From Halanaerobium praevalens DSM 2228 (GTDB taxonomy: Bacteria > Bacillota > Halanaerobiia > Halanaerobiales > Halanaerobiaceae), in NCBI RefSeq assembly GCF_000165465.1, contig NC_017455.1:1116001-1180000 (forward strand): a stretch of 64,000 nt of DNA, in the 5' to 3' direction. Both the position numbers and the translations under genes were made by a program. Below, one piece after another: positions 1 through 64,000 of this stretch (position 1 is its first letter; each line of letters starts with the position of its first letter). The notes beneath the pieces are model-generated. The model did not search any database. It was not told where the DNA came from and saw only the letters and a program-made list of their open reading frames with translations.

Positions 1-2
1 AA

Positions 3-989
3 ATTATTTCACTTGCTATCCAAAGATCTGCAGCAGACCATGTTACAGAATCTACAGTCTCTGTAGTTAATCTTCCAAATGATGATATGAAGGGAAGAAT
101 CATTGGACGTGAAGGTAGAAATATTAGGACTTTAGAAAGCTTAACAGGAATTGATTTAATTATTGATGATACTCCTGAGGCAGTTGTGATTTCTGGTTTT
201 GATCCAATTAGAAGAGAAATTGCCAGAATTGCTTTAGAAAAATTAATTATTGATGGTAGAATTCATCCAGCTAGAATTGAAGAAATGGTTGAAAAAGCTG
301 AAAAAGAATTAGACCAGCATATTAAGGAAATAGGAGAACAGGCAACTTTTGATTCAGGTGTTCATGGTTTAGATTCTGAATTAGTTCAATTACTTGGAAG
401 ACTTAAATTTAGAACTAGCTATGGTCAGAATGTATTACAACATTCTATAGAAGTTTCCTATTTAGCAAGCATTATGGCAGCAGAATTAGGAGCAGATGTT
501 ACTCTTGCAAGAAGGGGTGGACTGCTACATGATATTGGTAAAGCAATAGATCATGATATGGAAGGTACCCATGTTAATTTAGGTGTTGATACAGCTAGAA
601 AACATGGTGAAAGTGAAAAAGTTATTCATACTATTGAAGCTCATCATAATGATGTTGAATTTAAGTCAGTTGAAGCTGTTTTAGTTGCAGCTGCTGATGC
701 TATTTCAGCCGCAAGACCTGGAGCTAGAAAAGAGACCTTAGATTCTTATATTAAGAGACTTGAAGAATTAGAAGAAATTGGTGAGTCTTTTGAAGGTGTC
801 GAAAAGGCTTATGCTATCCAAGCAGGAAGAGAAATTAGAATCATGGTTGAACCCGATAAAATTAATGATGTTACAAGTACCAAAATGGTTAGAGATATTA
901 CTAAGAAAATTGAAAATAATCTTGACTATCCGGGACAAATTAAAGTTGTAATTATTCGGGAAACAAGAGTAGTAGATTATGCTAAATAA
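3..989 (+). CDS. rny: Ribonuclease Y, 3' part (5' end outside window)
   Basis: The reading frame is open from the first bases, so the gene is cut by the window edge. The visible part holds the KH domain ([10 protein letters not shown] signature, first 50 residues) and the HD domain with its metal ligands (QHSIEVS, LLHDIGK and AAADAIS). RNase Y is a membrane-anchored endoribonuclease that starts mRNA decay in Firmicutes; the N-terminal membrane helix and coiled coil lie upstream of base 1. The gene ends in a clear intrinsic terminator and is followed by ymdB, the usual clostridial order. The first visible ATG (87) is internal, because KH-domain sequence precedes it. Identity is certain from the KH-HD arrangement. 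Confidence 0.97.
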
Positions 990-1013
990 AAAATAACTAA
1001 TTTTGAAATTAAT

Positions 1014-1037
1014 AGGCTCCTCTTTGAGGAGCCTTTT
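1014..1037 (+). terminator. Intrinsic terminator after rny
   Basis: A perfect 9-bp stem AGGCTCCTC / GAGGAGCCT with a TTT loop is followed by T's, 25 bp after the rny stop codon. It separates rny from ymdB. Confidence 0.9.
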
Positions 1038-1069
1038 ATAAATTTATTATATAAAGTGGGAGATCTAAA

Positions 1070-1846
1070 ATGAATATTTTATTTATAGGTGATATTGTAG
1101 GAAGAGCAGGTAGACGAGCTGTTAGACTTTTTTTAGATAAAATAAAAAAAGAAAATAAAGTAGATTTTATAATTGCAAATGGTGAAAATTCAGCTGGTGG
1201 TTTTGGTATAACTAAAAAAGTGGCTAAAGAACTAGTTGACTATGGTATAGATTTTTTTACGATGGGAAATCATACTTGGGATAACAAAGATATTTTTAAA
1301 TTTATTGATGAAAAAGATAATTTGATTCGCCCTTTAAATTTTCCTGAAAATAATCCAGGCCAAGGTTGGAAAACTATAGAAATTAATTCTAAAAAAGTTA
1401 CTATAATAAATTTAATTGGTCAAGTATTTATGCAAAGTTGTGATTCACCTTATCATAAATTTATAGAGCTTTATCCTCAAATTAGAGATTCAGATATTAT
1501 TTTAGTTGATTTTCATGCAGAAGCAACAGGAGAAAAAATGGCCTTTGCTAGAGCTGTTGATGGAATGGTCACTGCAGTTATTGGGACTCATACCCATGTT
1601 CAAACAAATGATGCTCAAATTTTGCCTCAAAAAACAGCTTATATTACTGATGCAGGTTTAACAGGAGCGGTTGATTCTATTTTAGGTATGAAAGCTGATA
1701 AAATGGTCCAAAAAATGAAAGACTCACTTCCAGTTCGATATGAAGTAGCAACTGGTGAAGTTAAATTAGAAGCTGTTTTAGTTAAAATTGGAAACAAAAA
1801 TAATCAAGCTACAGCAATTGAAACAATTAATAAAAATAATCTCTAA
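1070..1846 (+). CDS. ymdB: YmdB-family metallophosphoesterase
   Basis: 258 residues, the normal length for the TIGR00282/YmdB family of calcineurin-like phosphoesterases that act on 2',3'-cyclic nucleotides. Metal-binding motifs are visible in order: GDIVGRAGR near the N-terminus, NGENSAGGFG, MGNHTWDN, VDFHAEATGEK and GTHTHVQTNDA. The start ATG follows GGGAGATCT. The gene lies directly downstream of rny, as in many Firmicutes; known family members influence biofilm and sporulation decisions and may interact with RNase Y. No terminator separates it from spoVS, so read-through into spoVS is possible. Confidence 0.93.
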   Translation: MNILFIGDIVGRAGRRAVRLFLDKIKKENKVDFIIANGENSAGGFGITKKVAKELVDYGIDFFTMGNHTWDNKDIFKFIDEKDNLIRPLNFPENNPGQGWKTIEINSKKVTIINLIGQVFMQSCDSPYHKFIELYPQIRDSDIILVDFHAEATGEKMAFARAVDGMVTAVIGTHTHVQTNDAQILPQKTAYITDAGLTGAVDSILGMKADKMVQKMKDSLPVRYEVATGEVKLEAVLVKIGNKNNQATAIETINKNNL

Positions 1847-1861
1847 TAATTTGTTCAAAAA

Positions 1862-1891
1862 GCAGGAATTTATTTCATTGATGTCTAATAT
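1862..1891 (+). promoter_or_regulatory. Candidate sigma-H-type promoter of spoVS
   Basis: GCAGGAATT matches the Bacillus sigma-H -35 consensus RNAGGAWWW fully. GTCTAATAT matches the -10 RNNGAATWW except at one position, with a 12-bp spacer. B. subtilis spoVS is a sigma-H target, which makes the placement meaningful. Only sequence similarity supports the call. Confidence 0.45.
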
Positions 1892-1945
1892 GTATTATAT
1901 AAGCATATGTGATATTTTATTCATATAGGGAGGTAATAGACAAAA

Positions 1946-2206
1946 ATGGAAATTTTAAAAGTATCATCAAATTCAAGTCCAAATAAAGTAGCTGGAGCTT
2001 TAGCTGGTGTTTTAAGAGAAGAAGGTAAGGCAGAACTGCAGGCTATTGGTGCAGGGGCCATTAACCAAGGGGTGAAAGCTGTAGCAATTGCAAGAGGTTT
2101 TGTAGCTCCTAGTGGGGTTGATTTAATCTGTATACCAGCCTTTACTGATATAGAGATTGAAGGAGAAGAAAGGACTGCGATTAAATTAATTGTAGAACCA
2201 AGATAG
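1946..2206 (+). CDS. spoVS: Stage V sporulation protein S
   Basis: 86 residues, matching the highly conserved SpoVS/Alba-like family in length and sequence (MEILKVSSNSSPNKVAGALAG at the start, and the NQGVKAVAIARGFVAPSG core). SpoVS is a small nucleic-acid-binding-fold protein needed for late spore development in Bacillus; it is also kept in non-sporulating diderm Firmicutes, where its role is unclear. A GGGAGGT ribosome-binding site sits 9 bp upstream. The gene has its own terminator and a candidate sigma-H-like promoter. Confidence 0.95.
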   Translation: MEILKVSSNSSPNKVAGALAGVLREEGKAELQAIGAGAINQGVKAVAIARGFVAPSGVDLICIPAFTDIEIEGEERTAIKLIVEPR

Positions 2207-2213
2207 AAATTTT

Positions 2214-2245
2214 ATCTGTTTGCCAGCTGGCAGACAGATTTTTTT
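2214..2245 (+). terminator. Intrinsic terminator after spoVS
   Basis: ATCTGT / ACAGAT flank an inner TGCCAGCTGGCA palindrome, followed by seven T's. Confidence 0.88.
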
Positions 2246-2265
2246 ACTTTTAATCTTATTTTAAC

Positions 2266-2295
2266 TTGTGTTATGACACATTTAAGTTATATAAT
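2266..2295 (+). promoter_or_regulatory. Promoter of the two-component operon with overlapping palindrome
   Basis: TTGTGT (2266-2271), an 18-bp spacer and TATAAT (2290-2295) lie about 57 bp before the response-regulator start. The near-perfect inverted repeat TGTGTTATGACACA (2267-2280) covers the -35 box and could be an operator, possibly for the regulator encoded next. Confidence 0.5.
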
Positions 2296-2351
2296 AGATA
2301 ATAGTTAGGAATAAATAAGTTGGTCAAGCCCTATAAATTTGAGGTGCTAAA

Positions 2352-3029
2352 ATGGAAAAAATATTAATTGTTGAAGATGAAGCTAAAATAAGGAAATTAA
2401 TTAAAAGCTATTTAGCAGAAGAATATAAATTAAAAGAAGCTGCAAATGGAAAAAAAGCATTATCTCTATTTAAAAATAATAATTTTGATTTAATTATTTT
2501 AGATTTAATGTTACCTAAAATAAGTGGAGAAGAAGTTTGTCAAAATATAAGACAAATCTCTGATATTCCAATTATTATGTTAACTGCTAAAAGTAGTGAA
2601 GAACATAAAATAGCTGGTTTTAATTATGGTGCAGATGATTATTTAACAAAGCCTTTTAGTCCTCGAGAATTATTAGTGCGTGTCAAAGCACTTTTAAGAC
2701 GCAGTCAAAATGTTAAAAAAGCCAATGTCATCGCCTTAAATAAAGGAGAATATAAGATATTCCCTGAAAAAATGATTGTCACAAAAGATGATCTTGATTG
2801 TGAACTCACAACTACAGAATTCAAAATTTTAATGGCCTTAATTAATAATGCAAATCAAGTTTTAAGTCGGGAACAATTAGCAGATATTGTGATGGGACTG
2901 GAGTTTAGTGGATTTGATAGAACTATAGATGCTCATATTAAAAATATAAGAAAAAAAATGAAATTAGAAAAAGATCAATATATAATTACAGTCTATGGAG
3001 CTGGGTATAAGTTTATAGGTGATCTTTAA
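2352..3029 (+). CDS. OmpR/PhoB-family response regulator
   Basis: 225 residues with a receiver domain (acidic EDE near residue 9, phospho-acceptor in IILDLMLPK near residue 52, conserved Lys in LTKPFSPREL) and a C-terminal winged helix ending in ITVYGAGYKF. It overlaps the downstream histidine-kinase start by one base (stop TAA / start ATG), so the pair is translationally coupled. It is a DNA-binding transcription factor phosphorylated by the partner kinase. The target genes are unknown; the Met/His-rich sensor loop of the kinase hints at metal. Confidence 0.93.
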   Translation: MEKILIVEDEAKIRKLIKSYLAEEYKLKEAANGKKALSLFKNNNFDLIILDLMLPKISGEEVCQNIRQISDIPIIMLTAKSSEEHKIAGFNYGADDYLTKPFSPRELLVRVKALLRRSQNVKKANVIALNKGEYKIFPEKMIVTKDDLDCELTTTEFKILMALINNANQVLSREQLADIVMGLEFSGFDRTIDAHIKNIRKKMKLEKDQYIITVYGAGYKFIGDL

Positions 3030-4426
3030 TGTCTAAATTAGGTAAAAAAATATTTATTATATTTCTATTATTAATTATTTTATCTTTATTTTTAGTTGGT
3101 CTTTTTATTAATTTTTCAATTGGAGAAAAATTTGATGATTTTATAAATCTGCAGCGTGAAAAAAGTATTCAAGAATTAGCAGAATTAATTACAGAGGCAG
3201 CTGCTAAAAATGATTTTAAAGAAGTTAGATCATTAGTTAAGAATTTTAGTAGAACTAATAAAATTCCAATTTGGCTGCAAGATGAAAAAGGAAATTTCAT
3301 TTATTTTTCTAATCAAAGTCGTCATATGTCTAATATGATGGGAAATATGGGAATGAATAGTTCACATTTACGCATGATGAATCAATTGCCTGATGATTTT
3401 CCAGGTCGAAATAAAAAAGAACTAATATATTCAGATGGTAGAAAAATATTCACTTTATATTGGAAAGAATTGGCGGCTAAAAATCAGTTAGATTCTGAAA
3501 TCTATAATTATTTTAAAAAAAATATATATCAAGCAATAATATTTAGTGCTGCTATAGTAATTTTTTTAATAATAATTCTATCCTTTATTATTTCTAAAAA
3601 AATAACTACTCCCTTAATTAAGCTTAAAAATGCTGCTTTAGCAGTTGCTCAAGGGGATTATAAAGAAAAGATAGAAGCCAAAGGTCAAGATGAATTAACT
3701 GAATTAATAGAAGCTTTTAATTTAATGACAAAAAAATTAAAAAAATTAGATAAAATAAGAAAAGAATCCACTTCTGATTTAGCTCATGAGCTAAGAACTC
3801 CACTCACAACACTCAGTGGATATTTAGAAGCTATAGAAGATGGGAAATTAAAAGCAGATTTAGCAACAATTAAAGAAATGCAAGAAGAAACTAAAAGGAT
3901 TACAAAGTTAGTTGAAAATCTAAATGATTTTGCTAATGCCCAAAATAAAGTTTTTAATCTAAAAAAAGAAAAAATTAATTTAAAACCGATCATAAAAAAG
4001 GTTTTAAAACATTTTTCAAAATCAATTAAAGATAAAAATATTGAGCTTAAACTTAATTTAGACTCAGAGCTTTATTTAAATGGGGATCAAGATAGTTTAT
4101 TTCAAATAGTCGACAATATAATAGAAAATGCAATTAAATATAATAAACAAAATGGCAAAATAATAATTGAAGCTAAAAAAGAAAAAGATTATTTGATAAT
4201 TAATTTTAAAGATACTGGTTTGGGGATAAAAGCTAAAGATTTACCATATATATTTGAAAGGTTTTATAGAACAGACCAGTCACGTAATTCTAAAAATCAA
4301 GGTTCAGGTATTGGATTGGCAGTTGTGAAAGAATTAGTAGAAGCACATAACGGTAAAATTAAAGCTCAAAGTAATGAGCAGCAGGGTACTATTTTTAAAT
4401 TAAAATTACCAGCTTTAAAAACATAA
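3029..4426 (+). CDS. Membrane sensor histidine kinase with Met-rich sensor loop
   Basis: 465 residues. Two membrane helices (about 9-28 and 168-188) enclose an extracytoplasmic loop. HAMP, HisKA (DLAHELRTP, phospho-His253) and HATPase follow, with N box ENAIKYNK, G1 DTGLGIKAKD, F box FERFYR and G2 GSGIGLAVVKE. All catalytic motifs are intact. Unusually, the sensor loop (about residues 94-122) has a cluster rich in Met with His and Asn (HMSNMMGNMGMNSSH), the kind of composition known to bind Cu(I)/Ag(I). It starts one base before the end of the regulator gene. No metal-efflux gene is adjacent, so metal sensing is an inference only. Confidence 0.92.
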   Translation: MSKLGKKIFIIFLLLIILSLFLVGLFINFSIGEKFDDFINLQREKSIQELAELITEAAAKNDFKEVRSLVKNFSRTNKIPIWLQDEKGNFIYFSNQSRHMSNMMGNMGMNSSHLRMMNQLPDDFPGRNKKELIYSDGRKIFTLYWKELAAKNQLDSEIYNYFKKNIYQAIIFSAAIVIFLIIILSFIISKKITTPLIKLKNAALAVAQGDYKEKIEAKGQDELTELIEAFNLMTKKLKKLDKIRKESTSDLAHELRTPLTTLSGYLEAIEDGKLKADLATIKEMQEETKRITKLVENLNDFANAQNKVFNLKKEKINLKPIIKKVLKHFSKSIKDKNIELKLNLDSELYLNGDQDSLFQIVDNIIENAIKYNKQNGKIIIEAKKEKDYLIINFKDTGLGIKAKDLPYIFERFYRTDQSRNSKNQGSGIGLAVVKELVEAHNGKIKAQSNEQQGTIFKLKLPALKT

Positions 4427-4510
4427 TTTAGTAATCTGTTAGTTTAATTTAATTTGAATTTAAATATTAAAAAAATTTATTTAATCTTAGATTTAAGAGG
4501 AGTGATTTGA

Positions 4511-5161
4511 TTGGATTTTAATCGTATTTGGAATTTATTGACACTAGGTGGACCGATGACTATTCCACTTTTATTTGCATCAGTTTTTAGTTTGGCAGTT
4601 ATTATAGAAAAAGCAATTTTCTTTTATCGACATAATGATAGTAATTCTAGATTAATCAAAAGAATTGAAATTTTAGTAGAAGAAGGCGATATCTTAAGTG
4701 CTTTAAATGAATTAAAGGGTAAAACAGGTACAAATGCTAAATTATTATCAGCTGCTTTAGCACATAATAGTGAAGACCCTTCTCGTTTAAGAGAAGTTTT
4801 AAAAGCAGTAGGAGAAGATGAAATTAAAAAAATGGAAAGACATCTTCCAATTTTAGATGTTGTAGCAATGATTTCCCCCTTATTAGGTTTATTGGGAACT
4901 GTAATTGGAATCATTAGTAGTTTTAATATTTTGGGTACAGCAGCTGGAGCAGCTAATCCAGCTCAAATCAGTTCTGGAATTGCTGCAGCCCTAATTAGTA
5001 CAGCTTTAGGACTAATTATAGCTATTCCGACTGCCATATTTTATTCTTATTTTGCTCATAAAGTTGAAAAAAGAGCTCATCAGATGAATTTAAGTTTAGT
5101 CGAGATTGTTGATGTTGTCAGCAATAATAGAGGTGACAGTGATGTTCAAAACTACTCTTAA
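4511..5161 (+). CDS. exbB: ExbB/TolQ/MotA-family proton-channel protein
   Basis: 216 residues with three membrane helices (about 14-34, 115-138 and 155-180) and the conserved MotA/TolQ/ExbB segment (VVAMISPLLGLLGTVIGIISSF). It forms the proton-conducting stator that energises TonB. The start is TTG at 4511, preceded by AAGAGGAG at good spacing. The ExbD gene begins inside its last codons and tonB follows, which favours ExbB over TolQ or MotA. Confidence 0.9.
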   Translation: MDFNRIWNLLTLGGPMTIPLLFASVFSLAVIIEKAIFFYRHNDSNSRLIKRIEILVEEGDILSALNELKGKTGTNAKLLSAALAHNSEDPSRLREVLKAVGEDEIKKMERHLPILDVVAMISPLLGLLGTVIGIISSFNILGTAAGAANPAQISSGIAAALISTALGLIIAIPTAIFYSYFAHKVEKRAHQMNLSLVEIVDVVSNNRGDSDVQNYS

Positions 5162-5546
5162 GAAAAAAAGTTCAATCAATATCATTCCAATGATTGATGT
5201 TATATTTTTTCTTTTAGTATTTTTTATGTTATTTACTACCTTTAGAACAACTCCTGAAGGAATAGAAATGCAGTTACCAAAAGCTGTAACAGCTACTGAA
5301 CAAAAATCAGAAAATTTTATTATAAATATAGATTCAGATGGTAATTATTATTATGAAGATCAAGCTTTAGGACTTAAACAGATTATTTCTGAGGCAAAAA
5401 TTGTAAATAAAGAAAAGTCCAATCTAACAATTGTAATTAGTGCAGATAAAAATACACGTTATGAAAATGTTGTTTCTTTGATGGATGGCATGCGTAATGT
5501 TGGAATTACTAGATTAGCTCTAGCAGCAGATAAAGAAGGTAGTTAA
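5142..5546 (+). CDS. exbD: ExbD/TolR-family protein
   Basis: 134 residues with one N-terminal membrane helix (IIPMIDVIFFLLVFFML) carrying the conserved Asp of the family in PMIDV, then a periplasmic domain with the typical repeated turn (SADKNTRYENVVSLMDGMRNVGI). A longer frame opens at 5106, but ATG 5142 has GAGGTGAC upstream and fits the family N-terminus, so it is chosen; it overlaps exbB by 20 bp. The protein partners ExbB and TonB in using proton motive force. Confidence 0.9.
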   Translation: MFKTTLKKKSSINIIPMIDVIFFLLVFFMLFTTFRTTPEGIEMQLPKAVTATEQKSENFIINIDSDGNYYYEDQALGLKQIISEAKIVNKEKSNLTIVISADKNTRYENVVSLMDGMRNVGITRLALAADKEGS

Positions 5547-5561
5547 TAGGATGGTGAATTT

Positions 5562-6590
5562 ATGCCAAATAATAACAATGATAAAAAATTATTGATTTAT
5601 ATTAGTTTGTCTATAATCATCCATCTTTTAATTTTGTATTTTCTTCCTTTAGGTTTTTTACATGGAAGTGCTCAAAGTGAAAGTGAACTAGATGATTATG
5701 GCTATATTCAGCTAGTTGATTATCAAGCCCAAGCAATAGAAACCGAAGAAAAAGAAGAAATTAAAGAACCTAGAGAGAATAAAGAAGAACTAACTGAAAA
5801 GAAAAAAGATGAGCAAGATGAAAAGACAAATCCAGAGGTTGAAAGTGAAAAAGAAGTTGCTCAAAAAGAAAAAGAAGTAGAACCAAAAGTAGAAGAAAAA
5901 ACCAAAGTAAAAACTGAGCTAAAAGAAGAAACTATAGTGGAAAATAAAGAAGAAAAAGTAGAAAACAAAAAAGAAACCAAAATTGAAAAAGATATAATTG
6001 AAAAAGATTTAGAAATAAAAAAAGAAAGTGAAGTAAAATCTGAATCAGATTTAATAACAAGTGAGGATAGTAATAGTGAAATTGAAATAGAAGTAGAAAA
6101 AAATCAAGTTAAAGATCAAGCAGTAGAAGAAAATGAAGCTTCTAATACTGAAAATGAAAAGATAGAAAAGAAAGTGGATGCAAATAAAAAAGACGCTTCT
6201 AATTCTAAGACTGAAACTACAGAGAAAGCAGAAGCTGAAGTTAAAGAAAAGACTAAGCCGAAACCACCAACAGCTGGTGATTTAATTGGCTTAATTGAAC
6301 CACCAGCTTTTCCTAAAGATTTAGTTGGTAGTCGTTCTGAAGGTACAGTTGATCTAATGGTAGAAATTTCTGAGACTGGAGAAGTTGTTGAAATTGAAGT
6401 TTTAGAGTCTTCAGGTCATGATTCAATGGATCGAGTTGCTCAACTGACTTTAAAACATGGTTGGGAATTTAAACAATATCAAAAACCTTATCAAATTGAA
6501 GTTTCCATTAAATATTATTTAGATCAAGCTGATAATACTCAAGTAGATGTGCAAATTGGCCAAGTAGAATTTATGTCTGGAGGTGAATAA
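5562..6590 (+). CDS. tonB: TonB-like energy transducer with very long Lys/Glu-rich linker
   Basis: 342 residues: an N-terminal membrane helix (about 8-30), an extended Lys/Glu-rich low-complexity segment (about 55-235) and a C-terminal TonB fold (about 245-325, with SEGTVDLMVEISETGEVVEIEV and a YQKPYQIEVSIKYYL strand). TonB links the inner-membrane ExbBD motor to outer-membrane receptors. The linker is charge-patterned rather than Pro-rich as in proteobacterial TonB. It is third in an operon after exbB and exbD. No TonB-dependent receptor is encoded nearby. Confidence 0.88.
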   Translation: MPNNNNDKKLLIYISLSIIIHLLILYFLPLGFLHGSAQSESELDDYGYIQLVDYQAQAIETEEKEEIKEPRENKEELTEKKKDEQDEKTNPEVESEKEVAQKEKEVEPKVEEKTKVKTELKEETIVENKEEKVENKKETKIEKDIIEKDLEIKKESEVKSESDLITSEDSNSEIEIEVEKNQVKDQAVEENEASNTENEKIEKKVDANKKDASNSKTETTEKAEAEVKEKTKPKPPTAGDLIGLIEPPAFPKDLVGSRSEGTVDLMVEISETGEVVEIEVLESSGHDSMDRVAQLTLKHGWEFKQYQKPYQIEVSIKYYLDQADNTQVDVQIGQVEFMSGGE

Positions 6591-6595
6591 GATTA

Positions 6596-8584
6596 ATGAC
6601 TAAATTTAAAAAAGTAATATTTATTGTTTTATCTATAATTATGATTTTTAGCCTTAAAACGGCTGCTGAATCTGATTTTTTTGAAAATGTAGATGAAAAT
6701 AATAATCTTCGTTTTGGAAATGAATATATAGTAATTGTAGTTAATAAAAATGAAAACTCACAGGGAAGATTTGCAGTTGAAACAACCGGTGGTGCTCCTG
6801 CTCGGGAAAATGATGATAATAAACCACTAATTTATGGTAGACCAAACCCTTGGACTTCTTATACTTCCCTCTGGATTAATGGTGAAAAATATGTATTTGG
6901 AGGTAAAACTAAAAGAAGAGCTGGAGCAGAAGCAAAATATGGTAAAATAATTCAAGAACCGACTGTAAAAGATAATCAAATAATTACTAAAATTCGTTTT
7001 GATAAAATTATAGTGGAACAAATTTTATCAATAGTCAAAAGTTCTACAACTGGACTTGCTGATAGTGCTCAAATTCAGTATAGAATTATTAATGAAGGTG
7101 AAAAAGAAGAAAAAGTTGGTCTGAGAGTTATGTTAGATACTATGTTAGGTCAAAATGATGGAGCCCCTTTTAGGTTAGGTGAAGATACTATTGATTCTGA
7201 TAAATTATATTATGCTAAACAATTAGATGATTTTTGGCAGGCTTTTGATAGTATATCAAATCCTCAAGTTACTTCTCAAGGTTCCTTTATTGGACCTGAT
7301 GTTAGTAAGCCTGATAAAGTTTATTTTTCTGATTGGGGTAGTTTAGCAGATGGAGTTTGGGATTTTGATTTTAATCCTGGCCAAGAATTTATTCGTAAAG
7401 GTGAGTATGAAGTTGACAGCGCAATGGCAATGTACTGGGTTCCTGAAAAAATTGAGCCTGGGGAAACAAACACTTATATAACTAAATATGGTCTTGGAGG
7501 AATTACAATTGTTCCCGGAATTTTGTCCTTAGGAGTAACTTCAGCTGCTGAGGTAACTTTAGATAAGAATAATCAAAGTTTTCCAGTTGTTGCGTATTTA
7601 GAAAACACATCTGAAATTGAGGCTCGTAATGTAGAAATTAAAATTGAATTACCAGCTGGTTTTGAAGTTGAAAATAAGACTAAAAATTTAGGGAATATGA
7701 AAGCTGAAGATATTTCCCAGATAACTTGGAATGTAAAAGCTTTAAATCAAGATAATTTACCAGAAGAGATGACATATCGAGTAATAGTTGATGCAGAAAA
7801 TACAGACTCTAATCAAGTTGAAAGAAAAGTTAAGTTTTTAGGGCCACCAGTCTTAAATGCCAAAATAGAATTAATGGAAAATGTAGAATCAGTTGATGGT
7901 CAATTAGAACCTAATCCCTTTAGAGTTCAAGCTCAAATAAGTAATTCCGGTGAAACTTCTTTATATGGAGTCGAAGCAGAATTAATTTTGCCTCCAGGTT
8001 TAGTGCCTGCAAGTAGTGAAAAAACTAAGAAAAATTTAGGGATGCTCAAAAATGGAGAAAATATAGATATAAACTGGGCAATAGAAGCTTTACGAGTTGA
8101 TGGTACTTTACCCTTTGCACTTAAGGTAACAGGTATAAATGACTATCAAAAAACAATTGTAGAAGAAATTAACTTACCTGAATTAAATCCTCTAATTTTG
8201 TTAAGAGAAACTAAGGGACAAGTTGATGAAGATTATTTAGCTGTAGATATAGTTGCTGCTAATATAGCTGAAGCAGAAAAGTTAAGTTTTGAGTTAAATT
8301 ATAATAGTGATAATTTATTATTAACTCATGTTTCAAGAGGAGATTTTTTTGTTGGAGATAATAATTTATTACCATTTAATAGACCTGATAGATCAGAAAA
8401 AGGGAAAGTTATTTTTAAACAAGAATTACCATTTTCTCGTTCTAATGGTGTGATAGCAACTGTTCATTTTAAAATGAAAAATGATAAAATAAGTAATTTA
8501 AGTTTAAATAAATTAAAGGCTTTAAATAGTGATAATAAAGAATTTAAAATTAAAATTAAAAATATTTTAGAGGAGGAAAATTAA
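6596..8584 (+). CDS. Exported protein with repeat-type beta domains and cohesin-like C-terminus
   Basis: 662 residues starting with a signal peptide (about 1-24, ending near TAAES). Two stretches resemble the DUF11/conserved-repeat beta domain (about 335-390 and 445-505, each with a LPAGF/LPPGL-type strand and an NLGxMK turn). Residues about 530-650 resemble a cohesin-type domain (LAVDIVAANIAEAEKLSFEL, then GVIATVHFKMK). The product is probably periplasmic or surface-located. A good ribosome site (GGAGGTG) overlaps the tonB stop, and the gene abuts the SLH gene, so it belongs to this envelope operon. The precise role is unknown. Confidence 0.6.
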   Translation: MTKFKKVIFIVLSIIMIFSLKTAAESDFFENVDENNNLRFGNEYIVIVVNKNENSQGRFAVETTGGAPARENDDNKPLIYGRPNPWTSYTSLWINGEKYVFGGKTKRRAGAEAKYGKIIQEPTVKDNQIITKIRFDKIIVEQILSIVKSSTTGLADSAQIQYRIINEGEKEEKVGLRVMLDTMLGQNDGAPFRLGEDTIDSDKLYYAKQLDDFWQAFDSISNPQVTSQGSFIGPDVSKPDKVYFSDWGSLADGVWDFDFNPGQEFIRKGEYEVDSAMAMYWVPEKIEPGETNTYITKYGLGGITIVPGILSLGVTSAAEVTLDKNNQSFPVVAYLENTSEIEARNVEIKIELPAGFEVENKTKNLGNMKAEDISQITWNVKALNQDNLPEEMTYRVIVDAENTDSNQVERKVKFLGPPVLNAKIELMENVESVDGQLEPNPFRVQAQISNSGETSLYGVEAELILPPGLVPASSEKTKKNLGMLKNGENIDINWAIEALRVDGTLPFALKVTGINDYQKTIVEEINLPELNPLILLRETKGQVDEDYLAVDIVAANIAEAEKLSFELNYNSDNLLLTHVSRGDFFVGDNNLLPFNRPDRSEKGKVIFKQELPFSRSNGVIATVHFKMKNDKISNLSLNKLKALNSDNKEFKIKIKNILEEEN

Positions 8585-9315
8585 TGTTTAATAAAAAAAG
8601 TATTTTAAGTATAACTGTTTTACTGATTTTGATTTTTACTAGTGGGGTATTTGCACAACAATTTAATGATGTACCAAGGGATCATTGGGCTTATGATAGT
8701 GTTCAAAGTTTAGCTGATAAAGGTTATTTAAGTCTTTATTCAGGCGAAGATTTTAATGGGGAAAAAGAACTAACTAGATATGAAATGGCCGAAATAGTAG
8801 CAAATATTTTAGACAATACAGTTGGTTCTAATTCAAGCCAAAAATTATCAGAAGAAGATGTTGATGTTATTAGAGAATTATCTTTAGAATTTAGAGATGA
8901 ATTAGTTACAGTTGCTCAAAGACAAAAAGATTTTGAAGAAAAATTAAATAAAATAGAAGATACAAATCAAATTCAAAATGAAGACATTTCTAATATTAAT
9001 GTTGAATTAGCTGAAATGAAGGAAGATGTTAACAAAGTATCTAATTTAGAAGCAAGTGTAAATGAAATCCAAGCTCAAATTAATAGCCTAGAAAGTGATC
9101 TTAATTCAATTAAAAAAGAAGGTCTTTCTGGACAAAAAATGCAAGAAATTGAAGATAGTCAAAGTATTAATATGACTAAAATTAATGAATTAGAAAATAG
9201 AATTGAAAAATTAGAAGCTGAAAAATCTGAAATAAGTAAAAACGAAAGCAAAAGTGATTCTACAAATACAGGTTATATTCTTGGTGGCTTAGCTTTATTA
9301 GCTTTAATTTTATAA
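8584..9315 (+). CDS. SLH-domain coiled-coil envelope protein
   Basis: 243 residues: a signal peptide (1-24), one S-layer-homology domain (about 26-75, FNDVPRDHWAYDSVQSLADK and TRYEMAEIVANIL), a long coiled coil (about 95-215), and a short hydrophobic C-terminal helix (GYILGGLALLALIL). In diderm Firmicutes, SLH-plus-coiled-coil proteins tether the outer membrane to peptidoglycan. This one ends in a membrane helix rather than a beta-barrel, so it could span the periplasm the other way round. The start overlaps the preceding stop region (GGAGGAAAATTAATG). Confidence 0.78.
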   Translation: MFNKKSILSITVLLILIFTSGVFAQQFNDVPRDHWAYDSVQSLADKGYLSLYSGEDFNGEKELTRYEMAEIVANILDNTVGSNSSQKLSEEDVDVIRELSLEFRDELVTVAQRQKDFEEKLNKIEDTNQIQNEDISNINVELAEMKEDVNKVSNLEASVNEIQAQINSLESDLNSIKKEGLSGQKMQEIEDSQSINMTKINELENRIEKLEAEKSEISKNESKSDSTNTGYILGGLALLALIL

Positions 9316-9382
9316 TAAACTAATTCAAAACAAATAAAAATACTAATCCATATAATTTAGTATAATATATAAGGAGAGATCT

Positions 9383-9967
9383 ATGCAGCAGCTTAATTTT
9401 AAAAAAACAATTATATTATTAACTTTAATTATGATAACTAATATGGTGTTTTTACCCTATATTAGCTCTGTTCCTACAGCTAGAGCAGCTTCTATCGAAA
9501 AAGATGATATTTATACTGGCTTAGGTTTAATGTTTTTATTTATTGTTTTAGGTAGTGATAATGATAAAACTAAAGTTGATAGTGATGATTTTTATAGCTA
9601 TCGTGATTTTAGTTCAAAAGAAATGGAAGTTTTAGCTAGTATTATTAATGCTGAAGCTCGAGGAGAAAGTTATCGGGGTAAGGTAGCTGTGGGAGCTGTT
9701 ATTATTAATAGGGTTTATCACCCTTCATTTCCCAACACAATTAAAGATGTAGTTTATCAACCTGGACAATTTACTCCAGTTCGAAATGGGATGATTAATT
9801 TAAAGCCAAGCAGTGAAGCTTATAAAGCTGCTTATGCTGCAGTTGAAGGTGAAGACCCTAGTCGAGGTAGTTTGTATTTTTATAATCCTCGAACAGCAAA
9901 AAATCAGTCCTTTTTTGCCAAAAGAAAAAAGATGGTTAAAATTGGAAATCATGTTTTTCTAAAATAA
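9383..9967 (+). CDS. SleB/CwlJ-type cell-wall hydrolase
   Basis: 194 residues with an N-terminal membrane or signal segment (about 10-35) and a C-terminal Hydrolase_2 domain (about 75-194: VLASIINAEARGESYRGKVAVGAVIINRV with catalytic Glu in NAEARGE, QFTPVRNG and ending KIGNHVFLK). The family cleaves peptidoglycan and includes the spore-cortex enzyme SleB. No separate peptidoglycan-binding domain is present, so it is a short form. It has a GGAGAG ribosome site, and convergent transcription with the parC-like gene ends in a shared terminator. Confidence 0.88.
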   Translation: MQQLNFKKTIILLTLIMITNMVFLPYISSVPTARAASIEKDDIYTGLGLMFLFIVLGSDNDKTKVDSDDFYSYRDFSSKEMEVLASIINAEARGESYRGKVAVGAVIINRVYHPSFPNTIKDVVYQPGQFTPVRNGMINLKPSSEAYKAAYAAVEGEDPSRGSLYFYNPRTAKNQSFFAKRKKMVKIGNHVFLK

Positions 9968-9972
9968 AAATA

Positions 9973-10012
9973 CCTCAGATTAGTTATTTAAAACTGATCT
10001 GAGGCTTTTTTT
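9973..10012. terminator. Bidirectional terminator between cell-wall hydrolase and parC-like gene
   Basis: CCTCAGATTAGTT pairs with AACTGATCTGAGG with few mismatches. T's follow on the plus strand and an A-rich tract precedes, so it can serve both convergent genes. Confidence 0.85.
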
Positions 10013-10037
10013 ATTTAAATTAAAGTCTAAATATATT

Positions 10038-12422
10038 TTAATTAGTAGCAATAATTTTTTTGACTGTAGTTATTTTTTCAAAATCAAGTTCTTTAGTTAT
10101 TTGATACATATTTCCTGCTGGAGAGGTTTCTGGTATTTGATCTACTTCAATTTCATATATTTCTCCATTTTTAGCAGCAATTAAAATTTTATCTCCTGCT
10201 TTAGCCTTAACAGCTCCTGCTAGTTTGTAGCTTTTATTAGAAAATATTCTATTCCCTTTACCGTTTCTTTTTTGAGTTTCGAATTCACTTAGTTTTATTT
10301 TATTTGCTCTCCCATTTTCAGAGATAGAAATTATAAAACTATTATTTTCAAAAGTGCTAAAATAAAGCACTTTATCATTTTTAATTAAATTAATTGCTCT
10401 ACTTCCTAGAGTATTCCGGCCCGTAGTTGAAAAACTACTCCCTTTAAATCTAATTAAATAACCTTTTTTACTAATTACTATTAAGTCACTTGCTTCATCT
10501 GTTTTTTCAACATTTACTAATTGATCTTCATCTAATTTAATAGCCCTAATATGACTATAATTAGTTCGATATTCATCAACTTCTGTTCTTTTAATTAATC
10601 CATTCTCAGTAACAAAAGTATAATATTTATTTTTAGTTTTAGCTTTATTTTTACTCAAAATATTAAGATCAATAATGCTTTCATTAATCGGGATTTGTAA
10701 GTATTTACTTAAATTTTCACCAGTAGCTAGACCATGGTGTTCTTCAATATTATGGACTTGTAAGTTATAAACTTCACCTTGGTTACTAAAAAATAAAAGT
10801 TGATCTAAAGATGATCCTCCAACTGTAGAAATTAAATAATCATTTTTAGCAGTTCTTAAATTTTTGTATTCATCATTTCTTTTAATAATTCCCCGATAGG
10901 AAAGAGAAATAATAGCTTTTTTTTCTTTAATCAAGTCATTTTTAGTGATTTCAGCTTTACTATCATCAGCAATAATATCTGTTCTTCTAGGGTCAGAAAA
11001 TTTCTTTTTAATTTCTTTTAACTCAGCTCTAAGAACAGATTTTAATTCTTCTTCATTATTTAAAATATTTTTATAATATTTTATTTTTTGGGCTAAATCT
11101 TTTTTTTCTGCTTCTAATTTTTCAAATTCCATCCCAACCAAACGTTGTAATTGCATTTCTAAAATAGATTGAGCTTGTCTTTCTGATATTTTAAGTTTTT
11201 TAACTAATTTAGCTTTAGCTTCTTTTTTAGCTTCAGAATTTCTAATTACATCAATTACTATATCTAGTTGATCAATTGCTTTTTTTAATCCTTCTAAAAT
11301 ATGATAGCGGTTTTCTGCTTTAGTTAGATTATATTTACTATGATTTTTGATAATTTCTTTTCTAAAATCTAAAAAATGATTCAAAATCTCTAAGAGTCCC
11401 ATCACAACTGGTTTTTTATCATTAATTGCTAACAGGTTAATTCTAAAATTATTTTGTAAATTTGTATATTTATATAGTCGATTTAAAGTTAATTCTGGAT
11501 CAGCATTAGCTTTTAATTCAATTACAATTCTAATTCCCTTTTTATCAGATTCATCCCTCAAATCAGAAACAGAAGAAATTTTTCCTTTATTAACTAATTC
11601 AGCTATTTCTTCAATTAGTTTAGATTTGTTGACTTGATATGGGATTTCAGTAATAATTAAATTTTTATGTCTTTTTTTCTTTTCAATTTTACTTTTAGCT
11701 CTTAAAGTTATTTTACCTTTACCACTTTGATAAGCTGCTTTAATCCCATCATTACCTATTATTGAAGCACCAGTTGGAAAGTCAGGTCCTGGTAGATGAT
11801 TTTTTATAATAGTCTCAAGCCTTGCATTGGGGTAATCTAAAAGGTGTACTAAAGCATCTATAACTTCACCTAAGTTATGAGGCGGAATAGAAGTACTCAT
11901 CCCGACAGCAATACCACTAGAACCGTTAACTAATAAATTTGGTATTTTAGAAGGTAAGACTTCTGGTTCTTGTAAACTGCCATCAAAGTTATCAACAAAA
12001 TTTACAGTTTTTTGATCAATATTAGCTAAAAGAGCTTCTGCTATTTCGGTTAATTTAGTTTCAGTATAACGCATGGCGGCAGCGCTGTCACCATCTATAG
12101 AGCCAAAGTTACCTTGACCGTCAATCAATTGGTAACGCTGATTAAAATCCTGGGCCATCCTAACCATAGCATCATAAACAGCACTATCACCATGAGGATG
12201 GAATTTACCTAAAACTTCACCGACTAAGCGAGCTGATTTTTTATGTGCCTTACTATGAAACAAACCTAATTCACGGGCAGCAAAAAGTATTCTTCTATGG
12301 ACAGGTTTTAAACCGTCTCTCACATCTGGCAGGGCTCTGCCGATGATTACACTTAAGGAATAATTCAAATAAGCATCTTTCATTTTATCTTCAATTGCAA
12401 TTGGATAAATTTCTTCTTTCAT
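10038..12422 (-). CDS. parC: Type IIA topoisomerase subunit A (ParC-like)
   Basis: 794 residues: the breakage-reunion domain with [17 protein letters not shown] near residue 30 and the catalytic Tyr in [10 protein letters not shown] (near residue 118), a coiled-coil tower, and a C-terminal beta-pinwheel. The GyrA box, normally QRRGGKG, appears as QKRNGKG, which favours a topoisomerase IV or second-copy role over gyrase. The partner parE-like gene is divergent rather than in an operon. GyrA cannot be excluded without a tree. Confidence 0.82.
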
Positions 12423-12562
12423 TATCTATCTCCTCTCAAATAATCGTTTTCTGCTAATTTATAATATCATCCTTATCATAGAATTTGCAAATTTAAAGCT
12501 TGATCGACTGGCATTCTAAAGATCTCTTTGTTATAATAAGAAAGCGAGGATGGTGAAGACTA

Positions 12563-14479
12563 ATGGAAACACTTTTTGAAAATAAAGATTATAATGCTAA
12601 CCAGATACAGGTGCTTAAAGGTCTGGAAGCAGTTCGTAAAAGACCAGGAATGTATATTGGAAGCACAGGTATTAAAGGTTTACATCACCTTGTCTGGGAA
12701 GTTGTAGATAACAGTATAGATGAATTTTTAGCTGGAAATGGTGATCAAATTAAAGTCACTATTCATCAAGGAGAAGAAATAACTGTAGAAGATTTTGGAC
12801 GTGGTATACCAGCAGATACACATCAAGAAACTGGTTTGCCTGCTGTTCAAGTAGTATTAACAACTTTACATGCAGGTGGTAAATTTAATAATAGTAGTTA
12901 TAAAGTTTCTGGAGGTTTACATGGAGTTGGAGTCTCAGTTGTAAATGCTTTATCTTCAGAATTAGAAATAACTACTCATTGGGAAGGACATAAGTATCAG
13001 CAGCACTATAAAAAAGGAGCTCCTGTTGATAAACTAAAAAAAATCGGTAAAACTGAGCGAAGTGGAACTATAATTCGCTTTAAACCAGATTCGGAAATTT
13101 TTACAGCTCGAGAATTTAAATTTGAAAATCTTGCTCATCGTTTACAAGAATCAGCTTATTTAAATAAAGAACTGACTCTTTCTTTAAGAGATGAGCGGGG
13201 AGAAGAAGTAGTAGAAAAAGAATTTCAATATGATGGTGGAATTAAAGCCTTTGTTGAATTTCTAAATAAGGATCGAAATATAATAAATAATGATATTATT
13301 TATTTTGAATCAAAACCTGATGATTATGAGGTAGAAATTGCTGTTCAATATAATGATGGTTATAATGAACGGATTTTTTCTTATGCGAATAATATTAATA
13401 CAATTGATGGAGGCTATCATTTAACTGGTTTTAAAACTGCACTAACAAGAGCAGTTAATAATTTTGCTAAAAATAATAATAAATTACCAGCAAAAATTTC
13501 TTCTTTAAATGGTAAAGATGTAAGAGAAGGAATAACAGCAGTTATTAATGTTAAATTACCTGAACCACAATTTGAAGGTCAAACTAAAACTAAATTGGGA
13601 AATAGTGAGATTCGCAGCATAGTAGAAAGTGAAGTATATCAATATCTAAGTCTTTATTTTGATACAAATCCTGATTTAGCTAAAAAAATAATTGATAAAG
13701 CTGTGCAAGCAGTTAGAGCACGCAAGGCTTCTAAAAAAGCCCGCGAATTGACTAAAAGAAAAACAGCTCTTTCTTCTAACTCATTACCTGGTAAATTAGC
13801 AGATTGCAGCAGTAAAAAATCAGAAGAAAGTGAACTCTTTATAGTTGAGGGTGATTCTGCAGGTGGTTCTGCTAAACAAGGAAGAGAACGCAAGTTCCAA
13901 GCTATTTTACCATTAAAAGGTAAAATTCTAAATGTAGAACGGGCAAGACTTGATAAAATTTTAAATAACAATGAAGTTGCTGCAATAATTACAGCTTTAG
14001 GAGCTGGAATTGGAGAGGATTTTAACTTAGAAAAATTACGCTATCATAAAATTGTAATTATGACTGATGCTGATGTAGATGGTGCTCATATAGCTACTCT
14101 AATCTTAACTCTTTTTTATCGTTATATGCCAGAGTTAATTGAAAATGGTCATATCTATTTAGCCAAACCACCACTTTATAAAGTTACTAAAAGGAAAAAA
14201 AGTCATTATTTATACAGTGATCAAGCATTAGAAACTTTTAGAAAAGAAAATGAAAATAGCAGCTTTTCACTTCAGCGCTATAAAGGGCTGGGAGAAATGA
14301 ATCCAGAACAGCTGTGGGCCACAACAATGGATCCTCAAAATAGAGTTCTGCAAAAAGTAGAAATAGATGATAAAATTGAAGCAGATGATATTTTTACTCG
14401 TTTAATGGGTTCTAATGCTTCCTTAAGAAAAGAATTTATTTTTAATAATGCAGAATTAGCTCAAACAATAGATGTTTAA
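12563..14479 (+). CDS. parE: Type IIA topoisomerase subunit B (ParE-like)
   Basis: 638 residues with a GHKL ATPase (VVDNSIDEFLAG, GGLHGVGVSVVNALS), a transducer domain and a TOPRIM domain (EGDSAGGSAKQGR, MTDADVDGAHI), closing with the RYKGLGEMNPEQLW signature. It is the partner of the divergent subunit A gene. Sequence alone does not separate ParE from a second GyrB; pairing with a subunit A that has a degenerate GyrA box favours topoisomerase IV. The 140-bp gap between the two genes must hold both promoters; a TTATAATAAG -10 lies just before the parE ribosome site. Confidence 0.82.
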   Translation: METLFENKDYNANQIQVLKGLEAVRKRPGMYIGSTGIKGLHHLVWEVVDNSIDEFLAGNGDQIKVTIHQGEEITVEDFGRGIPADTHQETGLPAVQVVLTTLHAGGKFNNSSYKVSGGLHGVGVSVVNALSSELEITTHWEGHKYQQHYKKGAPVDKLKKIGKTERSGTIIRFKPDSEIFTAREFKFENLAHRLQESAYLNKELTLSLRDERGEEVVEKEFQYDGGIKAFVEFLNKDRNIINNDIIYFESKPDDYEVEIAVQYNDGYNERIFSYANNINTIDGGYHLTGFKTALTRAVNNFAKNNNKLPAKISSLNGKDVREGITAVINVKLPEPQFEGQTKTKLGNSEIRSIVESEVYQYLSLYFDTNPDLAKKIIDKAVQAVRARKASKKARELTKRKTALSSNSLPGKLADCSSKKSEESELFIVEGDSAGGSAKQGRERKFQAILPLKGKILNVERARLDKILNNNEVAAIITALGAGIGEDFNLEKLRYHKIVIMTDADVDGAHIATLILTLFYRYMPELIENGHIYLAKPPLYKVTKRKKSHYLYSDQALETFRKENENSSFSLQRYKGLGEMNPEQLWATTMDPQNRVLQKVEIDDKIEADDIFTRLMGSNASLRKEFIFNNAELAQTIDV

Positions 14480-14522
14480 AAAATTAAAGGCTTAACTTTA
14501 AATTAAAAAAGGGGGGCTATTT

Positions 14523-15791
14523 TTGTCAGTTCTTAGATTAATTAAAGATAAGTATCTAAAAATATTTTTAGCTTTAATGATTGGAATTATTGTTGGCTTT
14601 ATAGCCTTATTTTATAATTATATATTAGATTTTTTCACTTCACTTTTTATTGATCCAGTCCAAGAACTGACAATTTATAATCGTTTGAGTTTTATATTTT
14701 TACCAGCTATAGGTGGCTTGATTGTTGGCTTAATAGTCAAATATGGAAGTATGACAGCAAAAGGTCATGGAATTCCAGCAATTTTAACTTCAATTAAAAC
14801 AAAGGAAAGACATTTAACTTATCGTGATTTATTAACAGAGGGGTTTGCCTCGGCAGTTACTATTGCGACTGGTGGAGCTGGGGGAAGAATTGGTCCAATA
14901 GTTGAAATTGGTGCTGGTATTGGTGATTTAATTGCTTACAAATTAAAACTTGATCTTTTTGATTACCAAACTTTTTTAGGTTGTGGAGCTGCTGCTGGAA
15001 TTGCTGGTTTATTTCATGCCCCTTTAGGTGGAATAATGTTTGTTATCGAAATATTGTTTGAGAAAATTGAAAAAAATAGACTCATCTTAGTTTCAATTAG
15101 TGCAATTGCAGCCGAAATGGTTATCCGCTGGAGTGGAAGAGATTACTTTTTAAAAGATTTAGTTTTAATAGAAGTTGGTGGTTTTTATAACTTTGTGCTT
15201 GCAATCTTAATTGGAATCGCTGCTTCTATTTCTGCTATAATTTTTATTTATAGCTTAAAATTCATTTCAGACCTTTTTGATAATTTAAAAATAAATATTA
15301 TTTTTAAACCTGCTTTGGGAGGTCTTTTATTAGGTTTTATTGCTTTTAAGCTTCCTCAAATTATGGGATCAGGTACTAGAATAGTTTTTTCTTTATTTTC
15401 TCAAACAAGTTTTAGTTTAAGTTTTTTATTTTTGCTTTTGATTTTTAAGATTATTGCTACAGCTTTAACTTTAGGCTCTGGTGGTTCAGGTGGAATATTT
15501 TCACCTTCTTTATTATTGGGAAGTTTAACTGGGATTATCATTGGTAATTTATTTTATCAATTTTTACCAATTGGTCAAAACAATCCTGCTTTATATGCCT
15601 TAATTGGAATGGCAGCAGTTATTAGTGGTGTGATTAGAGCTCCCTTAACTGCAACTTTTATTATTTTAGAATTTACTCATAATTATAACTTAATGTTATT
15701 TTTATTAATTGCAACCTTAATTTCAGATCAATTAGTTAGTTTTAGTGGCTTGAAATCGGTTTATTCTCCAGACTATTTTGAAAGATTATAA
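14523..15791 (+). CDS. CLC-family chloride channel/transporter
   Basis: 422 residues, highly hydrophobic, with about ten membrane segments and the CLC signature regions: KGHGIP near residue 80, GGAGGRIGPIVEIG near 115, and GSGGSGGIFSPSLLLG near 320. In the second motif the usual GREGP glutamate (the external gate that couples proton movement) is Ile, giving GRIGP. This predicts altered gating or loss of proton coupling. There is no C-terminal CBS domain. Translation starts at TTG 14523 after GGGGGG, 44 bp after parE. Confidence 0.88.
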   Translation: MSVLRLIKDKYLKIFLALMIGIIVGFIALFYNYILDFFTSLFIDPVQELTIYNRLSFIFLPAIGGLIVGLIVKYGSMTAKGHGIPAILTSIKTKERHLTYRDLLTEGFASAVTIATGGAGGRIGPIVEIGAGIGDLIAYKLKLDLFDYQTFLGCGAAAGIAGLFHAPLGGIMFVIEILFEKIEKNRLILVSISAIAAEMVIRWSGRDYFLKDLVLIEVGGFYNFVLAILIGIAASISAIIFIYSLKFISDLFDNLKINIIFKPALGGLLLGFIAFKLPQIMGSGTRIVFSLFSQTSFSLSFLFLLLIFKIIATALTLGSGGSGGIFSPSLLLGSLTGIIIGNLFYQFLPIGQNNPALYALIGMAAVISGVIRAPLTATFIILEFTHNYNLMLFLLIATLISDQLVSFSGLKSVYSPDYFERL

Positions 15792-15878
15792 ACTCTTAAA
15801 GGCTTGACTTTTAAGCTGTTTTTGTTTTATAATTAGTTATGTAATTAAAAAAATATAATTAGAGAGGAGCTACTTAAT

Positions 15879-16043
15879 ATGCAAAAGTATCAATGCACAG
15901 TTTGTATGTACATTTATGATCCTGAAGAGGGAGATCCTGTAGGTGGAATTGAAGCAGGTACATCTTTTGAAGATCTTCCAGAAGATTGGGTTTGTCCAGA
16001 ATGTGGTGTAGGTAAAGATATGTTTGAACCATATGATGGATAA
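15879..16043 (+). CDS. Rubredoxin
   Basis: 54 residues. It has the two CxxC iron-binding knuckles, CTVC (residues 6-9) and CPEC (39-42), with the typical YDPEEGDP and [10 protein letters not shown] surroundings. Rubredoxin is a small Fe(Cys)4 electron carrier, common in anaerobes where it feeds oxygen- and peroxide-scavenging reductases. A GAGAGGAG ribosome site precedes the ATG, and a strong terminator follows, so it is probably a single-gene unit. Confidence 0.96.
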
Positions 16044-16072
16044 TTTTAATTATATTTAAATATTTTAAATAA

Positions 16073-16096
16073 ACTGGGGTTTTAACCCCAGTTTTT
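16073..16096 (+). terminator. Intrinsic terminator after rubredoxin
   Basis: ACTGGGGTT / AACCCCAGT form a perfect 9-bp stem with a 2-nt loop, followed by T's. Confidence 0.92.
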
Positions 16097-16273
16097 ATTT
16101 TACATTTAATTTCTAATATAGTATCATGAATATTGATAGGAATAATTTTTTATAAGTGGTTATTTTGTAGTTATTATAAGCTTTTTTTATGTTTGTAATA
16201 AATACAAAATAAGCCTTGATTTAATGGTTAAAAATAAATGAAAGCTAATAAAGTTTAATACAGGAGTGGAATA

Positions 16274-17605
16274 ATGAAAAATAATAAATTTTATAATATT
16301 ATAACTTATGGTTGCCAAATGAATAAGCATGATTCAGAAAGATTAGCTGGTATGTTAGAGGAAATGGGATATCAGCCTACAGATAAATATGAAAATGCAG
16401 ATATAATTCTATTAAATACTTGTATTATTAGAGAAAATGCTGAACTCAAAGTCTTTGGTAAATTAGGAGAGTTGAAAAGATACAAAAGGGAAAATCCAGA
16501 TCTAATCATTGGAATTGGAGGCTGTATGATGCAGCAGGATGAGCCTGTAGATGAAGTATATAAAAAATATCGCCATGTAGATTTAATTTTTGGTACTCAT
16601 AATATTCATCATTTACCTGATTTAATTAATAAAATAGAAAAAACAAGAGATAGAGTTGTTGAAGTTTGGGATGAAGAAGAAGGACTAATTCCTGATTTAC
16701 CCTCACAAAGAAAATCAGAACATTCAGCTTGGATTTCTATTATTCAAGGATGTGATAATTTTTGTACTTATTGTATAGTACCTTATGTTAGAGGTAGAGA
16801 AAGAAGCAGACCTTTAACTTCGATTGTCAAAGAAGCAGAAAAGCTAGCTGCAGATGGAGTTAAAGAAATCACTCTTTTAGGACAAAATGTTAATTCTTAT
16901 GGTAATGATTTAGAAAAAGAAACTACTTTTCCTAAATTATTGGCTGAATTAAATAAGGTTCAAAAATTAAAAAGAATTAGATTTATGACTTCACACCCTA
17001 GAGATTTTTCAGATGAACTTTTAGAAAAAATTGCTGAGCTAGATAAGGTTGCTAATCATATTCATTTACCAATTCAATCTGGAAGTAATAAAGTGCTCAA
17101 GCAAATGAACCGCGGTTATACTAGAGAATATTATATAGAGCGGGTAGAAAAAATTAGAAAAGAAATGCCACATGCTTCAGTCTCAACTGATTTTATAGTT
17201 GGTTTCCCTGGAGAAACAGAAGCTGATTTTGAGCAAACAATTAACTTAGTTAAAGAGCTTAACTTTGATATGGCTTATACTTTTATTTATTCTCCTCGGA
17301 GTGGAACACCTGCAGCTAGTCGTAAAGATCAAATAGATGAAGAAGTTAAAAAGAAACGTTTAAAGACTTTAATGGACTTACAAAATAAAATTAGCTATGA
17401 TAAAAATCAAAAATTAATAGGAAGTACCCAGGAAGTATTAGTTACTGGAGCTAGTGATAGTAATCCAAAAGTATATGAAGGACGTACTTCTACTAATAAG
17501 ATTTGTTTTTTTGAAAAAAGAGAAGAACTAATAGGAGAATTAGTTAATGTAAAAATTGAAGCTGCTAAAAGTTGGACTTTAGATGGAACAATTATAGGAA
17601 AATAA
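16274..17605 (+). CDS. miaB: tRNA-2-methylthio-N6-isopentenyladenosine synthase
   Basis: 443 residues with the three MiaB domains. The N-terminal UPF0004 part has three Cys for one Fe-S cluster (YGCQMN, NTCIIRENAE, GGCMMQ). The radical SAM domain has QGCDNFCTYCIVPYVRGRERSR. A C-terminal TRAM domain follows. It adds methylthio to i6A37 of tRNAs reading UNN codons, downstream of MiaA, which is encoded 5 kb away behind mutSL. A good GGAGTGG ribosome site precedes the ATG. Confidence 0.95.
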   Translation: MKNNKFYNIITYGCQMNKHDSERLAGMLEEMGYQPTDKYENADIILLNTCIIRENAELKVFGKLGELKRYKRENPDLIIGIGGCMMQQDEPVDEVYKKYRHVDLIFGTHNIHHLPDLINKIEKTRDRVVEVWDEEEGLIPDLPSQRKSEHSAWISIIQGCDNFCTYCIVPYVRGRERSRPLTSIVKEAEKLAADGVKEITLLGQNVNSYGNDLEKETTFPKLLAELNKVQKLKRIRFMTSHPRDFSDELLEKIAELDKVANHIHLPIQSGSNKVLKQMNRGYTREYYIERVEKIRKEMPHASVSTDFIVGFPGETEADFEQTINLVKELNFDMAYTFIYSPRSGTPAASRKDQIDEEVKKKRLKTLMDLQNKISYDKNQKLIGSTQEVLVTGASDSNPKVYEGRTSTNKICFFEKREELIGELVNVKIEAAKSWTLDGTIIGK

Positions 17606-17749
17606 ATCTAATTTTCATCTAAAATATTATAATGATAGCTAAATTGTTTTATATTTAAAATGTAGTTTGCTGATATTTAAACCTGGAGGATAAGTTAATA
17701 GATCTTTCAGGTTTTATCTTATATACTCATAAATTTTGGAGGGATTAAT

Positions 17750-20356
17750 TTGGCAAAGTTAACACCAATGATGAAACAATATCATGATTTAAAAAATAAA
17801 TATCAAGATTCTATTCTTTTTTTCAGATTAGGAGATTTTTACGAAATGTTTGGTCAAGATGCCAAAAAAGCTGCTAAAATACTTGATATTGCACTTACTG
17901 CCAGGAATAAAGGTGGAGGAGAAAAAATACCAATGGCAGGAGTTCCCTATCATTCAGCTGCTTCTTATATAGAAAAATTAATTAAAAATGGAATTAAAGT
18001 TGCTATTTGTGAACAATTAGAAGATCCTTCAGCAAGTAGTGGAATAGTAAAAAGAGATGTAATTAGGGTTGTAACCCCAGGTACTGTTATTGAAAATGAA
18101 ATTTTAGCTGAAAATGAAAATAATTATTTAGCTGCAGCTTTTAAATATGGAAATTATTATGGTTTTTCTTATACAGATATTTCAACAGGAGAGTTTTATT
18201 TAACTGAATTCCCAGCCTCAGAAACAGATAAATTAAAAGATGAAATTAATAGGATTTCTCCTAGAGAAATTTTATTAGATCAAAAAATTGCTCAGACTAA
18301 GCTAATTAAGGAATTACAAAATATTTATAATTTTACTTTAAATATTTTAGAAAACAAAAAATATGATCGTCTTTATCAAGGTATTTTAGACCACTTTCAA
18401 CTTAAATCATTAGAAGGCTTTGGCTGTGAAGAAATGAAGGCTGCAGTTTATGCTGCTGGTCAAGTTTTAGCCTATTTAGGTGATACTCAAAAAAGAACAA
18501 TTAATCAAATAACTCTTTTAAAAGCTTATCATTTAGAAGACTATATGGTTTTAGATTCTGCTAGTAGAAGGAATTTAGAATTAACAGCAACAATTAGAGA
18601 TAATCAGCGTTCAGGCTCTTTATTATCAATTATAGATCAAACAGTTACTTCTATGGGAGGGCGTGAAATTAAAAAATGGATCAATCAGCCCTTAATTCAA
18701 AAAAAGGCCATTGAACAAAGACATACAGCCCTAGAAGAAATTATTGATAATTATCAAGTTTTAGACAAATTAAGAGCTGAATTAAATGAAATTTATGATT
18801 TAGAAAGAATTATGAGTAAAATAACTTATCAATCAGCTAATGCACGTGATTTAGTTGCTCTAAAAAACTCTTTAGCTAAGCTACCAGCGGTCGAAAATTT
18901 AATGCAGAATTTAAAAAGTGATTTAATAATTGAAATGCAGACTAAATTTGATCTTTTAGAAGATATGCATGATTTGATTGAAAAAGCAATTAAATCAGAG
19001 CCACCGACTACTATTACTGAAGGAGGAATTATAGCTTCTGACTATAATTCAAGTTTAGATCAGTTAAGAGATTTGGTTAGTAGTGGTAAAGATTGGATTA
19101 CTAAACTTCAAAAAGAAGAAAGAGAAAAAACAGGAATTAATACCTTAAAAGTTGGTTTTAATAAAGTTTTTGGCTATTATCTTGAAGTAACTAATTCTCA
19201 TACAGATAAAGTTCCAGAAAGATATGAAAGAAAACAAACTTTAAGTAATAGTGAAAGATATATTATTCCAAAACTTAAAGAAAAAGAAGCAGAAGTGTTA
19301 GGTGCTGAAGAAAAGATAAATGATTTAGAGCACAAATTATTTATAGAAATTAGAGAAAAAATTGCTCAAGAAGTAGAGAGAATCAATCAAACAGCAGCTG
19401 TTATTGCTCAGCTTGATGTTTTACTAGCATTTTCTTATTTAGCAATTGAGAATAATTATACTAAACCAGAAGTTAATAATGGTCCAGCTATTAAAATAAA
19501 AAATGGAAGACATCCTGTAGTCGAAAAAATGTTTACTGAACAGTTTGTACCTAATGATTGTTATCTAGACCAAACTGAACAACGTTTTGTAATTATTACT
19601 GGTCCTAATATGTCTGGTAAATCCACTTATATGAGGCAAGTTGCTCTGATTGTTCTAATGGCACAGGTTGGCTCTTATGTTCCAGCAGAAGAGGCTCTCA
19701 TTGGTTTAACAGATAGAATTTTTACTCGTGTAGGAGCTAGTGATGACTTAACTACAGGTCAAAGTACTTTTATGGTAGAAATGAATGAAGTTGCAAATAT
19801 AGTAAATAATAGTACTGAAAAAAGTTTAATTATTTTAGATGAAGTAGGACGTGGAACAAGCACTTATGATGGTGTCTCTATAGCCTGGTCTGTTAGTGAA
19901 TATCTCAACAATCCTGAAAGAATTGGAGCTAGAACATTATTTGCAACTCATTATCATGAATTAACAAGATTAGAAGATGAATATCCTGGTATAAAAAATT
20001 ATAATGTATTAGTTGAAGAAGATAAAAATGGAGTTCACTTTTTACATCGAATAATAGAAGGCAGAGCTGATGATAGTTATGGAATTGAAGTTGCTCGTTT
20101 AGCTGGTCTACCAGAAGAAATCATTATTAGTGCTCAAAAAATATTAAATCGATTAGAAAAAAATAATCAAATGCCAGTTAGAAAACTAGAAAAAACAGTG
20201 ACTGATTCTCAACATCAACAATTACCATTATTTAATAAAGAAAATAATCCAGTTTTGAAAAAATTAGATGAACAGGATATTTTAGAAATGACTCCAATGG
20301 ATGCTATGAACTTTTTATATAGTCTAAAAAAGGATTTAAAGAAAGAGGAGAAATAA
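17750..20356 (+). CDS. mutS: DNA mismatch repair protein MutS
   Basis: 868 residues, full length. The N-terminal mismatch-reading motif F-x-E appears in GDFYEMFGQDA, and the C-terminal ATPase has Walker A GPNMSGKST and Walker B LDEVGRGTSTYDG. Translation starts at TTG 17750 after GGAGGG. It recognises mismatches and recruits MutL, whose gene begins 2 bp after this stop, followed by miaA: a common Firmicute operon. Confidence 0.97.
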   Translation: MAKLTPMMKQYHDLKNKYQDSILFFRLGDFYEMFGQDAKKAAKILDIALTARNKGGGEKIPMAGVPYHSAASYIEKLIKNGIKVAICEQLEDPSASSGIVKRDVIRVVTPGTVIENEILAENENNYLAAAFKYGNYYGFSYTDISTGEFYLTEFPASETDKLKDEINRISPREILLDQKIAQTKLIKELQNIYNFTLNILENKKYDRLYQGILDHFQLKSLEGFGCEEMKAAVYAAGQVLAYLGDTQKRTINQITLLKAYHLEDYMVLDSASRRNLELTATIRDNQRSGSLLSIIDQTVTSMGGREIKKWINQPLIQKKAIEQRHTALEEIIDNYQVLDKLRAELNEIYDLERIMSKITYQSANARDLVALKNSLAKLPAVENLMQNLKSDLIIEMQTKFDLLEDMHDLIEKAIKSEPPTTITEGGIIASDYNSSLDQLRDLVSSGKDWITKLQKEEREKTGINTLKVGFNKVFGYYLEVTNSHTDKVPERYERKQTLSNSERYIIPKLKEKEAEVLGAEEKINDLEHKLFIEIREKIAQEVERINQTAAVIAQLDVLLAFSYLAIENNYTKPEVNNGPAIKIKNGRHPVVEKMFTEQFVPNDCYLDQTEQRFVIITGPNMSGKSTYMRQVALIVLMAQVGSYVPAEEALIGLTDRIFTRVGASDDLTTGQSTFMVEMNEVANIVNNSTEKSLIILDEVGRGTSTYDGVSIAWSVSEYLNNPERIGARTLFATHYHELTRLEDEYPGIKNYNVLVEEDKNGVHFLHRIIEGRADDSYGIEVARLAGLPEEIIISAQKILNRLEKNNQMPVRKLEKTVTDSQHQQLPLFNKENNPVLKKLDEQDILEMTPMDAMNFLYSLKKDLKKEEK

Positions 20357-20357
20357 A

Positions 20358-22310
20358 ATGGGTATTATAAAACAGCTTCCTCAAAATGTAGCTAATCAAA
20401 TATCGGCTGGAGAAGTTATAGAAAGGCCCGCTTCAATTGTTAAAGAATTAATTGAAAACTCAATTGATGCAGTTGCTAAAAATATAGAGGTTAAAATTGA
20501 AGATGGAGGCCGTGAATTAATAAAAGTTAAAGATGATGGCCATGGAATTGAAGCAGATGATATCGAATCAGCTTTTAATCGCTATGCAACTAGTAAAATA
20601 GAGGATATAGATGATCTTTATTCACTTTACAGTTTAGGTTTTAGAGGTGAAGCTTTAGCAAGTATAGCTTCTGTGGCAGAAGTTGAAATGATTAGCCGTC
20701 ATCAAGCTAGTAATCAGGCTATGAAAATTAAAATTAAAGGGGGAGACATTCTAGCAAAAAAACCCACTGGTTCAACTATAGGGACAGAAATTTCTGTTAG
20801 AAATCTATTCTATAACACTCCTGCTCGTTATAAGTATTTGAAAAGAACAACAACTGAGTTTTCTCATATTAGTAAAATAGTAAGTGCAGAAGCAACTGCC
20901 AATAGTAATTTAAGTTTTAAGCTTTATCATAATGGTAGAAAAATTTTGTCTACTCCAGGTAGTGGTAAATTAAAAGATACTATTTATGCTGTTTATGGAA
21001 GTGAAATAGCAGAAAATTTGATTCCAATTGAAACTGAAGATCGTTATATAAAATTAAGTGGTTATCTTTGTCGGCCAGAACTAACCCGTTCTAGCAGAAG
21101 TCATGAATTATTTTTTGTAAATGGAAGGCCAATTTATAATAATTTAACTGCTAAAGCAGTTGAAACAGCATATAATAAATTAACTAATCCAGGTAGAAAA
21201 CCAATTGTGTTTTTATTTATTAAAGTTAATCCGATTTTAGTAGATGTTAATGTTCATCCAGCTAAAAGAGAGGTTAAGTTTAGTCGAAATCAGATTATTT
21301 TTGATGTCATTAAAAAAGCAGTGCGTCAATGTTTAAAAGCAAATGATCCAACCAGAAGAATAAAATTAGAACAAAATAAAACTGAAACTACTAAATCAGA
21401 TAAAGCAGAAGATGAAATAAATCGCGAAAATTTATTTGAAAAGAATATAAAAAATACTTCTGATGAAAAAAAAGCTGGCTTAAATAAAAATCAAAAGCTA
21501 AATACGAGCAAAATTTCTAAAAAGGGGAAATATAAAAAACCTAATTACCCCCAAAAGCAATCTCAGCTTAATTCTTATGCTCAAAAAGATTATCAAAAGA
21601 ATATTAATTATGGCAAAGATAATAAAGGCTTAACTAAAAAAAATGGGCAAAGTTTTAAAGAAAGCCAATCAAATCTAAATGAAATCAGAGCAGCTGAAAA
21701 ACAAAAGTATTCTTTAGTAGAAAGTAAAGCTGAAGAAAAATATTTTATATTTTTAGGTCAAATTTTTAATAGTTATTTATTGATAGAAACAGACAAGGGT
21801 TTAAAAATAGTTGATCAGCATAATGCACAAGAGAGAATTCTCTATGAAAAATTTTATGCAGAATTTAATCAAAAAGATAAATCATCACAATCTTTATTAA
21901 TACCTGTAAAAATAGAATTATCTATAGAAGAAAGAGAAATTGTTAGACAATATGAAAATGAAATTAAAAAATTAGGTATTGATTTTAGTGATTTTGGTAA
22001 TAATACAATTTTAATTCAAGAAGTTCCTGTTTTATTAAAAAATAAATCAACCAGAAATATTATAGAAGAATTAATTGCAGATTTAGCTGAGGCTGGCAAA
22101 ACTAAATCTACAGCAGAAATTCAAAAAAGAATGCTAGAATATTTAGCTTGCAGATCTTCAATTAAGGCAGGACAACCTTTAACAAAAAGAGAAAGTATTC
22201 AATTAATTAAAGACTTATATCAGACTGAAAACCCTTATCGCTGTCCTCATAGTAGGCCAGTTATGATTAACATTAATCGCAAAGAAATAGAAAAAGGACT
22301 TGGTAGATAA
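20358..22310 (+). CDS. mutL: DNA mismatch repair endonuclease MutL
   Basis: 650 residues: a GHKL ATPase (ELIENSIDA, DDGHGIE, GFRGEALASI), a poorly conserved Lys/Asn/Gln-rich linker (about 345-465), and a C-terminal domain with the metal-binding endonuclease motif. The motif here is DQHNAQERILYE, with Asn where the consensus DQHA has Ala. The partner motifs ACRSSIK and CPHSRP are intact. It nicks the error-carrying strand, as expected in a bacterium without MutH. Its stop overlaps the miaA start by one base. Confidence 0.96.
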   Translation: MGIIKQLPQNVANQISAGEVIERPASIVKELIENSIDAVAKNIEVKIEDGGRELIKVKDDGHGIEADDIESAFNRYATSKIEDIDDLYSLYSLGFRGEALASIASVAEVEMISRHQASNQAMKIKIKGGDILAKKPTGSTIGTEISVRNLFYNTPARYKYLKRTTTEFSHISKIVSAEATANSNLSFKLYHNGRKILSTPGSGKLKDTIYAVYGSEIAENLIPIETEDRYIKLSGYLCRPELTRSSRSHELFFVNGRPIYNNLTAKAVETAYNKLTNPGRKPIVFLFIKVNPILVDVNVHPAKREVKFSRNQIIFDVIKKAVRQCLKANDPTRRIKLEQNKTETTKSDKAEDEINRENLFEKNIKNTSDEKKAGLNKNQKLNTSKISKKGKYKKPNYPQKQSQLNSYAQKDYQKNINYGKDNKGLTKKNGQSFKESQSNLNEIRAAEKQKYSLVESKAEEKYFIFLGQIFNSYLLIETDKGLKIVDQHNAQERILYEKFYAEFNQKDKSSQSLLIPVKIELSIEEREIVRQYENEIKKLGIDFSDFGNNTILIQEVPVLLKNKSTRNIIEELIADLAEAGKTKSTAEIQKRMLEYLACRSSIKAGQPLTKRESIQLIKDLYQTENPYRCPHSRPVMININRKEIEKGLGR

Positions 22311-23281
22311 TGAGAGATTTAATTGTTTTAACAGGACCAACTGCAGTTGGAAAAACAGAGTTGTCACTAGAATTAGCACAAAGAATTGAAAGTGAAATAA
22401 TTTCAGCAGATTCAATGCAGATTTATCAAAAGATGGATATTGGAACAGCTAAGGCTTCTAAAAAAGAAAGAGAATTAGTAAAACATCATTTAATTGATTT
22501 TTTAAGTCCAGAAATGGATTATTCAGTTTCTGAGTTTCAAAAAGATTGTGACCAAATAATTTCTACTTTAAAAGCTAAGAAAAAAATACCACTTTTAGTT
22601 GGTGGTACTCATCTTTATTTAAGAGCTCTTTTAGAGGGGTTTATGCTCCCTGAAATAGAACCTGATTATAAGCGTCGGCAGCAATTAGAAACTTTAGCAG
22701 CAAATAAAGGTACAAAAGAAGTGCATAAAATTTTAGCTGAAAAAGATAAAATAACAGCTAAAAAGTTACATCCAAATGACTTAAGAAGAGTTATTCGAGC
22801 TATAGAAATTTATGAGCAAACGGGTAAAACCAAAAGTTATTATAAGCAAAAACAAAAACAAAGCCCACCAAGGTATTCAGCTTACAAATTTGCTTTAATC
22901 AGAAAAAGAGAAAATTTATATCAAAGAATTAATCAGAGAGTTGATTTAATGTTGGAAAACGGTTTAGTAAAAGAAGTTAAAGATCTTTTAGAAAAATATG
23001 ATAATTTAAGTGATACAGCGCTGCAAGCTTTAGGTTATAAGGAATTGATTGAATATTTTGAAGGGGAATTTAGTCTTGCAGAAGCTGTTTATGAGATAAA
23101 AAAAAGAAGCCGTCACTTTGCTAAAAGACAGTTGACCTGGCTAAGAAAAGAAGATGACTTAATACTTTTTAATCTGGAGCAAGAAAATAAAAAAGATATT
23201 TTAAAAACTATGCTTGCTTTAATTAAAGGAGAAAAAAATTATGAAAAAGAATATAAAAAAAGAAGGAAAATTGATTTCTAG
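22310..23281 (+). CDS. miaA: tRNA dimethylallyltransferase
   Basis: 323 residues with the P-loop GPTAVGKTE at residues 8-16, the substrate-binding DSMQIYQKMDIGTAK, and a DLRRVIRAIEIYE helix. It prenylates A37 of UNN-reading tRNAs, producing the substrate of MiaB encoded upstream. Translation is coupled to mutL by a TAATG overlap. The thioredoxin-like gene starts inside its 3' end. Confidence 0.97.
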   Translation: MRDLIVLTGPTAVGKTELSLELAQRIESEIISADSMQIYQKMDIGTAKASKKERELVKHHLIDFLSPEMDYSVSEFQKDCDQIISTLKAKKKIPLLVGGTHLYLRALLEGFMLPEIEPDYKRRQQLETLAANKGTKEVHKILAEKDKITAKKLHPNDLRRVIRAIEIYEQTGKTKSYYKQKQKQSPPRYSAYKFALIRKRENLYQRINQRVDLMLENGLVKEVKDLLEKYDNLSDTALQALGYKELIEYFEGEFSLAEAVYEIKKRSRHFAKRQLTWLRKEDDLILFNLEQENKKDILKTMLALIKGEKNYEKEYKKRRKIDF

Positions 23282-23609
23282 TGGAGATGAGTTTAAACAA
23301 TTACTAGCTGCCAAAGATTCTTTTTTAATTTTATTTACTAGTCAAAGTTGCGGTTATTGTCAGCTTGCTAAAAAAAATATTCAACAGGTTATTTCGGATT
23401 TCCCTCAATTAGATTTTTATCAGCTGCAGCTAGCTGATGCAGCTGAAATTTTTCAGAGTTATGATATTAATTCTGTGCCTGTAATTAAAGTATTTAAAGC
23501 AGGTCAATCAGTATATACAGGCTTTGGAGTTCGTTCTGTTAATGATCTTTATTATCAACTTAGTTCTTATTTTAATAAAGTAAGTTTTTATCAAAAAGAA
23601 TCTAATTAA
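23241..23609 (+). CDS. Thioredoxin-fold protein
   Basis: 122 residues with a CGYC active site (SQSCGYCQLAKK), a cis-Pro loop (NSVPVIKVFKAG) and otherwise standard thioredoxin layout. It overlaps the end of miaA by 41 bp; GGAGAAAAAAATT precedes the ATG. It is likely a cytoplasmic thiol-disulfide exchange protein, as no signal peptide is present. The specific partner is unknown. Confidence 0.82.
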   Translation: MKKNIKKEGKLISSGDEFKQLLAAKDSFLILFTSQSCGYCQLAKKNIQQVISDFPQLDFYQLQLADAAEIFQSYDINSVPVIKVFKAGQSVYTGFGVRSVNDLYYQLSSYFNKVSFYQKESN

Positions 23610-23753
23610 GGCTCTCTTTAAATTAAAAACAAAATTTAGATGGACTTTCTTAACTTCTTTAGATAAAAAAAATCAATCTGTGCAGGAATTTTTGAGCTAA
23701 TATTGAACTTAATTAATAAGGAAGCTTTTAAAAATATAGAGGGGGCTGCAAAG

Positions 23754-23990
23754 ATGGATAAAAATATTAATTATCAAGATCATATTTTAAAACATGTTCA
23801 TGAAAAACAAATTGAGGTAATTGTCTATTTTGTTAACGGCTACCAATTAAAGGGTAAAATAACTGCTTATGATAATTTTACTGTTATTTTGAGAAGTGAT
23901 GAACGTGATCAGATGATTTATAAACATGCTATTTCCACAATTGCTCCAGTTGAAAAAATGAGTGGTCTTCTTGATTTAGAAGATAAATAA
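23754..23990 (+). CDS. hfq: RNA chaperone Hfq
   Basis: 78 residues with both Sm motifs: QDHILKHVHEKQIEVIVYFVNGYQLKGKI and the Hfq signature YKHAISTI. Hfq hexamers bind U-rich sRNA tails and A-rich mRNA. A longer frame opens at TTG 23703, but ATG 23754 follows GAGGGGG and gives the normal family length, so it is preferred. The mutL-miaA-hfq order is shared with many bacteria, with a thioredoxin-like gene inserted here. Confidence 0.96.
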   Translation: MDKNINYQDHILKHVHEKQIEVIVYFVNGYQLKGKITAYDNFTVILRSDERDQMIYKHAISTIAPVEKMSGLLDLEDK

Positions 23991-24045
23991 AAATTGAATT
24001 TAGTAAGTTGAATAACAATTAATTAAAAAGGAAGTTGATTTATTT

Positions 24046-24687
24046 TTGAAAAAGAATATAATGATTTTGTTTACTATAATATTAATCATATTTGTTTTCA
24101 GTTTAAATTCCGCTGCTGAATCTAATTATAATTGGGAACAATTGATTAAGAATACAAAAATCCAATTAGAAACTAATAAAAGTGATATAGTTTTAAATTA
24201 CACTTTAGCAGTTGCTTATGCAAACACTGGTGAAATAACAAAATGCTATAATATTATAGATGTTTTTGGCAGCAGTGTTAGTAGGAAAGACTTTAACACT
24301 GCTGTTTCTCCATATTTAGCAGACTGGCAAGATTATAAAAATATGAATAATTTATTACTTTTAAATTATGCTGCCTTTAAAAAAATAATTAATAAAGATT
24401 ATAAAAATGCAATTTCTATGTTTAAATATATTGCTCAAATTGATCCAGATAACATTTGGACTTTAAACCATATTGCCGCAGCTTTAGTTGAAATTAAAGA
24501 ATATGAACAAGCTATTAAATATGCAAATCAAGCTCTTTCAAAGCAGGGAAATGAGTATTCTCACTTAATTAAAGGTTATGTTTATTATGAACAGGGAAAT
24601 TATGTTAAAACAATTTTTGAAGCTGCTCGTGCTAGAAATTTAGTTAAAGAATTAGCTGATGATGAATACCAAAATTTTTTAGAATAA
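24046..24687 (+). CDS. Exported TPR-repeat protein
   Basis: 213 residues with a signal peptide (about 1-24, ending SAAES) and helical repeats resembling tetratricopeptides. The clearest is ALVEIKEYEQAIKYANQALSK (about 145-165), followed by GYVYYEQGNYVKTIFEAA. Translation probably starts at TTG 24046 after AAAAGGAAG. TPR proteins act as scaffolds; the envelope location is inferred from the signal peptide. No specific function is recognised. Confidence 0.6.
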   Translation: MKKNIMILFTIILIIFVFSLNSAAESNYNWEQLIKNTKIQLETNKSDIVLNYTLAVAYANTGEITKCYNIIDVFGSSVSRKDFNTAVSPYLADWQDYKNMNNLLLLNYAAFKKIINKDYKNAISMFKYIAQIDPDNIWTLNHIAAALVEIKEYEQAIKYANQALSKQGNEYSHLIKGYVYYEQGNYVKTIFEAARARNLVKELADDEYQNFLE

Positions 24688-24705
24688 ATTTAGCTATAAA
24701 AAAAG

Positions 24706-24739
24706 CCGCTGAACGGATAAAAGAACTATCCAGCAGCGG
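24706..24739 (-). terminator. Terminator of lexA (minus strand)
   Basis: CCGCTG...GGATA pairs with TATCC...CAGCGG. On the minus strand the hairpin is followed by seven T's, 86 bp beyond the lexA stop. Confidence 0.75.
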
Positions 24740-24790
24740 AAATTTGTAATTAATTTTTTATATTTAAACAAAATGATATATAAATTTATT

Positions 24791-24819
24791 AGCTAAGCAT
24801 TAACTTGCTTAGCTTTTTT
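24791..24819 (+). terminator. Terminator of the TPR gene (plus strand)
   Basis: AGCTAAGC / GCTTAGCT with an 8-nt loop followed by T5. It overlaps the convergent lexA 3' region. Confidence 0.7.
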
Positions 24820-24824
24820 ATTTT

Positions 24825-25448
24825 TTAATTAAATTTTCTAAAAAGACCTGTTACTTTACCTAAAATCTTTATATTCTTAGCAATTATTGGTTCATAAGCA
24901 GGATTTTCTGGCTGTAATCTAATATGATCTTCTTCTTTAAAAAAGCGTTTAACTGTTGCTTCTTCCTCTAATAAAGCTATTACAATATCTTTATTTTTCG
25001 CATAATTTTGTTTTTCAGCGATAACATAATCTCCATCGTGAATACCAGCTTCCACCATACTATTGCCGCTTACCTTTAACATAAATAAATCATTATTTCC
25101 AACCTTTAAATAGCTTAAAGGCAGTGGAAAATAATCTTCTATATTTTCTTCAGCTAATATTGGTGAACCAGCTGTAACTTTTCCAACTACAGGAATATTA
25201 ATCATTTCTTTTTCATTTTTTGCTTCAGGTTCACTATTATAAATTACTTCAATTGCTCGTGGTTTTGAAGGGTCACGTCTTAAATAATTTAATTTTTCTA
25301 AAGTTTTTAAATGGCTATGTACAGATGCAGGAGATTTAAGACCTACAGCTTTCCCAATTTCTCTGACAGAAGGGGGATAGCCTTTACTTTTAATTTGATC
25401 TATAATAAATTGTAATATACTTTTTTGTCTTTTGGATAGATCATCCAT
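24825..25448 (-). CDS. lexA: LexA repressor
   Basis: 207 residues: an N-terminal winged helix ([39 protein letters not shown]), the self-cleavage Ala-Gly site (KVTAGSPI), and the Ser-Lys dyad in [11 protein letters not shown] and EATVKRFF. It represses the SOS regulon until RecA-stimulated autocleavage. A longer frame goes to 25520, but ATG 25448 has GGAGG 10 bp upstream and gives the usual N-terminus. The divergent gene is a yneA-like SOS cell-division gene. Confidence 0.97.
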
Positions 25449-25479
25449 ATCAATTATGCCTCCATTCATTTTTTCTTTT

Positions 25480-25508
25480 ATTATAACATAAAAAGTGAAG
25501 ATAGACAA
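25480..25508 (-). promoter_or_regulatory. lexA promoter
   Basis: On the minus strand TTGTCT (25508-25503), a 17-bp spacer and TATAAT (25485-25480) lie 31 bp before the lexA ATG. The best SOS box overlaps the -35 box, consistent with autorepression. Confidence 0.7.
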
Positions 25509-25519
25509 ACAATCGTTCA
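25506..25519. promoter_or_regulatory. LexA operator (SOS box)
   Basis: CAAACAATCGTTCA matches the Firmicute consensus CGAAC-N4-GTTCG at all but the two outermost-but-one positions. It lies between the divergent lexA and yneA-like promoters and touches the lexA -35 box. Confidence 0.75.
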
Positions 25520-25526
25520 AATAGAC

Positions 25527-25577
25527 TTGACATTGAACATACGTATTGCTATAATGTAAATAACAAACATAAGTTTA
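25527..25577 (+). promoter_or_regulatory. Promoter of yneA-like gene with two further SOS-like boxes
   Basis: A near-perfect sigma-A promoter, TTGACA (25527-25532), a 17-bp spacer and TATAAT (25550-25555). The spacer contains a weak LexA half-site pattern (GAAC-ATAC-GT, 25535-25544). CAAACATAAGTTTA (25564-25577), just after the -10, is a second good box. This arrangement would silence a strong promoter until DNA damage. Confidence 0.7.
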
Positions 25578-25611
25578 GTACAGGTGTTTATTTTATAGGG
25601 GGTTTTTATTT

Positions 25612-25953
25612 ATGAATAATTTAAATGTTTACAGTTTAAACTATAGTCAAAATAAAAGAACTAAAAATAAAGATCAAACTATTTTAATTAAATTTTTAAC
25701 TATTTTAACTGTTATAATTTGTTTGAGTATCTTATTTATCTTACTATTTTCACTGCTAGGAAAAGGTAAAACTTCTGATAATTTTATTAAACATGAAATA
25801 AAAGTTGGAGAATCACTTTGGTCTATAGCCAATCATTATTATGATTCAAATAAGGTAGACTTAAGAAAAATAGTTTATAATATTAAAGAAATTAATAATA
25901 TAAATTCTTCTTTAATAATCCCAGGTAAAAAGTTATTAGTCCCACTTAATTGA
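25612..25953 (+). CDS. yneA: YneA-like SOS cell-division suppressor (TM + LysM)
   Basis: 113 residues with one membrane helix (about 25-50) and an extracytoplasmic LysM domain (about 63-112, HEIKVGESLWSIANHYY and NSSLIIPGKKLLVPL). It is divergent from lexA and under LexA-box control, the same architecture and position as B. subtilis yneA, whose product delays septation during SOS. The LysM domain should bind peptidoglycan. The name rests on domain order and synteny rather than close sequence identity. Confidence 0.75.
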   Translation: MNNLNVYSLNYSQNKRTKNKDQTILIKFLTILTVIICLSILFILLFSLLGKGKTSDNFIKHEIKVGESLWSIANHYYDSNKVDLRKIVYNIKEINNINSSLIIPGKKLLVPLN

Positions 25954-25961
25954 AAACAAAG

Positions 25962-26001
25962 GCTTATAAGACAGTAAATTACTGTTTTATAAGCTTTTTT
26001 T
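25962..26001 (+). terminator. Terminator after yneA-like gene
   Basis: GCTTATAA-g-ACAGT pairs with ACTGT-t-TTATAAGC, followed by a run of T's. The next gene therefore needs its own promoter or read-through. Confidence 0.88.
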
Positions 26002-26157
26002 AATGTCTAGGAAATTATACCTAATGGTCTGTTGTGGATAATATTTATAGCTCTATAATTTCCAGCATCAACAAAATTTAACCTGACTGTATTACAGATT
26101 ATCCGAAGGACATTTTGTTCATTATTATCTTTTAAATAATAATTTTATATAAATTAG

Positions 26158-26874
<717 letters not shown>

Positions 26875-26905
26875 ATTGCTCATTAACATAATCTAAATCT
26901 AGTTT

Positions 26906-26957
26906 GTAAAATATTTTACTTTTATTATTTGCTAAGATGCTATAATTAAGCTATAAT
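26906..26957 (+). promoter_or_regulatory. ldh promoter with upstream Rex-like palindrome
   Basis: The promoter is TTGCTA (26929-26934), a 17-bp spacer and TATAAT (26952-26957). Just upstream is the perfect palindrome GTAAAATATTTTAC (26906-26919), preceded by TT. This resembles the Rex (redox-sensing repressor) operator family TTGTnA...TnACAA on its left half only. Confidence 0.5.
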
Positions 26958-26984
26958 AAGCAAAAAATGAGGTGAATTAATAAA

Positions 26985-28415
<1,431 letters not shown>

Positions 28416-29294
28416 TTATAAACTTCTTAGCCCTTCTGCTTTTAAATGATATTTCTGAGGGTTATCAATAATATACTCTAATTTTTCTAAAATATTATTT
28501 TTATCTTCAGGTAAAGTTCCCTTGATAGCATAATAATTAGAAGCATGGTTACTTCTAAAAATACATTGTTCTTCTAGATCAAGTCTTTTTATTATTTCTT
28601 TCAACTCAATTACAGTTTGATAAGGAGTTAAAATCTCAAAATTTCCATTTTTTACATCTTGATATAAAGGAGCATCTTCTGGGAGCATTAAAGTTAGAGC
28701 GCTTAAATAATCTGGTTTTATTTGATTAATGATTGAGGCAGTTGCTTGAGCATGCAATTTTGTTTTTTCTTTTCCACCTAAACCAAGAATGATTGTTGAA
28801 GAATTAATAATTCCAGCTTCTTTCAATTTTTTACCAGCTTTTATTATTTCTTCTCTATTAGCTCCTTTATTAATTTTTTCTAATATTTGATCAGCTCCAC
28901 TTTCAATTCCTAAATAAGTCATTTTAAGACCATTCTGTTTTAATTCTTTAAGCTCATTTAAAGATTTATGCAAAATGCTTTTAGGTGATGAGTAGCTAGT
29001 TATTCTTTTTAAGTTAGTGAAATTATTATTAATTGTTTTTAAAATATTTAATAGTTTTTCAAATTTAATTATTAGAGCATCACCATCTGCTAAAAATATT
29101 CTCTCTATATTTTTATATTTAGCTGCTGCAGCCTTAATTTCTTTTTTGATCTCTACTTCTTTTTTAATATGAAATTTTTTATTTTTATACATATTACAAA
29201 ATGTACATTTATTGTGAGAACAGCCAACTGTTAGCTGAATTATTAAACTTTTTGCTTCACTTGGAGGTCTCCAAATTTTACCTTTGTAGTTCAT
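28416..29294 (-). CDS. Radical SAM protein
   Basis: 292 residues with the iron-sulfur ligands in VGCSHNKCTFCNMY (near residue 25; spacing Cx4Cx2C), ADGDAL, GIESGADQIL and a C-terminal segment typical of the Elp3/HemN-like branch. The family uses S-adenosylmethionine to generate radicals. The substrate of this widespread clostridial subfamily (N-terminal W-R-P-P) is not known to me. It is a single-gene unit with AAAGGAGAT upstream. Confidence 0.85.
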   Translation of the reverse strand: MNYKGKIWRPPSEAKSLIIQLTVGCSHNKCTFCNMYKNKKFHIKKEVEIKKEIKAAAAKYKNIERIFLADGDALIIKFEKLLNILKTINNNFTNLKRITSYSSPKSILHKSLNELKELKQNGLKMTYLGIESGADQILEKINKGANREEIIKAGKKLKEAGIINSSTIILGLGGKEKTKLHAQATASIINQIKPDYLSALTLMLPEDAPLYQDVKNGNFEILTPYQTVIELKEIIKRLDLEEQCIFRSNHASNYYAIKGTLPEDKNNILEKLEYIIDNPQKYHLKAEGLRSL

Positions 29295-29381
29295 AAGTTA
29301 TCTCCTTTATTATTTAAATTATTTTATTTGTTTAGATTGATTAGTATATATTTTATTAAATATTTAATTTAAAAACCATTT

Positions 29382-29405
29382 AAAGAGCTGCTTCTGCAGC
29401 TCTTT
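29382..29405. terminator. Bidirectional terminator
   Basis: A perfect 10-bp stem AAAGAGCTGC / GCAGCTCTTT lies between the radical SAM gene and the 181-residue gene, both minus strand. It terminates the latter. Confidence 0.75.
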
Positions 29406-29426
29406 AAATTATAAAATTACAAATTT

Positions 29427-29972
29427 TTAAAATTTCTTTGTTCTACCAAATGATTCTCTTTTTTCGTTATCTTTTTTAATTGTTATAACTCTAAATTCTT
29501 TAAACTTTTGATCATAGTTTAAAAAATAATATTGATTAAGTTTAAAACCAAGCTGCCCTTTATAACTATGGCCATCTAAATCATTTTGCACTTTAGCTTG
29601 TTTAATAGATTTACAGCCAGAAACAATTCCAATTGGATAACCATTTTCTTTAACTAAGACATCAACCCCTAAAGGGCAGGTATCTTCTGCTTCATAATTA
29701 ATTAAATAGTTTTCTTCTACATAAGCATTTGGAAGCTTGATAAAAGTTTTATTTTCTTTTTTATCTTTAAAATAAATTAAATGTTGATTATCAATTTTAA
29801 TTACATCATCTAAAATTAGCCATTGACCTGAAATATTAGCTATCTCAGAATTAGCTTGAATAAGTTGACTTAAATTACTTTCTTTAAAATAATCAGCTTC
29901 TATTTTCTCTTTTGAATCAAGTTTAACTACTTTAGCTTTTTTATCTAATTCAAATAAATTAATAACATCCAC
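29427..29972 (-). CDS. Hypothetical protein, 181 aa
   Basis: A soluble protein with no signal peptide or membrane helix and no domain I recognise. It has two Cys (DTCPLGVDVLV and VSGCKSIKQ, about 95 and 118) in a beta-rich context and a basic C-terminus. Upstream AAGGAGAGTGA is a convincing ribosome site. It lies 39 bp after the SDR gene on the same strand and may share its transcript. Confidence 0.6.
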   Translation of the reverse strand: MDVINLFELDKKAKVVKLDSKEKIEADYFKESNLSQLIQANSEIANISGQWLILDDVIKIDNQHLIYFKDKKENKTFIKLPNAYVEENYLINYEAEDTCPLGVDVLVKENGYPIGIVSGCKSIKQAKVQNDLDGHSYKGQLGFKLNQYYFLNYDQKFKEFRVITIKKDNEKRESFGRTKKF

Positions 29973-30011
29973 TATTTATTCACTCTCCTTAGAATTAAAG
30001 ATCTTAGTTAA

Positions 30012-30806
30012 TTAGGTGCCGACACTGACTGATTCTGGTAAAGTACTACCTCCATCAATAATATTTTGAGTACCTGTCATATAGCTTGATTCATCACTAC
30101 CTAAAAAAGCAGCTAGTTCTCCTATTTCTTCAGGTTCAGCAAGCCTTTGCATTGGAATTGCTTTAGCCATTTCTGTTAAGACTGCTTCTGGTTCTTTAGG
30201 ATTTGATTGTTGAGCAATTGATTCAGCCATTGGAGTTCTGACATAACCTGGACAAATAGCATTGACTCGAATCTGAAAAGGCGCTAATTCGACTGCTAAT
30301 GATTTTGTTAACCCAACTAAAGCCGACTTGCTTAAAGCATAAGCAGTTTCTCCAGGATCAGCAACTAAGTCTCCAGTAACAGAAGAAGTGATTACAATAC
30401 TACCTTTGTTATTTTTTTTCATTTCAGGTAAAACAGCCTGAATAGTATTCCAAGTACCTTTAATATTAACATCAATATGAAAATCTCTATCTTCAGCTGT
30501 CATTTCTAAAAACTTTCCTAATTTACAAACTCCTGCATTTGCAACTAATATCTCAATAGTTCCAAACTTATCTTTAGCTTGAGTTACAGCCTTTTTTAAA
30601 TCATCTAAATTACGAAGATCAGCTTGGATAGCTATTACACTACTATGACCTTCAGCCTTTAAATCTGATGCTAAATCTAGTACATCATCTGCTATATCTA
30701 CTAACACTAATTTTGCTCCCTGCTGTGCATAGACTTTAGTAATTCCTCTACCAATACCACTAGCTGCACCAGTAATAAAAGCAACTTTATCAGTTAACTT
30801 AGCCAT
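30012..30806 (-). CDS. Short-chain dehydrogenase/reductase
   Basis: 264 residues with the NAD(P) motif TGAASGIG (about 13-20), NAGVCKLG, and the catalytic Ser plus YALSK (Tyr-x3-Lys). Asp in LVDIAD after beta-2 suggests NAD(H) preference. A longer frame runs to 30896, but ATG 30806 follows AAGGAGTG and gives the canonical length. The substrate cannot be told; the C-terminal MTGTQNIIDGGSTLPES resembles 3-oxoacyl-ACP or polyol reductases. Confidence 0.88.
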   Translation of the reverse strand: MAKLTDKVAFITGAASGIGRGITKVYAQQGAKLVLVDIADDVLDLASDLKAEGHSSVIAIQADLRNLDDLKKAVTQAKDKFGTIEILVANAGVCKLGKFLEMTAEDRDFHIDVNIKGTWNTIQAVLPEMKKNNKGSIVITSSVTGDLVADPGETAYALSKSALVGLTKSLAVELAPFQIRVNAICPGYVRTPMAESIAQQSNPKEPEAVLTEMAKAIPMQRLAEPEEIGELAAFLGSDESSYMTGTQNIIDGGSTLPESVSVGT

Positions 30807-31061
30807 TTTAATCACTCCTTTTTTATATTGTGAATAAGAGAACTTAATTATAATATAATAAATAAAAGAGCTGATGTCAAGTTTTATCTTGCTCAATTTT
30901 AAATAAAAATATCATATATTATCTAAAAAAGCAATGGTTTAATAATTTTAAGAATATTTAAATTTAAATATTCTAGTTAAAAAAAGCAGGATAATTAAAA
31001 TTCATCTTTAATATTGTATAGTAGATATAATTTTCACAAATATTTTTAAGAGGTGATTTTA

Positions 31062-32396
31062 ATGTTAAAAAAAGTTTCAAATTTTTTCGTGTCTATGGTG
31101 CAAAAATATTTACCAGATCCCTTTATTTTCGCTATTATTTTAACCTTTATAGTTTATTTAATGGGGATTTTTATTGCTGGTAACTCTCCTTTAGACATGG
31201 TTGCACATTGGGGTACTGGTTTTTGGAGTTTATTAGCTTTTGCAATGCAAATGTCTTTGGTTTTAGTTACTGGACATGCTTTAGCTAATAGTGATTTCTT
31301 TAAGAAAATTTTAAGAACAATTGCTTCAATACCTAGTAGTGCGGGTCAAGCTATCTTTATGACAACTCTAATTTCAGCTGTAGCTTGTTGGATCAATTGG
31401 GGATTTGGTTTAGTAATTGGTGCTTTATTAGCTAAAGAAATGGCAAGACAGATTGATGATCTGGACTATCCTTTATTAATTGCAAGTGCTTATTCTGGTT
31501 TTGTAGTTTGGCATGCAGGACTATCTGCTTCTGTTCCCTTAACTGTTGCTACAGAAGGAAACTTTTCTCAATCAATGATTGGAGGAATTATTCCAATTTC
31601 CGAAACAATTTTTAGTCCTTTAAATTTAATTTTAAGTGCAGTAGTTATTTTAACTATTCCCTTTATTAATAAATTTATGTTACCAGATAAAGAAAATAGA
31701 ATTATAGTTGATGCTGATATTTTATCAGATCGGAAAGAAGAAGAAAGTTCAGGTCGAATTATAGAAAACAAAGAACAATTTTTTGCAGATAAAATAGAAA
31801 ACTCACCTCTCCTTTCCATGTTACTTGGAGCTTTAGGGTTGAGTTACATAATTTATTATTTTATCAATGGTGGCGGTCTGAATTTAAATATAGTAATTTT
31901 TATATTTCTTATTTCTGGAATTATCTTACATAAAACGCCCCATCGTTATTTATTAGCTTTTAATGAAGCAGTTAAAGGTGCAGGCGGTATTTTACTTCAA
32001 TTCCCTTTATATGCTGGAATTATGGGAATGATGGTTAGTTCTGGTTTAGCTACTATTATTTCTGAATGGTTTGTATCTATTTCAACTGTTCATACTTTCC
32101 CATTTTTCTCTTTTTTAAGTGCTGGTCTAGTTAACTTTTTTGTTCCTTCTGGTGGAGGTCAGTGGTCAGTTCAGGCCCCTGTTATGGTTCCAGCTGGAGC
32201 AGAACTTGGAGTTGATGCAGCCAAAACTGCTTTAGCAGTAGCTTGGGGAGATGCCTGGACTAATATGATTCAACCATTTTGGGCATTACCAGCTTTAGGA
32301 ATTGCAGGACTTGGAGCAAGAGATATTATGGGCTATTGTATTGTGATTTTAATTTGGGTTGGAATTATCGCTTCATTTGGCTTTATGGTCTTTTAA
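31062..32396 (+). CDS. atoE: AtoE-family short-chain fatty acid transporter
   Basis: 444 residues, strongly hydrophobic with about ten or more membrane helices. It has family-typical segments at the N-terminus (YLPDPFIFAIILTFIVYL) and near the C-terminus (FVPSGGGQWSVQAPVMVPA, WGDAWTNMIQPFWALP). The start is ATG 31062 after AAGAGGTG. The family takes up short-chain fatty acids such as acetoacetate or butyrate, and related members carry dicarboxylates; no catabolic genes are adjacent to fix the substrate. Confidence 0.87.
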   Translation: MLKKVSNFFVSMVQKYLPDPFIFAIILTFIVYLMGIFIAGNSPLDMVAHWGTGFWSLLAFAMQMSLVLVTGHALANSDFFKKILRTIASIPSSAGQAIFMTTLISAVACWINWGFGLVIGALLAKEMARQIDDLDYPLLIASAYSGFVVWHAGLSASVPLTVATEGNFSQSMIGGIIPISETIFSPLNLILSAVVILTIPFINKFMLPDKENRIIVDADILSDRKEEESSGRIIENKEQFFADKIENSPLLSMLLGALGLSYIIYYFINGGGLNLNIVIFIFLISGIILHKTPHRYLLAFNEAVKGAGGILLQFPLYAGIMGMMVSSGLATIISEWFVSISTVHTFPFFSFLSAGLVNFFVPSGGGQWSVQAPVMVPAGAELGVDAAKTALAVAWGDAWTNMIQPFWALPALGIAGLGARDIMGYCIVILIWVGIIASFGFMVF

Positions 32397-32427
32397 AGTA
32401 GAATTGAATTAAATAGTTTAAAAAAAG

Positions 32428-32454
32428 AGCTGCCTTAATTGGCAGCTTTTTTTT
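32428..32454. terminator. Bidirectional terminator between atoE and hydrolase-fold gene
   Basis: AGCTGCC / GGCAGCT with a 6-nt loop, flanked by AAAAAA on the left and eight T's on the right. The T run overlaps the stop codon of the minus-strand gene. Confidence 0.88.
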
Positions 32455-33388
32455 AAATCTTATTTTTTTGATACCAATTATTAATTACTCTTTTTACAGA
32501 TTTTAGCTGCTGATTTTCTCCCTTTTCATCAATAAATCGATAATTTAAACCTGGCATAATTTTAAAAGTAAAATTATCTTTTTCAGCAAATTTATCTGCT
32601 AAATATTCTACTCCCTCTGGTGGAGTAAGTTGATTTTCTTTTCCAATGACATATAAAACTGGAATTTCTAAGTTTCTTAAATAAGGTTCAGACTCATAAT
32701 CTAAAAGACTAGCAAAATGCTTATAAGTAAGATTTAACCACTTAGCATCTGGAACTGGATACTCTCTAATAATATCAAATTTAGCAGCAAGCTTTTTTTG
32801 AGTATCTATCTTTACCCTATTGAAAAATTTACCTTCATTTACTGGGTCCTTAATTTTTTTAGCCAATAAAATTTTTAGTTCTTTTTCGAGTGAATAACCA
32901 CCAGCTGATAAAGAAATCAAATGAGTTATTTCTGGTATTTCAGCTGCAATTTGAGGAGCAATTTTGCCTCCTTCTAATCTACCAGCTAAAATAATATTTT
33001 TTAAATCATTGTGATAAACAGAATCTAGAACATAATTTATAACAAACTTAGTATCTTTAATTCTTCGGTTAATATTATTTGTTTGAGCAAAAAGTTCTGG
33101 GTCTTTAAAAGCATACTTTTCTATTAATAATAGATCAGTATTTGGTGGCAAATAATTTTCCCAGATTTCAAGATTAGTATAAGGTCTTCTGCCAGACCCC
33201 TCTAAAGCAATAAATAAATTTTTATTTAATTTATTTGGAGTTCTACTACCTAAATGATAGGTTAATTTTTCAGCTTCTAAATTAACTGTTTCCTCTGATT
33301 TAAAACTAATGGCTCTCTCTTCAGCAGCTGTCTTAAAAGTAAAGGCTAAACTAAAAATTATTATTAAAATAAATATTTTTTTAAACAT
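32453..33388 (-). CDS. Exported alpha/beta-hydrolase-fold protein lacking the nucleophile serine
   Basis: 311 residues with a signal peptide (1-22) and an alpha/beta-hydrolase layout: the oxyanion loop ALEGSGRRPYT, the elbow region at about 137-145, and a late acid/His region (VLYVIGKENQLTPPEG). The nucleophile elbow, normally G-x-S-x-G-G, reads AGRLEGG, so Ser is replaced by Leu. Related sequences with GHSEGG are active peptidases or esterases; this one is predicted to be inactive or to bind ligands. It is the last gene of the dfrA-thyA-paralogue run. Confidence 0.65.
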   Translation of the reverse strand: MFKKIFILIIIFSLAFTFKTAAEERAISFKSEETVNLEAEKLTYHLGSRTPNKLNKNLFIALEGSGRRPYTNLEIWENYLPPNTDLLLIEKYAFKDPELFAQTNNINRRIKDTKFVINYVLDSVYHNDLKNIILAGRLEGGKIAPQIAAEIPEITHLISLSAGGYSLEKELKILLAKKIKDPVNEGKFFNRVKIDTQKKLAAKFDIIREYPVPDAKWLNLTYKHFASLLDYESEPYLRNLEIPVLYVIGKENQLTPPEGVEYLADKFAEKDNFTFKIMPGLNYRFIDEKGENQQLKSVKRVINNWYQKNKI

Positions 33389-33392
33389 TAAA

Positions 33393-34133
33393 TTATCCTT
33401 TCTCAGTTATCTTTATTTTTTGATCAACATAATCTATTTGATAAACTTTTTGATAAAAATTTAATTGATGGCCTAAAAAGGCAGAAGTAACTATTTTATC
33501 ATTTTTAATATTTTCTGCTTTTAAAAAATTATTGACTTCAAAGTTACGGAAATAGCCTCTTTTTATTTCATCAGTAAAATATTGCTTATATTTTTGGGGA
33601 AGTACTAAAATATTGACGTCTTGATTTTTAGCTAAATATAATTTTACTTTTGCTAAAAATTCTTGATCTTTATTGACTGTAAATTGTCTTTCTTTTGCAA
33701 AAATAATTATCTGATATTTTCCTGAAGAATGAAACTTAACAAAGAAATCTCTATTTGATATTTTTTTAAAATTTTGAGCTTTATCTTTTAATTTATTAGT
33801 AAATGATAAAGCAGATAACTTTGAGTGTCTAACATTTCTTTTGATTGTCAGAGGAGAATCTATAAGACCTACTTGGTCTTCTTTATAAGTATGGCCAATC
33901 AAGAAATTTATTTCTTCTTTTTTATCATGAAGATATACTGTACTATAACCTACAGTTTTTGGTAAAAATTTATTTGACCAGTTATATTTTTTTCTGTAGT
34001 CTATAATCTCGATCTGATTATCAAACTCTTCTTTTAAAACTTTTTCTACTTCTCTTTTTGGAATTGTAAGTATAAAAAAAGTTATTGCTCCAACTATAAT
34101 TACTAAGATTAATAAAACAGCGATAATTTTCAT
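33393..34133 (-). CDS. Membrane-anchored hypothetical protein (paralogue 2)
   Basis: 246 residues with an N-terminal membrane helix (about 4-24), followed by a soluble extracytoplasmic part with no recognised domain. Its first 90 residues align with the upstream gene product (EVEKVLKEEF, VYLHDKKEEINFLIGH, then LSFTNKLKDKAQNFKKISNRDFFV), so the two are tandem paralogues. AGGAGAAAA precedes the ATG. The hydrolase-fold gene starts 4 bp after its stop. Function unknown. Confidence 0.6.
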   Translation of the reverse strand: MKIIAVLLILVIIVGAITFFILTIPKREVEKVLKEEFDNQIEIIDYRKKYNWSNKFLPKTVGYSTVYLHDKKEEINFLIGHTYKEDQVGLIDSPLTIKRNVRHSKLSALSFTNKLKDKAQNFKKISNRDFFVKFHSSGKYQIIIFAKERQFTVNKDQEFLAKVKLYLAKNQDVNILVLPQKYKQYFTDEIKRGYFRNFEVNNFLKAENIKNDKIVTSAFLGHQLNFYQKVYQIDYVDQKIKITEKG

Positions 34134-34164
34134 TTTGTTATTTTCTCCTATTATCTTTTGTTTT

Positions 34165-35208
34165 TTACTGCTGATGTTCTATAAATTGATCATTAAGAAA
34201 GTCATATTTTAGAAATCTAATTTTCAGCTCTTCTTTTTGGTTAATTATGCTATCATAAATTTCAACTTCAAAACGATTTTGATCCCAAATTAAAAAAGAG
34301 TCTATAAAATCAATATCTAAATTCTTATTGTATTTTTTTTGATATAATCTTTTAATTAATTCTTCAGTTTTAAGACCTAAACTAATATCTAAATTACTAC
34401 CTTTATTTAGTAAATATAAATAATGTTTTTTTGAAAATTCTCCTCTAACTTCTTGTATTTTTGAGCCGTGATAGCGCCCTACATCTTCATGCATATCTTT
34501 TTGATCAATATAGCTTATCCGATAAGAGCTTAAGTGTGGTAAAAAAGAACCAAACATTCCACTATTTAATACTTCTAAATCTTGAATTCCATTTTCTTTG
34601 AAAATTTTATTTTTTTCAAAATAGCCAAAATAAGATTTTCTGATTTCTTGACTAAAATATTTTTTATATTTTTTAGGAATAAATATAATTTTATCGGCTT
34701 GGTTTTGAGATAAATATAATTCTAATTCATTAAATATTTTTTTAGTTTTTTCAAATGAAAACTCATTCATATCTAAAAAAAGAATTATTTGATATTCTTT
34801 ATAAGTATGATAATAATTAACGAAAAAATCTCTATTTGATACTTTTTCAAATGCCTGAGCTTTATTTGTCAGCTTATTAATAAAGGTCAAAGCTTCTGCT
34901 TCGGCTTCATTTATTTTTTCAACTAAACTTTTAAAGCTATCTTTTTTTAAAATATCTTTATTTTTTTTATAATCATGACTAATGAAATAATTTATATCTT
35001 TTTCTTTGTCATGTAAATAAACAACACTAAAACCCTTGCTTCTTATCCGATCCCAATAATACTGCTTTTTATATTTAACAATTTCAATTTTATTTTTAAA
35101 TTCTTCTTTTAAAACTTTTTCAACTTTTCTTTGAGGGTTAAAAAAAGCAAAAGCATTTAAACTGCTAATTAAAATTATTAAGATTAATAAAGTAGTTATA
35201 ATTATCAT
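34165..35208 (-). CDS. Membrane-anchored hypothetical protein (paralogue 1, longer)
   Basis: 347 residues with an N-terminal membrane helix (about 2-22) and a basic/aromatic soluble part. It shares the KVEKVLKEEF, VVYLHDKEKDINYFISH and ISYIDQKD segments with the gene that follows, but has about 100 extra C-terminal residues. ATG 35208 with AGAGGAT upstream is preferred to ATG 35226. It lies 22 bp after the thyA stop, so co-transcription with the folate genes is likely but probably incidental. Function unknown. Confidence 0.6.
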   Translation of the reverse strand: MIIITTLLILIILISSLNAFAFFNPQRKVEKVLKEEFKNKIEIVKYKKQYYWDRIRSKGFSVVYLHDKEKDINYFISHDYKKNKDILKKDSFKSLVEKINEAEAEALTFINKLTNKAQAFEKVSNRDFFVNYYHTYKEYQIILFLDMNEFSFEKTKKIFNELELYLSQNQADKIIFIPKKYKKYFSQEIRKSYFGYFEKNKIFKENGIQDLEVLNSGMFGSFLPHLSSYRISYIDQKDMHEDVGRYHGSKIQEVRGEFSKKHYLYLLNKGSNLDISLGLKTEELIKRLYQKKYNKNLDIDFIDSFLIWDQNRFEVEIYDSIINQKEELKIRFLKYDFLNDQFIEHQQ

Positions 35209-35230
35209 TTTATTATATCCTCTCATTTGA

Positions 35231-36022
35231 CTAGACCGATACTTTCCCTTTAATAAGTGGATGAGGATTATAATTTAGTAATTTAATATCTTCATATTTA
35301 AAATCAAATAGATTATTAATCTTTGGATTTAATTTAATTTGAGCTAAATCTCTTGGCTTTCTTTTTAATTGTTTTTTTATTTGCTCAAAGTGATTATGAT
35401 AAATATGAACATCTCCTCCAGACCAGATAAAATCTCCGACTTCAAGTCCTACAACTTGAGCTATCATATGTGTTAACAAACTATAACTAGCTATATTAAA
35501 AGGTACGCCTAAGAAAGTATCACAAGAACGTTGATATAATTGACATGATAGTTTGCCGTCAGCAACATAAAATTGAAAAAGTAAATGACATGGTGGTAAA
35601 GCCATATTTTCTAAGTCTCCTACATTCCAGGCATTTACTAATAATCTTCTAGAGTTAGGATTTGTTTTGATTTGTTCAATAACCTCAGAAATTTGATCTA
35701 TTGTTCCATCTTTACCTTCCCAATTTCTCCACTGGTGACCATAAATATGACCTAAGTCTCCATGTTCATCTGCCCATTCATCCCAAATATGCACATTATT
35801 GTCATTTAAATATTTAATATTAGTGTCTCCTTTTAAAAACCAAAGAAGTTCATGTACAATTGCTTTCCAATATATTTTTTTAGTTGTAAGTAGTGGAAAG
35901 CCTTTTTTTAAGTTGAATCGTAGTTGATAACCAAAAACACTTCTAGTTCCTGTACCTGTTCTATCTTCACGATCTACTCCATTATCTAAAATATGTTGAC
36001 ACATTTTAAGGTATTTCTTCAT
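35231..36022 (-). CDS. thyA: Thymidylate synthase
   Basis: 263 residues with all key motifs: [15 protein letters not shown], the FLKGDTN loop, the catalytic Cys in [29 protein letters not shown], and DVHIYHNH. It methylates dUMP using methylene-tetrahydrofolate and yields dihydrofolate for DfrA. It directly follows dfrA (stop TAA, then the start ATG after one base, with AGGAGTG inside the dfrA end). The C-terminus ends KGKVSV instead of the frequent APVAV. Confidence 0.97.
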
Positions 36023-36535
36023 TTAAATTTCACTCCTAGATATTTTGTTTTTACGTTGATAAATATAATAATTATAATGATAAGGATTTTCACTATTATA
36101 CTTCCCCTTTTTTTTCATTACTTTTAACCAATTATCAAAATTAAGTGGGGGGAAATAAGTATCTCCTTTAAATTCAGCTTCTATAATAGTTAAGTATAAT
36201 TTCTTAGTATATGGTAAAAATAGTTTGTAAATTTCAGCTCCTCCAATAATAAAAGCTTCTTTTTTAGAATCTAAAAATTCATCTAATATTTTTTTAACTG
36301 AATGGATTATTTCAGCTCCTTCAGCTTGATATTTTTTATTTCGTGTTAAAATAATATTTCTTCTACCAGGTAAGGGAAATCCAATTGATTCAAAAGTCTT
36401 ACGTCCCATAATAACTGGAGCTCCCATTGTGGTTTGCTTAAAATATTCTAAATCTGCTGGCAAATCCCAAGGGATTTCATTCTTATCACCAATTAATTGA
36501 TTTTTATCCATTGCTACAATAATTGCTAAACTCAT
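36023..36535 (-). CDS. dfrA: Dihydrofolate reductase
   Basis: 170 residues with the DHFR signatures: AMDKNQLIGDKNEIPWDLPADLEYFK, MGRKTFESIG, the FIIGGAEIY cofactor loop and the LTIIEAEFKGDTYFP strand. The acidic active-site residue is the Asp in PWDLPADL. It regenerates tetrahydrofolate consumed by thymidylate synthase, whose gene follows immediately on the same transcript. Confidence 0.96.
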   Translation of the reverse strand: MSLAIIVAMDKNQLIGDKNEIPWDLPADLEYFKQTTMGAPVIMGRKTFESIGFPLPGRRNIILTRNKKYQAEGAEIIHSVKKILDEFLDSKKEAFIIGGAEIYKLFLPYTKKLYLTIIEAEFKGDTYFPPLNFDNWLKVMKKKGKYNSENPYHYNYYIYQRKNKISRSEI

Positions 36536-36704
36536 AATTACACCTCTTCAACTTCATTTTTAGTTAAAATCCTGCTTTAACTTAAAACAAAGCAGAAAAT
36601 ATATTATAATTAGTATAGCAAGAATCTGAATAATGGTAAAGTAAATATTATAAAAAAATATACTAAAAAATATTTATAATTTTTCGAATAAACTGTGCAT
36701 AAAA

Positions 36705-36743
36705 AAAGAATGCCATTAGAAATTGTACTAATTAGCATTCTTT
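36705..36743 (-). terminator. Terminator after the GGDEF-EAL gene (minus strand)
   Basis: AAAGAATGC / GCATTCTTT with an inner ATTAG / CTAAT pairing. On the minus strand seven T's follow. Confidence 0.8.
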
Positions 36744-36760
36744 AGTTGATAATTTTAAAT

Positions 36761-38741
36761 TTAAATATAGTTCTTTGTTAAAATAGCTTTAATTTGATCT
36801 TTAGCTAGTGGTTTACTAAAATAATAGCCCTGAATATAATCACAATTATGTGCTTTTAATTGCAAATACTGTTCTTTAGTTTCAACACCTTCAGCAACTA
36901 TAGGTAGATCTAGGCTGTGGAGCAGATTAATTAAATTAATCAAAGTGTCTATCTTATCTGCCTCCATAAAATTATCTGCTAAAAATTTATCTAATTTAAC
37001 CTTATCTGTTTTTAAATAACTAAGGTAGCTAAAAGAAGAATAACCAGTACCAAAGTCATCTAAAGCAATTTGAACTCCTATATTTTTTAATTGGTTAATA
37101 AAAGTAATAGCCTTATTATCTTCAATTAAGATGCTTTCTGTAATTTCAATTTCTAAATAATGAGCAGCTATTTTATATTTTTTAAATTCTTTTTTAAAAA
37201 GTCAAGATAGCCGTGATCTCGAATCTGTTTTGCAGAAAAATTAATTGAAATTGTAATCTCTGCTTGATATTGATTTTTAATTAAAGCTAACTGTTTAATA
37301 GCAGCTTTAGTCACCCAGCGTCCAATTTCAATAATCAAACCACTTTCTTCAGCAACTGGAATAAATTCTCCTGGAGAAAAACTATTGTCTTTTAATCTCA
37401 GTAAGGCTTCTAGAAAATCTGCCTGACCTGTTTTTAAATTGATTTGTGGTTGATATTTTAAACTAAAACCATTATTTTTAGGGCATTTTGTAATTTGTTT
37501 TTTATTTTTTTGCGACGTTTAAGCTGATCAATCATTTTTTGGTTATAGTAAAGATAATTATTTTTCTTTATTTTTTTAGCTTCATACATTGCTATATCAG
37601 CTTTAGTAATTAATTGATCTGTAGTTTTAGCATCTTCGGGATAAAGGGCAATACCTAAAGCAAATTTGATAAAAATTTGATCATCTTTGATGGCAAAAGG
37701 CTGATTAAATACTGCTTTTAATTTAGTAACTTCTTTTTCTATTTGATTAATATTTAAGTTTTTAATTAAAATTAAAAACTCATCTCCACCATAACGGGCT
37801 ACTGCAATATTTTCTGAACTAAAAGCAGCTAATCTTTGGGCAACTTCTGTTAAAAGTCGATCACCATAAATATGACCATAATTATCATTTATTTCTTTAA
37901 AATCATTAATATCTAATAAGGATAGTGCACCTTTAGCATCTGATTTTAATTCTTTTTCTAAAATATTAATAAAGCGTCTGCGGTTTGGTATTTCTGTTAG
38001 TGGGTCATGAAAAGCCTGATAACTTAATTCTTCATTTAAGGCTGTTATTTCTTCATTATATGCTTCTAGCTGTTGGTAAGAAGCATTTATTTCTTCTATC
38101 ATATAGTTAAAATTCATAGCTAAAAGACCAATTTCATCATTACTATATTCTTTAATTTTGTTATCAAAATTAGTTTTATTGATATTTTTGATCACTTTAA
38201 TTAAATTATTTAATGGTTTAAAGGCTTTTTTACTAACCAATGTAATAACAATTATTAAAGCTAGTGTTAAGATTAAGGAAAGCATTATTAAACGATTCCT
38301 TAATACAGCTACCCTTATTTTATAAAAATAATCTGTATAAGTAATTTCAACTTCTCCTAAAAATTTATCATTAGAATAATAAATTTTTTGGCTAGCTTTA
38401 AGTAGTTTACCTTTTTTAATGGCTGGTGATCTTAATTCAACTAATTTTTCACCTTTTCCATCTTTGATAATAATTTGAACAAGTTCTTCTTCTTGAAAAA
38501 AATATTCTGCATTTTCTTTAAGATCTTTAAACTCAAAATCCCACAAATAATTACTGCTTGTATTAGCAAGTAATTCTAAGTTTCTTTTAAAATTTTCTTG
38601 GTAAATATCAGCTTCATCTGCTGCAAAATCATTAACTAAATATATTGTAAATAAAGTCATTAAAATCAGGATTATTGCTACTAAATACATACTGAATTTA
38701 AAACTAAGTTTATTAAAAAAAGGTAATTCAGCTTCTCTCAT
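36761..38741 (-). pseudogene. GGDEF-EAL cyclic-di-GMP protein broken by two frameshifts
   Basis: The 5' part (427 residues to a stop at 37458) has two membrane helices around a periplasmic sensor, HAMP (about 180-230), and a diguanylate-cyclase domain with intact GGDEF (ARYGGDEFLIL). Beyond it the minus strand still encodes a full EAL domain: NNGFSLKYQPQINL, FLEALLRL, the DDFGTGYSSF loop, VAEGVETKEQ and IQGYYFSKPL. Restoring one A in the run at 37475-37479 and one in the run at 37190-37195 joins all parts. This is either a decayed gene or homopolymer sequencing errors. The upstream neighbour is a periplasmic binding protein. Confidence 0.88.
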
Positions 38742-38804
38742 TTTAAATTTAACCCCTTTTAAGCCCCATTTTTAGTCAGTTATCTGGATTATAGTTTTAG
38801 CTAA

Positions 38805-39557
38805 TTAGTTTTGATATTTGTTAAATATTTCAGCAATTTGCCCATTTGCTTTAAGCTCATCAAAAGCTGCTTGAAAAGATTCAATGATATAATCAGGAGT
38901 ATTTTTATGAAAAGCAAAATTCATTGATTTTTCGCCAAAAGAATAAACATTTTCAAACCAATCAGTATTTAGTTCTAAATCATGACTAGTTTGAACCATG
39001 GTTTTATTAGAAGTTGCAACTAGATCTATCCTATTCTTATAAAGTTTTTTAGTGTTTAAAATGTTTGAACTAACTCTATCTAAGTTGTTTTTTTCTAAAT
39101 TTGTATTTGTTAATAAAATACTTTCTAAGACATCATAGCGTAAAGTTCCAATTTGATATTGATTTAAATCAGCAACAGAATTAATTTCTATATTTCTTTT
39201 TTTAGCTGCCCAAAGATTAAATTCAATTTTAAAAATTGGACCAACCCATTTAAATAGATCTTCTCTTGCTTTAGTCCGAGCTGTAGTATAAAGAATTGTA
39301 TTTGCTTTAGTTTGGGCTTGGTTATAGGCTCTGGCCCAAGGATAGATTTCAATATCTGATCTATTTTGCTTAGAGCCTATTTTGTCTAAAATTAAAACTA
39401 ATATATCAGTCGAAATCCCCTTTATTTGAGAATCTTCACTAAAATTATAAGGTCTCCATTCTTCTGTCATAATAGTGAATTCAGGAATTTGATTAGCATA
39501 AATTGGAGTTGAAATTAAAAGAATTAAACAGCTAATAATTATCACTTTAGTTTTCAT
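38805..39557 (-). CDS. Periplasmic solute-binding protein (SBP family 3-like)
   Basis: 250 residues with a signal peptide (1-21, cleaved near IYANQ) and an amino-acid-binding-protein fold (EWRPYNFSEDSQIKGISTDILVLILDKIG, FKWVGPIF, then a C-terminal QAAFDELKANGQIAEIFNKY). No ABC permease or ATPase is next to it. It sits 63 bp upstream of the GGDEF-EAL gene on the same strand, so it may present a ligand to that sensor rather than serve transport. The ligand is unknown. Confidence 0.78.
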   Translation of the reverse strand: MKTKVIIISCLILLISTPIYANQIPEFTIMTEEWRPYNFSEDSQIKGISTDILVLILDKIGSKQNRSDIEIYPWARAYNQAQTKANTILYTTARTKAREDLFKWVGPIFKIEFNLWAAKKRNIEINSVADLNQYQIGTLRYDVLESILLTNTNLEKNNLDRVSSNILNTKKLYKNRIDLVATSNKTMVQTSHDLELNTDWFENVYSFGEKSMNFAFHKNTPDYIIESFQAAFDELKANGQIAEIFNKYQN

Positions 39558-39819
39558 CTTTTATCTCTCCTTCTTTAAAATGAATTTTAATTTAAATAAA
39601 TTTATCATATATATATTTAATTATAGCATAGTTAAACTATAGATGTCGAAAATTTGAGATAATTTTATTAAAAATTTGAATATTATGGTTTAACATTAAT
39701 TTATTTAGCAAAATAATTAAAGCTTGTTTTTAATAGCTAACTAGAAATTTTAGTGAAAATAAGATAAAATTATTATAGTAGATTAATAATTTAATGACTT
39801 TAATTTGGGGAGGCAAAAA

Positions 39820-40740
39820 ATGAATAATGATTTGACAGCTATTAGAGGTTTAAAAATAGGTCATGCTGAAAATCAAAAAAATGCTACTGGTTGTACAGCT
39901 GTGCTAACAGAAACTGGGTTTACTATTGGAGCTGATATTAGAGGTGGAGCTCCCGGTAGTAGAGAAATAGCTTTAACTGATAGTAGAGCAGCAGTAGATA
40001 AAGCTCATGCTGTTTTTTTAAGTGGAGGAAGTGCTTATGGACTTGATGCCACTGGTGGAGTAATGAAATATTTGAGTGAACAAAATATTGGTTTTAATAC
40101 AAGTGGAGGAGTTGTTCCCATTGTTCCAGCAGCAGTTATTTATGATTTAGAATATAAAAGTAACAAATATCCTGATGCCAAAATGGCATACCAAGCTTGC
40201 CTTAATGCTTCTAGGCAAAAACAAAAAAATAAAAGTATTGGGGTTGCAGCTGGAGCTACTTGTGGAAAAATTATGGGAATGCAAAATGCTACAAAAACAG
40301 TTTTAGGTCATGCAGCCCAAAAAACTAATGATTTAATAGTTGCTGCTTTAGCAGTTGTTAATCCCTTTGGAGATCTTAAAGATCCAGATTCTGGTCAAAT
40401 AATTGCTGGAGCTAAAAATAAAGCTGGCCAATTTATTGATACAGAAAAAACTATTATTAATAATTCAGATATAGATTTAAATTTTTCTAGACAAAATACT
40501 ACTTTAATTGTTTTAGCTACAAATGCTATTTTAAATAAAGCTAAAGCTAATAGAGTGTCTATGATGGCACATAGTGGTTTAAGTCGCTGTATTTATCCTG
40601 TACATACTCTTTTAGATGGAGATAGCATTTTTACTTTGGCTGCTAATGAAGTCAAAGCTGATATTAATCAAATTGGAGTTTTAGCTGCTAAAGTTGTTGA
40701 AAAAGCAATTTTAAGTTCAGCTTTAATGAATTTTAAATAA
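39820..40740 (+). CDS. P1-family (DmpA-like) aminopeptidase
   Basis: 306 residues matching the S58/DmpA peptidase family: the LTAIRGLKIGHAENQKNATGCT N-terminus, RGGAPGSRE, FLSGGSAYGLDA, and the autoprocessing region around VAAGATCGK. Members cleave themselves to give an N-terminal nucleophile and act as L- or D-aminopeptidases or beta-peptidases. ATG 39820, six bases after GGGGAGG, is chosen over TTG 39805. It is a single-gene unit with a strong terminator. Confidence 0.88.
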   Translation: MNNDLTAIRGLKIGHAENQKNATGCTAVLTETGFTIGADIRGGAPGSREIALTDSRAAVDKAHAVFLSGGSAYGLDATGGVMKYLSEQNIGFNTSGGVVPIVPAAVIYDLEYKSNKYPDAKMAYQACLNASRQKQKNKSIGVAAGATCGKIMGMQNATKTVLGHAAQKTNDLIVAALAVVNPFGDLKDPDSGQIIAGAKNKAGQFIDTEKTIINNSDIDLNFSRQNTTLIVLATNAILNKAKANRVSMMAHSGLSRCIYPVHTLLDGDSIFTLAANEVKADINQIGVLAAKVVEKAILSSALMNFK

Positions 40741-40766
40741 AAAAATTTTACTATTAATAATATAAA

Positions 40767-40805
40767 AAAAGGCCTATTCCATAATTAAAATGGAATAGGC
40801 CTTTT
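40767..40805. terminator. Strong bidirectional terminator
   Basis: AAAAGGCCTATTCCA / TGGAATAGGCCTTTT form a perfect 15-bp stem with a 9-nt loop, serving the P1 peptidase gene and the convergent 84-residue gene. Confidence 0.92.
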
Positions 40806-40835
40806 AAGTTTTTTAAAAAGTATTAAATATTAGGA

Positions 40836-41090
40836 CTAGAATAAAAAATTAAATGACATTTCTAAGCGATGCAAAAGATTTTCTTTATTATCAGAATTAT
40901 TTTTATTAACAACAGTTAAATTCTTATAATAGTTTGCATAATGGTCATTACCTGTTGTTTTAAAATAATTTTCTCTAAAAGCTTGAGCATTACTGGCTTG
41001 AGCGTAATGAAAAACACCATTTGCACCTTTAGCGTTATGAAAAAAATCACCTTTTGAACCTTTTGTAGCATAATAATCTTGATTAAACAT
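40836..41090 (-). CDS. Small Asn/Tyr/Phe-rich hypothetical protein, 84 aa
   Basis: A very good ribosome site (AAGGAGG) and a terminator support a real gene. The product is rich in Asn, Tyr, Phe, Ala and Gly (YYATKGSKGDFFHNAKGANG, FHYAQASNAQAFRENYF), has no Cys or membrane helix, and repeats short NAKGAN/SNAQAF-like units. I do not recognise a family. The composition suggests a structural or sticky small protein, but this is a guess. Confidence 0.55.
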   Translation of the reverse strand: MFNQDYYATKGSKGDFFHNAKGANGVFHYAQASNAQAFRENYFKTTGNDHYANYYKNLTVVNKNNSDNKENLLHRLEMSFNFLF

Positions 41091-41436
41091 TATAATTCCT
41101 CCTTATAAAATTATAGTTAATTTATAACTTCTTATTAGTAACAAGAATTATTACTGATAATGTCTATTATAAAGTAATTTTAATTGAATTTCAACCTTTT
41201 TTAGAGATTTTATATAATTTAATTATAGTTTGAAAATTATATTTTTAGAGATAATTAATTTAGGGTTTAGCTTATAGTCTTATAATTAATAATATCTACT
41301 AAAAAGTCTTTTTTTATTAGTTTAAAATCTTTATAAAAAGCCTTATTCTTCAACTTAATAGACTAACTTATCAACCTAATTGATATCTTACTCCTTAGTT
41401 AGGTCAATGTCAAATGATATTTTAAATTTATTAAAA
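41091..41436. other. AT-rich gene-free stretch
   Basis: It holds the upstream region of the 84-residue gene and the 3' flank of the VOC gene. I see no gene, no clear terminator and no attC-like site in it. Confidence 0.5.
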
Positions 41437-41823
41437 TTATTTAAGATCTGAAAAAATTTCATGTATATTCCCATCAGGATCTGCAAACAATGCTGTTCTC
41501 TGATCCCAGGGCATGTTTTGAGGTTCATGAACAGGCACCCCACCTTTTGCAACTATCTCATTATATGATTTATCAACGTCTTCTGGGCTTTTAGCTGGAA
41601 AAGCTAATTCAAAAGATTGACCATTTTTTGTTTTTTTATAATCTTCACTATAATTATACATAACCTTTCTAAGACAAAGAGCAAATCTAACACCTTCATT
41701 TTTAAATTCAACATATTCACCCAAATCATTTTCAATTTCAAATCCTAAAATTTTATTATAAAATTCTTTCATTGGGATTAAATTATTTGTCCAGATTGTA
41801 ATCAAATTAATTCTTGCTTCCAC
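41437..41823 (-). CDS. VOC/glyoxalase-fold protein
   Basis: 128 residues with the two beta-alpha-beta-beta-beta halves of the vicinal-oxygen-chelate fold (WTNNLIPMKEFYNKILGFEIEND, then GVPVHEPQNMPWDQRTALFADPDGNIHEIF). The final Glu of DGNIHEIF is a typical metal ligand. Translation starts at GTG 41823 right after AAAAGGAGG at the end of the MBL-fold gene. Family members include glyoxalases, dioxygenases and resistance proteins; the substrate cannot be told. Confidence 0.82.
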   Translation of the reverse strand: MEARINLITIWTNNLIPMKEFYNKILGFEIENDLGEYVEFKNEGVRFALCLRKVMYNYSEDYKKTKNGQSFELAFPAKSPEDVDKSYNEIVAKGGVPVHEPQNMPWDQRTALFADPDGNIHEIFSDLK

Positions 41824-41824
41824 T

Positions 41825-42574
41825 CTAATGCCTCCTTTTTATATCATTCATATCTTTATTTAACAATTTTTTTAATGAATCTGAAATATTTGATTCTACT
41901 AAACCTCCATGATAGCAAATCAGCTTTTTAATTTCCATTTTTTTTATTTTTCTTATACTATTAATGCACTCATCAATATCTAATGTGAATTCTGGATTAG
42001 CTATACTGAGTTGATTATTTTCATAAGCTAAGGCATCTCCAACTAATAAAACTGATTCTTCTTCTAGAAATAGTGACAAATGACCTGGAGTATGTCCTGG
42101 AGTAGAAATAACTCTTATTCCGCTTGCTATATAATCATTTTCTTTGACAGTTATATCTACATTGACTGTATTAATAGTTTCTAGATACTTAACAAAGGAC
42201 TCTCCCACCTCGCGTTCTTCTTCAGCTAATGTTTGATTATATTTTTCTGCTTGCACTAATCTTAAGGATTTTTCACTACCATCAATAAATGATTTTTCAA
42301 TTTTGGATGATATAACTTCTATAAAAGGATTTTTCATTTTTAATGATTTCAAAGATCCTATATGATCATGGTCATGATGTGAAATGAATACTTTTGTCAG
42401 ATCATTTATACTAAATTCTAATCTATTTAATTCTGATTCAATTTGATTTAATTGATTAGGATATCCAGCGTCAAATAAAATTAATTCTTTTCCCTCTTTA
42501 ATTAATACTGGATGTACTTTAATTATATCATTTTTAATTTTAAATTCTAATGTTAATATATTATATCGTTTCAT
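41825..42574 (-). CDS. Metallo-beta-lactamase-fold hydrolase
   Basis: 249 residues with the zinc motif HHDHDHIG (about 66-73), a second ligand in STPGHTPGH, the Asp in LLVGDALAY, and a late His in ICYHGG. This is a complete MBL-fold metal site. Members are diverse hydrolases (lactonases, thioesterases, glyoxalase II). The gene directly precedes the VOC gene; an MBL-VOC pair suggests detoxification of a small electrophile, which is inference only. Confidence 0.86.
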   Translation of the reverse strand: MKRYNILTLEFKIKNDIIKVHPVLIKEGKELILFDAGYPNQLNQIESELNRLEFSINDLTKVFISHHDHDHIGSLKSLKMKNPFIEVISSKIEKSFIDGSEKSLRLVQAEKYNQTLAEEEREVGESFVKYLETINTVNVDITVKENDYIASGIRVISTPGHTPGHLSLFLEEESVLLVGDALAYENNQLSIANPEFTLDIDECINSIRKIKKMEIKKLICYHGGLVESNISDSLKKLLNKDMNDIKRRH

Positions 42575-42605
42575 GATTTGCCTCCGATTTATTATTTTAT
42601 TTTTA

Positions 42606-42622
42606 GTATGTGATGTGTGTCA
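42606..42622. other. Possible decayed cassette end (distal limit of the array)
   Basis: GTATGTGATGTGTGTCA resembles the inverse of the segment end at 43580-43597 (GACACATGTCACATAAC), as other intact segments show at their two ends. If so, the GNAT-NUDIX segment is the last cassette and its outer attC-like site has been lost. Confidence 0.35.
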
Positions 42623-42630
42623 ATGAACTA

Positions 42631-43062
42631 TTATTCTTTATTCCAAATCATTAGATATTCTTCTTCTTTTAAATTTTTATCTATTAATTTTTCTTTAATT
42701 TTAAATCCGTTTTTTGAATAAAAATTATAAGCCCTGTTATTTTTTTTGAACACTTTTAATTTTATATAATTTCTATCTTTTTTTACATAATCTAATAACT
42801 TTTTTCCAAAACCTTGGCTTTGAAATTTGTCAGCAATAAAAATTGCAGCTAAATAGTTCTCAATCATTGAAATAAATCCATATATTTCGTTATTACCCTC
42901 TAAAATATATGTTTCCGAATTTGGGATATATTTTTCTTTCATATCTACTTTTGCTGTTTTCCAATATTCTTTATCAATAAAATTATGTGCTTCTAATGAC
43001 ACTTCATACCATAAATTGACTAATTTATAAATATCATCTTTATTGTTTTTTCTTATTTTCAA
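42631..43062 (-). CDS. GNAT-family N-acetyltransferase
   Basis: 143 residues with the GNAT fold. The acetyl-CoA loop appears as FQSQGFGKKLLDYVK (motif A, Q/R-x2-G-x-G), followed by KLKVFKKNNRAYNFYSKNGFKI (motif B). The substrate is unknown. It lies 34 bp after the NUDIX gene on the same strand, and both fall between attC-like site 1 and the possible decayed end at 42606, so they may have travelled as one two-gene cassette. Confidence 0.87.
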   Translation of the reverse strand: MKIRKNNKDDIYKLVNLWYEVSLEAHNFIDKEYWKTAKVDMKEKYIPNSETYILEGNNEIYGFISMIENYLAAIFIADKFQSQGFGKKLLDYVKKDRNYIKLKVFKKNNRAYNFYSKNGFKIKEKLIDKNLKEEEYLMIWNKE

Positions 43063-43096
43063 TTTGATCTTCCTTTTTTATGAAAACTATTAATTT

Positions 43097-43537
43097 CTAA
43101 TAACTATAGAAAATTTCTGTTTTATATTCTGATTCTTCTTTATTTTTCAATTCTATTAATAATGATTTAACAAATCCGCCTAAGTCATAATTATCTATAT
43201 CTTTTAAATCTACCCATTTATATTCCTGAGCTTCTTCATTTAATATTACATTATATGAATCAGTTTTACATATGTAATCAATAAATATAAAGTGCTTTTT
43301 TTCATGAAAAGATTTATTATTTACACTTTCTTTTATGCTTATTAACTGAATATCATATATTTGTAGTCCAGTTTCTTCTAATATTTCTCTTTTTAAAGCT
43401 TCTTCCATTCCTTCACCTAATTCAATATGTCCACCAGGAATTATATATTGATTATTCCATTTGTGAGATTTACAGAGAAGTATTTTATTATCTGGATTAA
43501 AAATAATAGACCCAACAGTTGGTTCAGGATATTTCAT
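43097..43537 (-). CDS. NUDIX hydrolase
   Basis: 146 residues with a complete Nudix box GGHIELGEGMEEALKREILEETGL (residues about 32-54; Gx5Ex7REUxEExGU). It hydrolyses a nucleoside diphosphate linked to another group; MutT-like cleaning of oxidised nucleotides is one option. AAAGGAG precedes the ATG, 54 bp from attC-like site 1. Cassette location fits acquisition with the array. Confidence 0.88.
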   Translation of the reverse strand: MKYPEPTVGSIIFNPDNKILLCKSHKWNNQYIIPGGHIELGEGMEEALKREILEETGLQIYDIQLISIKESVNNKSFHEKKHFIFIDYICKTDSYNVILNEEAQEYKWVDLKDIDNYDLGGFVKSLLIELKNKEESEYKTEIFYSY

Positions 43538-43590
43538 TATTTTCTCCTTTCGTTTTCCTTAAAAGATTACTTTAATTTCAGACACATGTC

Positions 43591-43724
43591 ACATAACGAT
43601 TCTGAGATTTTGTGCTCGTGCCTGATTCCGTTAGGAACTGGCGTAAAGCTTGCTTTTCCATATCCGTGATTGTTTTAACTGCAAGCTTTATGACAAAAGA
43701 TATGGTGCCAATCCCATGTTATGT
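43591..43724 (-). repeat. attC-like site 1
   Basis: Boundaries ACATAAC / GTTATGT. Inner stem TGAGATT / AATCCCA has one mismatch, so it is the most degenerate class-A site. The AAGCTTGC / GCAAGCTT inner stem is retained. It separates the NUDIX and Fic cassettes. Confidence 0.75.
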
Positions 43725-43734
43725 GACTTACTTT

Positions 43735-44736
43735 TTATTTTAAGCGTTTCCATTTAGCATTTCTTCCTTTTCCTAGAACTTCTATTATATTATCTTTTTT
43801 TAATTGTCTCAAAACTCTATCAATAGTTGAATCAGATACATCAGGACAGGCATTTCTAATATCATCTTTAGAAAAAGTTCCTATAATATTCTTTACTGCC
43901 TGTTCAACCCTATAGCTTTTATTACCTTTCTTTGACTTCACCATACCTACACGATCTTCAAATTCTTTATAGGCTGCTAAAAGTGTTCCCAAAAAGTATT
44001 CTAACCAGAAAAACAAATTATGTTTTCCCTCATGCCAGCCCATGGAAGATTTATTTAATGTTTCATAATAACTTGATTTACTGTCTTCTATGATCTTTTC
44101 TAAACTTATATATCTTCCTACTTTATGATCATATTTATATAATAATAGTAATGTTAATAATCTTGATATTCTTCCATTTCCATCATTAAAAGGGTGGATA
44201 CAAAGAAAATCTAAGATAAAGCTTCCAATTAAAATTAATGGTTCTATATTTTGTTCCTGTATTTCATTGTTTAAAAAATTACAGAGAGAATCCATGGCAG
44301 TGGCAGTATTTGATGCAGCAACCGGTTTAAATCTAACAAATTTTTCACCATTAGGTAGGATCTCACCAATAATATTATTCTGACTTTTCCAACTTCCACC
44401 TTTTTCAGATATATATTTATACATATCACGATGTAACTGTAAAATTATATTTGAAGTTACAGGTATTGCATCATAAGAAGTATGAATAGTATTTAAAACA
44501 TCTCTATAACCTGCTATTTCTCCTTCTGATCTTTCTCTAAGATTGGTATCATCTTTCATTATTTCTTTTAGTCTTTTATCAGTAATTACAATTCCTTCAA
44601 TACTGTTTGAAGCTTTTGTACTCTTTATAACAGCGACTTCTTGAAGCTTTTCTAATATTTGTGGTGACTGTTCTATATATAAATCCTGTTTTCCCTTATA
44701 TTCGTTTATTTTACCAATTAATTTAACAATATTCAT
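43735..44736 (-). CDS. Fic-domain protein (cassette)
   Basis: 333 residues: an N-terminal inhibitory helix motif SNSIEG (S/T-x3-E-G, class II), the Fic core with catalytic HPFNDGNGRISR (about 181-192), and a C-terminal winged helix (KDDIRNACPDVSDSTIDRVL). Fic enzymes transfer AMP or related groups to proteins. Its stop lies 11 bp from site 1. The upstream side was disrupted: an IS3 element begins 30 bp before the start codon, and the weak ribosome site suggests lost upstream sequence. Confidence 0.9.
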   Translation of the reverse strand: MNIVKLIGKINEYKGKQDLYIEQSPQILEKLQEVAVIKSTKASNSIEGIVITDKRLKEIMKDDTNLRERSEGEIAGYRDVLNTIHTSYDAIPVTSNIILQLHRDMYKYISEKGGSWKSQNNIIGEILPNGEKFVRFKPVAASNTATAMDSLCNFLNNEIQEQNIEPLILIGSFILDFLCIHPFNDGNGRISRLLTLLLLYKYDHKVGRYISLEKIIEDSKSSYYETLNKSSMGWHEGKHNLFFWLEYFLGTLLAAYKEFEDRVGMVKSKKGNKSYRVEQAVKNIIGTFSKDDIRNACPDVSDSTIDRVLRQLKKDNIIEVLGKGRNAKWKRLK

Positions 44737-44829
44737 TGGTATATTTAACTTTTTTAATCTATCATTGACCCTCCCCCAATTTGTAGGACACTGAGTTAAG
44801 ATATATAATAAACTCAGGAGGTGCCCAAA

Positions 44830-45129
44830 ATGGGAAAAAGAAGAAGTTACACTGAAGAATTCAAAAGAGATGCTGTTGAACTTAGCATAAATTCAAATAA
44901 GACAGTACAAGAAATAGCTGATGATCTAGGAATAAATTACGGTAATTTAACCCGCTGGCGTAAAGAATATAGAGATAGTGGTGAACATGCTTTTCCTGGT
45001 AATGGAAAGCAAAAACTAACACCTGAACAACAAAAAATAAAAGAGCTTGAAGATGAACTTAGAGAAACTAAATTAGAGCGTGATATATTAAAAAAAGCAG
45101 TGGGCATCTTTTCGAAAAAACCGAAGTAA
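44830..45129 (+). CDS. IS3-family transposase OrfA
   Basis: 99 residues: a helix-turn-helix ([24 protein letters not shown]) and a leucine-zipper tail ([22 protein letters not shown]). AGGAGG lies 8 bp before ATG 44830. A run of A's near 45115-45121 is a candidate slippage site for producing the OrfAB fusion that carries out transposition in this family. Confidence 0.93.
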
Positions 45130-45167
45130 TATACGGTTTTATCCGGGACCACAGAGATCAATTTCCT

Positions 45168-46211
<1,044 letters not shown>

Positions 46212-46343
46212 GTATAACGTTACTGGGATTTGCGTTCGTGACTGGTTCCGCAGGAACTGGCGTAAAGCTTGCTTTTTCATATCCGTAATTGGTTAACTTG
46301 CAAGCTTTATGACAGAAGGCATGACGACAATCCCATGTTAGCC
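46212..46343 (-). repeat. attC-like site 2 (class A)
   Basis: Boundaries GTATAAC / GTTAGCC. Inner stems TGGGATT / AATCCCA and AAGCTTGC / GCAAGCTT are retained. Confidence 0.85.
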
Positions 46344-46364
46344 GAAGTTAAAAATAAAATAATA

Positions 46365-47849
46365 TTAATCTAACTTTAAAACTTTATTTAACCCCATATG
46401 TAATGTGAAATCTTTAGAGAAATCAATTTCTGCCCTTTTATCAATATAAGAATAGCAATATTTATATTTATCTTTTCCTTTTACATACCAACTATTTCCA
46501 ATTGCTCCGAATTTAAAAAATGTTTTTAATATTAAATCCAAATTTAAAGAAGCGTATCTTTCTTTGTTTTTTTGATAATATTGCTTAATTTCTTCATAAC
46601 TAAAATGTTTTTTATGGAATTGTCTTAACAATGAAAACCCTTCTTCAATTTCCCTATCTTTTAAGTGTCCTTTTAACTCATTTCTTAACTCATCTAGAAA
46701 GTATTCTGAGTATTTAATTTCTAAATCAATTATATAGTCATTTCTAAAATGATGACCATTTGGATACTTCTCTTTTATAAATTTTAAATAAGTAATTATA
46801 TCTCGTGGTCTAAAAAAGCTTCTTTGTAATAAAAATATTTCAGGAGATAATCCATTATTATATCCCACTTGAATTTTTTCTTTAAAAAACATATCATATA
46901 TATCATTATGCGCAACTTTTGCTAATTCAGGGATAGAATTTTTTATTCTATTTGTAATCATTTTCATAAGTGGTTCATACTTTCTTATTCTAGAACTTGT
47001 TCCCCATTCTATTTCAATAGAATTATCTTGTTTTATTTTATTTAAATTTGAATCATTTAATATAGAAAATATGTCACTACGCAAAAGAATTATAACTTTT
47101 ATTTTAAGCTTATTTTTACTAAAGTTCATATTTAACTTATCTACTATTTTTATAGCACTAATTATAATATTTTTATAATTCTTATCATTTTTAAATTTGT
47201 CATCTAGTTCATCTAAAATTAATGTATATTCCATATTACTTTTTTTTAATAAGTAAAATATCACTTCTTTTAAATCATTTATATAATTTAAATATGAACC
47301 TTTATTGGACTCATCTGAAATTGATGCTGAACCAGTTAAGCTATTAAAAATTCCTCCTTTAAAACTAGCTTTTTTAGTGGTTTTTACTATATCATTTGTG
47401 TTTAATTTTAAATTTTTAAAATTACTTTTAATAAATCTCTTCAATTTTGATAATTTAATTTGAAATTTAAAATCAAATCTTATTGGTTCTTTTTCAATTA
47501 TCATAAGAGCAATTTCAATTAAAATTAACCACTCCCAAATTGCAATAAATTCATTGGGACTAGTTTCTTCAGATTTAAAATATATAAATTCTTTTAACTT
47601 AAGTTCTTTGAAATCGCTAATTTTTACATAATTATTTTCTTTGAATTCAGCTTTTTTTTGTATATACTCAGCTAAAAACGACTTTCCCGTCCCTTTTCTT
47701 CCTAATAAAAGGAATTTTTCTTTTTTAAGTATTGATTCATAAATATTATTATAATTATAATAATATTTATGGAAATTAGAAATATATTCAGCTTCTTTTT
47801 TTCCATCATTATATCCTATAGTTATATCTTCTAATTTGTATTTTGACAT
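46365..47849 (-). CDS. P-loop ATPase resembling the Sll1717 family (cassette)
   Basis: 494 residues. Walker A is GRKGTGKS (residues 50-57), and a Walker B-like LILDELDDKF is near residue 210. A helical C-terminal part follows a RSFFRPRDIITYL segment (about 345), where ORC/KAP/STAND-type ATPases carry an arginine-rich sensor. It is soluble, with no membrane helix. Proteins of this kind are often found in defence and integron contexts, but the mechanism is not established. GGAGGT precedes the ATG, and the segment ends pair (AGCCGAA-g-TTAAAAA with TTTTTAA-t-TTCGGCT). Confidence 0.7.
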   Translation of the reverse strand: MSKYKLEDITIGYNDGKKEAEYISNFHKYYYNYNNIYESILKKEKFLLLGRKGTGKSFLAEYIQKKAEFKENNYVKISDFKELKLKEFIYFKSEETSPNEFIAIWEWLILIEIALMIIEKEPIRFDFKFQIKLSKLKRFIKSNFKNLKLNTNDIVKTTKKASFKGGIFNSLTGSASISDESNKGSYLNYINDLKEVIFYLLKKSNMEYTLILDELDDKFKNDKNYKNIIISAIKIVDKLNMNFSKNKLKIKVIILLRSDIFSILNDSNLNKIKQDNSIEIEWGTSSRIRKYEPLMKMITNRIKNSIPELAKVAHNDIYDMFFKEKIQVGYNNGLSPEIFLLQRSFFRPRDIITYLKFIKEKYPNGHHFRNDYIIDLEIKYSEYFLDELRNELKGHLKDREIEEGFSLLRQFHKKHFSYEEIKQYYQKNKERYASLNLDLILKTFFKFGAIGNSWYVKGKDKYKYCYSYIDKRAEIDFSKDFTLHMGLNKVLKLD

Positions 47850-47874
47850 TTTATACCTCCAAATTTTTAATTTC

Positions 47875-47979
47875 GGCTAACGTTCCTGGGATTTAAGAAG
47901 TTCATGAGGCTTAGGGCGACTGCCCTTGCCGAATGAATTTGGATGGAGCGATAGCGGAATCTTCAATCCCATGTTATGC
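47875..47979 (-). repeat. attC-like site 3 (divergent, shortest)
   Basis: Boundaries GGCTAAC / GTTATGC, only 105 bp. The stem continues as TGGGATTtaaGAAG / CTTC-AATCCCA instead of the class-A GCG/CGC, so pairing is kept while sequence changes. Confidence 0.75.
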
Positions 47980-48007
47980 GCAGTTTCATTTTATTAGTTA
48001 AAAAAAA

Positions 48008-50119
48008 TTATTCTTTTGAAAAAACTAATTCATTACTCAAGTCTGAAACATACTTAAAGCTATTTATTATTTCTTTTAGAGATTTTATTTCTAACCGTTC
48101 TAATCTTTTTAAAGTTCTATAATTAATTTTTAAAGATTCATTATTAATAGAGCCATCATCTTTAAAAGGATGCGCTACTTTATTTCTTAATTCATGAATT
48201 TCAGAAAAGTTTTTATAACTAATAGGAAATTTATTCACAAAAAAATTCATATTTAAAATATTACCATACTTTTTTGGTTGCTTTACTTCTTCTCCACATA
48301 TTTCTAAAGTTTTTTTAACAATTAAATGATTAAAAAGATCAATTTTAATTAACCAAATAATCGGTTCTACTTCCTTATATTTTTCTGATTCTTTTAAATC
48401 ATACTTTAGACGATTTAATTCATCTTCTGAAAAATAAGACAATCTAAAATATTCTTCTCCATTCTTGATATCATATTTCTTTAAAAAATCAAGTATATAA
48501 CTAACTGGAAAACCAGTTTTGTCTTCTGCTATATTTTTTATAAATGTATTATTTGAAACTTTAATATCTATTGATACTTCACTATTAAAACAACTATTAA
48601 TACATTCATCATAATATAATCTCAAACCGTTTAATGCAATAAGATTATTTTCTGATTTAATCATTTTAGTTAATTTTGAATTCTTAATACTAGTTTGATT
48701 AATATTATTATATTGTAATGAAATTCGTTTTCTTTCTACAATTAAGTTTTTATTTTGATTTAAATTATTTAACCAATCAGGTTCATTATGATATATCCAA
48801 TCTAATAAGAAATAACTTATGTACCAATCTTCACTATTATAATAATACTTATCAATTATTTTATAATCAAATTTAATTATTTCATAGAAAAACTCAAAAA
48901 ATACAGCAATGATATATTTATAGATTATTTTTTTCTTATATATTAAATTATTAACCCATTCAATTACTTTTTTATCATTAATAAAATATTTAGATAAATA
49001 AAAACATACAGCTTCAATATAAGGGTATAAGTCTTTATATTTGTCTATTAATAAATTTTTTAATTCCTCATTCCCCTTTACTTTAAACAGTCCAAACTTG
49101 ATAAGAGTTTTATCATAATTTCCTGATTTTAAATTTTTTATTAATCGTTTTGTATACTTTCGATTATTACTTGGACTTAATTCTCCTTTTTCTTTATACT
49201 CAGATGCTACTCTTGAAAAATCTTTATTGGTTTTTATGTAAAGATGTATATTATCTACTTTTTTTACTTTAGTTTTGTTAGCTTGAGGAATAAATCCTAA
49301 TTCTCTAGCTAACAAATCCAAATAGACAATATTTTTTTGAGCAAGATATTTGTCTTTAGTAAAAATCCTTATATCATCAACATATCGCATATATCTAATA
49401 TTTCTATTTTCTAAAACTAATTTTCTCATTTTTTTATCTATATTATGTAAACAAATTTCTGCAATAAAACCAGAACCTAATGGACCTTGGGGAATTCCAT
49501 GTTTAAATCCTTGATTTTGAGTTTGATTTTTATTCCATGATAATAATTGAGAAGATAATATATCAATAATTTTCTTATCAATATTCTTTTCTTTTAAAAG
49601 ATTTTTAACCAAATAATGATCAACTGTATCGTAAAAAGAGGCTAGATCAAACTCAGTAATATATTCATAACCATCATTATAATGTTGTTTGGTTAAATTC
49701 TCATACTTTTTCCATTGTTGTTTCCAATGTTTATAGAAAAAAATTTTATTTTCATTATTAGTCTTGTTATAAATATTACCAAAAACAAAATGATTATAAT
49801 AACTATGAAAACTTTTATAAAATTTTTCCGCTAGTAAATTAACTATAGCTTGATAAACTAATAAATCAATAAAATTCAATACTGAAATTGGTCTAACAAG
49901 TCCAGTTGATTTAGGAAAGTATATTTTATAAGATTTATTAGGCTTATATAAGTCTTCTTTTAATAAATGAATCAAAGTATTAATATTTTTTTCAAGATCA
50001 AGTCCAAAATTATATAAATCATTCCAATAAAGATTTTTATAATAATCTCTAGATGTCGTTTGTAGTCTTTTAAAAGCAATATATATATTTTCATATGAAA
50101 TTAAATCATCAAAACTCAA
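48008..50119 (-). CDS. Reverse transcriptase with C-terminal HEPN-like motif (cassette)
   Basis: 703 residues starting at TTG 50119, six bases after GGAGGG. An upstream ATG at 50224 only translates attC-like site 4 and is rejected. RT motifs: FDLASFYDTVDH (motif A, Asp158), HGIPQGPLGSG (motif B) and RYVDDIRIF (motif C, Asp248-Asp249). There is no maturase or HNH domain, so it is not a group II intron protein. The last 65 residues contain RNKVAH (Arg645, His650), the R-x4-H signature of HEPN RNases. RT plus HEPN resembles AbiA-type phage-defence polymerases of the UG/Abi group; which subgroup it belongs to needs a tree. Confidence 0.8.
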   Translation of the reverse strand: MSFDDLISYENIYIAFKRLQTTSRDYYKNLYWNDLYNFGLDLEKNINTLIHLLKEDLYKPNKSYKIYFPKSTGLVRPISVLNFIDLLVYQAIVNLLAEKFYKSFHSYYNHFVFGNIYNKTNNENKIFFYKHWKQQWKKYENLTKQHYNDGYEYITEFDLASFYDTVDHYLVKNLLKEKNIDKKIIDILSSQLLSWNKNQTQNQGFKHGIPQGPLGSGFIAEICLHNIDKKMRKLVLENRNIRYMRYVDDIRIFTKDKYLAQKNIVYLDLLARELGFIPQANKTKVKKVDNIHLYIKTNKDFSRVASEYKEKGELSPSNNRKYTKRLIKNLKSGNYDKTLIKFGLFKVKGNEELKNLLIDKYKDLYPYIEAVCFYLSKYFINDKKVIEWVNNLIYKKKIIYKYIIAVFFEFFYEIIKFDYKIIDKYYYNSEDWYISYFLLDWIYHNEPDWLNNLNQNKNLIVERKRISLQYNNINQTSIKNSKLTKMIKSENNLIALNGLRLYYDECINSCFNSEVSIDIKVSNNTFIKNIAEDKTGFPVSYILDFLKKYDIKNGEEYFRLSYFSEDELNRLKYDLKESEKYKEVEPIIWLIKIDLFNHLIVKKTLEICGEEVKQPKKYGNILNMNFFVNKFPISYKNFSEIHELRNKVAHPFKDDGSINNESLKINYRTLKRLERLEIKSLKEIINSFKYVSDLSNELVFSKE

Positions 50120-50154
50120 TATTAACCCTCCAATAAAAAATAAAATGAAATTGC

Positions 50155-50290
50155 GTATAACGTTACTGGGATTTGCGCTTGTGCCTGATTCCGTCAGGAA
50201 CTGGCATAAAGCTTGCTTTTTCATATCCGTGATTGGTTATTAGCCTGCAAGCTTTATGACAGAAGGCATGGCGCCAATCCCATGTTATAT
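50155..50290 (-). repeat. attC-like site 4 (class A)
   Basis: Boundaries GTATAAC / GTTATAT. It lies between the RT and the 235-residue gene. The RT segment ends pair over TTTCATTTTATT / AATAAAATGAAA. Confidence 0.88.
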
Positions 50291-50294
50291 GAAG

Positions 50295-51002
50295 TCAGTC
50301 TTTTTGAGAAACATTTGCTTGTATATATATAGCTTTGTTATATCCAACCTCTTCTATATATTCAATTAATTCACTAGGCTTGTTAAAAAAAGGAGCTATT
50401 TTATGATCACCTATAAAACATTTGAAAAAATTTTTATAAAAATCTCCAAAATTGAAGTAATAATGATCAGAAGATTTTATTGAATTTTTATTTGACAATT
50501 TAACTCCTAAAGAAGGAACAACAATAATTCCTTTTTTTGTATATAAAAAGAAAAAAGAATCTGAAGTAATATTTAACATATTATTTGTTTGCCTTAAAAT
50601 ATCTTGATTATAACAATAAATATACTGACTTTTATTAGATTTTCTTTTTTTAATATCAGCAATTTTTCCCTGAGCTAAATAAGCTTTAGATATTTTTTGA
50701 CCATTATAATTTATCTCTAATATTCCAATTAAATCTGCTCCAGTTAAGTTTTCTTCTCTCTTTTTATATGATTTAACTCTAAATTTAACTCCATTTATCT
50801 TTTTTCCATTTAAAGATTTTTCTATTTCATCAATTAAATGAAGTGTAATTTCTGAAGATAATTGATGATTAAATTCTTCCTCTTTACCTTTAATATTCCC
50901 GTTAATATCTTTATTGAGATTAATTATTTTTTCAACAGTATTATCACACACTTTCCCTAAAATATCATCTATTTCTTTCATGATCTTATTATATTTAAAC
51001 AT
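50295..51002 (-). CDS. Possible PD-(D/E)XK-type nuclease, 235 aa (cassette)
   Basis: 235 residues, soluble. The stretch ENLTGADLIGILEINYNGQKISKAYLAQGKI (about 84-114) has the layout of a restriction-like nuclease core: Glu, then G-A-D, a LEI strand, and Q-x-K. The rest, including a helical N-terminus (about 1-65), is not recognised. It could be a defence nuclease, but the assignment rests on one motif. AAAGGAGG precedes the ATG. The stop codon overlaps the outer inverted repeat of its segment (GTCAGTC / GACTGAT). Confidence 0.5.
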   Translation of the reverse strand: MFKYNKIMKEIDDILGKVCDNTVEKIINLNKDINGNIKGKEEEFNHQLSSEITLHLIDEIEKSLNGKKINGVKFRVKSYKKREENLTGADLIGILEINYNGQKISKAYLAQGKIADIKKRKSNKSQYIYCYNQDILRQTNNMLNITSDSFFFLYTKKGIIVVPSLGVKLSNKNSIKSSDHYYFNFGDFYKNFFKCFIGDHKIAPFFNKPSELIEYIEEVGYNKAIYIQANVSQKD

Positions 51003-51027
51003 GTTTTTCCTCCTTTAGACTGATTTC

Positions 51028-51210
51028 ATATAACGTATCGAGCATTTGCGACGTGGCTGTCCTGTTCTTTAGGTTGGCGCATCTCTTGCCTTCCCTCAAC
51101 ATTTTCAGCTTAAACAGCTGCAAGAGATATGACAAAAGCCATGTCCTGAAGGGCGACGGTTTTTTTACAGTTAAGCTACAAGCTCAGTCAGCGCCAATGC
51201 TCTGTTATGT
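51028..51210 (-). repeat. attC-like site 5 (class B)
   Basis: Boundaries ATATAAC / GTTATGT, 183 bp. Inner stem AGCATTtGCG / CGC-AATGCT replaces TGGGATT / AATCCCA; further stems CATCTCTTG / CAAGAGAT and GTGGCT / AGCCAT. Confidence 0.88.
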
Positions 51211-51528
51211 GCTGTAATAACTTGCTAAGTAAAAATTTATACTTAACTTCAACTTATTTACTTCTGATATTAATTCTTAACCAGCTAAAAAAGTTCGTTA
51301 ACTCTTTACTATATTACATCTTCACGAAGTGCGTGAAGATCTAACAGTGACTAATTTATTTTTTGATATATGCAAAAAATTTTGTAAATTAAAATCCCCC
51401 AAGTTTATTGTTAAAACTTTATAAAAAATATTGATTATTATTTCCTTAATGGAGAAAGTTAATTCCTTCTAGTTAGCGATTCACCAACCCTTCTTTTATC
51501 TTTTTTGCCGATATTCAGTTATTATGGC
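51211..51528 (-). repeat. ORF-less cassette copy b
   Basis: About 318 bp without a gene. Ends GTGC-tg-TAATAAC / GTTATTA-tg-GCAC. The palindrome CTTCACGaagtgCGTGAAG is at 51320-51338. The minus-strand -10-like element is weaker here (TTTAAT). Confidence 0.85.
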
Positions 51529-51660
51529 ACATAACGTTCCTGGGATTTGCGCTCGTGCCTGGTTCCGCAGGAACTGGCGTAAAGCTTGCTTTTTCGTATC
51601 CGTAATTGGTTAGCCTGCAAGCTTTATGACAGAGGGCATGACGCTAATCCCATGTTATAC
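51529..51660 (-). repeat. attC-like site 6 (class A)
   Basis: Boundaries ACATAAC / GTTATAC, standard class-A stems TGGGATTtGCG / CGC-AATCCCA (one mismatch). Confidence 0.88.
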
Positions 51661-51720
51661 GATGGAGCTGGTTTGCTCTTTTGATAAAATTTAGAAATTT
51701 TTATAAATAAAAAAAGGGGT

Positions 51721-52023
51721 TTATCTCCCCTTTTCAAGTATTCTTTTATATGCACTTATATAAACAACTTGATCTTCTCTTTTACCAACAGACCAAACCA
51801 TGACTTCATCCTCGTTCAATATTTGATAAACAACTCTATATTTTTTCCGATAAAAGTAGATTTTTAAACAACCTGATAGATCGATTCCACTTTTATTTCC
51901 AAGTGGTTTTCCTAATTCAGGTGATCTTTTAATTTTATTAAGTGTGCTTTTAAGTCTTGGTTTAACACTTCCATCTAAATTTTCAATATCATTTTTAACT
52001 TCAGGATGAAATTTAAGCTTCAT
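51721..52023 (-). CDS. RelE/ParE-family toxin (cassette)
   Basis: 100 residues with the RelE fold: KLKFHPEVKNDIENLDGSVKPRLKSTLNKI, KIYFYRKKYRVVYQI and VMVWSVGKREDQVVYISAYKRI. RelE toxins cleave mRNA in the ribosome; ParE types hit gyrase, and sequence alone does not decide. The start is ATG 52023; a TTG codon lies immediately before it. It follows the Phd/YefM-type antitoxin gene by 20 bp, forming a complete module on the minus strand. Confidence 0.87.
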   Translation of the reverse strand: MKLKFHPEVKNDIENLDGSVKPRLKSTLNKIKRSPELGKPLGNKSGIDLSGCLKIYFYRKKYRVVYQILNEDEVMVWSVGKREDQVVYISAYKRILEKGR

Positions 52024-52043
52024 CAACCTAAGCCCCCTAAAAT

Positions 52044-52343
52044 CTATTCTTTATCTAATAAATCCATTATTTCTTTTTCGCTTACTGTATCTTTAAGATC
52101 AAAGTTTTCTTTTCTTTTGGCTATAATCTCTTCAATGTGGGCATCTTCTAATTGATCTTCCAGAAATTCTATTTTTTCTAGTAACATTTCATATTCCTCA
52201 ATATCCATCATAATACCTTCAATATCATTATTTCTGGTAATAAATAGCGGGGACTCTTTTGTTTTATCTAACATTTTACTAAAATTACGAACAATTTCAG
52301 AAGATGAGACCATATGATCTCTATCAATTCTTAAAGTAACCAT
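52044..52343 (-). CDS. Phd/YefM-family antitoxin (cassette)
   Basis: 99 residues with the Phd/YefM N-terminal DNA-binding part (SSSEIVRNFSKMLDKTKESPLFITRNNDIEGIMMDIEEYEMLLE) and an acidic C-terminal tail that wraps the toxin. ATG 52343 after GGAGGTGC is preferred to ATG 52358. It should repress its own promoter. Confidence 0.88.
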   Translation of the reverse strand: MVTLRIDRDHMVSSSEIVRNFSKMLDKTKESPLFITRNNDIEGIMMDIEEYEMLLEKIEFLEDQLEDAHIEEIIAKRKENFDLKDTVSEKEIMDLLDKE

Positions 52344-52394
52344 TATCTGCACCTCCATAAATTAAAATATTTCATAAATGATTATCTTAATTAA

Positions 52395-52423
52395 ATTATA
52401 CATTAAATTTTATGTAAAATCAA
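52395..52423 (-). promoter_or_regulatory. Promoter of the Phd-RelE module (minus strand)
   Basis: On the minus strand TTGATT (52423-52418), a 17-bp spacer and TATAAT (52400-52395) lie 51 bp before the antitoxin start. The cassette therefore carries its own promoter. Confidence 0.65.
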
Positions 52424-52508
52424 TTGTAATATTTTTAGTTTTAATTTATAAAGGTATTTTGATTAAAATTATTGTTTATTGAATAAGGATTTTTAAACCA
52501 GCTCTTTC

Positions 52509-52640
52509 GTATAACGTTACTGGGATTTGCGCTCGTGCCTGGTTCCGCCAGGAACTGGCGTAAAGCTTGCCGTAATATTTCTTGCTATTTAATATTGCAA
52601 GCTTTATGTCAGAAGGCATGACGCCAATTCCATGTTATAC
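52509..52640 (-). repeat. attC-like site 7 (class A)
   Basis: Boundaries GTATAAC / GTTATAC. The central loop differs from site 6 (CGTAATATTTCTTGC type), but the AAGCTTGC / GCAAGCTT stem is kept. Confidence 0.88.
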
Positions 52641-53435
52641 GACTGTTAAACGACAGCTATTTTAATTTTTTCTCTTTTATTATTTGGTTCTCTTAATAAA
52701 TATATTCAATAACTCTTAAACATACTCATTAGTGATTTAAATGAGTATGTTTAATTGAATTAATTATTATTTTACTACAAATTATTAGATCTTCACGAAG
52801 TTAAGTTCATAATATTTTTATTTTCTTTAAGAATTGCAATTAATATTCCCGAAAGTTGCAAATTAAAATTCCCTATTATTGCATAATAAAAATCTATTAA
52901 TTTAGTTTTACTTGCAGAAATCGATTTATTATTAATATACTTCATGTAAAAGAAAAAAATTCCTGCATAGTAACAGGTTTAATTATTATTTCTCTTTTTT
53001 GATTTTCTAAAGCATATCTCGTCAATCCATCTCGATACTTCTACGACTAAAGATACTGAGGCAGCCTAATGTCAGGAATGTGACTGTTAGGCGGATAAAT
53101 CTTTTATTATCTCTTTTCTGTTTTTAATTCATTTATTATTAGTTGCTGCTACTTATCATTGATACTTTGAATTTGCTATATTCATGAAACTTATTTCATT
53201 AATATTTACAGCAGAAAATTTTAAAATGCTAAATAATTTTTTACACTTTTCGCTCATTAAGACTTTACACTTGAAATTTTTCTAATGCGATTTAACATTG
53301 AATTATTTTGATCTTAACCAAAAAATTTAAAATTAATGGATTAATTATTATTAATGATCTTGAATTATTCGAAAGGGTTTTACAAATCCATCTCGTTCTT
53401 TCCAAGCTGAAAACATACTTACTTAGTTTAATGTC
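52641..53435. other. Long gene-free cassette segment (about 795 bp)
   Basis: No convincing gene in any frame. Its ends pair as other segments do (CGAC-tg-TTAAAC / GTTTAA-t-GTCG). It contains a CTTCACGAAG half-palindrome (52794-52803) like the ORF-less cassettes, and a hairpin at 53064-53092 (GCCTAA-t-GTCA / TGAC-tg-TTAGGC). It is probably a decayed or fused cassette, or one with a non-coding function. Confidence 0.6.
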
Positions 53436-53617
53436 GTATAACGTCCTGAGCATTTGCGACGTGGCTGTCCTGGTCTTTAGGTTGGCGCATCTCTTGCTGA
53501 TCATCAGCATTTTCAGTTCAAAAAATTGCAAGAGATGTGACAAAAGCCATGTCCCGAAGGGCACGGATATTTCACAGCCACATATCATACCCAGTTAGCG
53601 CTAATGCTCTGTTATGT
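53436..53617 (-). repeat. attC-like site 8 (class B)
   Basis: Boundaries GTATAAC / GTTATGT. AGCATTtGCG / CGC-AATGCT type stem. Long open frames that cross it on both strands are by-products of the hairpin and are not annotated. Confidence 0.87.
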
Positions 53618-53892
53618 GCTGTAATAACTTGCCTCGTTAAAATTTGTACTCAACTTCAACTTACTGAATTCTGATATTAATTCTTCATGAAGTTCGTGAA
53701 GATCTAACAGTGACTAATTTACTTTTTGCTATATGTAAAAACCTTTGTAAATAGTAATTTCCCAAATTTATTGTTAACATCTACTAAAAAATATTACTTA
53801 ATATTTCCTTAATGGAGAAAGTTAATGAATTATAGTTAGCGATGCCCAAACCTTATCTCTTATCTTTTTAGCCGATTTTTAGTTATTATTGC
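53618..53892 (-). repeat. ORF-less cassette copy c
   Basis: About 275 bp. The palindrome is altered (CTTCATGaagttCGTGAAG, near 53688-53706). The minus-strand TATAAT is replaced by TACTAT. It is the most diverged full-length copy. Confidence 0.8.
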
Positions 53893-54026
53893 ACATAACG
53901 TTACTGGGATTTTGCGCTCGTGCCTGTTTCCGCCAGGAACTGGCGTAAAGCTTGCGTTTTCATATCCGTTATTGGTTAACCTGCAAGCTTTATGACAGAA
54001 GGCATGGCGCCAATCCCATGTTATGT
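53893..54026 (-). repeat. attC-like site 9 (class A)
   Basis: Boundaries ACATAAC / GTTATGT. One extra T in GGGATTTTGCG relative to the other class-A sites. Confidence 0.87.
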
Positions 54027-54354
54027 GCTGTACTAACTTAGCTGCGCTAAAAAAGTTTAATTTTTCTTCAACCGGCTAATCACTGATATTACCTCTTAAC
54101 CAGCAAGTACTTCGTAAATTATGTACTATATTAAGTCTTCACGAAGTGCGTGAAGATCAAACAGTGACTAATTTACCTTCTGATATATGTAGATATCTTT
54201 GTGGATTATAATCCTTCAAGTTCATTGTTAAAGCCACTGGAGACCTGCAGTTATTATTTACTTCATTTGCAGGAGTTAATATATCTCAGTTAGCGGTGCC
54301 CCAACCTTTCTCTTATCTTTTTCCCTTATTTGCCGATATTTAAGTTAGTATTGC
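54027..54354 (-). repeat. ORF-less cassette copy d
   Basis: About 328 bp. Its ends read TGC-tg-TACTAACTT / AAGTTAGTA-tt-GCA: relative to other copies the A to C change on one side is matched by T to G on the other. The palindrome is at about 54136-54156 and the minus-strand TATAAT is intact. Confidence 0.85.
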
Positions 54355-54486
54355 ACATAACGTCCCTGGGATTTGCGCTCGTGACTGGTTCCGTAGGAAC
54401 TGGCGTAAAGCTTGCGTTTTCATACCCGTAATTGGTTAAATTGCAAGCTTTATGACAGAAGTCATGACGCCAATCCCATGTTATAT
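54355..54486 (-). repeat. attC-like site 10 (class A)
   Basis: Boundaries ACATAAC / GTTATAT with class-A stems. Confidence 0.88.
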
Positions 54487-54609
54487 GATGCCGTAGCTTT
54501 ATCTATTAATTTATCAATTATTAACTTACTTCATGCAAAAGAAAAAAATCCCTGCATTTATACAGTAAATGTTTTTATATAAACTTAATTTTAAATTTTT
54601 ACTTCCTTT

Positions 54610-54631
54610 TATCACATATATGTGATATAAT
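54610..54631 (+). promoter_or_regulatory. Operator overlapping the -10 of the HigBA-like module
   Basis: The perfect 18-bp palindrome TATCACATATATGTGATA (54610-54627) overlaps the TATAAT -10 box (54626-54631), 28 bp before the toxin gene. This is the expected place for autorepression by the HTH antitoxin. Confidence 0.7.
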
Positions 54632-54658
54632 AAATTTAGAAATTGGAGTGAATAGATT

Positions 54659-54994
54659 ATGTATAAAATTAAGTATTATGCAAAAAATAATAAATCTCCA
54701 GTAATTGAATTTATTAAAAAACAGTCAGCTAAAGAAAAAGCTAAAATTCTAAGAGAAATAGAACTTCTAGAAGAATTTGGTCTATTCCTTGGTATGCCCC
54801 ATCTTAAAAAGTTAAAAGGATATGATGATCTCTGGGAATTACGAATAAAGCATAGTTCTAATATATTTAGGGTTTTCTTTTTAAATTATCAGGATGGTAT
54901 CTTCGTTCTTTTGCATATCTTTAAGAAGAAATCTAATAAAACTCCACAGAGAGAAATAGATATTGCGCTTAACAGACTTAATTCTATCAAGTGA
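54659..54994 (+). CDS. HigB/Gp49-like RelE-superfamily toxin (cassette)
   Basis: 111 residues with the phage-derived Gp49-like/HigB pattern: KIKYYAKNNKSPVIEFIKKQ, LGMPHLKKLKGYDDLWELRIKHSSNIFRVFFLN and LLHIFKKKSNKTPQREIDIAL. It is a likely ribosome-dependent mRNase. Its 3' end runs up to the antitoxin gene. It is on the plus strand, opposite to most cassette genes, but has its own promoter. Confidence 0.9.
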   Translation: MYKIKYYAKNNKSPVIEFIKKQSAKEKAKILREIELLEEFGLFLGMPHLKKLKGYDDLWELRIKHSSNIFRVFFLNYQDGIFVLLHIFKKKSNKTPQREIDIALNRLNSIK

Positions 54995-55004
54995 GGTGAA
55001 AAAA

Positions 55005-55283
55005 ATGGAACTTATAGATCATAAAGAACTTAAAAATGAACTTTTTGAATCTGAAAAAATTAAGGAAGAATATGAAAAACTGAATGTTATGTATGAAATC
55101 AAAAAACAAATAATTAGGTATAGAATTGAAAATAATTTAACTCAGAAAGAATTAGCAGATAGAATAGGAACTAAACAGTCTGCTATTTCCAGACTAGAAA
55201 ATGACGATTATAATCCGAGTGTTGAATTTCTTGATAAAGTTGCTCACGCATTTGGTAAAAAACTTGAAATCAGATTTAATTAA
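55005..55283 (+). CDS. HTH (XRE-type) antitoxin of the HigBA-like module
   Basis: 92 residues with a C-terminal helix-turn-helix (IRYRIENNLTQKELADRIGTKQSAISRLE) and an N-terminal helical toxin-binding part. A longer frame begins at 54963 inside the toxin gene, but ATG 55005 has GAGGTG at good spacing. Toxin-before-antitoxin order is typical for HigBA. Confidence 0.9.
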   Translation: MELIDHKELKNELFESEKIKEEYEKLNVMYEIKKQIIRYRIENNLTQKELADRIGTKQSAISRLENDDYNPSVEFLDKVAHAFGKKLEIRFN

Positions 55284-55357
55284 CAGTGCTGAAAGTTTTG
55301 TAGCACTGTTTTTTTATTTGACAAGTTTTTAGTTATTAAAGCTTTTGCTACGGTTTC

Positions 55358-55534
55358 ATATAACGTCCCGAGCATTTGCGACGTGGCTGTCCTCCGGTTG
55401 GCACATCTCTTGCTATTAATCTGCATTTTAAGTTTAAGCAGCTGCAAGAGATGTGACAAAAGCCATGTCCCGAAGGGCGACGGCCGTTTTACTGCCAAAT
55501 TTATAACTAAGTCAGCGCCAATGCTCTGTTATGT
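55358..55534 (-). repeat. attC-like site 11 (class B)
   Basis: Boundaries ATATAAC / GTTATGT. Its right half and the following ORF-less cassette are nearly identical to site 15 and copy f. Confidence 0.88.
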
Positions 55535-55854
55535 GCTGTAATAATTTACTGCGTTAAAAGTTACTCACTACTTCAACTTACTGAATGCTGATTTTAACTC
55601 TTAACCAGCAGATAAGTTCATTAACTCTTTATTATATTAAATCTTCACGAAGTGCGTGAAGATCAAACAGTGACTAATTTACTCTCTGATATATGTAAAT
55701 ATCTTTGTAAATTATAATCATCCAAGTTAATTGTTAAAACCACTGAAAACTAGCAATTATTATTTTCTTCATTTGCAGGAGTTAATCCATATCAGTTAGC
55801 GATGAACCAACCCTATCACTTCTCTCTTTTTTGCTGATGTTCAATTATTATTGC
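55535..55854 (-). repeat. ORF-less cassette copy e
   Basis: About 320 bp, nearly identical to copy f. Palindrome CTTCACGaagtgCGTGAAG at about 55642-55660; minus-strand TATAAT intact. Confidence 0.87.
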
Positions 55855-55987
55855 ACATAACGTTACCGGGATTTGCGCTCGTGCCTGATTCCGTTAGGAA
55901 CTGGCGTAAAGCTTGCTTTTTCGTATCCGTAATTAGTTAAATTGCAAGCTTTATGACAGAAGGCATGATGCCAATCCCATGTTATCG
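55855..55987 (-). repeat. attC-like site 12 (class A)
   Basis: Boundaries ACATAAC / GTTATCG. The inner stem reads CGGGATT / AATCCCA. Confidence 0.87.
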
Positions 55988-56116
55988 GAAGTTCCACCTC
56001 TTCCTTGACTTTAAATATTATCTATTGGTTTTTTTTCTTAGTTGAATTCTATTACTAACTGTATTTAAATTTTAAAGTTTATTATTATAAAACCATTATA
56101 TGAGACTTTTATTATA

Positions 56117-56881
56117 CTAATATATTTTACTATTAAAAAAAGGTGCATTATTAAAATCATCTTTATAGGGCAACTTTCCCTTATCAATTAAGTTTTCATA
56201 AATTGAAATGCAATTTTTTAACAAATCATAAATATCATTATAATTTTTTATAATAGAATGTTTTTCATTATAAATTTTCAATGGAGACTTTCCTTCATCA
56301 GGAAAAACATATCTAGAATAAATAGCATGAGAAGAAGATATAACTATAGAAAGTGAACCTAGGTAAAACCAAATTAACATAAATTCTCCTATTTCTTTTT
56401 TTGCTTCTTCACTAATTGCACTATTAGCATTTTTAATTTTTTCAACTAAATTGTTATTTATTTTATTAATTAAGTTAATGTAATTAGACATTTTGTCATC
56501 TGATATTGTTAAAAATTTTCTCTGATTTTTTTGAGCTTTATCTAAGCTATTATCAAATTCATCTAAAATTTTTATAAATTGAGAAATTTGATCACTATTT
56601 AAATCTATCTGTTCAATAAACCATGGTTTTTCTACTTCCGATCTAAAATATTGAATTTGATTTTCAAATAAATCTTTAAATATATTAAAAGGTTTGTGGT
56701 TTTATGGTTTTAGGTCTTTTTCTGTTATAATCTTGATAGAAAGACTAAAAGATTTGATTGTTTTCTCTAAACTTTGATGATAATTAAAAGCAGCTTGCGG
56801 ATAACATTGGTTTTCAAAAAGTAATTTGGAAGCCTCTAAATCTTTTATTCCAATTTTTAGTAATTCTTTGTAAACCTCCAT
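56117..56881 (-). pseudogene. HEPN-like protein gene interrupted by an in-frame TAA (cassette)
   Basis: From ATG 56881 (after AAAGGAA) the frame encodes 59 residues beginning MEVYKELLKIGIKDLEASKL and containing YPQAAFNYHQSLEKTIKSF, a typical HEPN-domain start. It then meets TAA at 56702-56704. The same frame continues without further stops to 56117 for 194 more codons, including an ATG at 56491 that would give a 124-residue product on its own. Full length would be about 254 codons. Either a nonsense mutation has broken the gene, or a truncated downstream protein is made. Confidence 0.7.
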
Positions 56882-56998
56882 ATTAAAATTCCTTTCTTTG
56901 ATATTCTCAACATAATATATTGGATAGATCTTTATTACATTTAAATTTATGCTACATTAATATATTTGATTTTATTTAAGCAGATTTTGTGGAATTTC

Positions 56999-57129
56999 CG
57001 ATAACGTTACTGGGATTTGCGCTCGTGCCTGTTTCCGTTAGGAACTGGCGTAAAGCTTGCCTCAATATTTCTTGCTATAATTATTGCAAGCTTTATGACA
57101 GAAGGCATGATGCCAATCCCATGTTATAC
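56999..57129 (-). repeat. attC-like site 13 (class A)
   Basis: Boundaries CGATAAC / GTTATAC. The left boundary belongs to the HEPN cassette, whose ends pair as TCGGA-ag-TTCCAC / GTGGAA-tt-TCCGA. Confidence 0.88.
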
Positions 57130-57223
57130 GACTGTTGGGCTCTTCTTTTATTAATTAAGAGCATTAATAATATAATTCTTTTAATAGAAAAAAATACCTG
57201 CATAAATATCAAAAACATTATAC

Positions 57224-57259
57224 ATGCATATTGCATGCATTAAAATTAAGTGATATAAT
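57224..57259 (+). promoter_or_regulatory. Promoter/operator of the VapBC module
   Basis: TTGCAT (57231-57236), a 17-bp spacer and TATAAT (57254-57259). Two ATGCAT palindromes (57224-57229 and 57235-57240) flank and overlap the -35 box and may be the VapB operator. Confidence 0.65.
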
Positions 57260-57306
57260 ATAAATAGAATAAAAAATTAATTATTAGATGAAAGGAGTTT
57301 TTGATT

Positions 57307-57558
57307 ATGCCATCTTTACAAGTTAGAGATTTACCAGAACATCTTTATCAAGAAATTGTCCAATTGGCTGAAGCTGATAGAAGGAGTATTACCCAAGAAA
57401 CAATAGTATTATTGGAAAAAGCTTTAAATATAGAAAAAGAAAACAAAAAACGTCGTCAACAACTTCTAAAAAAAATACAAGAAGAAACCCGTAAAGAACA
57501 GAAAGAGGAAGAAATATTAGATCCTGTAAAATTAGTTAGAGAGGATCGTGAAAGATGA
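57307..57558 (+). CDS. vapB: VapB-type antitoxin (cassette)
   Basis: 83 residues with a ribbon-helix-helix N-terminus (LQVRDLPEHLYQEIVQLAEADRRSITQETIVLLEKAL) and a charged C-terminal tail (KKIQEETRKEQKEEEIL) for toxin binding. ATG 57307 lies nine bases after AAAGGAG; TTG 57301 is less likely. It overlaps vapC by 4 bp. Confidence 0.85.
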   Translation: MPSLQVRDLPEHLYQEIVQLAEADRRSITQETIVLLEKALNIEKENKKRRQQLLKKIQEETRKEQKEEEILDPVKLVREDRER

Positions 57559-57959
57559 GAATTACAATTGATGTAAGTGCAGCTGTTGAAGTAGTAATGG
57601 GTGGTAAGCGTCAAGAAGAAATTGTAAATATATTAAATGATGCAGACTGGGTAATTGCTCCTTCTCTTTTTATTTATGAAGCTAGTAATACTTTGTGGAA
57701 ATATCATGAATACCAAGATTATAGCAAAGAAGATATTATGAAAAAAATTGAATATCTTTATAAAATGGTAGACCAATTTATTGATGCAAAAGATATTTTT
57801 GAAGAAGCTTTGCCACTTTCATGCAAGATAAGTCATCCTGCTTATGACGCTATGTATTTAGTTACAAGCAGGCGTAAAAATGCTACTTTAGTAACTCTAG
57901 ATAAAAGATTAGTTAGAGCAGCTAAAAGTATTGATGTTCCAGTAGCATTAATTACTTAG
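57555..57959 (+). CDS. vapC: VapC-type PIN-domain toxin (cassette)
   Basis: 134 residues with PIN acidic residues in TIDVSAAVE (Asp6), FIYEASNTLW, AYDAMYLV (near 95) and VTLDKRLV (near 113). VapC toxins are Mg-dependent RNases, often cutting tRNA. The stop codon overlaps the outer inverted repeat of the segment (AGCCCAA-t-GTCG). It is on the plus strand, opposite to the majority. Confidence 0.88.
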   Translation: MRITIDVSAAVEVVMGGKRQEEIVNILNDADWVIAPSLFIYEASNTLWKYHEYQDYSKEDIMKKIEYLYKMVDQFIDAKDIFEEALPLSCKISHPAYDAMYLVTSRRKNATLVTLDKRLVRAAKSIDVPVALIT

Positions 57960-57968
57960 CCCAATGTC

Positions 57969-58100
57969 GTATAACGTCCCTGGGATTTGCGCTCGTGCCT
58001 GGTTCCAAAGGAACTGGCGTAAAGCTTGCTTTTCCATATCCGTGATTGGTTAATCTGCAAGCTTTATGACAGAAGGCATGACGCCAATCCCATGTTATAC
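57969..58100 (-). repeat. attC-like site 14 (class A)
   Basis: Boundaries GTATAAC / GTTATAC. Left outer flank pairs with the VapBC segment start (TTGGGCT), right flank with the methyltransferase segment end (TAGCACA / TGTGCTA). Confidence 0.9.
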
Positions 58101-58114
58101 GCTGTAGCACAGCT

Positions 58115-58858
58115 TTACTTTTGTACTATCCAGAATCGGCACTCAGTTGAAAACTCTTTAACTTCTTTATTTTCTTTAAATAGATCTTCTCTATAAAAAT
58201 CTTCTATTAGCTTCCAGCCTGTTTCTTCTAAACATTTTATTATCTCTTCTCGGTTTGGAAAATGTATAAATAAATCTCTATCATCATTATCCGATGGTAG
58301 GATCTTATCTCCATATTCATAAGTTCTTTTATCCTGTTTGCCTTCTTTCCAGATTTTTTCTTCTTTTTCCCAGAACTCTTTAAAGTTCTCGTTATTTTCA
58401 CGATCATGAGTTGTAAAAATAAAAATACCATTTTCGGTCAAAACTCTTTTTATTTCTTTAAATGCTTTAATTCTATTTTTTCTCTCTGGTATCTGCATCA
58501 ATCCATTAAATGAGAACAGTGCTTGATCAAAAGAATTATCTTCAAAGTTTAAGTCAGTTGCATCTCCAACTATAAATTCAATTTCAGTCTTTTTTTCTTT
58601 ATTTATTGTTTTAGCTGCAGATATCATTTCCGGAGTTAAATCTAAACCTATAATATTTTTATAGCCCATTTCATAAAGGTTAAATGTTGTTCTTCCTGCT
58701 CCACAACCGACATCTAATATTGATTTATTCTTATCAAAATACTTATTGATTACATATTTCTCTGATTCCCATAACCCGATATTTTCAATCGCATTACTAT
58801 AGTTTTCTGTAGCTTTTTTAAATGATTTTTTTACAAAGTTTTTTGTTATTTTTTGCAT
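58115..58858 (-). CDS. Class I SAM-dependent methyltransferase (cassette)
   Basis: 247 residues with the SAM-binding motif I ILDVGCGAGRTTFNL (about 48-62), an acidic LDLTPEMI end of beta-2, and GDATDLNFEDNSFDQALF. The C-terminal FRFW-like segment (STECRFWIVQK) is typical of small-molecule methyltransferases. The substrate is unknown. GGGGGAT precedes the ATG. A single-gene cassette. Confidence 0.88.
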   Translation of the reverse strand: MQKITKNFVKKSFKKATENYSNAIENIGLWESEKYVINKYFDKNKSILDVGCGAGRTTFNLYEMGYKNIIGLDLTPEMISAAKTINKEKKTEIEFIVGDATDLNFEDNSFDQALFSFNGLMQIPERKNRIKAFKEIKRVLTENGIFIFTTHDRENNENFKEFWEKEEKIWKEGKQDKRTYEYGDKILPSDNDDRDLFIHFPNREEIIKCLEETGWKLIEDFYREDLFKENKEVKEFSTECRFWIVQK

Positions 58859-58914
58859 ATTATCCCCCAGATTCAGTTAATGTTTATGTAAAAAAGATCT
58901 TTTTGTGCTATTGC

Positions 58915-59094
58915 GTATAACGTCCCGAGCATTTGCGACGTGGCTGTCCTGTTCTTTAGGTTGGCGCATCTCTTGCTCATCATCATTTTCAGCTTAAACA
59001 GCTGCAAGAGATGTGACAAAAGCCATGTCCCGAAGGGCGACGGCCGTTTTACTGCCAAATTTATAACTAAGTCAGCGCCAATGCTCTGTTATGT
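58915..59094 (-). repeat. attC-like site 15 (class B)
   Basis: Boundaries GTATAAC / GTTATGT, AGCATTtGCG / CGC-AATGCT. The right half matches site 11 almost base for base. Confidence 0.88.
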
Positions 59095-59414
59095 GCTGTA
59101 ATAATTTGCTGCGTTAAAAGTTACTCACTACTTCAACTTACTGAATGCTGATTTTAACTCTTAACCAGCAAAAAAGTTCATAAATTCTGTACTATATTAA
59201 ATCTTCACGAAGTGCGTGAAGATCGAACAGTGACTAATTTACTCTCTGATATTTGTAAATATCTTTGTGAATTATAATCATCCAAGTTAATTGTTAAAAC
59301 CACTGAAAACTAACAATTATTATTTTCTTCATTTGCAGGAGTTAATCCATATCAGTTAGCGATGAACCAACCCTATCACTTCTCTCTTTTTTGCTGATGT
59401 TCAATTATTATTGC
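59095..59414 (-). repeat. ORF-less cassette copy f
   Basis: About 320 bp, nearly identical to copy e. Palindrome CTTCACGaagtgCGTGAAG at about 59204-59222; minus-strand TATAAT intact. Confidence 0.87.
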
Positions 59415-59547
59415 ACATAACGTTACTGGGATTTGCGCTTGTGCCTGGTTCCGTTAGGAACTGGCGTAAAGCTTGCTTTTTCGTATCAGTGATTGGTTAG
59501 CCTGCAAGCTTTATGACAGAAGGCATGGCGCCAATCCCATGTTATAT
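59415..59547 (-). repeat. attC-like site 16 (class A)
   Basis: Boundaries ACATAAC / GTTATAT with standard class-A stems. Confidence 0.88.
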
Positions 59548-59575
59548 GACGTACTTATCTATAAAAATCAAAAGA

Positions 59576-61153
59576 TTATTGTCTAGTTAATTTTTTAATA
59601 AAAAATTTATCAACATTATCTAGATTTATTATCATTATAAATAAAGTTTTTTCATTTTCTGATATATATAAATATCCTTTCTGGTTATCTTTTTTAAACT
59701 TCTCTGCACTACTAGAAAAATCAAATTTTTTAGTATACTTTTCTAAAGATGCTGCTCTATTAAACATTTCTCCATTAAACTTACATTCTTTACTACCCTG
59801 ATACCAAAAACCTTGTATTATTTTTCCGGATTGCTTAATCTTTAATTCTTTTTCATTTTCAAATTTCCATAAACCGTCAATGATTATATTTTTATCAATA
59901 AGATTGAAATACGCTTTAGAATAATTTCTTAAAAACCTTTGTTTTATACCAGCATTTTTTATAATTTTTTCTTTTCTTTTTTCTTCATTATTTTCTAAAT
60001 TTCTTAATCTATTAAGCTGATAACCTACATTTTCATGAGTATTATCTTCTAGCATCGCTTTATTAAGAACATCAGAAGCTTCTTTATAAAATCCAGAATT
60101 TATATAATCTTGAGCTAAATTTGCTGATGATAAAGTATTATTACATTTTTTTATAGATTTTTTATAGGCATCAATTTTCATTCCAGCTAAGTTTAATTTT
60201 CCATAAATTACACCAATATTGTTTAAAGCATAATTATACTCAAAATCAGAACTTACTAAATTATCATAATGTAATAATGATAAATCATTAAATTCGCTTA
60301 AATTACTATATCCATACGCCATATTAAATATTTTTGATTTTTCTGATTTGAATTCCAATGCTTTTTCTAAAGCAAACACTCTTAACTCTTTTTCATCAGC
60401 TTTTTTATAAAGCGAAGCAAGTGACTTATAATATATAAATAAAATATTTTCATCTGTTTCATTAGTTATTAATGACATGATCTTTTTATAAGCTTTTTTA
60501 TTATTTAATTCAAAAACACACTCTGAACTAAAAATCATATCTTTTGCTTTTTGCAATAGATCAGTCGATTTTTCTGCTGCTTTTTCAAAATAATCTTTTG
60601 CTTTATTTAATCTATTATTTTTTTTATAACAGAAACCAATAATTCTCAATATATATTCTTCAACCTTAGGGTATTCATTATTTTTTTCCAACTTTTTTAA
60701 TTTTTCTAAAGCTTCTAAATCGCCTAAAAAGTAACTGAAATAAAGATAAATTGCAGTGTCTTCTGTTTTTTCTAAACTTTCTGGTTTCTCTTCACTCATT
60801 TTTTTATATAAGTCATCTAATGACTCTTTATCTTTATCCAAGAATGCTATCTGTAATTTATCTTTCCAATTCTTATCTTCTTCTTCATATTCTAAATTAA
60901 TATCCATTTCTTCAGTTTCCATTAAACTAGAATCATCTTCTTGTGAAATATCTACTTCTTCACTAGTATTATTTTGTGAATCATTTTTGCTTTTTTTAAC
61001 TTCTACTTCAGCATCTCTCATTTTAATTTTAAAATCTTTTCCTGTTAAAATCATTTTTAGTTCTTTTCTAAATATAATGATAAGTATAAATACACAGATT
61101 ATTAGAACTATTAACCATGATTCACCTATTGAAGTTATTAAGTCTTTAGACAT
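59576..61153 (-). CDS. Membrane-anchored TPR-repeat protein (cassette)
   Basis: 525 residues starting at ATG 61153, eight bases after GGGAGG; upstream ATGs have worse spacing. One N-terminal membrane helix (about 13-28), a basic then very acidic linker (about 29-85), a long helical region with TPR-like units (about 85-410, e.g. RIIGFCYKKNNRLNKAKDYFEKAAEK), and a C-terminal beta-rich part (GLWKFENEKELKIKQSGKIIQGFWYQGSKE) resembling a MORN-like or lipocalin-like sheet. The helix topology puts the bulk in the cytoplasm. The function is not recognised; it is large for a cassette gene. Confidence 0.6.
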   Translation of the reverse strand: MSKDLITSIGESWLIVLIICVFILIIIFRKELKMILTGKDFKIKMRDAEVEVKKSKNDSQNNTSEEVDISQEDDSSLMETEEMDINLEYEEEDKNWKDKLQIAFLDKDKESLDDLYKKMSEEKPESLEKTEDTAIYLYFSYFLGDLEALEKLKKLEKNNEYPKVEEYILRIIGFCYKKNNRLNKAKDYFEKAAEKSTDLLQKAKDMIFSSECVFELNNKKAYKKIMSLITNETDENILFIYYKSLASLYKKADEKELRVFALEKALEFKSEKSKIFNMAYGYSNLSEFNDLSLLHYDNLVSSDFEYNYALNNIGVIYGKLNLAGMKIDAYKKSIKKCNNTLSSANLAQDYINSGFYKEASDVLNKAMLEDNTHENVGYQLNRLRNLENNEEKRKEKIIKNAGIKQRFLRNYSKAYFNLIDKNIIIDGLWKFENEKELKIKQSGKIIQGFWYQGSKECKFNGEMFNRAASLEKYTKKFDFSSSAEKFKKDNQKGYLYISENEKTLFIMIINLDNVDKFFIKKLTRQ

Positions 61154-61184
61154 ATACATTTCCTCCCTATAAATTAAGTATGTC

Positions 61185-61316
61185 ATATAACGTTACTGGG
61201 ATTTGCGCTCGTGCCTGATTCCGTTAGGAACTGGCGGAAAGCTTGCTTTAATATTTCTTGCTGCATAATATTGCAAGCTTTATGACAGAAGGCATGACGC
61301 CAATCCCATGTTATGT
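61185..61316 (-). repeat. attC-like site 17 (class A)
   Basis: Boundaries ATATAAC / GTTATGT. Flanking segment ends pair: TGAC-g-TACTTA / TTAAGTA-t-GTCA for the TPR cassette and TGAC-g-TATCAT / ATGATA-t-GTCA for the Fic cassette. Confidence 0.9.
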
Positions 61317-61331
61317 GACGTATCATGGTTT

Positions 61332-62420
61332 TTATCTTAATAAATCGAGTAAATTATAGTAATAATATTTTCTATTTCTCATTTTATTATCTGAAAATAT
61401 TACTTTCTCATCTTCAAGAGTGGAAAGATATCTTCTACATGTAGAATCATGTATTCCTGTTAAGGAACTTATTGTTTTCACATTAAATATTGGCTTTTGA
61501 AACATTGCTTTAATTAGGTCTACTACATTAGTACTATTTATTAAATTCATTGCATTTTCTAAATCTCTTTCATATAAATTATCAATTTCTTCAATTAGTT
61601 CAATATTTTTGAGTACTTGTTTATTTACGCTTTGCAGGAAGAATTTAATCCATTCATTCCAACCATTACCCTCTTTTCTTGTTCCATTCAGCAATCTATA
61701 GTATTTATGTTTATCTTTTTCTAATACTTCACTGATAAATAAATTGGGAGAATTTATGAGATTTACATCATATAAATACAGCGGGATTAATATACGACCA
61801 ATTCTACCATTACCATCTAAAAATGGATGAATGGTTTCAAATTGAGCATGTATTATTGCTATCCTGACTAAAGATTGTAAATTATCATTTGGATTATTAA
61901 TATAATTTTCTAGGTTAGACATATAGGAATCGACTAATTGTGGCTGAGGTGGCACAAAAGTAGCTGTTTCTAAAGTACATCCTTCTGGGCCTATGAAATT
62001 TTGAATAGAACGATATTCTCCAGGAGCTCTATTTTGACCTCTAACACCATTACTCATTAAAATTTCATGTAATTTTTTGAATAGACGTGTTGATATAGGA
62101 TATTTTTCTAAAGCACTCTCACCATAGTTTAATGCATCATAATAATTCAAAACTTCTTGAGCATCATTGTTTTTTTCATTTTTATCAATATCAAATTCTA
62201 AAACTTCATCAAAAGTTACTTGTGTACCTTCAATTTTGCTGGACTGTACAGCTTCCTGTAAACTAAAAGGAGTAATAAGAAAATATTCATTAACTTTAGA
62301 TTTTTTTAACATAATCTGATATTTGCCTACATTTGTACTTGCATTAATTAGTTCATTATAAAATTCCATAGGATTAATTTGTTCTTCTATTGGTAATTCA
62401 AAGGGTTTAAAAGGTTTCAT
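61332..62420 (-). CDS. Fic-domain protein 2 (cassette)
   Basis: 362 residues: a Fic_N-like start with the inhibitory motif SSKIEGTQ (about 66-73), the catalytic HPFLDGNGRIGR (about 197-208), and a C-terminal winged helix (FNVKTISSLTGIHDSTCRRYLSTLEDEKVIF). It is organised like the first Fic cassette but clearly different in sequence. All catalytic residues are present, so AMP transfer with autoinhibition is expected. GAGAGGATG precedes the ATG. Confidence 0.92.
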   Translation of the reverse strand: MKPFKPFELPIEEQINPMEFYNELINASTNVGKYQIMLKKSKVNEYFLITPFSLQEAVQSSKIEGTQVTFDEVLEFDIDKNEKNNDAQEVLNYYDALNYGESALEKYPISTRLFKKLHEILMSNGVRGQNRAPGEYRSIQNFIGPEGCTLETATFVPPQPQLVDSYMSNLENYINNPNDNLQSLVRIAIIHAQFETIHPFLDGNGRIGRILIPLYLYDVNLINSPNLFISEVLEKDKHKYYRLLNGTRKEGNGWNEWIKFFLQSVNKQVLKNIELIEEIDNLYERDLENAMNLINSTNVVDLIKAMFQKPIFNVKTISSLTGIHDSTCRRYLSTLEDEKVIFSDNKMRNRKYYYYNLLDLLR

Positions 62421-62548
62421 TTAAATCATCCTCTCTTTTATTTTCATTTTATACATTTTATTATAATATAATTCGTTTTATATTGCAATTATTTTCATAT
62501 TTTTAATTTATGAAAATAAAAAGAGGTTATTTGGTTTTATGATATGTC

Positions 62549-62678
62549 ACATAACGTTACTGGGATTTGCGCTCGTGCCTGGTTCTGGAAGAACTGGCGT
62601 AAAGCTTGCTTCAATATTTCTTGCTGCTATTATTGCAAGCTTTATGACAGAAGTCATGACGCCAATCCCATGTTATAT
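62549..62678 (-). repeat. attC-like site 18 (class A)
   Basis: Boundaries ACATAAC / GTTATAT. Central loop of the CAATATTTCTTGC type. Confidence 0.88.
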
Positions 62679-63003
62679 GCTGTAATAACTTGCCGCGTTA
62701 AAAGTCATTCTTTACTTCAACTTACTGACTTCTGATATTAAATCTTGACCAGCAGATAAGTTCATAAATTCTGTACTATATTATATCTTCACGAAGTGCG
62801 TGAAGATCGAACAGTGACTAATTTATCTTTTGATATATGTAAATAACTTTGTAGATCAAAATAATCCAGGTTAATTGGTAAAGCCGCTGAAAACTTACAA
62901 TTATTATTTCCTTCATTTGCAGGAGTTAATACATCTCAGTTAGCGATGCCCCAACCCTTCTTTTATCTTTTTCTATTATTTGCTGATGTTTAGTTATTAT
63001 TGC
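62679..63003 (-). repeat. ORF-less cassette copy g
   Basis: About 325 bp. Palindrome CTTCACGaagtgCGTGAAG at about 62789-62807. The minus-strand -10 is altered to ATTTTG. Confidence 0.85.
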
Positions 63004-63162
63004 ATATAACGTCCCTGGGATTTCCGACGTGCCTGTGCCCTTAGGCCTGGCGGAAAGATTGCCTTCCAGATTTCTTACTACCTTTATTGCAAGCTTTGTG
63101 ACAGAAGGCATGTCCCGAAGGGTAGGCTTGCTCTTTAGCCTAACGGCAATCCCATGTTATAC
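63004..63162 (-). repeat. attC-like site 19 (divergent)
   Basis: Boundaries ATATAAC / GTTATAC. Inner stem TGGGATTtCCG / CGG-AATCCCA-type: the GCG/CGC step of class A is changed to CCG/CGG on both sides. Confidence 0.82.
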
Positions 63163-63486
63163 GCTGTAATGATTTGCTGCGTAAAAGTTATTCCCTTCTT
63201 CAACTTACTGACTTTTGATATTAACTCTTACCCAGCAAAAAAGTTCATAAATTCTGTACTATATTACATCTTCACGAAGTGCGTGAAGATTGAACAGTGA
63301 CTAATTTTCTTTCTGATATATGTAAATAATTTTGTAAATTATAATTCTCCAAGTTCATTGTTAAAGCCACTTGAAACCTGCAATTATTATTTTCTTCATT
63401 TGCAGGAGTTAGTTCATGCCAGTTAGCGATGATCCAACCCTTCTCTTATCTTTTTCTCTTATTTGCTGATGTTTAATCATTATTGC
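63163..63486 (-). repeat. ORF-less cassette copy h
   Basis: About 324 bp. Ends ACGC-tg-TAATGATT / AATCATTA-tt-GCGT, with both stems changed on both sides relative to copies b, e and f. Palindrome at about 63271-63289; minus-strand TATAAT intact. Confidence 0.85.
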
Positions 63487-63620
63487 GTATAACGTCCCTG
63501 GCATCTTGCGACGTCAGTTGCTACTGCTATATAATCTTGATTGTCATACTAAATTTCATAAGTCATTGCCATATCCCAGCCATATCCTAGGCAACTGATG
63601 TCGTAAATGCCATGTTAAGC
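63487..63620 (-). repeat. attC-like site 20 (most divergent)
   Basis: Boundaries GTATAAC / GTTAAGC, the latter a canonical GTTRRRY. Stems GGCAT...CGAC-g-TCAGTTGC pair with GCAACTGA-t-GTCG...ATGCC, unrelated in sequence to classes A and B but equivalent in layout. Confidence 0.85.
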
Positions 63621-63637
63621 GACGTGCGTCTCTAATA

Positions 63638-64000
63638 TTAATTTCTTAATATATCTTTTATACTTTCACCATCTAGAAATTTTACTGGATAACTTTTATT
63701 GATTTTTTCTATAATTTTCTTTTTAGCATGATTTGTGTACTTACCAGAACAAATAATCAATAATTCTTTGATATGAAATCGATTATAAGAAGAATTTAAT
63801 TTTTTATCCACAGGAACATCAAAAGCATCTTCAATTTGATTAACAATTTCATTTAAATCACTTGTAGCGCTTCCTGACATATTACCTAACTTAACTTGAG
63901 CTCCACCATGAATTGTATTACCAAACTCATCTTCCTTTTTATAAAGAATATCCTTCCCAAATTCCTCTTTACCATGATTATATTCAACCTCTTTAAATAT
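63638..64000 (-). CDS. Restriction-endonuclease-like protein, 3' part (runs off the window)
   Basis: The frame is open on the minus strand from base 64,000 to the stop at 63,638, about 120 residues; the start lies outside. The visible part begins FKEVEYNHGKEEFGKDIL and continues to HGGAQVKLGNMSGSATSDLNEIVNQIEDAF. The order Glu...Gly-x-Asp...Q-x-K fits a PD-(D/E)XK nuclease core as in Mrr-like proteins. The C-terminus ends FLDGESIKDILR. An internal ATG at 63,880 is not the true start. It is a cassette gene bordering site 20. Confidence 0.65.
   Translation of the reverse strand: MFKEVEYNHGKEEFGKDILYKKEDEFGNTIHGGAQVKLGNMSGSATSDLNEIVNQIEDAFDVPVDKKLNSSYNRFHIKELLIICSGKYTNHAKKKIIEKINKSYPVKFLDGESIKDILRN

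Follow-up and report, generated by a model that had tools for sequence, protein, structure and literature searches.

The 64,000-nt stretch analysed here (the window), from the genome of the halophile Halanaerobium praevalens DSM 2228, encodes a reverse transcriptase (RT) that is a well-supported, rare member of the catalogued UG19 group, and from which we infer a role in defence. We consider it most likely (probability about 0.6) that this RT-solenoid-HEPN protein, encoded alone in a mobile cassette, defends against phage on its own and couples its DNA synthesis to a HEPN domain that forms a dimer. The analysis establishes the family, the predicted domain layout, the invariant catalytic residues in both domains, purifying selection on all three domains in relatives and the one-gene unit.

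The UG19 reading frame

The gene lies on the minus strand, with a TTG start at 50119 and a stop at 48008. A longer, 738-aa reading was rejected, as its start falls inside the upstream attC and relatives begin at the 703-aa position.

48008..50119, minus strand: UG19 reverse transcriptase ORF, 703 aa, TTG start
50126..50131, minus strand: Shine-Dalgarno GGAGGG, six bases upstream of the TTG
49616..49651, minus strand: RT motif A FDLASFYDTVDH, residues 157-168, D158 invariant in alignment A2
49373..49384, minus strand: RT motif C YVDD, residues 246-249, D248 and D249 invariant in alignment A2
48170..48187, minus strand: HEPN motif RNKVAH (R645-N-K-V-A-H650), R and H invariant in 11 UG19 proteins

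A preliminary description of this DNA had listed intact RT motifs (motifs A and C above and motif B, IPQGPLGSG, residues 209-217) and a C-terminal RNKVAH; all of these are in place, and its numbering of Asp248/Asp249 and His650 is correct. The ORF is more than a chance reading frame, because it matches Pfam RVT_1 (E=9e-19) and RT_UG19 (E=3e-167) and because 11 divergent homologues all retain R645 and H650.

Assignment to the UG19 group

Every membership test that we made places the protein in UG19, one of the UG groups reportedly defined by Mestre et al. 2022. The RT_UG19 model (PADLOC PDLC03756) matches residues 2-687 of 703 with 556 bits, compared with 186 bits for the next-best PADLOC model, UG21, and also matches all 11 aligned homologues. 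Members of the RT_UG19 family share the length, domain order and tree placement of the window protein, which has R-x4-H where the ten other aligned members have R-x6-H and also differs in lying within an attC-bounded cassette. In an IQ-TREE phylogeny of RT domains, compared with UG21, DRT8, UG25/35 and nine group II RTs, the window protein and 11 other UG19 rows fall together (12 rows, support 96/86), so that UG19 is monophyletic and apart from the group II RTs. The nearest UG groups in the tree, also among the best HMM scores, are UG21, whose example (L033) has no R-x4-6-H end, and DRT8, which forms a long branch.

Several other identities were considered. Placement in an RT tree had been proposed as a check, and grouping of the window protein with group II RTs was rejected by the AU test (p=2.7e-5); the NCBIfam group II maturase model gives 95 bits, below its 300-bit cut-off, and no Rfam family, and hence no intron RNA, was matched anywhere in the 64-kb window. 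A retron was rejected on the same Rfam result and because the gene is separated from the flanking attC sites by just 41 nt on its upstream side and 26 nt on its downstream side, in agreement with the earlier reading that no structured intron or retron msr/msd adjoins the gene. A DGR RT appears unlikely from sequence comparison because the UG19 match is full-length.

The earlier comparison with AbiA-like RT-HEPN proteins of phage defence stood as to layout and failed as to membership. AbiA, from Lactococcus, resembles UG19 in combining an RT, a helical solenoid and a C-terminal HEPN with R-x4-6-H. It is nevertheless a separate HMM family: a genuine AbiA sequence reaches 627 bits against its own model, with no UG19 match reported; AbiA is absent among the 25 best PADLOC families for the window protein; and HEPN_AbiA_CTD finds no match in the window protein at E up to 1. 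AbiA also lacks the PQG motif, whereas UG19 keeps a canonical motif B (IPQG). A sister relationship of UG19 and AbiA gained no support and was not rejected in the AU test (p=0.13), AbiA being a very long branch.

RT core and alpha-solenoid

A full-length AlphaFold2 model, built with the 11-row alignment A2, has a mean pLDDT of 80 and divides the protein into three parts.

49229..50119, minus strand: RT fingers and palm, residues 1-297, from Pfam RVT_1, the AlphaFold2 model and structure comparison
48590..49222, minus strand: predicted HEAT-like alpha-solenoid replacing the RT thumb, residues about 300-510, from the model and structure matches
48050..48466, minus strand: predicted HEPN domain, residues about 552-690, from a separate model (pLDDT 85) and VIA-align (Z 7-10)

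The RT core has its highest single-domain structural scores with group II RTs. Over longer stretches, residues 10-501 align to DRT6 (9wy8) with Z 19.4 and rmsd 4.3 over 433 residues, and DRT4 (UG15; Z 18.1, rmsd 5.0, 435 residues) and AbiK (Z 15.6, rmsd 4.6, 434 residues) align similarly. With Abi-P2 included, these four proteins, in all of which an alpha-solenoid replaces the thumb, give Z 15-19 and rmsd 4.3-5.0 over 394-441 residues, up to about residue 501 of the model; their likeness to UG19 ends at about residue 500-540 of the model, before the HEPN domain. AbiA (8oz7) aligns to the whole model (residues 2-689, Z 17.6), with an rmsd of 19 because the domains are placed differently. As modelled, the UG19 protein is thus of the UG/Abi class-1 type, with an RT and a predicted alpha-solenoid instead of a thumb. 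Class 1 UG/Abi RTs are generally homo-oligomers that make template-free, protein-primed DNA (PMC13275509). The linker between RT and solenoid contains no tyrosine conserved in alignment A2, and we therefore name no priming residue.

The C-terminal HEPN domain

The HEPN fold is common in RNA-cutting toxins. Structure prediction had been suggested for an all-helical HEPN end, and the C-terminal 166 residues folded alone (pLDDT 85) do form an all-helical, four-helix HEPN core. The best VIA-align match of this domain is 2hsb (Z 10.2, 3.5 A, 120 residues), followed by HepT 6m6w (Z 9.5, 3.1 A, 113 residues), sacsin HEPN (Z 9.4, 3.2 A, 125 residues) and AbiA 8oz7 (Z 9.3, 3.2 A, 132 residues); Csm6, RnlA and MtlR are also found with lower scores. 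HEPN or HEPN-like proteins fill almost all of the 24 best rows; the highest-scoring protein that is clearly unrelated has Z 7.0. Other methods returned less: Foldseek alone was weak for this domain (best HEPN E 0.55), Pfam and sequence profiles did not recognise the HEPN end of UG19, and a profile comparison against the AbiA HEPN matched just the motif itself, with a probability under 1%. Helical bundles score easily and a fold match by itself is no proof, so the HEPN claim rests on VIA-align together with the invariant motif.

The earlier reading of R-x4-H as a HEPN motif is borne out by its conservation and position. After A405, the only residues invariant in 11 UG19 proteins from several phyla are G619, R645 and H650, making the arginine and histidine two of only three invariant positions in the last 300. 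Both sit where the third core helix ends (the full model puts this helix at residues 632-649), and it is at the end of helix 3 that HEPN active sites, R-x4-6-H, lie (PMC3710099). The ten other aligned UG19 proteins have R-x6-H where the window protein has R-x4-H, and both spacings fit the HEPN definition. Since R645 and H650 are invariant across these phyla, the HEPN end belongs to every UG19 protein examined and is not an innovation of the H. praevalens cassette. HepT-type HEPN toxins resemble the UG19 end in fold and in the position of R-x4-6-H; the UG19 HEPN differs in being fused to a polymerase, with no MNT antitoxin partner in the cassette.

Relatives, rarity and transfer

Full-length relatives were found in Bacteroidota (Aquimarina, Tenacibaculum and a Chryseobacterium MAG), in Alphaproteobacteria, and in MAGs of Acidobacteria, Bacillota and Chloroflexota. 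Identity to the window protein across the 11 aligned UG19 proteins is 21-37%. None turned up when 84,980 genomes were scanned with the single sequence; a search with a two-row alignment yielded 11 loci. UG19 relatives are rare: among samples of about 400 genomes from each of three phyla, one relative in addition to the window genome reached 1e-150 or better in its own phylum, the second phylum had a single genome apart from the seed that passed 1e-60, and the third had the seed alone. Viral contigs contained no UG19 relatives, phage records held distant RTs only, and the best matches of the plasmid search were group II RTs.

Between close relatives in other genomes, dN/dS (NG86) is 0.03-0.10 in the RT, solenoid and HEPN parts taken separately, with pairs whose synonymous sites are saturated giving no value. 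Among the relatives compared, the HEPN part is therefore kept about as strictly as the rest. The UG19 genes of Aquimarina (L051:321-2429) and Tenacibaculum (L053:5995-8103) are 91% identical in DNA and have unrelated flanks; homology covers the ORF with 44 bp before it and 6 bp after it, and stops there. This is a recent single-gene transfer. Homology also mostly ends at the ORF in the alphaproteobacterial comparisons, with one pair (L054/L059) sharing a longer syntenic stretch.

A one-gene cassette bounded by attC-like sites

The gene is followed by an attC-like hairpin and preceded by that of the upstream cassette. Integron cleavage takes place between G and TT, and the cassette can be delimited accordingly.

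47881..50160, minus strand: whole cassette, one ORF, 2,280 bp, from the upstream R' box TT to its own R' box G, read from the sequence
50155..50292, minus strand: attC-like site of the preceding cassette, single-strand fold z = -6.2, alignment A4
47875..47981, minus strand: attC-like site belonging to the RT cassette, of a shorter-stemmed type with GATTGAAG, conserved ends, z = -2.5

These hairpins are part of a series of 26 that extends from 46212 to 70326 in window coordinates. The layout is that of an integron cassette, a lone ORF with an attC hairpin behind it, within a run of similar sites that all point the same way, and the carriage of a single gene of about 2.1 kb as an integron-type cassette, proposed earlier, holds. 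With up to one mismatch, TAACATGGGATTGNCG has 40 matches in the H. praevalens genome. They share one strand and, with few exceptions, fall into two clusters, near 1.16-1.19 and 1.52-1.54 Mb. A reversed control has none in that genome, and the pattern recurs in 12 of 14 genomes from the family. An origin outside the genus was considered for the odd attC of the RT cassette and dropped, as the GATTGAAG type recurs in several other Halanaerobium genomes. We also observed a second, longer attC-like class (179-185 bp, ending in GAGCATT) interleaved with the 135-bp class.

51028-51212: longer attC-like site
53436-53619: longer attC-like site
55358-55536: longer attC-like site
58915-59096: longer attC-like site

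The RT cassette has 41 nt of spare sequence ahead of the start codon, and another 26 nt separate the stop codon from attC. Given this, the absence of any Rfam match in the window and the end of homology at the gene edges, a separate ncRNA or partner gene for the UG19 RT is unlikely, in contrast to DRT2, DRT9 and DRT10. Those three systems copy an RNA template.

The adjoining genes, an Sll1717-type P-loop ATPase and a protein without matches, each occupy a cassette of their own. Elsewhere in the cassette region are two different SoFic-type Fic proteins (43735-44736 and 61332-62420) and toxin-antitoxin-like cassettes (51721-52358, 54659-54994 and 57555-57959), among which are a RelE/ParE-like pair recognised by eye and, by Pfam, a HigB/Gp49-like protein and a PIN-domain protein. 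A cassette for a 536-aa TPR-like protein, with flanking attC, seemingly occurs twice in one array (58915-61318 and L072:639-3044).

The linked recombinase

Several Halanaerobium genomes encode a tyrosine recombinase of 361-368 aa directly upstream of the first sites and on the same strand, with its 3' end facing the cassette array.

L072:8388-10730 (genome 1188388-1190730): XerA-like recombinase linked to an array
L084:461-1546: XerA-like recombinase linked to an array
L086:4969-6063: XerA-like recombinase linked to an array

Its best family is XerA-like NF040815, and intact homologues in the genus score 191-196 bits with the IntI model, which has a cut-off of 265. Where IntI4 has residues 180-239 (about 59), the place of the IntI-specific insertion, the recombinase has about 21 residues; no IntI with this insertion was found beside the array. 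The term "integron-type" thus describes the sites well and the recombinase poorly, the latter being XerA-like rather than a standard IntI and, in H. praevalens, split by an IS3-family element. IS3-family copies with identical proteins lie in the recombinase gene (L072:8713-9893) and in the cassette array (44821-46001), and the insertion in the recombinase gene probably immobilised the array. Throughout Halanaerobium, attC-like cassette arrays are linked to such a recombinase, and the pair may represent an integron-like system outside IntI. The N-terminal extension of the recombinase is weakly HARP-like. The cassette adjoining it encodes a 621-aa protein (L072:6337-8202) with no Pfam match, in which YRYRNEIVHNAHY forms an R-x4-H suggestive of another HEPN.

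Proposed function and alternatives

AbiA makes protein-primed, untemplated DNA, dimerises through its HEPN domain and defends against phage (PMC11077055). By analogy we expect UG19 to work like AbiA without being AbiA, with similar priming and synthesis. Our literature search found no phage test of UG19 proteins reported. For UG19 we infer defence, protein priming, dimerisation, RNase activity and a trigger as follows. The HEPN end would dimerise the enzyme, and the RT core would make DNA, probably using one of the protein's own residues as primer, because the solenoid stands where a thumb would otherwise grip the template-primer duplex. If a phage disturbed this state, perhaps through binding to the DNA product or changing it, the growth of the infected cell or of the phage would be blocked, either by the DNA product or by HEPN cutting of RNA.

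In one alternative, HEPN is purely structural, dimerising the polymerase and perhaps binding its product, and the DNA made by the RT is the toxic or protective agent. We hold this alternative tentatively, at somewhat less than even odds. It has a precedent in AbiA, whose HEPN, described as the mark of AbiA among the Abi polymerases, is required for DNA synthesis and dimerisation and showed no RNase activity in vitro on several RNAs although its R-x6-H is intact (PMC11077055), and the UG19 model has the same layout. The R-x4-6-H motif is for this reason no proof of activity. Against a structural role alone, no residues in the C-terminus of UG19 are better conserved than the arginine and histidine, and such a role does not obviously need both. 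By comparison with AbiA, then, RNA cutting by the UG19 HEPN is favoured by the invariance of both catalytic residues and disfavoured by the AbiA result.

It seems doubtful that the UG19 enzyme copies an RNA template like DRT2, DRT9 and DRT10, with HEPN processing or destroying RNA. Templated synthesis is possible in itself, since UG19 keeps the IPQG motif B and its RT core scores closest to the template-copying group II RTs, and either the mRNA of the gene itself or some RNA of the host could serve as template. The cassette nevertheless offers only 41 + 26 nt of non-attC sequence, homology between close relatives ends at the gene edges and Rfam finds no match.

We regard it as improbable that the gene is ordinary silent cargo in a fossil array: the array's integrase is indeed broken by the IS3-family copy in H. 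praevalens, but the ORF is intact, has a good ribosome-binding site and has relatives under strong purifying selection in other genomes. A group II intron or retron RT that has lost its RNA partner and has no defence role would fit the group II scores of the RT core, yet is very hard to reconcile with the AU rejection, the low maturase score, the conserved solenoid and HEPN, and the purifying selection in relatives.

A more specific version of the defence reading, which we offer as speculative and unlikely in its full form, is that UG19 acts as an immune switch contained in one protein: DNA that the RT builds on itself would restrain an active HEPN ribonuclease until phage action releases it. 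The switch would here be spread by an integron-like system whose recombinase lacks the IntI insertion. If true, this would be the first demonstration of an RT whose own chain includes an active HEPN RNase effector.

Because HEPN occurs throughout UG19 with its catalytic residues kept across several phyla, the family provides a second test case for RNA cutting as opposed to dimerisation only. The attC borders define the transferable unit as one gene in about 2.3 kb, convenient for cloning and phage challenge, and the combination of a XerA-like recombinase with attC-like arrays bears on the origins of integrons. With a HEPN end found across its family and a cassette to itself, the window protein is a good test object.
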